From positions 1 through 35,161 of the forward strand of contig PGXB01000038.1 in the NCBI GenBank assembly GCA_002838945.1: a stretch of 35,161 nt of DNA. The letters run 5' to 3'. The translations under genes were made by a program, and so were the position numbers. This DNA comes from a candidate division Zixibacteria bacterium HGW-Zixibacteria-1 (lineage in GTDB: Bacteria > Zixibacteria > MSB-5A5 > GN15 > PGXB01). Below, in pieces: positions 1 through 35,161 of the stretch; the stretch's first letter is position 1; every line of letters starts with the position of its first letter. Below the pieces are notes generated by a model. The model was not told where the DNA came from, did not search any database, and saw only the letters and a list, made by a program, of their open reading frames with translations.

Positions 1-153
1 AACATCTGAACACCTCCTGTCCTTCGGGACTCAGGATGAGAAAGAATCATAATAATAGTATCCTTTCTCCGTGTCCACTAAATCGGGGGAACTTCATGTT
101 ATGCATATATACGCGGTGGAATTCCCATTATATTATGTGTCACCCTTTGGGAT

Positions 154-894
154 ATGACCAAAGAACGACCCGAATTTATGGGTGCCCATGCTGTCACAAT
201 TACTGGATTTAGTCTTGGCTTGCCAAATGCAAATCCCGTTGGCGAATATGGATTCATGCTGCGCTCTTCAAAAATAAATGAAATATATGCTCATGATGAC
301 CAAATTGGCCCCTTCGCAAGGATGATATTTGACGGTGAAACCATAGAGATAGATGGGGAAATACACAAATCACTTCGCACGTCATGGAGAGATAAAGAGG
401 ATACAGGACCAATCGGTAGTGGTCGGGCAATTCCTCATGTTCTTTATATTCCACTTTATCATAAAGTACGAATACCATATTCGACAATTCACGACAATGT
501 CAATAATTTGAATACTCTTATCGAAGTATTTAGGCTCGCAAAAAAAATCCATCTAACTTGCAGTTTGGACTGGGATATATATCTCACTTCTGTAAATTCT
601 TTAAAGGAAGAAGTATTTAAATCGACATTATTGGAAGAAAATAAAAAATTGCAATGCCTCTTGGAAAGAATGCCTCGTTTTATATGGCGGGCAATTGCTA
701 TGGAGGGCGCAAATCCGGTTCTTGAGTTTCTATTTGATGCCACAGATATTGAACAAGGTCCATTAATGACATGTACAATTGAATATGATGATAAAATCGC
801 TGCTGTTATGCGTGAAGTGTCTAAAGAAATGAGCCTACATCCCGAATATCAGTCTGCCTCAATTTGGCCAATTATTGAGTATTTTTCCAAATAA
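154..894 (+). CDS. C-terminal part of a papain-like/C39-like fold protein, N-terminus missing
   Basis: I do not recognise this family with certainty. The reading frame is open upstream of this ATG to position 82, just after a stop at 79-81. The extra residues (…RGGIPIILCVTLWDM) run naturally into the motif GAHAVTITGF, so the ATG at 154 is probably internal. Gly-Ile-Pro followed by a GAHAV motif resembles the catalytic-histidine region of papain-like/C39-like peptidase folds, and AHDDQIGP further on could hold the partner Asp or Asn. The expected catalytic Cys would lie upstream, where all three frames are broken or lack a start. The gene is more AT-rich than the larE operon behind it, which suggests transfer. 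It is best treated as a truncated or decayed gene. The enzymatic assignment is inference only. Confidence 0.5.
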   Translation: MTKERPEFMGAHAVTITGFSLGLPNANPVGEYGFMLRSSKINEIYAHDDQIGPFARMIFDGETIEIDGEIHKSLRTSWRDKEDTGPIGSGRAIPHVLYIPLYHKVRIPYSTIHDNVNNLNTLIEVFRLAKKIHLTCSLDWDIYLTSVNSLKEEVFKSTLLEENKKLQCLLERMPRFIWRAIAMEGANPVLEFLFDATDIEQGPLMTCTIEYDDKIAAVMREVSKEMSLHPEYQSASIWPIIEYFSK

Positions 895-1006
895 ATAAGT
901 TTCTTTTCACCTTTTTGGTTAATTAATAAAGTTAATCAAATCATTATCCATCGAAATTGATTCAAAGCCGTATCTTAATTGTGTCTTTTAATATGGTGAA
1001 AAGGAT

Positions 1007-1876
1007 ATGCAGAGTATAAAACAGTATCAGGAAAAAGCCAATCATCCCAAGGGGCTGGCGGCCAAAGTGCAGAAGCTGATGAAACAATTGGCTTCGCTCG
1101 ACAGCGCCCTGATCGCCTATTCCGGCGGGGTCGATTCGACCTTTCTTCTCAAAATCGGCGCCGATGTGCTGAAAGATAAATTGACGGCGGTAACCTCACA
1201 TTCGGAAGTGACACCGCCGGGAGATTTCGAACAGGCCAGCGCTTTTGCCGAATCGCTCGGGGTGAAATATATCGTTATCAAAACCGATGAACTTGCGGAT
1301 GCCGAATTTACGGCCAATCCGATCGACCGGTGCTATCACTGCAAGCACAAGCTTTTCGAGAAATTATCGGAAATCGCCCGCGAACATAAAATCAAATGGC
1401 TCCTCGACGGCGCCAATTTCGATGATCTCAGCGACTACCGCCCCGGCGCCAGAGCGGCGGGTGAATTCGGCGTTATCAGCCCGCTGAAAGAAGCGGGGCT
1501 GACCAAAGACGAGATCAGGATTCTCTCGAAAGAGTTGAATCTTCCCACGTGGGACAAACCGGCCTCGCCCTGCCTGGCGTCGAGAGTCCCCTATGGGCAG
1601 GTTATCACGCCGGAAAAACTGTCGCGGATCGGACAGTCGGAAGAGTACCTTCGGACATTGGGGGTACGGGAACTGCGGGTGCGTGATCATGATGATGTGG
1701 CCCGGATCGAGATACCGCCGGAAAGTATCAATCTTTTTCTCGATGAATCAATCCGTGAGAAAATCATTGATAAATTGAAGTCTTTCGGTTATAAATATGT
1801 GGCGCTGGATTTGCAGGGATTTCGATCCGGCAGTCTGAATGAAGTCCTGAAAAACAGATCCACCCGGCAAGAATGA
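1007..1876 (+). CDS. larE: LarE, ATP-dependent sacrificial sulfur transferase
   Basis: LarE adds sulfur to pyridinium-3,5-biscarboxylic acid mononucleotide during synthesis of the nickel-pincer cofactor used by lactate racemase and related enzymes. The 289-residue protein has the PP-loop ATP-pyrophosphatase motif SGGVDS at residues 39-44 and the conserved WDKPASPCLASRVPYG block with Cys189. It also has a CxxC pair (RCYHCK, Cys109 and Cys112). Cys109, Cys112 and Cys189 together fit the three-cysteine type of LarE that can hold an iron-sulfur cluster, as opposed to the single-Cys sacrificial type; that assignment is inferred. The start ATG has a purine-rich GAAAAGG just upstream. The stop overlaps the larB start in an ATGA, indicating translational coupling. 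Confidence 0.93.
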   Translation: MQSIKQYQEKANHPKGLAAKVQKLMKQLASLDSALIAYSGGVDSTFLLKIGADVLKDKLTAVTSHSEVTPPGDFEQASAFAESLGVKYIVIKTDELADAEFTANPIDRCYHCKHKLFEKLSEIAREHKIKWLLDGANFDDLSDYRPGARAAGEFGVISPLKEAGLTKDEIRILSKELNLPTWDKPASPCLASRVPYGQVITPEKLSRIGQSEEYLRTLGVRELRVRDHDDVARIEIPPESINLFLDESIREKIIDKLKSFGYKYVALDLQGFRSGSLNEVLKNRSTRQE

Positions 1877-2631
1877 ACAAAGACAAGATAAAGCAGCTTC
1901 TTCAGGATTTGCATGACGGCAAAATGGATGTCGATCACGCAATGCATCTTCTGAAAGGTTTCCCCTACGAAGATCTCGGTTTTGCCAAGATCGACACTCA
2001 TCGCGGTATCAGAAGGGGTTTTCCCGAAGTAATTTTCTGCCAGGGCAAGACCATCGAACAAATCATTGCCATAATCAATCGCTTGTCGGAATCCGAGCAT
2101 CTGGTCATGGCCACCCGCGCTTCAAAAGAAATTTTCGACGCGGTCGATAAGGTGCGCGATGATGCATCCTACCATGAAGCCGCCAGAGTTATCCTGATCG
2201 GCAAAATGCCCGAAAAGAAAACGGACAGGTCCGTTGCGGTGATCAGCGCCGGGACTTCGGATATCCCGGTGGCCGAAGAAGCGGCGGTGACGGCCGAGGT
2301 GATGGGCAACCCGGTCGAGCGGCTGTATGATATAGGAGTCGCGGGGGTGCATCGCCTGCTTGACAACAAAGAAAAACTTTTCAGCGCCAATGTTATCGTG
2401 GTTGTGGCCGGCATGGAGGGAGCGCTGGCCAGTGTGGTCGGCGGTTTGGTGGACAGACCGGTCGTGGCCGTGCCGACCAGTATCGGCTACGGGGCCAGTT
2501 TCAGCGGTATTGCGCCGCTCCTGTCGATGCTTAACTCCTGCGCGCCCGGCGTGGCGGTGATGAATATCGACAATGGTTTCGGCGGCGGATATTTTGCCGG
2601 ATTGATTAATCTGATGGGAGAGAAAAGTTGA
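1873..2631 (+). CDS. larB: LarB, pyridinium-3,5-biscarboxylate mononucleotide synthase
   Basis: LarB carboxylates and hydrolyses nicotinic acid adenine dinucleotide, the first step of nickel-pincer cofactor synthesis. The 252-residue protein has the LarB-specific N-terminal region (KIDTHRGIRRGFPEVIFCQGKT, residues about 39-60). This is followed by a PurE-like domain with VISAGTSDIPVAEEA, VAGMEGALASVVGGL and a glycine-rich DNGFGGGYFA near the end, all usual for the family. Its ATG overlaps the larE stop by four bases and its stop overlaps the TTG start of larC, so the three genes form one tightly coupled operon. Length is normal and no defect is visible. Confidence 0.93.
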   Translation: MNKDKIKQLLQDLHDGKMDVDHAMHLLKGFPYEDLGFAKIDTHRGIRRGFPEVIFCQGKTIEQIIAIINRLSESEHLVMATRASKEIFDAVDKVRDDASYHEAARVILIGKMPEKKTDRSVAVISAGTSDIPVAEEAAVTAEVMGNPVERLYDIGVAGVHRLLDNKEKLFSANVIVVVAGMEGALASVVGGLVDRPVVAVPTSIGYGASFSGIAPLLSMLNSCAPGVAVMNIDNGFGGGYFAGLINLMGEKS

Positions 2632-3794
2632 AAGCCATCTATTTCGATTGTTTCGCCGGTATCAGCGGCGATATGACACTGGGAGCTTTGGTTGACGCCG
2701 GGCTGGATATTGAAAAACTCAAAACGGAATTGGCGAAACTCAAACTCGAAGGGTACACTATCACCACGGAGAAAGTTACCAAGAACGGTATCACCGGTAC
2801 AAAAGTGAATGTTCAAATAGAAGAACAGAAAGCTCACCGCCATCTAAAACATATCAATGAAATTATTGATAACAGCGATCTTGGCGATGACATAAAACAA
2901 GCGGGCAAAAAGATATTTCTGCGTCTGGCCGAGGCCGAAGCCAAAATTCACAATACCACCATAGAAAAAATACATTTCCATGAGGTGGGCGCAATCGATG
3001 CCATTATCGATATCGTCGGAAGCGTGATCGGCATCAAACTGCTCGGTATCGAGAAGATATATGCCTCGAGAATCCATGTCGGCCGCGGCTTTGTCGATTG
3101 CCGGCATGGGAAAATTCCTGTCCCCGCTCCGGCCACGGTGGAACTGCTCAAAGATGTTCCGGTTTTTTCAACCGGTATCGAAAAGGAACTGACCACACCG
3201 ACCGGAGCCGCGATTATTTCTACCCTGGCCGATTCATTCGGGAATCTGCCGGCCATGAATATCGGGCAGATCGGTTACGGCGCAGGTACCAGTGATCTGG
3301 AAATACCCAACCTGTTGCGGGTGATGATCGGTGAAGTCGCCAAAAGCGATTATGAAACCGACGCGGTTACGGTTATTGAGACCAATATCGACGACATGAA
3401 CCCGGAGTTCTACGAATATGTCTCGGAGAAATTATTCAAGCAGGGCGCGCTCGATGTTTATACTTCCCCTGTTTACATGAAGAAAAGCCGTCCGGGGGTG
3501 CTTCTGAGTGTTATTGCCGATAATGACCGCATCGACGATATCATATCGATTCTCTTTTCGGAAACCACCACCATCGGCGTCAGGATGCATCAGGTGGAAA
3601 GAATGAAACTTCAACGTGAAATTACAACTGTCAATACTATCTATGGTGATATTCGGGTAAAGATAAGTAAGTACAAAGGGCAGATCAAAAATATTGCACC
3701 CGAATATGACGACTGCAAAAAAATAGCCGACGAAAATAATATCCCGCTTAAAGATATCTATGATGCCGCAAAAAAGGCCGCTCCTGTTGAGTAA
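2628..3794 (+). CDS. larC: LarC, nickel insertion protein for the pincer cofactor
   Basis: LarC is a CTP-dependent nickel-inserting enzyme that completes the nickel-pincer nucleotide. The 388-residue protein begins YFDCFAGISGDMTLGALVDAGLD. It carries HFHEVGAIDAIIDIVGS, GRGFVDCRHGKIPVPAPATVELL, TPTGAAI and the C-terminal-domain motif IETNIDDMNPEFYEYV, so both the LarC1 and LarC2 parts are present. They lie in a single uninterrupted frame, unlike the frameshift-joined LarC of Lactobacillus plantarum. The start is a TTG inside the larB stop (TTGA overlap). A perfect hairpin lies 17 bases past the stop. No larA (the apo-racemase) is found in this window. Confidence 0.93.
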   Translation: MKAIYFDCFAGISGDMTLGALVDAGLDIEKLKTELAKLKLEGYTITTEKVTKNGITGTKVNVQIEEQKAHRHLKHINEIIDNSDLGDDIKQAGKKIFLRLAEAEAKIHNTTIEKIHFHEVGAIDAIIDIVGSVIGIKLLGIEKIYASRIHVGRGFVDCRHGKIPVPAPATVELLKDVPVFSTGIEKELTTPTGAAIISTLADSFGNLPAMNIGQIGYGAGTSDLEIPNLLRVMIGEVAKSDYETDAVTVIETNIDDMNPEFYEYVSEKLFKQGALDVYTSPVYMKKSRPGVLLSVIADNDRIDDIISILFSETTTIGVRMHQVERMKLQREITTVNTIYGDIRVKISKYKGQIKNIAPEYDDCKKIADENNIPLKDIYDAAKKAAPVE

Positions 3795-3811
3795 ATATTT
3801 TTAATTTACCC

Positions 3812-3841
3812 CTGGTATCAAACGTCAAGGTTTGATACCAG
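3812..3841. terminator. Bidirectional hairpin terminator between larC and the convergent secreted-protein gene
   Basis: A perfect 12-base inverted repeat (CTGGTATCAAAC / GTTTGATACCAG) with the six-base loop GTCAAG sits between two convergent genes. It is preceded by an AT-rich stretch (AAATATTTTTAATTT), which would give a U-rich tail on the minus strand. It ends 8 bases before the stop codon of the minus-strand gene. Confidence 0.75.
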
Positions 3842-3849
3842 AGTGGCGA

Positions 3850-5688
3850 TTATTTCAACAGAAGCATCTTGCGCGCTGCAGTGGCCCGCTCGGTCTGTAT
3901 CCGGTAAAAATAAACCCCGCTGGGCATTTTCCGGCCGGCATCATCACTCCCGTCCCATGCAACTTCATATTCACCGGCCGCGCTAAATTCATCGATCAAA
4001 GTTGTTATTCTCTGCCCGAGAATATTGAATACCTCAAGTTTGACTTCCGTGGCCCGGGTCAGGCTGAAGGCCAACCTTGTCGAAGGATTAAACGGATTCG
4101 GATAATTCTGGTGCAGGATGAAATCCTTCGGCAACAGATCATTATCGGGCGGGTCGCCGATACCGAGCGGATCGGGCTGATGGAAATCGGGAACACCATC
4201 ACCTTTGTAGCAAACGGTGTCCTCGCCGCAGAGGAAAAATTTCCCGCGGTATGCATCGCCGTCGGTATCGACGCCGGGATTATCATACACCCAGTCGGCC
4301 CAGACCGCATTGAAGGCGATATCGGTGAAGTTTAAATAATTAGAGTAAGCCTGCGGATTATAGGGATTGAACAGTGAATCGAAAGCATTGCACTCGGTAT
4401 GAAAATTCTCGCCGGCAACATAGGCAAAGGCCAGCGGAAGCATCTCCCCCGGCCCGATGTCGAACGGTCCGACAGACAATAAATATCTGGTTTCATAACC
4501 ATCTGCGAAATCCAGAGACATGGCTGTTATTGCAGGAGGCAGCCACCCTTCGGCTGTATGATCGACTGCGTCAAATAACTGGTCATAATCTATTTCAGGA
4601 TGGCTCATGATATAATATTTGTTATGATCCCCGATCGGTGTTCCCAATTGCTGGCCCGCGACCGGACCAAAATTCCGGAATGGATCTGAGATGGTACCCT
4701 GTTGGCGCGGCCCCCAGTCAAGACTCTTATCATAATTCGAAAACCAGTAGTTGAATGAAATATTGGCCGATTCCGAAGGAGTTCGCAGGATGCTTACACC
4801 GGTTACAGAAGTCAGCGAATTATTATCGAAGGGGCAGACCGCGTCGTCTTCTTTGCCGTCATTGTCGGCAGTCCAGGCCAGATTGATGGTATCCATAAAA
4901 CCGCATCCCAATTGAGATTCAACCGTCTTTTTGAAACCGCAAATATCATCCAGAAAACCCATTTGGGAGTTCTCTCCCCTCACATCGCCATCAACCAGTA
5001 TACCCAAATATACTTTTTCAAGTGGCACGGTTCCGATGTTTTCAATATTGTAATCAAAAATAACGAAATCCTCGGCATATGGCCCGCTCCAGGCATAACT
5101 TTTCTGCGTCACCTGAATATTGAGCGGTACATGCGGCCCATCAATCGGATCATTGTCAACATAACTCGGATCGACTAAGGTGTCGAAATATGTTGCAATA
5201 AAATCCTGTTCGGAGACGGCGTTTTCGGCGTCGGGCCCATTGATCGAGCGATAGACAATATCGCCTTCGGGCCAGACATCGGGCCACATTTCCCTGACCA
5301 GAAACCACCCATCATGGCCAACCGATACCAGGGTGTCATCGCCGACAACCGCCCCGACCCAGAAGGCTCCGGCAAAAAGATATTGAAGCCCGCTTCCGAG
5401 CGGGTACTCGCAATTTGGAGCCGGAAGGCCATTAGCCGGATTGAGAATATTCTGCCCCATGAATCCCGTCCCGATCTGGGCCACATTCGAAATCGTCAGG
5501 CCGATTTGGCCGACATCGTGGACGCCGATCGTGACATATGGTTCGGTGGTGCTGTCGGCGGCAATCTTGCCGATATGACTTGGTTCGAATTCCGGTACTC
5601 TGGCCATGATGTCCGGCGGCAGAAGCAGCATCGCCAGAATCAGCAACACCGGCATAACCGCCAGTCTTTTATCAACTTGGCCTTTCAT
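3850..5688 (-). CDS. Secreted protein with C-terminal type IX-like sorting domain
   Basis: The 612-residue protein starts with a signal peptide (MKGQVDKRLAVMPVLLILAMLLLPP). It ends in a roughly 85-residue domain with QNYPNPFNPSTRLAFSL, VFNILGQRI, AGEYEVAWDG and SGVYFYRIQ, the hallmark of the FlgD-Ig/type IX secretion sorting domain common in FCB-group bacteria. The central 500 residues are rich in aromatic, Gly and Asp residues and resemble no enzyme I can name. Start choice: an upstream in-frame ATG at 5709 exists, but GGAGGG lies between it and the ATG at 5688, seven bases before the latter. The 5688 start is therefore preferred. The protein is probably exported and anchored at the cell surface or released. 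Confidence 0.85.
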   Translation of the reverse strand: MKGQVDKRLAVMPVLLILAMLLLPPDIMARVPEFEPSHIGKIAADSTTEPYVTIGVHDVGQIGLTISNVAQIGTGFMGQNILNPANGLPAPNCEYPLGSGLQYLFAGAFWVGAVVGDDTLVSVGHDGWFLVREMWPDVWPEGDIVYRSINGPDAENAVSEQDFIATYFDTLVDPSYVDNDPIDGPHVPLNIQVTQKSYAWSGPYAEDFVIFDYNIENIGTVPLEKVYLGILVDGDVRGENSQMGFLDDICGFKKTVESQLGCGFMDTINLAWTADNDGKEDDAVCPFDNNSLTSVTGVSILRTPSESANISFNYWFSNYDKSLDWGPRQQGTISDPFRNFGPVAGQQLGTPIGDHNKYYIMSHPEIDYDQLFDAVDHTAEGWLPPAITAMSLDFADGYETRYLLSVGPFDIGPGEMLPLAFAYVAGENFHTECNAFDSLFNPYNPQAYSNYLNFTDIAFNAVWADWVYDNPGVDTDGDAYRGKFFLCGEDTVCYKGDGVPDFHQPDPLGIGDPPDNDLLPKDFILHQNYPNPFNPSTRLAFSLTRATEVKLEVFNILGQRITTLIDEFSAAGEYEVAWDGSDDAGRKMPSGVYFYRIQTERATAARKMLLLK

Positions 5689-6053
5689 AATTATCCCTCC
5701 TGTTGACATAATGACTTCTTGAAATCTATTTCAGGATTTCCCTCTTAAACCTAAGACGATTGATTTATTGAATGTGTAAAATATTTAAATAATCGACAAT
5801 CGCACATATTTTTGACATGACCATATCAGGCGGCCGCCAGTTTAGGCGGACCTGAATGTGAAATCGGGTATTGGAATTAAGGCGATTGACATTTCGGGGT
5901 AGTTATTTATATTGAATATGAAACCGATTATATCGGTATAACGTTATAGAAGTGCTGATCTTTGACAAAAAACTGTTTACTTTTGGCCTTTGGTAACGGC
6001 TCAAGGATGCTAATTCGGGAAAAATCTCGCAAAGGCAGACCGAAGGCCAAAAC
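5689..6053. other. Intergenic region between the secreted-protein gene and ssrA
   Basis: This AT-rich stretch must contain the promoter of the minus-strand secreted-protein gene and that of ssrA. A TTGACA is present at 5962-5967, but no good -10 box lies at the proper distance. I see no open reading frame of coding quality here. Confidence 0.6.
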
Positions 6054-6096
6054 AGGCGTTATGCCTGCTTAAGGCCAAAAGCAGGCATAAATGCCT
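6054..6096 (+). promoter_or_regulatory. Large hairpin abutting the 5' end of ssrA
   Basis: A perfect 12-base inverted repeat (6059-6070 with 6079-6090, TTATGCCTGCTT / AAGCAGGCATAA) is extended by AGGC at 6054-6057 pairing with GCCT at 6093-6096. The hairpin ends directly at the predicted first base of mature tmRNA. AAGGCCAAAA occurs both before it (6043) and in its loop (6071). It may be a processing signal in pre-tmRNA or a terminator/attenuator. Confidence 0.5.
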
Positions 6097-6455
6097 GGGG
6101 GTGAAATGGTTTCGACGGGATTGGTGAGGGATTGTCGGCGTGCCGAGGGACTCCGGATTTCTCGAAAAACATCCGGTACACCATATAAATGGCGAATACA
6201 ATTATGCCATGGCTGCCTAACTAATAATTAGGTAACCCGTTCCACCTGCCTGCCGCCTTTCCGGGCGGGCTGGAGCGACGGTCAGGAAGGCTCGGTTGAC
6301 CGAACGCCTTTACGGGAAACTTAAAAAATAAAGGCTGGCGCCGGTTGTGGCCTGCCGCTCGGCAGCAATCGGAGCGAGAATAAAAGAGTCGGCTACGCAC
6401 GTAGATGATGATCTGGCACCCTTTTCGGACGGGGGTTCGACTCCCCCCACCTCCA
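6097..6455 (+). ncRNA. ssrA: Transfer-messenger RNA (tmRNA)
   Basis: tmRNA rescues ribosomes stalled on broken mRNAs and tags the nascent peptide for degradation. The 5' end GGGGGTGAAATGGTTTCGAC and the 3' end CGGGGGTTCGACTCCCCCCA are typical. GGGGGT at 6097-6102 pairs with ACCTCC at 6449-6454, followed by discriminator A6455, and CCA is not encoded. The tag reading frame at 6191-6217 ends YAMAA and is followed by TAA: it reads GEYNYAMAA if GGC is the resume codon, or one residue longer if AAT at 6188 is. It is a one-piece, non-permuted tmRNA of about 359 bases. Its 3' end serves as the attachment site of the island that follows. Confidence 0.95.
6436..6455 (+). repeat. attL-like site: 3' end of ssrA
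   Basis: TTCGACTCCCCCCACCTCCA, the T-loop and acceptor end of tmRNA, recurs at 9079-9098 with a single mismatch. The copies bracket an AT-rich segment. The ssrA 3' end is a well-known integration target for phage-type integrases. Confidence 0.7.
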
Positions 6456-6548
6456 TTAATATTTTTTAGCCCATGTTTTGGAGCGCTTAGCCAAGCAATG
6501 AGTTTGCCGACAATTGAAATCGGTGTAATTCTAGAAATGGAGTTCCAC

Positions 6549-6659
6549 ATGAATTTTAATCTCGCAATGGTTGCGTCCTTGATGGTGGGAGCATCGCTCC
6601 TGGGAGGGGCTGGTCAGCAGCCGTTTTCAACATTAAGTGAGTCTGCAGTTCAACGCTGA
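6549..6659 (+). CDS. Possible 36-residue hydrophobic peptide
   Basis: The short frame MNFNLAMVASLMVGASLLGG… begins six bases after TGGAG, a reasonable ribosome binding site. It reads like a signal peptide or a small membrane peptide. It lies at the left edge of the ssrA island. No family is recognised, and it may be spurious. Confidence 0.3.
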   Translation: MNFNLAMVASLMVGASLLGGAGQQPFSTLSESAVQR

Positions 6660-6681
6660 TACTAGGCTGTTCTTTATTATA

Positions 6682-6722
6682 TGGGAGTGAGCGATCGGGC
6701 GGTGCAATTCCGCCCCCTCCCA
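6682..6722 (+). other. tRNA-like acceptor/T-arm stem-loop
   Basis: TGGGAG (6682-6687) pairs with CTCCCA (6717-6722), enclosing GGGCGG (6697-6702) paired with CCGCCC (6710-6715) around the seven-base loop TGCAATT. The arrangement imitates the T-arm stacked on an acceptor stem, without D- or anticodon arms. It could be a decayed copy of an ssrA or tRNA 3' end, a leader structure for the following gene, or a terminator. Confidence 0.4.
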
Positions 6723-6744
6723 CCTATTATTAATCAAACATGAA

Positions 6745-6924
6745 ATGGCGGAATACCTGGGCGTAAAGGTATCCACTATTTATCAGTGGACACATATCGG
6801 ATTTATTCCGCATATGAAGTTAGGTAGGCTTGTTCGCTTTAAGGAGAATGACGTTTTAAAGTGGCTTGAATCCAAGAACGATAATGGAAGAAAAGCAAAG
6901 AAAATCGAGCTTAATATGCTGTAG
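6745..6924 (+). CDS. Excisionase-like helix-turn-helix protein
   Basis: The 59-residue protein reads MAEYLGVKVSTIYQWTHIG, followed by IPHMKLGRLVRFKENDVLKWLESK. This is the standard pattern of the MerR-like/excisionase HTH_17 domain: AEYLGV, xSTIYxW, G-IP-K-G-LVRF, DV-WL. Such proteins usually act as recombination directionality factors or regulators of mobile elements. The frame stays open upstream (LLLIKHE) without a start, so the true N-terminus may be a few residues longer. No ribosome binding site is evident. Its place behind the left att-like repeat, with a divergence in base composition from the host genes, fits an island control gene. Confidence 0.7.
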   Translation: MAEYLGVKVSTIYQWTHIGFIPHMKLGRLVRFKENDVLKWLESKNDNGRKAKKIELNML

Positions 6925-6953
6925 ATATGTGGCAAATGTTTAAATATTGCGAA

Positions 6954-6986
6954 GTGATAATAATGTGATTAACTTGTGATTTGAAT
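6954..6986 (+). repeat. Three tandem 11-base GTGAT repeats upstream of the HD gene
   Basis: GTGATAATAAT, GTGATTAACTT and GTGATTTGAAT follow one another with an 11-base period, about one helical turn. They sit between the HTH gene and the HD gene. They could be binding sites for the excisionase-like protein or a regulator. Confidence 0.4.
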
Positions 6987-7040
6987 ATCTATAACTTAAC
7001 TCTTTATTGATTTGAGAGAATTGTAGAAAAGGTCAAAGCT

Positions 7041-8396
7041 GTGAAAAAATATAGACATGAAGTCAAGGACCCTATTCATGCGTTTATCCAGTTTGATGAA
7101 GATGAACGCAAAATTATCAATTCACTTCCTTTTCAAAGACTGAGAAATATACATCAGCTATCATTATCTTTTATGGTTTATCCTGGAGCTACTCATCGGA
7201 GATTTGAGCATTCTCTTGGAGTTATGGAACTAGCTGGAAGGGTTTTTGATGTAATTACGTCCCCTTATAAAATAAGCGATGAAGTTCGTGGTCTTTTTTC
7301 CGATTGTGATGTTGACCTCAATGACAATTCTGTTCTCAATTATTGGAAAAAAACACTTAGAATTGCTGCCCTTTGTCATGACATGGGTCACCTTCCTTTT
7401 TCTCATGCAGCAGAAGATAAATTGTTGCCAGTGGAATGGGATCATGAAAGAATGACTAGAGAAATCATCGAAAAAAGCGAAATAAAGAATATCTTAGAAA
7501 ACGAAGTTTCTCTCGTTATAAAACCAGAACATGTAGTTAAGCTGGCAATCGGCCCCAAAAAAGCAAAGGATTTAGAATTTAATGATTGGGAAATATTATT
7601 ATCTGAAGTCATTGTTGGTGATGCTTTTGGTGTTGACAGGATGGATTACCTTCTTAGAGATTCTCATCATTCTGGATTAGTTCATGGCAAATTTGATCAT
7701 TACAGACTAATTGATACTCTGAGAATTGTTACACCGCCAGCAGAAACTGACAATGGCGAAAAATCTAAAGAACCTTCCCTTGGAGTAGAAGAAGGCGGAC
7801 TTGTAACATCAGAGGCATTGTTATTATCTAGATATTTCATGTTTTCACAAGTGTACTTTCATCCAGTCACTAAGATTTACGATCTTCATTTAACTGATTT
7901 CCTTGTAGAGAATAGAAATGGGCAGCTGTTTCCAACAATTCCTGTTGATTACATGATGATTACCGATAATGAAATTATGATGAATATGTATAATGCCGCA
8001 AGCAATAAAGATGAAAAGGGGCATAAACATGCCAAACGAATAATAGGAAGGGATCATTTACGAGTATTTTATCAAAGATATCCCAGTGATTTGAGCCGAA
8101 ATAAAAATGCCGTTAAAAATGTGTTTAACGCAATGCGTAATAAATATGGTGAAGATTTTGTTAGATATTACCATATGCCAGCTAAAGGCAAACCAGCTAG
8201 TTTTTTGGTTTATCAAAATGACGATCGGGCAGACTATGCATTAAACCTTTCAAAGGTAATTGAAAATATACCAACTCCCGAAAATGAGGTTGTTTATATC
8301 GATAAATCAATAAAAGATGAAGCCAAAAAATGGCTTGCGAAAGACCGTGAAAATTTAATAAATTTTGAATTGGAGGAAGAAGATGCTGACAAATAA
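7041..8396 (+). CDS. HD-domain phosphohydrolase of the dNTPase/SAMHD1-like family
   Basis: The 451-residue protein resembles bacterial HD-domain triphosphohydrolases such as B. subtilis YwfO and E. faecalis EF1143. Metal-binding residues are visible: His57 (RRFEHSLGV), His113-Asp114 (LCHDMGHLPFSH) and Asp199 in GDAFGVDRMDYLLRDSHHSG, the last closely matching the SAMHD1 pattern. The likely reaction is hydrolysis of (deoxy)nucleoside triphosphates or a related nucleotide in the cytoplasm. The start is GTG, following AAAGGTCAAAGCT. The stop overlaps the next gene by 14 bases, so the two are co-translated. It lies in the ssrA island, and its AT-rich codon use contrasts with neighbouring core genes. 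A role in phage defence or as a regulated toxin is inference. Confidence 0.88.
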   Translation: MKKYRHEVKDPIHAFIQFDEDERKIINSLPFQRLRNIHQLSLSFMVYPGATHRRFEHSLGVMELAGRVFDVITSPYKISDEVRGLFSDCDVDLNDNSVLNYWKKTLRIAALCHDMGHLPFSHAAEDKLLPVEWDHERMTREIIEKSEIKNILENEVSLVIKPEHVVKLAIGPKKAKDLEFNDWEILLSEVIVGDAFGVDRMDYLLRDSHHSGLVHGKFDHYRLIDTLRIVTPPAETDNGEKSKEPSLGVEEGGLVTSEALLLSRYFMFSQVYFHPVTKIYDLHLTDFLVENRNGQLFPTIPVDYMMITDNEIMMNMYNAASNKDEKGHKHAKRIIGRDHLRVFYQRYPSDLSRNKNAVKNVFNAMRNKYGEDFVRYYHMPAKGKPASFLVYQNDDRADYALNLSKVIENIPTPENEVVYIDKSIKDEAKKWLAKDRENLINFELEEEDADK

Positions 8397-8913
8397 GTCT
8401 AGTGCGATAGTATTAAAGTTAATAAAGGAACTGAAAAGATTTGGGTCTTGGTGCGGTGAGACTCATGTTCAAAAGACTATGTATTTTTTGCAGGAGGGTA
8501 TTGGAGTCAATACGGACTTCGATTTTATTCTGTATAAACATGGGCCTTTTTCCTTCAATTTAAGTGACTTATTGGTTTCATTGCAGTCCAATGATGTTGT
8601 TAAGTTAATTCCTCAACAATATCCTTATGGGCCAAGCTTTGCATTGACAGAAGATGGTGAATCACTCCTTGAAGAATATTCAGACAAATTGGGAGATGAT
8701 GGTTCTAAGATAGAGCAAATAGCACTAAAGTTGGGCAATAAAAAAGTCGTTGAGCTTGAAAGGCTTGGGACGGCTCTTTATGTCAGCAAAAAAATGGATA
8801 GTGATAACAGCATTGACTTAAAGGCAGATGAGATTGTTCGCTTAAAACCCCATATATCTCGCCCTAGTGCAATTTTGGCTCTTAATGAAGTGTGTGAAAT
8901 ATTGACCACATAA
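8383..8913 (+). CDS. YwgA/Panacea-like protein paired with the HD hydrolase
   Basis: The 176-residue protein has an N-terminal helical region (IKELKRFGSWCGETHVQKTMYFLQ) followed by YKHGPFSFNLSDLL, then a winged-helix-like stretch (PSFALTEDGESLLEEY). This is the layout of YwgA and Panacea-type proteins (QK-YFLQ … YGP/HGPFS). In B. subtilis ywgA lies next to the HD gene ywfO, and Panacea domains act as antitoxins in toxin-antitoxin pairs. A function as regulator or neutraliser of the HD protein is therefore plausible but unproven. Start choice: ATG at 8383 follows GGAGG by six bases and is preferred over an upstream TTG at 8365. It overlaps the HD gene. Confidence 0.7.
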   Translation: MLTNKSSAIVLKLIKELKRFGSWCGETHVQKTMYFLQEGIGVNTDFDFILYKHGPFSFNLSDLLVSLQSNDVVKLIPQQYPYGPSFALTEDGESLLEEYSDKLGDDGSKIEQIALKLGNKKVVELERLGTALYVSKKMDSDNSIDLKADEIVRLKPHISRPSAILALNEVCEILTT

Positions 8914-8933
8914 TCTATAAAACACAATATATT

Positions 8934-8955
8934 TTATGCCATATTTGTGCCATAT
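8934..8955 (+). repeat. Direct repeat TGCCATATT
   Basis: ATGCCATATT and GTGCCATATT lie side by side about 12 bases apart, 120 bases from the right att-like repeat. They could be integrase arm-type sites. The rest of the stretch 8914-9164 holds no gene other than the att repeat. Confidence 0.3.
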
Positions 8956-9078
8956 TGAGGTCAAAACAACCTAAAACAGACACAAACATATAAAACTAAA
9001 TAAAAATTGGAATCTCAAGGTAATCAACGAGTTGCGCTGTAATTTAATGTGTCTCTGAAGGTTACAAAAACAGCCCAT

Positions 9079-9098
9079 TTCGACTCCCCCCACCCCCA
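9079..9098 (+). repeat. attR-like copy of the ssrA 3' end
   Basis: TTCGACTCCCCCCACCCCCA matches 6436-6455 at 19 of 20 positions. It is not part of any tRNA-like structure here, and a seven-T run follows within two bases. It marks the right border of the island. Confidence 0.7.
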
Positions 9099-9164
9099 AT
9101 TTTTTTGCAGAGGCAACTGTGGACGGGCTTTCCATATATCGCCGAACAGAAAGGACAATAGACC

Positions 9165-9602
9165 ATGGAGCCAAACCGGGCTATGCAAATCATGGGGCAG
9201 GGTTACGTTTGATCGGAATCCGTGCTCCTGGCCGTGTGCCAGGAATTTGAAATAGAAAACGAGATCATTCCCCGGATCGCCGGCTGCTTTGGCGGCGGGA
9301 TCGGCAACACGGGGTCTGTCTGCGGCGCCGTCGTCGGTGCCGTGATGGCCATCGGCCTCATAAAAGAGCGGGGCACTACCATGGAGGACTGGCTGCGCCT
9401 GGCGGCGGTGGCCCAGGAGTTTCGCCGCCGTTTCGAGACCGAGATGGGGACCATCAACTGCCGCGAATTGACGGGGGCGGATTTGAGCACAGCGGAAGGG
9501 CGCGAGAAACTCATGGGCTCTGACATAGGCCAGACGGTTTGCTTCCCGGCGGTTGGCACGGCTTTCCGACTGGTAATGGACCTGCTAAGGGAAGCCTCGT
9601 AG
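9165..9602 (+). CDS. C_GCAxxG_C_C family redox protein, probable selenoprotein (UGA = Sec16)
   Basis: Reading from ATG 9165, the frame runs MEPNRAMQIMGQGYV, then TGA (9210-9212), then SESVLLAVCQEFEIENEI without a shift. In this family the first conserved Cys follows a GYN/GYx segment and precedes S/AESVLLAV, so the TGA sits exactly at that Cys. The remaining motif is present: AGCFGGGIGNTGSVCGAV, and further Cys residues (INCRELTG, TVCFP). A perfect stem-loop starts 13 bases after the TGA, as a bacterial SECIS should. An AAAGGA precedes the ATG by nine bases. The 145-residue length is normal. The family is known to include selenocysteine members and is thought to be redox active; the substrate is unknown. 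If selenocysteine is not inserted, only a 15-residue peptide results. Confidence 0.82.
9226..9244 (+). promoter_or_regulatory. Bacterial SECIS-like hairpin
   Basis: TCCTGGC (9226-9232) and GCCAGGA (9238-9244) form a perfect seven-base-pair stem with the five-base loop CGTGT. It begins 13 bases downstream of the in-frame TGA. The position and the GU-containing loop match what SelB requires in bacterial selenoprotein mRNAs. Confidence 0.75.
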
Positions 9603-9989
9603 CCACAGGGTCGTAGCGTTCGCGCCGTTGTCGGGCGACCGCTTCAAGGATGATCTCTAATGTCATGCGCCTTGACAAAAGGACGACTTCAGTATCCGAA
9701 GACAATAGCCAATGGCTCTGAGATCAAAGAAAAGTAGTTACAATATGACGTAAGTCCTTGTACCACAAAGCAAATTAGAAGCTTGAGTCATGCTTCAGTG
9801 GCAGCGCGATTGCCTTCAATAATACAAATTACGGATTAGCGGCGGGTTCGGCCGCCAACTTATACCATAACAGTCCATTTTCCCGCAAGAAATCGCTTGA
9901 TATTATCCGAAATATAGCTATTTTAGGCGAAATTATTCGGCACGAAAGTGAAGTTTCTTTGGGCGATAAAGTTATATCATGGGGCGACA
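9603..9989. other. Non-coding stretch between the selenoprotein and the fusion gene
   Basis: No credible coding frame is visible. A GC-rich hairpin (GCGGC/GCCGC) near 9840-9858 is the only clear structure and could end transcription of the selenoprotein gene. The second half is AT-rich and probably carries the promoter of the fusion gene. Confidence 0.5.
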
Positions 9990-12900
9990 ATGAATGATCG
10001 GCGAGATTACCGATATTTAATTTACCTGCTTTTCATATTTTCCGGTGTCTCCGGACTGATTTATCAGATCGTCTGGACCCGGCTGCTTGTCCTGGTGTTC
10101 GGCAATACGATGATGGCCACCAGCACGGTCCTGAGCGCCTTTATGGGCGGACTGGCCGCCGGAAGTTATGTTCTCGGCAAGTATATCGACCGGCGTCCTC
10201 GGCCGCTGCTAAAAGTATATGCCGCTCTCGAAGCAGGTATCGGTCTCTTTGCCGTGGTCTTCCCCCTCGCCCTTGATATCGCAACGCCCATGTATGCCGG
10301 ACTTTATACGGCCCTCGAGGGTAATATCGTCCTCCTGAACCTGTTTCGATTCGCGGTTTGTTTTGTCTTGATAGGCTTGCCGACCTTCCTGATGGGTGGA
10401 ACTCTGCCGGTTCTTATCAAACGCTTCACCGGATCCGATGACTCGATCGGTTACCAAACCGGCTTTCTCTACGGCCTCAACACGGTCGGCGCCGTAATCG
10501 GCACCTTTGCCTGCGGCTATTTCATGCTTCGCCTGCTGGGCATGCAGAAAACCACCTGGGTGGCGGTAGCCATCAACCTGGCTGTCGCGGTTGTTGCCTG
10601 GTATCTCGGAAGAACCGCCTCGGAATCGGCGGACAGTTCAAAAGCGGTTACCAGTCCCGCCAATGATGATTTCGAAGAGGCATCGATTTACGGCAAAGCG
10701 ACCATCCGGATGGTTTTGATAGGCATCGGTCTCTCCGGTTTTTGCGCCCTGGCTTACGAAGTATTCTGGACGCGAATGTTGAATCTCTTTCTTCACAACA
10801 ATGTTTACTCGTTCACGGCCATTCTGGCGACTTTCCTGATAGGCATCGCAACCGGCAGTTTAATATACGCCCGCTTCCTTTCGAAAATTAAGCAGCAAAT
10901 CGGCCTCTTCATCTGGCTGCAGATCGGGATAGCCGTGATTTCATATTCGACACCATACATATTCCGGATTCTTCATTCCACCCTCTTTAACAATTTCAGC
11001 GAGGCCCTGACGCTGGCCAAAACAGCCGTTATCATGATCGGACCGACGATCATGATGGGTGTTGCGGTACCGCTGGCGATTCAGATTTGCCGCCGGGGTG
11101 CCAATCGTGAAGGAACCAGCGTGGGAACGGTATATGCCGCCAATACGGTGGGCGCGATTATCGGGGCCTTTGCGGCCGGTTTCATTCTGCTGCCAACAGT
11201 GGGCCTGCATCTGGGTGTTATAATCGTCGCCGGATTGAACCTGCTGGCCGGTTTTCTGCCTCTGATGTCAGGCGCCCGCAAGAAGCTGCGTCCGGCCTGG
11301 GGAGCAGGTTACGCGGTTATAATTCTGGTGATGTTTTTATCCGCGCCGCCGGATTTGTTCAAGAGCCTGTTTCAAAACGCCCATCCCAACGCCGATATCA
11401 TGTTCTACAAAGAAGGCAAAGTCGCCAATGTCCTGGTGTATGATTTCAAAAAACTCGGCTATAAAGATTTTCATCTCAATGCGGTAAATGAGGCGTCATC
11501 GAGGTTATGGCACGTCCAGCTATTCAAGATGCTGGGATTGCTGCCGGCGCTGGTGCATGAAAATCCGACCGATGCTCTGATGGTTGCGTTCGGGGCCGGC
11601 ATGTCGGCGGGGGCCACTGCAAGGGTAGTGCAATCGCTCGATTGCGTCGATTTGAATCCGGACATCGGCGGTATCGCCGAAGCTTTCACGCGGGAAAACC
11701 TGGATGTCATCAACCAGCCCAATTTCCATAAAATCGTCAATGACGGCCGCAATGCGCTCCTTCTGAACCCTCGCAAGTATTCGCTCATCATCTCCGATGC
11801 CACCAATCCCAAGATGTTCGATTCATGGACATTATATTCACAGGAATTTTATCAGCTCGTCAAGGACCGGCTGGAACCGAACGGCGTCTTTTGTCAGTGG
11901 GCGCTGATTCCTTTGCCGGGAGACGCCATAAAAGTAATCCTGAACACTTTCCGATCCGTTTTCCCGCACATGAGTTTCTGGGTGATTCACGGCTCCACCC
12001 AGGTACTTATGCTGGGTACACCCGAGCGTCTTGAAATCGACTACAACGAACTCAGCAAAAGGCTGGAACCTCTGTACGAGGATGCCGGGCTGGCGGAATT
12101 CGGGGTGGATACGCCGGAAAAGTTCCTTAGCTTCTTCATGCTGGGTGAAGACGGGCTGGCTGAATTGCTTGACGGCTTCGACAAAATCAGCACGGATGAC
12201 ATGCCTCATGCTCAGTTCCACGTTGAACAGGACCCCGAAGGAATCAACAATTGCCTGGATTTGGTCAAATACCGGAAATCGATTCTACCGTACATGAAAC
12301 GATCCGAATCGCTTCCTGCGGCATTTGAGAGTACCATGGCGGCGTATGCCGATATTGCCGCGCGGCTGGATGTCGGATTTTTAAAAAGTGATCGACTCAT
12401 GTACGCTGAAGCGGCGGTGATATCCGATGATGCCGGCCTGAATGATGCCAATGTGGCCCACATGCTGAATCATTGCCCGGAAAAGAAAAGGTATTTCCGG
12501 GAAAGGATCGGTCTGTATCCTGATGATGTAACCGCCCGCAACTGGCTCGGCAATATCTATCTTCTGGACGGGGAGTTCGATTCTGCAAAACAGGAATTCG
12601 AGAAAACGATTGCGCTTAAACCGGATCACACATTCGCAAGAATGAACCTGGCCCTGACCAATCTGGAAACCGGCCGCCTTGATGAAGCTGTCGCCGGATT
12701 CCTCGAGGTTCGCAAACTATGCCCGACTAAAAGCATATTGAACTCGATCGAGGTGCAGCTTAAGAAAATTCGTATTCTCAGGAAATTGCAGTACCAGCCG
12801 AATTCAGTCGAATTGTTGCGGGAGCTGGGACTGGCGTACTACAGTGAGGGCGAAATTTCGAAAGCGGTGCATACTTATCGGGAAGCCGCCAAATTGAATC

Positions 12901-13706
12901 CCGGCAATGAGACAATCTTGTACGATCTCGCCCGTATATGTGAAAATCACGGCTTTATCGAAGAGGCCGCCCGTATCTATGGGCAACTGGCCGCGACGCA
13001 GTCCCAATTTTCCTTCAAGAATGATCAATACCATAATCTTCTTCAGGATACTACGCTTCTTCGTCAGTGGCGCAATAACAGGTTCGGAACCGTACCTTTG
13101 AAAATTGAAAAAGATACTGATGCCCAAACCCACCCCGCAAGCTGCGATAAGGCACTGGCGCTATGGAACGATGTCGATCCGGATGGCGCCGCCGATATGG
13201 ACAAGCTTCGAGAAGCCGCGGAACTATATGAGCAATCGACAAAGACTAAACCGGATGATCTTCATGCCTATCTCGACGCCGCCATGCTCTATGAAGCCGT
13301 GGGTGATTTTGATCATGCCGCCGACCTCTGGACGCAGGCATCACAGATCGCAACAGACCAGCCCGTTTACAGGATGCAGGCCGGCCGGTTGCAGACCCTC
13401 GCGGCCCTTAAGAGCGACAATCTGAATGATTCCGAAAAAGCGGCCTTATTGAAGAAAGTCGGCGATCTTTATCGGGGAATCAATCAGCCCGAACAGGCTC
13501 TTGAGTATTTCCATCAATCAACCGCTGCCGACTCCTCGCAGGCGGAGAGTTGGTTGAGCCTGGCCGAAACCGCCACCGAGGTGGGGCTGTACCGTGAGGC
13601 CATTTCTGCCGCCGACAAAGCTCTGACCCTGCAGCCGAGTCTCGAATCCGCCAAGCACATTAAGAGTATGCTTGATATGATCGTTAAGCGTTCGTCTATT
13701 CGTTGA
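9990..13706 (+). CDS. Fusion of transporter-like membrane domain, spermidine-synthase-like domain and TPR repeats
   Basis: The 1238-residue protein starts with two blocks of membrane helices (residues about 10-460), beginning YLLFIFSGVSGLIYQIVWTRLLVLVFG and repeating as IGLSGFCALAYEVFWTRMLNLFLHN. This is the pattern of the fused MFS/spermidine synthase family. A Rossmann methyltransferase-like domain follows (about 460-760) with FGAGMSAGAT, CVDLNPDI, NDGRNALL and LIISDATNP. The last 400 residues are TPR repeats (for example ARNWLGNIYLLDGEFDSAKQEFEKTI). In true spermidine synthases the last motif is usually DxxDP; here it is DATNP, so polyamine synthesis is doubtful. The start ATG at 9990 follows GGGGCGACA and is preferred to ATG 9948, which would add 14 residues. 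It stands alone. Confidence 0.85.
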   Translation: MNDRRDYRYLIYLLFIFSGVSGLIYQIVWTRLLVLVFGNTMMATSTVLSAFMGGLAAGSYVLGKYIDRRPRPLLKVYAALEAGIGLFAVVFPLALDIATPMYAGLYTALEGNIVLLNLFRFAVCFVLIGLPTFLMGGTLPVLIKRFTGSDDSIGYQTGFLYGLNTVGAVIGTFACGYFMLRLLGMQKTTWVAVAINLAVAVVAWYLGRTASESADSSKAVTSPANDDFEEASIYGKATIRMVLIGIGLSGFCALAYEVFWTRMLNLFLHNNVYSFTAILATFLIGIATGSLIYARFLSKIKQQIGLFIWLQIGIAVISYSTPYIFRILHSTLFNNFSEALTLAKTAVIMIGPTIMMGVAVPLAIQICRRGANREGTSVGTVYAANTVGAIIGAFAAGFILLPTVGLHLGVIIVAGLNLLAGFLPLMSGARKKLRPAWGAGYAVIILVMFLSAPPDLFKSLFQNAHPNADIMFYKEGKVANVLVYDFKKLGYKDFHLNAVNEASSRLWHVQLFKMLGLLPALVHENPTDALMVAFGAGMSAGATARVVQSLDCVDLNPDIGGIAEAFTRENLDVINQPNFHKIVNDGRNALLLNPRKYSLIISDATNPKMFDSWTLYSQEFYQLVKDRLEPNGVFCQWALIPLPGDAIKVILNTFRSVFPHMSFWVIHGSTQVLMLGTPERLEIDYNELSKRLEPLYEDAGLAEFGVDTPEKFLSFFMLGEDGLAELLDGFDKISTDDMPHAQFHVEQDPEGINNCLDLVKYRKSILPYMKRSESLPAAFESTMAAYADIAARLDVGFLKSDRLMYAEAAVISDDAGLNDANVAHMLNHCPEKKRYFRERIGLYPDDVTARNWLGNIYLLDGEFDSAKQEFEKTIALKPDHTFARMNLALTNLETGRLDEAVAGFLEVRKLCPTKSILNSIEVQLKKIRILRKLQYQPNSVELLRELGLAYYSEGEISKAVHTYREAAKLNPGNETILYDLARICENHGFIEEAARIYGQLAATQSQFSFKNDQYHNLLQDTTLLRQWRNNRFGTVPLKIEKDTDAQTHPASCDKALALWNDVDPDGAADMDKLREAAELYEQSTKTKPDDLHAYLDAAMLYEAVGDFDHAADLWTQASQIATDQPVYRMQAGRLQTLAALKSDNLNDSEKAALLKKVGDLYRGINQPEQALEYFHQSTAADSSQAESWLSLAETATEVGLYREAISAADKALTLQPSLESAKHIKSMLDMIVKRSSIR

Positions 13707-13868
13707 ACTCGACTCCGCAGGCTTATGCTCATCCTTTCTTTTCTGTAAGTCTATATCCCTCAATAGAATTGAGCAATCCTACACCATTTTGGCCCCAATT
13801 TTGTCACGACGACAACACGGAAATTGTGTTTTGATTTTTCCTACCGGTGTAAAATATTATTGTCACAA

Positions 13869-13909
13869 TGTAAATATTACTTGACATATTGTCGATAATA
13901 ATTTACAAT
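13869..13909 (+). promoter_or_regulatory. Sigma-70 promoter with flanking inverted repeat for the XRE gene
   Basis: TTGACA at 13881-13886 and TACAAT at 13904-13909 are separated by 17 bases. The inverted repeat TGTAAAT (13869-13875) / ATTTACA (13901-13907) brackets the -35 box and overlaps the -10 box. This suggests an operator, possibly for autoregulation by the downstream XRE protein. Confidence 0.75.
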
Positions 13910-13949
13910 TCCATAAAGGCAAACAATTCAAACGCACTTGAAGGCGCAG

Positions 13950-14159
13950 ATGAAAACGAATCTTAGAAAATATAGATTTGAGCGAGGTGAACTCAGCCAA
14001 CAGCAACTCGCCGATATGGTTTCGGTGTCACGACAGACCATAGTCTCAATTGAGAAAGGTGACTACGCCCCGTCAGTGAAGCTGGCTTTGCTTCTGGCGG
14101 AGACACTCGAAACTACTGTCGAAGAACTTTTCGTGCTGGAGGAGAAGGACCATGTTTAA
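13950..14159 (+). CDS. XRE-family (Cro/CI, YozG-like) transcriptional regulator
   Basis: The 69-residue single-domain DNA-binding protein has a clear helix-turn-helix: LSQQQLADMVSVSRQTIVSIEKGDYAPSVKLALLLAETLETTVEELF. Small regulators of this type typically precede a short membrane protein gene, as here, where the next gene overlaps by eight bases. The ATG at 13950 is preferred over a TTG four codons upstream because relatives begin MKT/MKN-RLKxLR. It likely regulates its own operon through the palindromic promoter 40 bases upstream. A remnant copy of its C-terminus occurs at 14892-14975. Confidence 0.88.
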   Translation: MKTNLRKYRFERGELSQQQLADMVSVSRQTIVSIEKGDYAPSVKLALLLAETLETTVEELFVLEEKDHV

Positions 14160-14841
14160 GAAAGATCAGATATTCTGGTGGGCGAGCGGCATCTTCGTTG
14201 CGGCGCTGGGGCTATTCGCGGCAACACAGGACCAGTCCTGGCTGACACTCATGATAGCTTCCTATCTCCTGCGTCCAAGTCTGGCATCACTCGGAGTCGG
14301 TCGGAAGAGAATCGATGAGCGTCAAATGACGATTCATTACCGTTCGGGCAATATTGCGTTCGCCGTTATGATGATTGCATGCGTCATTGCGGCCATCAAA
14401 CTTGCAGCTGAAGACAACCATGCGTATGAACTCTTCGCTATGGCCATTGTCATCGGGCTTGCTGCCAAAGCACTGTTAAATGTGATCCTGGTAAAGGATT
14501 TCCAAAAGGCACCATCTCTGATCATAACCTCTGTTGGTCTCCTGATAGCGCTATTTGGATTTTTGGAAGGAAGTCCACCATTTCAGGACAAGCTGATGGA
14601 TGCACTTCCCGGAAGTGCAATTGCTGTCGTCGGCCTGCTGTCCGGGAAATACTTCAGACCGATTGGAATAGTGATCCTTGCCGCGACCGCGCTTCTGCTC
14701 TGTGTGATTCTCGGCAGAGGACTCGGCTGGGCACAGATTGGAACGGCTGCGGTTGTTGGTGTGCCCCTGATACTTGCGGCTCTGTGCCTTTTCAGGCAGG
14801 ACAAAATCGACAGCGATTCAGAACCGCAAGGTACGAAGTGA
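14152..14841 (+). CDS. Multi-pass membrane protein paired with the XRE regulator
   Basis: The 229-residue protein has about seven hydrophobic segments. Its characteristic motif is RIDERQMTIHYRSGNIAFAVMMIA (residues about 45-68). DERQ followed by a conserved RSGN is reminiscent of DUF2178-type membrane proteins that accompany YozG-like regulators. The ATG follows GGAGGAGAAGGACC and overlaps the XRE gene. The downstream gene at 14968 is a paralogue that begins with the same layout (FKKDQIFWW versus FKRDKIFYF) and the same DERQ motif. The function is unknown; it is a cytoplasmic-membrane protein. Confidence 0.8.
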   Translation: MFKKDQIFWWASGIFVAALGLFAATQDQSWLTLMIASYLLRPSLASLGVGRKRIDERQMTIHYRSGNIAFAVMMIACVIAAIKLAAEDNHAYELFAMAIVIGLAAKALLNVILVKDFQKAPSLIITSVGLLIALFGFLEGSPPFQDKLMDALPGSAIAVVGLLSGKYFRPIGIVILAATALLLCVILGRGLGWAQIGTAAVVGVPLILAALCLFRQDKIDSDSEPQGTK

Positions 14842-14891
14842 CACATTAACTGAATCAGGCAAAGAACAGATGAAACCGCTCGCAATAGGAA

Positions 14892-14975
14892 GTGAAACCG
14901 GCGCTTCTTCTGGCAGAGAAGCTCGAAACTGCCGTTGAAGAACTGTTTTTGCTGGAGGATAAAGACTGTGTTTAA
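14892..14975 (+). pseudogene. Remnant of a duplicated XRE regulator gene
   Basis: The stretch reads VKPALLLAEKLETAVEELFLLEDKDCV and a stop, nearly identical to the end of the intact regulator (VKLALLLAETLETTVEELFVLEEKDHV). The DNA similarity continues into the GGAGGA ribosome binding site and the start of the next gene. The HTH-coding part has been lost: the ATGAAA about 20 bases upstream, at 14870, is followed almost at once by this C-terminal piece. Confidence 0.85.
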
Positions 14976-16257
14976 ACGAGACAAGATTTTCTACTTCGCC
15001 TGTGGGCTTTGCTGTGTCGGCGTAGCACTGGCGGTTATGGGCTACGAATTTGTATTGCTATTATTCGTCGCCGCCTATTTGCTCCGTCCTGCACTTCATG
15101 AATTTGGGATTGCCAGGCAATACGCCGATGAACGTCAACTTACTATTCATTCCCGGTCTGGCAACATCGGATTCATCGTCATAATACTTGCGGCTGCGGG
15201 GTTCGCTCTCTGGAAAGCCTCGCGCGGGGAATCGTCCGGCGGACTGCCAGAGCTGATCTTCATCGGCCTCGCTGCCAAGGCAATCACGGGGCTAATAATG
15301 GTTGGCGAGTATCGAAAGGCCGGCGTTGTGATAATTAGTGCCGTAGGGGTGTTCCTCGCGCTGTTCATCATCGCTGAAGGTGGGTTCTCTGTCGCCTCGA
15401 TATTCGGTATCGTTGTGGGGGGAATCATTGTTGGACTGGGTCAACTCGCACGGAAATTCCCAAAGGCAATGGCTTTCCTTCTGGCCGCAGTAGCAACCGG
15501 GGCAATCTTCGCTTTCGATCTCTATGATTTTCGGGAAGTAGGTACGGGTTTATGGTTGCTCTTCATAACGCCAGTAGTAACTGCATCAGCCTGCTTGTTT
15601 CTGGGAAGAGGCGATCGGGAGGAGGAAGTGTCTCCCCGACTCAGAGCTGGAGTCTTTGGGACTCTGGGAGCAGGCGCGGCAGTGGTCTTTACATTGGCCA
15701 TGATTTTTGGTGGTCGCAATGAACCAATTACGAGTCGGATGACAGCCGCACCGGATGGGAAAGTGGTAGAAATTCAAGACATTTCCTGTGTAGGCTCGGT
15801 CGAATACTACCAGAACGGGAAACTGACGTCATGCACATTAGGACGCGAAGACACACTATCCGGACAGCCGCTTCCAGCCGGTACTGTCGTTCATTTAACC
15901 TCCGATGGTTACCTCGACTGGTGCTTTCTCAAGCAGAACACCGAAATCCAGGGACATCTTTGCCGGGGCGAAAAGGACGGATTCATGACTGGTTTTCATC
16001 CGAATGGACAACTGAAGACAGCCTGGCTGGCACAAGATGAAATCATACAGGGGATTCCTTGCGCCAAGTTCCAGTTTCTATCTGCTTTGTTGAATTGGGT
16101 AGCGGGTTATAAGGACGGCAGTACTGTGTTTTATGAAAACGGACTATTGAGATACTGTGAACTCTCGGAAAACTTCACCATTGAAGGGCAGAGATTCAAA
16201 AGAGGGGATGCAGTAAGATTTGATCGTGATGGAAAGTTAGTTGGAGACAAGAAGTAG
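14968..16257 (+). CDS. Membrane protein paralogue with C-terminal MORN/YwqK-like repeat domain
   Basis: The 429-residue protein starts at a GTG that aligns with the ATG of the upstream paralogue (GACTGTGTTTAA versus GACCATGTTTAA), with GGAGG nine bases before it. Residues 1-240 are hydrophobic helices with the shared YADERQLTIHSRSGNIGFIVI motif. After one more membrane helix (about residue 235-250), the C-terminal 170 residues carry repeats of the kind GSVEYYQNGKLTSCTLGRE, GFMTGFHPNGQLKTAWL and GSTVFYENGLLRYCELS. These resemble MORN/YwqK-type repeats and probably lie outside or at the membrane surface. It arose by duplication of the XRE-membrane pair, then gained the repeat domain. The function is unknown. 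Confidence 0.8.
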   Translation: MFKRDKIFYFACGLCCVGVALAVMGYEFVLLLFVAAYLLRPALHEFGIARQYADERQLTIHSRSGNIGFIVIILAAAGFALWKASRGESSGGLPELIFIGLAAKAITGLIMVGEYRKAGVVIISAVGVFLALFIIAEGGFSVASIFGIVVGGIIVGLGQLARKFPKAMAFLLAAVATGAIFAFDLYDFREVGTGLWLLFITPVVTASACLFLGRGDREEEVSPRLRAGVFGTLGAGAAVVFTLAMIFGGRNEPITSRMTAAPDGKVVEIQDISCVGSVEYYQNGKLTSCTLGREDTLSGQPLPAGTVVHLTSDGYLDWCFLKQNTEIQGHLCRGEKDGFMTGFHPNGQLKTAWLAQDEIIQGIPCAKFQFLSALLNWVAGYKDGSTVFYENGLLRYCELSENFTIEGQRFKRGDAVRFDRDGKLVGDKK

Positions 16258-16369
16258 GAACAATTTGGAGTCGCCGTGTACTGACGGATTATCGCTAACG
16301 ACTGGCTGGATAGCCCGCATGTAAGGAGGTCCGCCGCCGGCCCTTCTGAAAACCTGAGAGGAGTTTTTT

Positions 16370-17503
16370 ATGAAACGTTTCACTCAATTTCTAGTGGATG
16401 ATCTGCTGCAAAGTTTGCTGGCTCGGCTCTTTGGGGCTGTAGCAATCATCATTGTATGCGGTGGTGTTGCTTTAAGCGGTGATCTCCAATCGGATGACGC
16501 AGTCGCTAAGGCGTATCAACTGCGGCTGGACGGCAAGGTGGACGAGGCAAGAACTTTGCTTAATGATCACATCACCGCAAACCCCGCAGATGCCGCCGGG
16601 TACTATGAACTTGCCAGAGTGTATTACTATATGGGTCCCGGAGATTTGAAGAATATCCAAAGCACTATCGAAAGTGGTGAGAAATCAATTCAGAAAGCCG
16701 TAGAGCTTGATCCCAGCAATCCTGTCTATCGGTACTTTGCCGCCCAAGTGACATTCTTCAAGGCCTATGTGCCTATACAAAGCGATAAGGAACACGCCAA
16801 GGAACATCTGGCGGCAGTCTGTCTCGCTTATGAGGCCGTCCTCGAATCGAAACCTGATTACGGTGAACCAATGCTGAATCTTGTTGAGCTATACGGCGGG
16901 TTGCCGGAAGAACTGGGCTTGGGCCGGGATACGGCTAAGGCGGCTCAATACGAAGCGAGATTACAGGTCATTGACCCTGTTCTTGCGGGCAAAGGACATT
17001 GCATAATGATGCCCGATGACTTTGATCGGATTGCTTACTGGAAGGATTTGGCAAAGCAGCACCCGGGAAATATGCGGGTGCTTGAAGAATTGGGGAAAAC
17101 ATGTCTCCGGGAAGGCAAAACCGATCAGGGCGTGAAATATCTTGAAGAAGTTATGAAGGCGGAACCTTCAAATTCGGTTCTTTATCTTATCATCGCCAAT
17201 CATCACATCATGAAAATATGGCAGGATGAACAAGCTAAAGGAACCTCTATTCCCCTGGCGATAACGGCCCTCAATGATTTTTTGGCGACTAAACCGATCG
17301 CGCCGTTAAAGGCGTACGCCCTCGGTCTGTTGGCCAAACTCAATTATGCCCAGGAGAAGAAAGCCGAAGGTGACAAATACCTTGAGCAAGCCAAAGCGAC
17401 CGATGCTTATTTCTCCAAGGCTTCTGGTATCCCGTTGGCTGATCTGTTTGTACCGCCGGGAGAGATATCACACAATCACACGTTTCTATATAAGCCATTC
17501 TGA
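16370..17503 (+). CDS. Exported TPR-repeat protein
   Basis: The 377-residue protein has an N-terminal hydrophobic segment (ARLFGAVAIIIVCGGVALSG) acting as signal or anchor. Helical repeats follow: AVAKAYQLRLDGKVDEARTLLNDHI, AAGYYELARVYYYMGP, MRVLEELGKTCLREGKTDQGVKYLEEVM and ALGLLAKLNYAQEKKAEGDKYLEQA. It starts at an ATG preceded by GAGAGGAG. It probably works in the periplasm as a protein-interaction scaffold. The next gene begins 25 bases after its stop, so the two likely form one transcript. No catalytic motif is visible. Confidence 0.8.
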   Translation: MKRFTQFLVDDLLQSLLARLFGAVAIIIVCGGVALSGDLQSDDAVAKAYQLRLDGKVDEARTLLNDHITANPADAAGYYELARVYYYMGPGDLKNIQSTIESGEKSIQKAVELDPSNPVYRYFAAQVTFFKAYVPIQSDKEHAKEHLAAVCLAYEAVLESKPDYGEPMLNLVELYGGLPEELGLGRDTAKAAQYEARLQVIDPVLAGKGHCIMMPDDFDRIAYWKDLAKQHPGNMRVLEELGKTCLREGKTDQGVKYLEEVMKAEPSNSVLYLIIANHHIMKIWQDEQAKGTSIPLAITALNDFLATKPIAPLKAYALGLLAKLNYAQEKKAEGDKYLEQAKATDAYFSKASGIPLADLFVPPGEISHNHTFLYKPF

Positions 17504-17528
17504 TCCGTAAGAGCCGGGGACACCATTC

Positions 17529-18662
17529 ATGAGCACAAGACCGCTGACATCTCGCGCAAGCATTGCCATTCTAGTATTGTTGGCAAACGTTTTGTCGACG
17601 AACACAGAAGCTGGTGAGGTCTCCCAATCCATTCAGGACTTCACAAGCTTAGCCTGGGAGTCAAGCCAGCGAATGTTCTATGCTGATCCTTACTGGCGCG
17701 GTGGTGATTGTGCGTCATCAGTAGACTTGGGTGAAGGTCGTGTACTCTGGCTGTTTGCGGATAGTTACATTGGTGTGAAACCACCTTATAACAGAGATTA
17801 CTGCTGCGTTAAGATGATCCGAAATTGTCTTGGAATTCAAGAGGGTTACGATCCGTCAACCGCCGACTTCACAGTTTTCTGGCGTGGAACAAGAGATACC
17901 CCAGGAGCTTTCTTCCCCGGCGATGACACAAGCTGGTACTGGCCCGGTAATGCCGTGAGACTCGACAGCTTCCTCGTAGTGTTTCTAATGCATGTCTGCC
18001 CCAGCGATTCCGGTCTCGATTTCAGACCGTGTGAGCACTCCACACATGCTGCTTTCCTTGTAAGCGATCTTGATGGAGATCCAGGTGAGTGGACTATATC
18101 GCCATTAAAACTGCCTGAGAATAAATATGGGATGATGCTGGGGGCAGCTACATTAATTGAACTGCCATACCTTTATATGTTTGGTGTCAAAGAGCCCGGC
18201 GATCATACAATGTATCTGGCTCGTTGGCATGTTGACAGCGTGGTGACAGGGTCTACTAGTGCTATTCAATGGTGGACAGGGCAAAAATCTACCTGGGTAC
18301 TCAATTCGGAATTAGCTTCGGAGCCGCTCATGGTGTTCCCCGAGGGCGCCACCGAACTGTCCGTGGTCATTGACACGCTCACAGACCAGTATCTCGCGAT
18401 TCAGACAGTAGGTTTCGGCCCTGCCGACATAATGATGCGTACAGCGCTGGCCATAACCGGGCCCTGGTCGGATTTGCGATTAGTGTACGAGCCCCCTGAG
18501 AAGGTAATGCCGGGTATCATGATTTATGCGGCAAAGGCTCACCCTGAAATCGTGGGGGCGGATATAATAATCACATACAATACCAACGCGCCGATCGAGA
18601 TGATCATAAGCGACACAACCATTTACTATCCGAGGTTTTTAAGGCTCGATTGGAGGGAGTGA
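17529..18662 (+). CDS. Exported beta-propeller-like protein (DUF4185/DUF5005-like)
   Basis: The 377-residue protein has a signal peptide (SIAILVLLANVLSTNTEAG). Motifs recall five-bladed propeller families related to glycosidases: RVLWLFADSYIG, SWYWPGNAVRLDSFLVVFLM, PYLYMFGVKEPGDHTMYLARW, and YAAKAHPEIVGADIIITYNTN near the end. The last block is characteristic of DUF4185/DUF5005-like proteins. A role in carbohydrate binding or cleavage is possible, but no catalytic residue can be named with confidence. It follows the TPR gene closely and converges on the GH130 gene. Confidence 0.65.
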   Translation: MSTRPLTSRASIAILVLLANVLSTNTEAGEVSQSIQDFTSLAWESSQRMFYADPYWRGGDCASSVDLGEGRVLWLFADSYIGVKPPYNRDYCCVKMIRNCLGIQEGYDPSTADFTVFWRGTRDTPGAFFPGDDTSWYWPGNAVRLDSFLVVFLMHVCPSDSGLDFRPCEHSTHAAFLVSDLDGDPGEWTISPLKLPENKYGMMLGAATLIELPYLYMFGVKEPGDHTMYLARWHVDSVVTGSTSAIQWWTGQKSTWVLNSELASEPLMVFPEGATELSVVIDTLTDQYLAIQTVGFGPADIMMRTALAITGPWSDLRLVYEPPEKVMPGIMIYAAKAHPEIVGADIIITYNTNAPIEMIISDTTIYYPRFLRLDWRE

Positions 18663-18972
18663 ACATGACCCTGTATGATGCTATTTGGTGTCAAATCTAA
18701 CGCTTTTATGGAGGGAAAACGATCACAATTTGGCCGCATCAGACTTGGACCAAAATGGTTCAATAGACGGCACAGTCTTATCTGCCAATGCCCCGGCAAT
18801 GGCTGCGGAAGCATCTCCGTCCGCAGGTTGAGCGGTTCTGTTTTTCATCCGTCAACAATTCCGCGCGTCGGTCAGAGGGCGGACCCGACCATCGCCAACA
18901 CCGGCTATTGCCCGGCGCCCGGTGTGATATTCGAACGCGATAAACCTGGCCTCGAAGCCAATCCCCGGGATC
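18663..18972. other. Intergenic region between convergent genes
   Basis: A frame of about 109 codons crosses this stretch (18675-19004), but it runs into the antisense strand of the GH130 gene. It has Arg/Pro/Cys-rich, low-quality composition and no good ribosome binding site. I regard it as non-coding. No clear terminator hairpin was found. Confidence 0.5.
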
Positions 18973-19914
18973 TTAGCTGTCTTTTTCAAGCCAATCCAAC
19001 ATAGTTAGAATACTTCCGGTGGCCAGAGCTATGCTCGTGTCGGCGGCTCCGTAATAGACATGGATGGTGTCGCCATCGGGAAGAATAGTATGGCCACAGG
19101 GAAAGACGACATTTCCGACGTCACCATGCAGCTCGTAGGATTCTTCGGGACCAAAGATCCACTGACTGCCGCGTTTGAGGCACAATTCGGGATTTTTCAG
19201 GTCGAACAGCGCGAGCCCGAGTCGATATATTGCACCTGCGGCGGTCTGCCGCACGCCATGGTACATCACCAGCCAGCCCTTAGGAGTTTCTATGGGCGGG
19301 GACGAGAGGCCTATCTTGTTTGCATCCCACCACCCGCCACGCCGAGCCTCAAGCATCAGTTTGTGACTGCCCCAGTGTGTTAAATCGGGCGAGTAAGATA
19401 TCCACATATGCGCTCTGGGCGAACTGACCGGCCGGTGAATCAGCGCCCACAGACCGTCGATACGGTGCGGCAACAGGGTCGCATCCTTATCTTCCGGGGA
19501 CATAATAATCCCATAGCGGTTGAATTTATGGAAATCCGTGGTAGTCGCCAGTGCCACTCCTGGTCCATCGCGAGTGAAGGCGGTATAGACTATGGCATAT
19601 TGACTCAGTTCCGGGAGATAGGTGATGCGCGGATCTTCAATGCCCCAGATCTCCTCAGGAAAATGTTCAGGGTCCGGCATCATAGTCGGCTGTGGGTCAA
19701 TCCGCCAGCCGTCCACGCCATTGGCTGAGCGAGCCGCGCAGAGGTGAGACTGCCCGCGCCGATCCTCTACGCGACATAAGAGCAGTGTTGTACCATCAGC
19801 CAACAATGTGGCACCGGGATTAAACACGCTGTTGACGGGGTAGGGCCAGTCAGCAGCCGTTATGATCGGATTGAGTTTGTGACGTTGAAGAAGCTCGGGG
19901 TGTGTATTGCTCAT
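18973..19914 (-). CDS. GH130-family glycoside phosphorylase/hydrolase
   Basis: The 313-residue five-bladed propeller enzyme has the GH130 motifs SVFNPGATLLADG (residues 29-41), LLCRVEDRRG (45-54), GIEDPRI with Asp94, the family's usual acid residue, and GWWDANKIGLSSPPIETPKGWLVMYHGV. GH130 enzymes act on beta-mannosides, often by phosphorolysis of mannosyl-glucose or manno-oligosaccharides; the exact substrate cannot be told from sequence. The start ATG overlaps the stop of the upstream glycosyltransferase by four bases, so both are translated from one mRNA. The pairing suggests that the two enzymes make and recycle the same mannose-containing glycan. Confidence 0.9.
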   Translation of the reverse strand: MSNTHPELLQRHKLNPIITAADWPYPVNSVFNPGATLLADGTTLLLCRVEDRRGQSHLCAARSANGVDGWRIDPQPTMMPDPEHFPEEIWGIEDPRITYLPELSQYAIVYTAFTRDGPGVALATTTDFHKFNRYGIIMSPEDKDATLLPHRIDGLWALIHRPVSSPRAHMWISYSPDLTHWGSHKLMLEARRGGWWDANKIGLSSPPIETPKGWLVMYHGVRQTAAGAIYRLGLALFDLKNPELCLKRGSQWIFGPEESYELHGDVGNVVFPCGHTILPDGDTIHVYYGAADTSIALATGSILTMLDWLEKDS

Positions 19915-22223
19915 CTGGATCGCGTCTCCATAGGTTTAAAGGTGTTCTCCGCCAAGCGCAGTTCCAGTAAGGACTGGAGAAAAGCGAGGGTCGACTCCGC
20001 GCCGAGATTCTCGTTGGGGCGGTCGGGATGCAGACCATCGCGGCATCCACCCGTAGTTGGGTCGTAGATCGATAGATTCAGGTCGTTGCGCCCGAGGAAC
20101 CATTCGAAGGCGCGTTGGGCTTCCTTGCGCCAGCGGATGTCCAGCGTGATTCTATAGGCTTCGAGGCAGGCGGACACCATCGCCTGACCTTCCACGGGCT
20201 GTTGATCAAAGCGGGCGCGTTCACCACCTTGCGGATAAAAGCCGTTGGATCCGATGGGGACAAAATGCCCCCCCTTGCTGGCTCGCTGTATGTTGGTCAG
20301 CCATGCAAGTGATTCCAGTCCGGTTTCAATCATTGCTGTACTCTGAACGGATTGTCCGCAGATCAGCGACGCGTGCGGCAGAACGGCATTGCAGTATGTA
20401 AGTCCCTCTTCGTACCAGCGCCAGTCATCCGAGCGACAACGTTGATACAGGGACAGGAGCCGCTGGGACAATTCCTCCTGGATCTGGCTGGCGCGACGAT
20501 CGCCGGCAAAGCGGCGGAGGTATTCATGGATGCCGATGAGCGCAAAGGCCCAAGCCCGAGGACTGGTTGTGTCGAGAATAGCGGGCATGGCCTGCTCGAA
20601 CAGCCAGCCGGCCATACTATGGAGCGTCGGTTTATGGGAACGGCCCAGGACAGTGCCAAGAGCCCACAGAGCGCGGCCATGGCTGTCGTCTGAACCATTC
20701 GCTTCCAGCCAGGTACGCTGGTAAGTCATGAAGTTGCGAAAGCGTCCGGTCTCGGCATTATATGCGTACCAGATGAAAGCGAGATAACGTGAGGCCAATT
20801 CGAAGGCCTCTTGATTACCCAAATCCTCCAGAAGAGCGCTTACAATAAGAGCACGGGCATTGTCATCCGTGGTGTACCCCTCATGATAGTTGGGGATCGT
20901 AAAGATGGCGTGCTGCAGAATGCCCGTTTCGTCAGTCATGTTGCGCAAATGATCAAGCTTTAGAGGCGGCAGTTCCCCGGGATGTTTATCGAGGGCTTTG
21001 ACCGTAAAGCCCGGGCTGCTGAAATGACGACGTTCGGCCCGAGCGCGTTCGAAGGTCTCGCGGTAACGGCGCGCCACCTGTGGCCAGATCATCTCTCTCC
21101 CGAACATATAGGCCCGTTTGCGCATCGCATGACGTTTGGCTTCGTCATTCAAGAGATCAATGACTTTCTGAGCAAGTGCCGGCGGGTCACGAAACGGCAC
21201 CAGGACTCCTCGCTCTTCAGCCAGCATTTCCTCGGCGTACCAGTATGGTGTCGAAATGACGGCTTTCCCGGCGCCCAGCGTGTAGGCGAGTGTACCCGAG
21301 GTGATCTGCGCCTGGTTGAGATAGGGAGTAATGTATATATCCGCTGCTCCAATAAACTCATTCAGTTCTTCCAAACTGACAAATCGGTTGTAGAAGATGA
21401 CATTGCTCTCCACGCCTCTCTCGCGAGCCAGCCACTGCAGTGAAAGCCGGTATGCCTCTCCATCGATCTCTTTAACGTGAGGATGGGTCTCGCCCAGGAT
21501 CATATAGACCACGTTGGGATGATCAGCCAGAATGGCGGGCAGGGCCTCGATGACATTCTCGATCCCCTTGCTTGACGAGAGCAGCCCGAAACTGAGCAGG
21601 ACCATTTTCCCTTCGATTCCAAACAGATCTTTGTGAAAACTCGGGTCAACAAAAGGCACATCCGGGATGCCGTGGGGAATAATATCAATTTTGTCAGAAG
21701 ACACATGATAAATTTCTATCAGAAAATCTTTGGCGCGCTGACTCATGACAACAAGCCGATCTGAGAGATCCACAACTTCCTCCAACACCAATCGTTGATC
21801 TGCATCCGGCTCGACCAGAATGGTGTGCAAAGTCGTGACAATTGGCATGCGTAATTCGCGCATGAGAGCGAGGATGTGGCTGCCGGCCCGACCGCCGAAA
21901 ATGCCGTATTCATGCTGCAGACAGACAAGGTCGACATTATTGATATTCAGAAAGTCGGCTGCACGGCGATATGATTCAATGTCTTTTTCCATGAGTTCAT
22001 AGCGAACGCGACTGGGATATTCGTAACCATCATCGGTGTCATTGACCGGAAGAGCGATACATGTCGTCCCCCCATTTTCGGCAGCGACGGCTTCACACAA
22101 ATCGGTGGTGAAGGTTGCGATACCGCATCGGCGCGGCAGGTAATTGCCGATGAACGCAATTCGCTTGATGATCGGGCTGGCTGAGTCATTCTGCAAAACG
22201 AGTATTTCCTTTCCGGCGATCAC
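19911..22223 (-). CDS. GT4-family glycosyltransferase fused to a six-hairpin glycosidase-like domain
   Basis: The 770-residue protein has an N-terminal GT-B glycosyltransferase (residues about 20-400). Visible motifs are FIGNYLPRRCGIATFTTDL, CLQHEYGIFGG, PHGIPD, LSFGLLSSSKGIENVIEALP, and the donor-binding region ITSGTLAYTLGAGKAVISTPYWYAEE. Residues about 410-760 are an alpha/alpha-toroid (six-hairpin) domain with NYHEGYTTDDNARALIVS, SDDSHGRALWALGT and DPTTGGCRDGLHPDRPNENLGAEST. Such GT4/six-hairpin fusions are commonly found beside GH130 genes. The likely product is a mannoside or related sugar polymer. The start is GTG, with no clear ribosome binding site, so the N-terminus is uncertain by several residues. 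Confidence 0.88.
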   Translation of the reverse strand: MIAGKEILVLQNDSASPIIKRIAFIGNYLPRRCGIATFTTDLCEAVAAENGGTTCIALPVNDTDDGYEYPSRVRYELMEKDIESYRRAADFLNINNVDLVCLQHEYGIFGGRAGSHILALMRELRMPIVTTLHTILVEPDADQRLVLEEVVDLSDRLVVMSQRAKDFLIEIYHVSSDKIDIIPHGIPDVPFVDPSFHKDLFGIEGKMVLLSFGLLSSSKGIENVIEALPAILADHPNVVYMILGETHPHVKEIDGEAYRLSLQWLARERGVESNVIFYNRFVSLEELNEFIGAADIYITPYLNQAQITSGTLAYTLGAGKAVISTPYWYAEEMLAEERGVLVPFRDPPALAQKVIDLLNDEAKRHAMRKRAYMFGREMIWPQVARRYRETFERARAERRHFSSPGFTVKALDKHPGELPPLKLDHLRNMTDETGILQHAIFTIPNYHEGYTTDDNARALIVSALLEDLGNQEAFELASRYLAFIWYAYNAETGRFRNFMTYQRTWLEANGSDDSHGRALWALGTVLGRSHKPTLHSMAGWLFEQAMPAILDTTSPRAWAFALIGIHEYLRRFAGDRRASQIQEELSQRLLSLYQRCRSDDWRWYEEGLTYCNAVLPHASLICGQSVQSTAMIETGLESLAWLTNIQRASKGGHFVPIGSNGFYPQGGERARFDQQPVEGQAMVSACLEAYRITLDIRWRKEAQRAFEWFLGRNDLNLSIYDPTTGGCRDGLHPDRPNENLGAESTLAFLQSLLELRLAENTFKPMETRSR

Positions 22224-22404
22224 TACGCCAATATGACCGTTTCCATTGGCGGAACGGGTAGCGAAAAAAATCGGCCACTAAATTCTCCGCCACCAAAGGA
22301 AGCAACAATTGCTATCACAATATATCGTGAACGTCTGGATGCGCAATCGTCCAAACGATTGAAAAGGGAACTAGTCCCCGAAGCGTGAGTGACATCCCCG
22401 CTGA

Positions 22405-22566
22405 CTATTGACCGAGATCAGTGTGGTCCCGGTCGTTATAGTCTGCCGGGCACTGTTCACTGCCTGGCAGAATCCTCTGAAGGACAAGTCGGCTGGTCCC
22501 GGTGGCTAAGGTCAACGCGAGAAAACCGGGAATGAGCCCTATAATGATCCATGCTACTGGTAACAT
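22405..22566 (-). CDS. Small membrane protein (53 residues)
   Basis: The protein begins MLPVAWIIIGLIPGFLALTLATG, one membrane helix, followed by a polar tail with ILPGSEQCPADYNDRDHTD. A GAAAGG lies nine bases before the ATG. It is on the same strand as the RRM gene upstream and the GT4 gene downstream. No family is recognised. Between it and the RRM gene there is another hydrophobic frame without a start codon (about 22580-22690). Confidence 0.5.
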   Translation of the reverse strand: MLPVAWIIIGLIPGFLALTLATGTSRLVLQRILPGSEQCPADYNDRDHTDLGQ

Positions 22567-22692
22567 AATTTGTACCTTTCTTTAGTCATCCAAGAATCTC
22601 GACGTACCCAGTACAGATAGCAAAAGGAGCCCGGCGATAACCGAGACTCCAATAATTCTTAAGACTGACTGTTCCTGTTGCTTTCCGTTGAC

Positions 22693-22935
22693 TTAGCTTC
22701 TTTTGGCTTCATTCACCCTCATTAAACTCCCGCCCAACTCCTTGCCGTGCAGACTGTCGATTGCTGCTTGGGCGTGTTCATCTGAGGACATTTCAACGAA
22801 GGCAAATCCCCTCGACTTGCCACTTTCTTTGTCGGTTACAATATTAAGCGAGGCTATTTCACCAAATCTGACGAAAGACTCGCGAAGTTGTGATTCGCTG
22901 GTCTCGCGAGATAGATTTCCCACATAAATCTTCAT
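22693..22935 (-). CDS. RNA-binding protein with single RRM domain
   Basis: The 80-residue protein is one RNA recognition motif. RNP2 is IYVGNL (residues 3-8) and RNP1 is KSRGFAFVEM (about residue 39-48), and the domain ends MRVNEAKRS. Such short RRM proteins occur in cyanobacteria and many Gram-negative lineages and bind single-stranded RNA, often under cold or other stress. The ATG at 22935 has GGAG six bases upstream and starts exactly at the domain, so it is preferred to an upstream ATG at 22965. A paralogue lies at 34193-34498 on the same strand. The gene is divergent from the response regulator. Confidence 0.93.
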   Translation of the reverse strand: MKIYVGNLSRETSESQLRESFVRFGEIASLNIVTDKESGKSRGFAFVEMSSDEHAQAAIDSLHGKELGGSLMRVNEAKRS

Positions 22936-23241
22936 ACTATTCTCCATTGGTACCTGACCGAGCACATTTATCTATATCGGCTCCGGACAGGGTAATTGGG
23001 GCGCGTTATAGCGCTATCGTCACCTGATTAATGGTTAGACAAGGATTGTATGGCCGTGACAAAGCTTGAGAAACGGTCAATTGGGAACTATAAGTCCATA
23101 TATGTATACGCCTGAACCCCGCAGACGCCCCGGTTTATTTTCTTCATTTATGATATAAACTGAAAGACAGGCATGTCAAATATTGGGGAAACGTATGCAA
23201 CATAAGCACTTCCTGATCATGCGCCTGTTTTTATTTTCTGC
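22936..23241. other. Divergent intergenic region between RRM and response-regulator genes
   Basis: No gene is seen. It must hold the promoter for the RRM gene on the minus strand. The plus-strand promoter lies at its right end. GCGTTATAGCGC near 23013 is a short palindrome. Confidence 0.5.
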
Positions 23242-23270
23242 TTGACAGTGTCTTGCCGACATTTTATATT
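23242..23270 (+). promoter_or_regulatory. Sigma-70 promoter of the response-regulator gene
   Basis: TTGACA (23242-23247) and TATATT (23265-23270) are separated by exactly 17 bases, 42 bases before the GTG start. It is one of the best promoter matches in the window. Confidence 0.8.
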
Positions 23271-23311
23271 TTAATAGGTTTAACCAACAATTCGTTGCGG
23301 AGAAATCATCA

Positions 23312-23994
23312 GTGTCGAAGATCCGGGTGCTTTTGGTAGAAGATAATCGCCTTCTGCGGGAGGGCATCTCGGCCATGCTCAACGAACAGCCGGATATCAG
23401 GGTCGTGTCGGCAACGGGCAATGGCGATGCTCTTGCAAAAGCGAAGAAAATCATGCCGCATGTGGTTCTCCTTGATATGGGCCTGAGAAGCCAGAACAGC
23501 CTGCGAGTTGCGGAACTTATCAAACGGGAACATCCCAAGGCCGAGATTGTGGTGACGGATCTTATTCCGGTCCAGAGTGAGGTCGTGGAATATGTCAAGG
23601 CGGGTGTTGCCGGCTTCATCCTGAAGGATGCTACCATTGATGATTTTCTGCATACGATTCGGTTGCCCAGGGAAAGAAGGTCTTGCCGCCGCCGATGGCG
23701 GGCTCATTGTTTTCTCAAATCGTCGAGTATGCCGTTAAAAGCGGGAAAGCGGATCGATTGATGAAAGCGGTCAAACTGACCAAGCGGGAACACGAGGTGG
23801 TTAATCTTATCGCAAGGGGCATGAGCAACAAGGAGATCTCCTCAGAACTCAACCTGGCTGTGCATACCGTCAAGAGCCATGTCCATAACATATTGGATAA
23901 ACTGGCTCTCCATACCCGGTTGGAGCTGGCCAGCTTTGCCCTTACCGAAGGAATGGTCAGGAAATCAGGCGGCGAAGATTCAAAAGCTATGTAA
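23312..23994 (+). pseudogene. LuxR/NarL-type response regulator interrupted by a frameshift
   Basis: The first frame encodes a receiver domain (IRVLLVEDNRLLREGISAML; phosphoacceptor Asp55 in VVLLDMGL; Thr82; Lys105 in FILKDAT) that is normal up to about Arg117 at 23662. It then turns into basic nonsense (LPRERRSCRRRWR) ending at 23761. The homologous continuation (VAQGKKVLPPPMAGSLFSQIVEYAVKS) is in the frame one base back, and runs through an intact HTH: LTKREHEVVNLIARGMSNKEISSELNLAVHTVKSHVHNIL. A single-base loss near 23660-23664 explains it. No slippery heptamer is seen. The halves may be separate, the gene may be inactive, or it may be a sequencing error. The GTG start follows GCGGAGAAA. 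Confidence 0.85.
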
Positions 23995-23999
23995 TATCG

Positions 24000-24070
24000 T
24001 CTCAATCTTAGGAATTAATCCCATTTTCAATCTTCCGGTCGATTGACTCTGACTTTCATTTCAATATATT
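24000..24070 (+). promoter_or_regulatory. Promoter module copy A
   Basis: TCTCAATCTTAGGAATTAAT (24000-24019) is identical to 27619-27638. It is followed by TTTTCAATCTTCCGG, then TTGACT (24043-24048) and TATATT (24065-24070) with a 16-base spacer. It lies upstream of the small membrane peptide at 24142. Confidence 0.55.
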
Positions 24071-24141
24071 TATATAACGCTAAGCTACATATGCGATTTG
24101 AACCATTTGAAACGCTGCGTCGAGGCGACAAAGGTATTGAA

Positions 24142-24228
24142 ATGGATAAGTATTTCAAGATTTTTATGGCCGCCCTTGTTATAACGCTTTTCATCGGGGA
24201 TTTCGCGCTTAGCCAAATCATACCATAA
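24142..24228 (+). CDS. 28-residue membrane peptide
   Basis: The frame MDKYFKIFMAALVITLFIGD… encodes one membrane helix with a short polar start. AAAGGT precedes the ATG by seven bases. An in-frame ATG at 24091 would give 45 residues but lacks a ribosome binding site. It is driven by promoter module copy A. No family is recognised. Confidence 0.45.
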   Translation: MDKYFKIFMAALVITLFIGDFALSQIIP

Positions 24229-24386
24229 AAGGGCGGCAGTAAAGACTCAGAGCGGATGGGGCTGAAGCCCGAGGGTGTGTTTCGTAACAGTTGTCCAACT
24301 GAATTGTACACCCGATAGCATTGAACCGGGTCAATCTAATATAGGGGTAATTTCTACAGGAAAATTGTAGTGAAACGGTAAACCAT

Positions 24387-24587
24387 ATGATAGAAGCAAA
24401 GGTCTTGGCTGTCGATAACCAGATAATCAGCCTTGAAATTCCCGGCGAGTTAATATTCCGGTCCCGATATGTTATAAATGGAAAGCATGACCTTCCGCAA
24501 ACAGGAAGTACTGTATTAATAAAATTCGTTCGACATGGCCAGCCGCCATTGGTCAGGATTCACCGGATGGGCGATCCACCAGGTTAA
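24387..24587 (+). CDS. Small hypothetical protein, 66 residues
   Basis: The sequence (MIEAKVLAVDNQIISLEIPG … TGSTVLIKFVRHGQPPLVRIHRMG) alternates hydrophobic and polar residues as a small beta-barrel would, with Gly/Pro at turns. I do not recognise a family. The upstream ribosome binding site is weak. Codon composition resembles neighbouring genes, and the length exceeds chance expectation only slightly. Confidence 0.5.
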   Translation: MIEAKVLAVDNQIISLEIPGELIFRSRYVINGKHDLPQTGSTVLIKFVRHGQPPLVRIHRMGDPPG

Positions 24588-24679
24588 TGCCCCTGCCGCA
24601 GTATTCTCCCAGGCAGGAAATTAAACAGTGGGGATTCAAAGGCAAAGCGAAAATAACTCATCCCAAGGGTTTAGCTCTC

Positions 24680-24726
24680 TTTTCAATCCTTTGGCCGATT
24701 GCGCAATTATCTAAATTACGTATATT
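24680..24726 (+). promoter_or_regulatory. Promoter module copy B
   Basis: TTTTCAATCCTTTGG (24680-24694) and CTAAATTACGTATA (24711-24724) occur with the same 16-base gap at copy C (27643-27687). TTGCGC (24699-24704) and TATATT (24721-24726) with 16 bases between would be the promoter boxes. The region 24727-24953 has no gene but has several stable hairpins: ACCTGC/GCAGGT, GGTTA/TAACC and TCGCCG/CGGCGA just before the ATP-cone gene. A structured leader RNA is therefore likely. Confidence 0.5.
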
Positions 24727-24953
24727 ATATTGTCATTTGCGTTTAAGGTGCGTATGGTCGGCACCTGCAACGCAGGTCAGACAACTACGCCCACGCGCAC
24801 TGACAGGCTTTTGAATGGGGCACGCTTGCCAATCATCCCAGCGCAAGATCAAGCTGCAACCAGAAAAACAAATGACCGGGTTATCAGTGGTAACCTGGTG
24901 CCGTCGCCGGAGTCGGCGAAGTAAAAGTATCGTGAAGAAAGGAAGACAGATTT

Positions 24954-25217
24954 ATGCTTACCATAACAAAACGATCGGGCCTGGAAGTCGAGTTTCACAC
25001 GGGCAAAATCGCCAATTCGATGATGAACGCCGGTATCAGCCAGGAAACCGCTCAAAAAGTGGCGGATAGTATCCTATATCATGAGGGCATAACCACGTTG
25101 GAGGTCCGGAATCGCGTTATTGGCGGGATAAAGAATCGCGAGCCGCAGGCCGCCAAGCAGTTCGAGTCGTATCCGAAAAAAGCTCATAAAACGTACTATG
25201 ATACCCATTTGGATTAA
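24954..25217 (+). CDS. Stand-alone ATP-cone domain protein
   Basis: The 87-residue protein reads ITKRSGLEVEFHTGKIANSMMNAGISQETAQKVADSI, then TLEVRNRVIGGIKN. This is the ATP-cone pattern (basic RSG-ve-F--kI--ai--AG), a nucleotide-sensing domain normally fused to ribonucleotide reductase or to the zinc ribbon of NrdR. Here no fused domain follows and no zinc ribbon precedes. It could sense ATP/dATP and act on a partner in trans. A good ribosome binding site (AAGAAAGGAAG) precedes the ATG. The ECF sigma gene begins within about 70 bases of its stop, so the two may be co-transcribed. Confidence 0.75.
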   Translation: MLTITKRSGLEVEFHTGKIANSMMNAGISQETAQKVADSILYHEGITTLEVRNRVIGGIKNREPQAAKQFESYPKKAHKTYYDTHLD

Positions 25218-25286
25218 ACGGCGTTGAATTTGGGAGACAATGACACAGCCCAATCATGTCAGCAGGCTCAAGAATGGGACCGGGAT

Positions 25287-25871
25287 ATGAGACAGAATAA
25301 GACGGAAAATAAAAACTTTGAAGAGTATACTTTCCCTCATCTTGAGGATATTTATCGTACAGCCATGTACCTGTTGGACAATGAATCCGACGCGCAGGAC
25401 CTGGTCAGAGAATCCTTTATCAAAGCATATGAGTCATGGCATGAGGGCCGTTTCGATCCGGGTTGCCGCATTTGGCTTTTCAGGATAATGGTAAATGTTC
25501 TTATCAAGAAACATTGGTTATCCCCCAATCCGTCATCTGCGATAAATTACACCGATGAGGTCGATGGCTATCTGATGTATTCCCGGTGGGCAAAGCAACA
25601 GTCGATTGACAGCACCGGTCAAGTTCCCTTTTCAACGATATCGAAGGATGATGTCAAAAAGGCCATTAGAGACCTGCCCGATAATATCAGGTTGATAATC
25701 GTCCTCTCTCTGCTGGAGGATTTTTCTTACCGGGAAATAGCCGAGATTGCGAATATTAATTTGGATACCGTCAAATCCAGACTGAATCGGGGCCGCAAAC
25801 TCATGCAGAAAAACCTCTTCGATCACCCAATTCGCGAAAGCAATTATGCCATACCCCACGGGCGAAGATAA
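25287..25871 (+). CDS. ECF sigma factor (RpoE-like)
   Basis: The 194-residue sigma-70 family protein has region 2 (EEYTFPHLEDIYRTAMYLLDNESDAQDLVRESFIKAYESWHEGR … IWLFRIMVNVL) and region 4 (DVKKAIRDLPDNIRLIIVLSLLEDFSYREIAEIANINLDTVKSRLNRGRKLMQK). It directs RNA polymerase to a stress or envelope regulon. The start is uncertain: ATG 25287 gives the usual N-terminus, while a TTG at 25224 adds 21 residues. No zinc-binding anti-sigma gene is beside it, which is unusual for the group. The next gene is a lipoprotein, so control may be transcriptional, perhaps with the ATP-cone protein. Confidence 0.9.
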   Translation: MRQNKTENKNFEEYTFPHLEDIYRTAMYLLDNESDAQDLVRESFIKAYESWHEGRFDPGCRIWLFRIMVNVLIKKHWLSPNPSSAINYTDEVDGYLMYSRWAKQQSIDSTGQVPFSTISKDDVKKAIRDLPDNIRLIIVLSLLEDFSYREIAEIANINLDTVKSRLNRGRKLMQKNLFDHPIRESNYAIPHGRR

Positions 25872-25932
25872 TAGATCAAGATTTAATCAATAATCTGCAT
25901 TTACAATAGATCAAATTTCAAAAGGAGTAAAC

Positions 25933-26574
25933 ATGTTTAAGTCAATCAGTCTGCTTTTGTTAGTTTCGCTGGCGCTCTTTATGGCGTCCTGCAAGACTGA
26001 CAACAAAACCGACCAGCAGACCAACGCAACGGCTGACGATAAGGCGAATGCGACTACCTACGTTACGATGCCGGAAAGCACGGCCATCGCCGTCATCCTC
26101 GTCGATTCGATCGATACCGATATTCACGTATCGGGCGATGAATTTCGCGCCAGACTCTCCCGTCCAATTGTCGTAGATGGACACACCTTGTTTGAGAGCG
26201 GCGCCCCGGTAGTAGGAATACTGGACAAAGTGGTCGAGTCCGGTCGACTCAAGACCCCTGCTGAATTGAATTTCAGTCTGACTGCTATTCAGGACGAAAA
26301 CGGGAACTGGATCGATGTGGGTACTGACATGATCCTGAATAAAAAGGGGTCGCATACGAACAGAGAGGTCGCCATGATCGGAGGCGGGGCAATCGTCGGC
26401 GGCATTATCGGCAAGATAATTGACAGGAAAGGCAGCACCGAAATTGGGGCCGCGGCCGGTGCGGCTGCCGGCGCAGGCATGTCCGCCGCCACCGGTAAGG
26501 ACGACATCTTTTATGGGGCTGGTTCGGAAATCGTGTTCTTTTCGAGTCAATCGACAAGGATCGCTGTTAGATAG
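25933..26574 (+). CDS. Glycine-zipper lipoprotein
   Basis: The 213-residue protein begins with a lipoprotein signal peptide ending LFMASC with Cys20. A polar Asn/Thr/Asp-rich linker follows, then a beta-rich domain (TAIAVILVDSIDTDIHVSGDEFRARLSRPI … GAPVVGILDKVVESGRL). Near the C-terminus is a glycine zipper (GGGAIVGGIIGKIIDRKGSTEIGAAAGAAAGAGMSAATG, residues about 150-190). Such zippers insert in or bridge membranes. The ribosome binding site AAAGGAG is strong. It follows the ECF sigma gene and is a likely target of that sigma factor. It is probably an outer-membrane or periplasmic stress lipoprotein of unknown exact role. Confidence 0.82.
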   Translation: MFKSISLLLLVSLALFMASCKTDNKTDQQTNATADDKANATTYVTMPESTAIAVILVDSIDTDIHVSGDEFRARLSRPIVVDGHTLFESGAPVVGILDKVVESGRLKTPAELNFSLTAIQDENGNWIDVGTDMILNKKGSHTNREVAMIGGGAIVGGIIGKIIDRKGSTEIGAAAGAAAGAGMSAATGKDDIFYGAGSEIVFFSSQSTRIAVR

Positions 26575-26640
26575 CAGCGGCGCATGTTGACACATGGTCA
26601 ATCATCGAATGTATTAAATACTTTGCAAAAGGAATGAAAA

Positions 26641-27126
26641 ATGAGAAGAATTATTGGCATATCACTGATAATAGGATTGTTATCCTGCGTCACGGCATTT
26701 GCGGGTACTCGCCCCGCCGGGTTTCACGGAGTAGGACCGAGAGTCGGGTTTACGATCAACCCCGATCAGATTCACATCGGCGGCCACATTGATTTCGGGG
26801 ATTTGGCGGAGAATCTGATGATACTCCCGAATTTGGAAGTCGGTTTTGGCGAAAACCTGACCACGGTTGCCCCCTCTTTCGAACTTGATTACCGCTTCCG
26901 CTCCGACTGGGGAGCGTGGACTCCTTATCTGGGCGGCGGAGTCGGTCCGGTATTTTACTCGGCAAAGCACGGCGGCAGCTCATCCGAGCTCGGTCTCTAT
27001 ATGCAGTTTGGCATAGGGAAAGGTTCGGCCGGCAGTCAGGCTGGCCATTTCTTTATAGAAGGTAAACTCGGCCTGGTTGACGCCCCTGACTTCAAGGGTA
27101 CTGTTGGCTGGACCTTTGGGCATTAG
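26641..27126 (+). CDS. Small outer-membrane beta-barrel protein
   Basis: The 161-residue protein has a signal peptide (MRRIIGISLIIGLLSCVTAFAG) and alternating-strand barrel segments: GPRVGFTINPDQIHIGGHIDFG, LPNLEVGFGENLTTVAPSFELDYRF and PYLGGGVGPVFYSA. It is paralogous to the protein at 29564-30094: both share a NPDQ-hIG strand and an FEVGFG(E/D)-(L/M)TT strand. The ribosome binding site is AAAGGAATG just ahead of the ATG. It lies in the envelope-stress cluster after the lipoprotein. The barrel is too small for a typical porin. Confidence 0.75.
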   Translation: MRRIIGISLIIGLLSCVTAFAGTRPAGFHGVGPRVGFTINPDQIHIGGHIDFGDLAENLMILPNLEVGFGENLTTVAPSFELDYRFRSDWGAWTPYLGGGVGPVFYSAKHGGSSSELGLYMQFGIGKGSAGSQAGHFFIEGKLGLVDAPDFKGTVGWTFGH

Positions 27127-27332
27127 ACTCTTGTCAGAGGCATTAAGAAAAGTGAGATCCAGGCGGGCCGACGATTCCGATTTGGAAATGCGGTTCGAAT
27201 AAAAGCGAAAATGTCTAATTAGCGATCGAGGCATCGCAGTTCTCGACCGACTAAGTTGCCGGATTGCTGTTGGCTGATGTCGGGGATGCATCAGTCGGCA
27301 GCGATTCCAGGGCAATCAGAAAGGAGAATCCT

Positions 27333-27482
27333 ATGCTGTGGACAATAGCTGTAATACTGTTGATTTTATGGGCGCTGGGCCTGTTGACAGGCTATTCGCT
27401 GGGCGGTTTTGTTCACATTCTGATAGTCATTGCCATTGTGGCAGTACTATTCAGAATAATTTCCGGCCGAAGGGTGATGTGA
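27333..27482 (+). CDS. Lmo0937-family small membrane protein
   Basis: The 49-residue protein (MLWTIAVILLILWALGLLTG, then GGFVHILIVIAIVAVLFRIISG) has two membrane helices and matches the lmo0937/DUF5670 pattern LWxIAVILLILWLLGxxxGYxxGGxIHILLVIAIIxxLxxxI. These peptides are often induced by stress. A strong AGAAAGGAG lies six bases before this ATG, which decides the start over an upstream frame opening at 27264. Confidence 0.9.
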   Translation: MLWTIAVILLILWALGLLTGYSLGGFVHILIVIAIVAVLFRIISGRRVM

Positions 27483-27510
27483 CGCGGCACGCGACAGACA
27501 AGGAGCTTTT

Positions 27511-27588
27511 ATGAAGACTATGACTATCGTCGGTATCGTTCTGATCGCGCTCGGCGTGATTGGGCTGATCTATGGCGGGATAACCTAA
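27511..27588 (+). CDS. 25-residue membrane peptide (DUF3185-like N-terminus)
   Basis: MKTMTIVGIVLIALGVIGLI followed by YGGIT and a stop matches the first helix of DUF3185-type proteins, which normally continue with a YT-K linker and a second helix. Here the frame stops right after the first helix, so it is truncated or a natural short form. AAGGAG precedes the ATG by five bases, and the gene lies 28 bases past the Lmo0937-type gene. Confidence 0.65.
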   Translation: MKTMTIVGIVLIALGVIGLIYGGIT

Positions 27589-27618
27589 ATCACCAGTCTA
27601 CGGGATAAATCGACGCCA

Positions 27619-27687
27619 TCTCAATCTTAGGAATTAATTCTTTTTTCAATCCTTTGGTTGATCGCGGCACATTCTAAATTACGTATA
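27619..27687 (+). promoter_or_regulatory. Promoter module copy C
   Basis: It combines TCTCAATCTTAGGAATTAAT (identical to copy A) with TTTTCAATCCTTTGG and CTAAATTACGTATA, identical and identically spaced in copy B. It lies upstream of the radical SAM gene's leader. Confidence 0.55.
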
Positions 27688-27701
27688 AATATTATGGGGC
27701 A

Positions 27702-27840
27702 AAACGATTTGCTCCGGAAGAGATCGTATCGAACCCGGAGTAAAATCGTTTAATTTCAGCAGCCCTAGGGGCGCGGATATACCCGGTGGGCCGGAGCGAT
27801 GTTTTTCATTCGCTGATTCCGGGCCGACCCGGCTCTTTTT
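27702..27840 (+). promoter_or_regulatory. Structured leader with terminator-like hairpin before the radical SAM gene
   Basis: A perfect nested stem is formed by AAACGATTT (27702-27710) with AAATCGTTT (27743-27751), and CTCCGG (27712-27717) with CCGGAG (27735-27740). Further on, CCGGG (27819-27823) and CCCGG (27828-27832) form a hairpin followed by CTCTTTTT, an intrinsic-terminator shape, 24 bases before the start codon. A competing pairing with GGGCCGG near 27788 is possible. It resembles an attenuator or riboswitch. I do not recognise a known class; the cobalamin-box pattern is absent. Confidence 0.5.
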
Positions 27841-27863
27841 GGGTTCTATGAAACCGAGGTCCA

Positions 27864-29429
27864 ATGCACAAGCTGAGAATCGGCATTATCGATCTGGTGG
27901 CCAAGGCCCCCACGCGAACGATGTGGATGCGCGTCATGGGTGCCAACTTCGTCAGCATTATGCCGCAAGTCGTGGCCACCTGGTGTGAAGGACAGGGCCA
28001 TGATGTTACGCTGGTCACATATACCGGCCGCGAAAATCTTGTCAGGGAATTGCCCGGCAAGGTTGACTTTGTTTTTATCAGCTCTTTCACCGAAGCGGCT
28101 CTGCTGTCATACGCCCTCAGCAATTTGTTCCGATCACGGGGCGCCGTTACTGCTCTTGGCGGACCCCATGCCCGCTGTTACCCCCAGGACGCCCAGAAGT
28201 ACTTTGACTACGTGCTGGGCTTCACGGACCAAACCCTGATTCTGGAAATCCTGCGGGATTGCACCCGGCACCGGCCGGCCGGCCTGCATCTTTCAGCCGA
28301 ACATCATCCGGTTCAACTGCCGGGCGTGAGAGAGCGATGGAAATTCATAGAGCAGACTCTCCGCAAAGCGCCTGTAATCAAGATCGTCCCTCTCCTGAGC
28401 AGCCTGGGTTGTCCCTATTCCTGTGATTTCTGCATCGATGCCTCGGTACCTTACCAGCCGTTGGATCCGGAAGCAGTGAAAGCGGATCTGCGTTTTCTGC
28501 TGAGCAAGTTGAAACGCCCGCGGGTGGCGTGGCATGATCCGAATTTCGGGGTGCGTTTCGACAGTTGCATGGACGCCATAGAGGAGGCGGTACCGTCCGG
28601 TCGTATCGACTTTATCGCCGAATCGACCTTGTCGCTGCTTTCGGAGTCGCGGGTGAAACGCCTTAAGCGCAATGGCTTCAAAGCCCTGCTGCCGGGTATA
28701 GAATCATGGTTCGAGATGGGTAAGAAGTCTAAAACCGGGATAAAGACAGGGATGGATAAGGTCCAAATGCTTTCCGATCAGGTCAACATGATTCTGCAGT
28801 ATATCCCCTATGTGCAAACCAATCACATTTTCGGGCTCGATCGTGACGAAGGAGCGGAACCGTTCGAACTTACCAAGCGGTTTCTTGATCTCAGTCCGGG
28901 GGCCTTTCCGGCCTACTCTATGCTTTCGGCGTTCGGCCAGGCGGCCCGGCTGAATCTCGAATTTCAGCGGGCCAATCGGGTCATGCCGTTTCCTTTTCAT
29001 TTTCTCAGCAACATCCAGATGAACATCAAGCCGAAAAATTACTCATGGCTTGAATTTTATGATTATCTCATCGACGTGACCAAATACTCGTATTCTCCCC
29101 GCCTGATATTTCGACGGTTCCTGGCCAACGGCGAGACGATTCCGAGATGGCTCAATGTCGTTCGCGGGTTTTCCTCGGAACGTTTCGGGCGTATCAAATA
29201 CTTCATGGAGATGCGGCGGCAATTGCAAACCGACCGGCAGTTCCGGAGTTTCTTCGAACAGGAGACAACTGAGATTCCCAAATACTTTGTGGAAACGATC
29301 CGCCGGGATCTCGGCGAGTTCTGGAATTGGCTGCCGGGCGGTGCCATCTGCCATGATCCCAACGCCTATCTCATGTCTACAGAAAAGACATGTGCCTCAT
29401 GCGGCGTCCCGAGCGCCGGCATCGTTTGA
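27864..29429 (+). CDS. Radical SAM protein with N-terminal B12-binding-like domain
   Basis: The 521-residue protein has the radical SAM cluster motif CPYSCDFC with Cys183, Cys187 and Cys190, and GPHARCYP and LPGIESW motifs typical of the B12-binding-domain-containing group. The N-terminal 130 residues have the Rossmann-like layout of a cobalamin domain (GQGHDVTLVTYTG, FVFISSFTEAAL, ALGGPHA), but the DxHxxG cobalamin ligand motif is missing. The C-terminus ends with a Cys pair (KTCASCGVPS), perhaps a second metal site. The reaction is unknown. The start ATG follows GAGGTCC. It is probably controlled by the leader and promoter module C upstream. Confidence 0.88.
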   Translation: MHKLRIGIIDLVAKAPTRTMWMRVMGANFVSIMPQVVATWCEGQGHDVTLVTYTGRENLVRELPGKVDFVFISSFTEAALLSYALSNLFRSRGAVTALGGPHARCYPQDAQKYFDYVLGFTDQTLILEILRDCTRHRPAGLHLSAEHHPVQLPGVRERWKFIEQTLRKAPVIKIVPLLSSLGCPYSCDFCIDASVPYQPLDPEAVKADLRFLLSKLKRPRVAWHDPNFGVRFDSCMDAIEEAVPSGRIDFIAESTLSLLSESRVKRLKRNGFKALLPGIESWFEMGKKSKTGIKTGMDKVQMLSDQVNMILQYIPYVQTNHIFGLDRDEGAEPFELTKRFLDLSPGAFPAYSMLSAFGQAARLNLEFQRANRVMPFPFHFLSNIQMNIKPKNYSWLEFYDYLIDVTKYSYSPRLIFRRFLANGETIPRWLNVVRGFSSERFGRIKYFMEMRRQLQTDRQFRSFFEQETTEIPKYFVETIRRDLGEFWNWLPGGAICHDPNAYLMSTEKTCASCGVPSAGIV

Positions 29430-29488
29430 TGCCCTAACCGGCATCCGACACTTTACAATAATGGAAAAGCATGAACCGGAAAATAAAA
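29413..29488 (+). repeat. Intergenic repeat copy 1
   Basis: TTGATGCCCTAACCGGCATC and the following ACACTTTACA, then AACCGGAAAATAAAA, recur in diverged form at 34038-34117, with 27 of 32 bases matching in the core. The left part overlaps the end of the radical SAM gene. Confidence 0.5.
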
Positions 29489-29563
29489 GAACTAAGAATT
29501 TTCGAAATCCCAACGTATATTTGAAGTGTCATAATTTATTATAAAGGGAGGATGGACAATCCT

Positions 29564-30094
29564 ATGAAATCTGTGTTATTAATTTTTCTGGCTGCATTTG
29601 CTATTTTTTTTCTAACCAGCCCGGCGTGGTCGCAGACAACTGAAAAGACCACGGGTAAAGGATTCGGGCTGCGTGCCGGTTACGGCACTAATCCTGATCA
29701 GTTTGTAATCGGAACCCAGGCAATACTTGGCAAGACTCTCGGATTTATGCGATTTGCACCAAGCTTTGACGTCGGATTTGGTGATAAGATGACAACTTAC
29801 CTTGTTAATGCCGATTTTCATCTCCTTTCGTTTGCGCCTCCGGGTAGTCCGGCCGGTCTGTATTTCGGGGCGGGGGCATCAATTGCGGTTCTGGATGTGA
29901 ATAAGGATGGAAGTGATACCGAAATCGGACTAAATGTGGTAACAGGTCTTACATTTCCCATGGGGCGTAAGAACGATTACAACATGGAAGTCCGTTTTGG
30001 CTTCGCAGACATGCCCGATCTTAGAATCCTTTTCGGAGTGTTGCTTGGCTCCAGATCCAAGCCGGTTTCATCTACCATCGAAATCAGGAGATAA
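29564..30094 (+). CDS. Small outer-membrane beta-barrel protein, paralogue of 26641
   Basis: The protein (176 residues from this start) has a signal peptide (MKSVLLIFLAAFAIFFLTSPAWSQ) and barrel strands GFGLRAGYGTNPDQFVIGTQ, FAPSFDVGFGDKMTTYLVNADF, LYFGAGASIAVL and MEVRFGFADMPDLRILFGVL. NPDQ, VGFG-MTT and ADMPDLR/VDAPDFK are shared with 26641-27126. Start choice: ATG 29552 lies directly on the GGGAGG ribosome binding site and cannot use it, while ATG 29564 is 12 bases away and begins a clean signal peptide. The function is unknown. Confidence 0.75.
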   Translation: MKSVLLIFLAAFAIFFLTSPAWSQTTEKTTGKGFGLRAGYGTNPDQFVIGTQAILGKTLGFMRFAPSFDVGFGDKMTTYLVNADFHLLSFAPPGSPAGLYFGAGASIAVLDVNKDGSDTEIGLNVVTGLTFPMGRKNDYNMEVRFGFADMPDLRILFGVLLGSRSKPVSSTIEIRR

Positions 30095-30165
30095 AGGCGT
30101 CGTCACCTCTAACACTAATGGTCGTATTTATTCAAGTTTGGAAACGAGAAAGAAAGTTATCTTAT

Positions 30166-32994
30166 ATGAGTAGATTTTCCAGTGCATTAGCGAACAGGGT
30201 CGCAGGTGTGTTTTATATACTGCGCCGGAGATTATTAAAATCAGCTTTAGTCGGTTTGATTCTGGCCTCGGTGTTTTTCCACCCTGCTTCTGGCCAGACG
30301 GGATTTTTCCAGGAAATTAGGTACACGCTATCGCCCGTTGGAAGTGGAATGGCCTGGAACCATGGCTTGGGATTGAAAGATGGCTTCTTTTACGGGGGGA
30401 AACTGGGCATTGACTTCGGCCCGCTAATCGGTCTGGAGGCTTCCTATCTGACAAGCGGTAAATTGTGGACAACATTTTCTGAAATAGACCTGATCGATAC
30501 GGCTGGCAGCACTATTCCTGATCACCGGGTAACGGTAAGGCGATTTGGTGGTGACTTGCTGATACGGTGGCCTTCGATGCGAATTGCGCCGTTTGTCAGG
30601 GTCGGCGGCGGTGTCATCCGATTTGAACCGGAGACCGGCCCCAATTCGGAGAAAATCGACGTTCGGTTCGGCGGTGGTTTTGATTACATATTATCAAATC
30701 GCGTGCGTACGCGGGCCTGGATCGAGATGAATCGCTTTCGTCTCGACCGGTACTCACTTGCGCCGGGAGGCGCCACAAGCGGATTATATCCCCTCGATCC
30801 GGATGCGGACAAAATTCGCAACAACCTGTCAGTTGGTTTAAGCCTTGATTACGCCTTGGGTCAAAGCAGGTTCCGTGCCGTCAGAACCGGAGAGCGACTC
30901 CACCCGTTTTCCGCATTAGAGCTGGAACCGCTTCTTGGCCGATTGGATTTTGGAGATTCCAGGCTGAATACTGTCACCGTTGCCGGGGCACGGATAGGCG
31001 GGGAGCTTAATCCATATGTGGGTTGGGGGCTTTTTTACTGGCACGCAATGGAATCCGATTTGAGCGATACACGCCCCCTCCAAAGTTACGGCGGTGAGGC
31101 CCGCTTCAATCTGGCTTCGAAAAGCGGTCCTCAACCTTACGTTACCATTGGCGCCGGTCAGTTTGATTTCCTGTCAAACTATTTCGATAATGAAGGTAAC
31201 AAGCGCGACGACAGGACCGCTTTAATTCTTGGGGCGGGCATCCGCGCTGAAATTATTAATGGCATTCAACTCGATGCAGGCGTGCGCGATTACATGTATG
31301 GTGAAGGGCGGCTCGATCGCGTGTCAGGGACTGATGAAATCAGGCATAATTGGCTCCTCTCCGGCGCTTTGGTGTTTGGTATTGGCGGCCGCGGGAGCGA
31401 CACGAAGCAGCGACCGACAATACCTCAGACATTGCCGAACAGTATCATCTCCACGTCATTGATGCAGGATACAACCGCAACTACGATGAAACAACTTGTA
31501 TTCGATGATACAAGAACTGTTGTGGATCGGCCGCCCGCGCAGCGCACGCCAACCGGCTATGTCTCCGATAAAAATATTGTTATCCCGGTGCCTTTAGAGG
31601 GCGAAGTATATATTCGATATGGAACTCCTTCAAGTGATGTTTGGAAGAAGACGGTTGAAGGCGAGTTTGAAATTGAGACCGCCAAAATTGATTCTATTTC
31701 AGGTGGTGCGGAACAAGAACGCCGTTCAAAAGCTGACACGATCGTGAGTGAAACGGCAAAACCGGCGGCAATAGTTCCTGCCGAAATTTTCCTTCAGGCA
31801 CCCGCGGGTGAGGATGCGCCCGTCTCGCGGCGCGAACTGGATTCTCTGCTGAACAAACTCACATCGGATATAGGCGCTATGCTTGCCGGGCAAATGGCCC
31901 CGCAGGCAATTCAAAAACCAGCGACCGAGACAACTGGTGTCGCAGCAGCAGAGGATTCTTTGCTGACTGCTTTGAGAGATGAACTTGCCAAAACTCAGCA
32001 GGAGCGGCAGCGTCTCGACTCGCTGCTTCGGGAAAAGACACTTACCGTGAGTCCTGAGCCGGATAGTGTGAATGCGCTGAAGATTCAGCAGGCCATTGCC
32101 GATCAGGTTGCGGCGGCGCTGGCAGCAAAATCTGAAGGCGCCGGAAAGGAGATCACGCAGACTGATCTCCAGAATATGATGACGACATTAGCGATTCACA
32201 TGGATTCAGTCTCATCACATAGGGCAAAGATCGACTCGGCCCGGCTGCAGGATCAACTCCGGCTCGAGGTCATACGCCAGACAAAAAGTCAGGATGATTT
32301 TCAGCGGGCGCTTGAAGATTTCATGAGGCGCTATGGTCAGAGTCAGGACAATAAAACCATTCTGCCTCCTTCGATAATTGTTACGCAGCCTGCCCCTTCA
32401 TCTCAGATCATCCCGCGCGAAGAACCGTCAACGGTGGTAATCAAACCTGACACGCAGTATGTAGTAATTCGGGACTCAACAGGTAAAGCTGGAACGGTGC
32501 TGCCGATATCTGATTTCGATGCCACCACGCCGCCGGCGGAAAAAGACTTCATTGATCTGCGGCCGTCAGGATATACTGGTTTTAGTCTGGAAAAACCAAA
32601 GCAATTCATACTTGGGAGCCGGTTGGATATTGGGCCGATTACGGCTAAAGAAGAGAGATTGCGACTTGTACCGGAATTCGCCCTGGGACTTGGCGGCGGC
32701 GGCGTCTCGGTAATGGCCGTCATGAACGTCGAGTATGCTATAGCGAACATCGAAAGTGGTGACTATCGAATTGTTCCTTATGCCCGCATGGGATTTGGCG
32801 TGCTTGGTTTCGGTGGAGATATATCGGAAAGAGATACGGAGGGCGTTCTTAATTTCACCTACGGTATCAGCATCGACCCCAGAAAAGCGGGCCTGTTTCG
32901 CGGCATAGGAAACCCTGCTGTTTTTATTGAGCATCAGATTATCGATCTGTTTGATCTTAACCGGGTTGTGCTGGGTTTCCAATGGTCGCGATAA
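30166..32994 (+). CDS. Large exported protein with two outer-membrane barrel-like domains and a coiled-coil centre
   Basis: The protein (942 residues from this ATG; an upstream ATG at 30118 lacks a binding site) has a signal-like segment (RRLLKSALVGLILASVFFHPASG). Residues about 40-440 are Gly/aromatic alternating strands (YGGKLGIDFGPLIGLEASYLTSG, RIAPFVRVGGGVIRFEP, QPYVTIGAGQFDF), typical of OmpA-like barrels. The central 440-770 region is hydrophilic with predicted coiled coil (LLTALRDELAKTQQERQRLDSLLREK). The last 140 residues again look like barrel strands (LVPEFALGLGGGGVSVMAVMNVEYA … RIVPYARMGFGVLGFGG) ending in aromatic FQWSR, a usual barrel C-terminus. A role linking the outer membrane to the periplasm is inferred. 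Confidence 0.7.
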   Translation: MSRFSSALANRVAGVFYILRRRLLKSALVGLILASVFFHPASGQTGFFQEIRYTLSPVGSGMAWNHGLGLKDGFFYGGKLGIDFGPLIGLEASYLTSGKLWTTFSEIDLIDTAGSTIPDHRVTVRRFGGDLLIRWPSMRIAPFVRVGGGVIRFEPETGPNSEKIDVRFGGGFDYILSNRVRTRAWIEMNRFRLDRYSLAPGGATSGLYPLDPDADKIRNNLSVGLSLDYALGQSRFRAVRTGERLHPFSALELEPLLGRLDFGDSRLNTVTVAGARIGGELNPYVGWGLFYWHAMESDLSDTRPLQSYGGEARFNLASKSGPQPYVTIGAGQFDFLSNYFDNEGNKRDDRTALILGAGIRAEIINGIQLDAGVRDYMYGEGRLDRVSGTDEIRHNWLLSGALVFGIGGRGSDTKQRPTIPQTLPNSIISTSLMQDTTATTMKQLVFDDTRTVVDRPPAQRTPTGYVSDKNIVIPVPLEGEVYIRYGTPSSDVWKKTVEGEFEIETAKIDSISGGAEQERRSKADTIVSETAKPAAIVPAEIFLQAPAGEDAPVSRRELDSLLNKLTSDIGAMLAGQMAPQAIQKPATETTGVAAAEDSLLTALRDELAKTQQERQRLDSLLREKTLTVSPEPDSVNALKIQQAIADQVAAALAAKSEGAGKEITQTDLQNMMTTLAIHMDSVSSHRAKIDSARLQDQLRLEVIRQTKSQDDFQRALEDFMRRYGQSQDNKTILPPSIIVTQPAPSSQIIPREEPSTVVIKPDTQYVVIRDSTGKAGTVLPISDFDATTPPAEKDFIDLRPSGYTGFSLEKPKQFILGSRLDIGPITAKEERLRLVPEFALGLGGGGVSVMAVMNVEYAIANIESGDYRIVPYARMGFGVLGFGGDISERDTEGVLNFTYGISIDPRKAGLFRGIGNPAVFIEHQIIDLFDLNRVVLGFQWSR

Positions 32995-33031
32995 TTGTGC
33001 GCCGTCTGGATAACATATTTAGGGAGTTATT

Positions 33032-33421
33032 ATGAAGATTCTTGTACCAACCGCCGGGTTTCCACCGGCCAAACAATCAGCTGATTATATTGTGCGCATT
33101 GCCAACAATTTGAGCGCTGATCTTGTTGTCTTGCATGTGTACTCCGGGACTAATCCGGAGCCGAATGCGAAAGCAGCGTTTGACGTGTTTGTGGAGACCG
33201 CTAATAAGGCTGGAATTAACGTTCAATCACGCGTCCAGCGCGGTAATATAGTCGATTCTATAATCTCGGTTGCAGAAAGCGGGGAATATGCGCTGATTAT
33301 TATGGGGGCGAGTGCAGGCATTGGGTTGGAAGAATGGATCAGCTCACAGGTACTTCATTCGTCGCACCTCCCCGTTGTCGTCATTCCTCATGCCTTTCCA
33401 ACGAAAGGAAAAACAAAGTGA
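33032..33421 (+). CDS. Universal stress protein (UspA family)
   Basis: The 129-residue protein has the Usp fold: MKILVPTAGFPPAKQSADYIVRIANNLSADLVVLHVY, VQRGNIVDSIISVAESGEYALIIMGASAG, then HSSHLPVVVIPHAF. The ATP-binding loop is G-x2-G, here MGASAGIGLEEWISSQVLHSS, so the usual G-x9-G-S/T part is only partly kept and ATP binding is uncertain. The stop overlaps the GTG start of the next gene (GTGA), so the two are coupled. GGGAG precedes the ATG. Confidence 0.9.
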   Translation: MKILVPTAGFPPAKQSADYIVRIANNLSADLVVLHVYSGTNPEPNAKAAFDVFVETANKAGINVQSRVQRGNIVDSIISVAESGEYALIIMGASAGIGLEEWISSQVLHSSHLPVVVIPHAFPTKGKTK

Positions 33422-33906
33422 GAATTGTTCTTGTAATTATTACAGTAGTTTTAGTAATACTGGCAATATTCACCGCCGCCAACTGGAGTGTACTGACTAT
33501 CCCGACGCCTCTATCGTTTGTGGCCTTTTCTGTTGAAGGCCCTTTGGGCGTGATATTGCTTGGAGTAACACTAGGTCTTACATTGCTGATGGTGGCCTAT
33601 GCACTCCTCCTGCGAACCTCATGGTTGGTGGAATCACGTCGTTTCAATCACCGGCTGGAGGAACAACGCGAGTTGGCTGAAAAGGCTGAATCTTCCCGAA
33701 TTATTGCATTGCAGGAATTGCTTGAGCAGGAGTTCGAGGACATGAAAACGTCCTTACAGACGCTGAGTGCATCGGGCCTGGCCCGGATCGAGAGCGCCGA
33801 GAAAGCTCTTATCAAGACAATCGAGGAAAACAGTAATGGTATTGTTGCTCAGATCGGTTACATTGATGATAGAATAAAAGGCGGATCGGAATCATCCAAT
33901 ACTTAA
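33418..33906 (+). CDS. LapA-domain membrane protein with coiled-coil tail
   Basis: The 162-residue protein starts at GTG inside the Usp stop. Two membrane helices (VIITVVLVILAIFTAANW and LGVILLGVTLGLTLLMVAYALLL) with the intervening TANWSVLTIPTPLSF match the LapA/DUF1049 domain. Residues 75-160 form a charged coiled coil (SRRFNHRLEEQRELAEKAESSRIIALQELLEQEFEDM). In E. coli LapA works with LapB in control of LPS synthesis, but here no LapB is adjacent. Coupling to a universal stress protein suggests a stress-related membrane role. Confidence 0.8.
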   Translation: MRIVLVIITVVLVILAIFTAANWSVLTIPTPLSFVAFSVEGPLGVILLGVTLGLTLLMVAYALLLRTSWLVESRRFNHRLEEQRELAEKAESSRIIALQELLEQEFEDMKTSLQTLSASGLARIESAEKALIKTIEENSNGIVAQIGYIDDRIKGGSESSNT

Positions 33907-34037
33907 TCAGAACCAGAAAAAACCAACTCAATGTGACCTAATAGACCAAATAGCTGTTGGATGCAATCTCCAGCAGACAGAATTATTGATGAACTATTAT
34001 ATACTTGTCAATCACAATGCGCTCAGATATTTTCCGC

Positions 34038-34117
34038 GCGCCGACGCCGCTTGATGCTCAAACCGGTATCCGGCACTTCACACATAAATAAACTTATCAA
34101 TAACCGGAAATAAAAAA
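34038..34117 (+). repeat. Intergenic repeat copy 2
   Basis: TTGATGCTCAAACCGGTATC followed by CGGCACTTCACA and later AACCGGAAATAAAA matches 29413-29488. It lies in a 286-base gap between LapA-like and RRM genes that otherwise holds only a terminator. Confidence 0.5.
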
Positions 34118-34140
34118 AGGAAACCGGCCTGAAGCCGGTT
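34112..34140 (-). terminator. Intrinsic terminator of the second RRM gene
   Basis: AACCGGC (34122-34128) and GCCGGTT (34134-34140) form a seven-base-pair hairpin with loop CTGAA. On the minus strand a T-rich tract (TTTCCTTTTTTA, 34111-34122) follows, the correct orientation to end the RRM gene. Confidence 0.75.
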
Positions 34141-34192
34141 CCCTCTGAATCTGATCCCGCGCCGAAAACGACACAGGTTTCAAAACATGCCT

Positions 34193-34498
34193 TTAGTACG
34201 GCTTACGATAGCGGTTGCTTCCGCTGTTGTTGCCGCCGCTGCTTCCGCCGCTCTGCGCGCGCGGTTTCGCCTCGTTGACATTCATCGCCCGTCCATTTAG
34301 CTCATGACCGTTAAGGCCGCTGATGGCAGCGTTGGATTCGTCTTTTCCGGACATCTCCACAAACGCAAAACCTTTGGGCTTCCCGGTGTACTTGTCGGAA
34401 ATAATGTTGATAGTTGAAACTTCACCATAACCCTCGAAGGCCTGGCGTAATTGATCTTCTGTCGTATCGAACGACAGGTTGCCGATGTAGATATTCAT
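34193..34498 (-). CDS. RNA-binding protein with RRM domain and glycine/serine-rich tail
   Basis: The 101-residue protein has RNP2 IYIGNL (residues 3-8) and RNP1 KPKGFAFVEM (about residue 40-49). After NVNEAKPRA comes a low-complexity Gly/Ser/Asn tail (QSGGSSGGNNSGSNRYRKPY), which the paralogue at 22693 lacks. Such tails often help condensation or RNA annealing. The ATG follows GGAGTGTAGG. A clear terminator follows the gene. It is transcribed alone and opposite to the LapA-like operon. Confidence 0.95.
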   Translation of the reverse strand: MNIYIGNLSFDTTEDQLRQAFEGYGEVSTINIISDKYTGKPKGFAFVEMSGKDESNAAISGLNGHELNGRAMNVNEAKPRAQSGGSSGGNNSGSNRYRKPY

Positions 34499-35080
34499 CC
34501 TACACTCCGAATTTGCTTATCTTGAAGACAACTTCATCTCTATGGTGTTGGACACTTCAAGATAAACGATTAATTGCGCATCATCGCGCGATCAATTCGA
34601 GATTAAGCTTTAGCGGAGAGTTGTGGATTTAGGACAAGACTACGAAAAGGCTGAACTCAAATTAATATTGGTTTCTTCATTATACGCTGTGCCTTGCCAA
34701 ATACCTACAACTATTTTTGGATAAAGCGGTTTATTTTAACGATTGTTTCCGGAGGTGAATCCAACAACCCGCCATTTACTTGTCATCTTATGATGTAACC
34801 TCTTGCGCGGCATGACGTGCCATAGATTCCCGCCACCCCTCCCAGCATATTAATTACACAAAATCCGCCATAATTATCTTAAATTATCTATTGTCGAACC
34901 AGCAATCTTTATTTATCTTTAACGAGTCGGAAAATAAATATGGAATAAAGAGATATTATACGGATGTAGTTCCGGGGTTCCGTCGATTCAGTTGCTGTAA
35001 TCATTTTCGGGGGATTTATGGGTTATGCAATATATCTTTAGTAAATTAAAAGGGGCAAGTAATATACTGCTCCCCATTAA
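34499..35080. other. Long non-coding region before the right edge
   Basis: No credible gene is visible on either strand in about 580 bases. It is AT-rich, and GC-poor short palindromes are the only structures. The promoter of the RRM gene must lie at its left end. Confidence 0.5.
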
Positions 35081-35108
35081 TTGACAAGGATTGTTAAGAG
35101 AGTATCTT
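35081..35108 (+). promoter_or_regulatory. Putative promoter for the gene at the right edge
   Basis: TTGACA (35081-35086) and TATCTT (35103-35108) are spaced by 16 bases, 29 bases before the ATG. Confidence 0.5.
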
Positions 35109-35136
35109 GTGGCTGATTTCACAAAGGAGATCAGTC

Positions 35137-35161
35137 ATGAAGCGACGGCAATGGGATTCGA
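35137..35161 (+). CDS. Start of a probable IS3-type transposase OrfA (cut by window end)
   Basis: AAAGGAG precedes an ATG by seven bases, and the eight visible codons read MKRRQWDS. Many IS3-family OrfA proteins begin MKRRQW-P/S-KxK, so this is a reasonable but thin identification. The rest is outside the window. Confidence 0.45.

Follow-up and report, generated by a model that had tools for sequence, protein, structure and literature searches.

A probable selenoprotein of the C_GCAxxG_C_C family in candidate division Zixibacteria

We analysed a 35,161-nucleotide stretch of DNA (contig PGXB01000038.1; hereafter the window) from the draft genome of the candidate division Zixibacteria bacterium HGW-Zixibacteria-1 (G000; 3.8 Mb, 82 contigs). 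A gene of the C_GCAxxG_C_C family lies on the forward strand at 9165..9602, between ATG 9165 and the stop codon TAG 9600-9602. The sole interruption of this frame is TGA 9210-9212 (codon 16), which stands in place of the first motif cysteine and, if read as selenocysteine (Sec), would give a protein of 145 amino acids with Sec16. A Shine-Dalgarno-like AAAGGA (9150..9155, forward strand) is located 9 nt 5′ of the ATG, and an A/G-rich GGA block 5′ of the ATG is also kept in the orthologues. The remaining motif cysteines are encoded further along the same strand: Cys53 within a CGAVVG motif (9321..9338), Cys99 (codon 9459-9461) and Cys126 (codon 9540-9542). Thirteen bases after the TGA begins a SECIS-like hairpin (9226..9244, forward strand), in which the arms TCCTGGC (9226-9232) and GCCAGGA (9238-9244) form a 7-bp stem around the loop CGTGT (9233-9237; CGUGU in the RNA). 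The initial annotation had anticipated that gene callers would start near 9222 and miss the Sec, and the conventional ORF list indeed places the gene start at GTG 9222 (126 amino acids), a loss of 19 residues. Such a call begins past the putative Sec codon, and so loses the residue that is most likely catalytic.

With the TGA replaced by a cysteine codon, the translation matched both PF09719 (95.9 bits against a cut-off of 27, E=2.2e-27, residues 14-139) and TIGR01909 (76.3 bits against a cut-off of 47.4, E=1.9e-21), each match starting in the vicinity of the TGA and ending close to the C terminus. The likeness to two more narrowly defined families, the HUGP/GUXX-star fusion selenoprotein (NF045501) and the DVU_1555 family (NF045669), is recognizable (E about 1e-16), but the score of 59 bits is far below the curated cut-offs of 325 and 103, respectively, and membership of either was excluded. 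A C-GCAxxG-C-C family protein (pfam09719) was entered as a selenoprotein in a 2022 review (PMC9312934). A 2026 review (PMC13188914) gives two Sec-containing forms, ‘form 1' and ‘form 2', as subfamilies differing by Sec position or motif, and cites a paper on Olavius algarvensis symbionts (its ref. 60) for form 1; neither review gives a motif for the position of Sec in these forms. The NCBIfam name of TIGR01909 also includes ‘(seleno)protein'. The window gene thus adds a member to an already known selenoprotein family. We found no literature linking Zixibacteria to a C_GCAxxG_C_C protein, and the sole paper found to mention ‘selenocysteine' together with ‘Zixibacteria' is about marine deltaproteobacteria.

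The genome encodes the machinery that Sec insertion would need. A search for selA, selB, selC and selD, suggested in the initial annotation, found all four in G000. The tRNA-Sec scored 75 bits, above the curated score, and was also called as tRNA-SeC by ARAGORN; SelB (333 bits) and SelA (483 bits) are encoded next to each other on contig C3. SelD is present in two copies on one contig, one with and the other without an in-frame TGA. The TGA of the former (locus L020, 1501-2421, corresponding to C13:33392-34312 of G000) falls within the N-terminal AEVSCAG-U-ASKLG, with a strong hairpin downstream; SelD itself belongs to the selenoprotein families that are widespread in bacteria (PMC9312934). 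Formate dehydrogenase, considered as a further selenoprotein of G000, yielded only matches below the cut-off, none of them with a TGA inside.

The presence of these genes also bears on the reading in which TGA encodes another amino acid genome-wide (as in Trp or Gly codes), which accounts for a TGA standing in frame but has a negligible probability, as selA-D are all present, the homologous residue is Cys and neither Trp nor Gly, and elsewhere in the window TGA serves as a normal stop codon (9 of 21 long ORFs terminate with it, and the open frames that follow are short), so that there is no general recoding.

A scan of genome contigs revealed two close relatives, L048 and L049, in which the corresponding codon is likewise TGA, and one, L050 from Bipolaricaulota, in which it is TGC. 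L049 is a Zixibacteria chromosome whose gene is the same as that of genome G051, a member of the same order as G000. Among 132 genomes of the phylum, TGA at this codon was found in G051, G038, G085, G091, G092 and G093 in addition to G000; together with L048 these make up the eight TGA forms compared below. No copy of the gene was found in G001, a genome of the same genus (86% complete). The seven other TGA forms are 59-82% identical to the window protein over its full length and their frames are otherwise intact; decayed frames in other genomes, which the initial annotation had looked to as a sign against a selenoprotein, failed to appear. SelB was over the cut-off in all seven of the other TGA-form genomes, and was not found at that level in G132, the genome of the closest Cys homologue L050 (best 193.8 bits against a cut-off of 242). 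The closest relative, L048 (5001-5435; 82%), is on a contig filed under a Chloroflexi metagenome-assembled genome, which points either to horizontal transfer of the gene or to misbinning of a Zixibacteria contig.

We aligned the eight TGA forms with nine Cys forms. At the codon-16 column only TGA (8) or Cys (9) was found, every non-TGA homologue carrying Cys, and the four columns of U16, Cys53, Cys99 and Cys126 are invariant as Cys or TGA in all 17 homologues. The profile matches and the orthologues thus bear out the earlier proposal of an in-frame TGA at the redox-cysteine column with coding frame on either side. A smaller tree, from which the two-domain proteins described below and long-branch rows were removed, did not resolve an origin of L050 inside the TGA clade.

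The 15 codons 5′ of the TGA (9165..9209, forward strand) are colinear with the Cys homologue L050 and show constraint at the protein level. In all seven comparisons of the window gene with the other TGA forms, pS exceeded pN in codons 2-15, and likewise in codons 17-100. As judged from these comparisons, the codons upstream of TGA 9210 are under purifying selection, and the excess of pS over pN across the TGA counts against a leader peptide, a pseudogene and a sequencing error alike. The first of these, a 15-codon leader peptide ended by TGA as a real stop and followed by a protein starting at GTG 9222, accords with the 126-amino-acid ORF opened by that GTG, and the window contains seven cases in which TGA separates a short frame starting with ATG from an open frame of at least about 120 codons. 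The protein made in this way would, however, miss the first motif Cys, the profile match and the orthologues continue through codon 16, and L050 is colinear across the site (METNRATELMADRYVCSESVLLATC). Together with the selection acting 5′ of the TGA, this makes a leader peptide highly improbable. A Cys codon mutated or misread as TGA would need a single base change, and the assembly is a draft (82 contigs). Yet eight genomes, each assembled separately, carry the identical TGA in otherwise intact genes whose protein identity goes down to 59%; the orthologous sequences effectively refute a pseudogene or error, which we regard as less probable still than a leader peptide.

The hairpin was compared with the constraints quoted for bacterial SECIS elements (PMC13188914): a loop of 3-9 nt, an upper stem of 4-16 bp, a G in the first two loop positions, and a loop located 16-37 nt after the UGA. 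The window hairpin agrees with all of them (5 nt, 7 bp, G as the second loop position, and 20 nt, respectively). The perfect 7-bp stem, the CGTGT loop and the 13-base spacing were all as first described, but taken alone the hairpin is not beyond chance, as 13 of 200 dinucleotide shuffles folded as well and synonymous shuffles reached its score with a frequency of 0.147. What is significant is its conservation across genomes. A hairpin is found at the same place in 8/8 TGA forms versus 0/9 Cys forms, with stems of 5-8 bp and scores of 9-12, while no Cys form scored above 6; in the four more distant TGA forms the synonymous-shuffle frequency was 0.02-0.04. The stem varies in its 3′ arm, where A to G and C to U changes keep the pairing as G-U, and one pair near the base of the stem is a G-G mismatch in two sequences. 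We found no double compensatory change in the stem; the variation is one-sided (U-A to U-G and G-C to G-U). Codon usage is restricted within the hairpin: the CTG of Leu22 and the GTG of Val24 are fixed in 8/8, while at most of the other conserved Leu and Val residues the codon varies, and conserved residues use 1.67 codon types within the hairpin (6 codons) versus 2.45 after it (47 codons). An Rfam scan of 9100-9700 gave no match.

The claim that TGA and hairpin together would be hard to explain by chance thus fails for the hairpin of the window alone and holds for the conservation of both features across genomes. With TGA conserved in 8/8 orthologues, Cys in the other homologues, and the hairpin in 8/8 versus 0/9, chance cannot explain this conservation. 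The Sec machinery, the conserved TGA, the conserved hairpin and the Sec/Cys pairing all support the view that 9165..9602 is a genuine bacterial selenoprotein gene of the C_GCAxxG_C_C family (PF09719) in Zixibacteria, to which, on these sequence comparisons, we give a probability of about 0.95. Translation would begin at ATG 9165, and the hairpin 13 nt past UGA 9210 would recruit SelB with Sec-tRNA-Sec. In this way Sec, the insertion of which at codon 16 we infer, would replace the first of the four motif cysteines (Sec16, Cys53, Cys99 and Cys126). The chemistry of the four-residue site is likewise a matter of deduction; most likely it would be a thiol/selenol redox or iron-binding centre. If so, the gene adds a well-supported selenoprotein lineage for an uncultured phylum.

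A two-domain version of the C_GCAxxG_C_C protein, of about 260-280 amino acids, is present in the same phylum. In eight genomes (G121, G012, G096, G111, G036, G123, G058 and G002) the first-Cys column of its first domain is likewise TGA, and in six others it is Cys (loci L065, L066, L073, L038, L034 and L043). The genes with the in-frame TGA are located at L070 1474-2265, L067 1363-2196, L074 1474-2265 and L047 1480-1728 on the forward strand, and at L064 1048-1884, L035 1012-1800, L044 1015-1800 and L036 555-1340 on the reverse strand; gene callers would probably start them past the TGA. The SECIS-like stems predicted by folding 3′ of each TGA were mostly strong: G121 gave -8.9 kcal/mol and the other seven -15 to -22 kcal/mol, with six of these stems opening at or beside the UGA itself. 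SelB was over the cut-off in seven of these eight genomes and was not found in G002. The five two-domain proteins that we scanned were a good match to the general TIGR01909 only, four of them over the cut-off. On the tree, the U/C label needs five changes, at least two of which are forced by well-supported branches; an exchange between Sec and Cys thus seems to have happened on more than one occasion.

We modelled the window protein with AlphaFold2. The model is confident and all-helical (mean pLDDT 93, pTM 0.89); two of the predicted helices begin with U16 and Cys99, respectively, and Cys53 directly precedes a helix. The best match by VIA-align was 1h21 (Z 14.2, rmsd 2.5, 127 residues; next best row Z 5.1), although a Z of this size can arise by chance with helical models; Foldseek against the PDB gave no significant match, 1h21 included. 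The family profile, compared with PDB sequences, also matched 1h21 best (E 0.0077 with one alignment and 0.01 with another), placing CGAVVG on CGALYG of 1h21 and Cys126 on a Cys. The entry 1h21, whose title speaks of ‘a novel iron centre', is the Desulfovibrio desulfuricans split-Soret cytochrome c. The apparent likeness covers the predicted fold over 127 residues by VIA-align and, by profile, the CGAxxG cysteine and the last motif cysteine. In contrast, split-Soret cytochrome c is larger, contains haem and an iron centre, and is about 14% identical to the window protein, the translation of which has no CXXCH haem motif.

Since 1h21 came out best both by VIA-align and by the sequence profile, a common fold with the iron-centre domain is favoured, and the window protein appears, from the model, to share the fold of that domain. 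The match suggests a redox or iron-binding site; a plain selenol/thiol redox site is as likely as one with a bound metal. It is also conceivable, though we consider it rather unlikely, that Sec16 ligates or adjoins a split-Soret-like iron centre, in which case the family, including the two-domain Sec form, would represent an unusual iron-sulfur-type selenium site. Sec/Cys switching at one column, taken with the link to the split-Soret fold, provides a testable idea for the role of the four cysteines.

A family-alignment search also gave five relatives on viral contigs, as partial matches about 35% identical; the exact SECIS pattern had no match in viral contigs. Around the window copy we found no genes common to the surroundings of the other orthologues. 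The selenoprotein gene thus appears to stand alone, and an operon function was dropped from consideration because neighbouring genes are unshared between most orthologues; with neighbours not conserved, the context gives no hint of a substrate. Downstream in the window, 9948-13706 encodes a 1252-amino-acid protein in which a spermidine-synthase-like domain and TPR repeats are joined to MFS-like membrane segments, the latter scoring under the Pfam cut-off.
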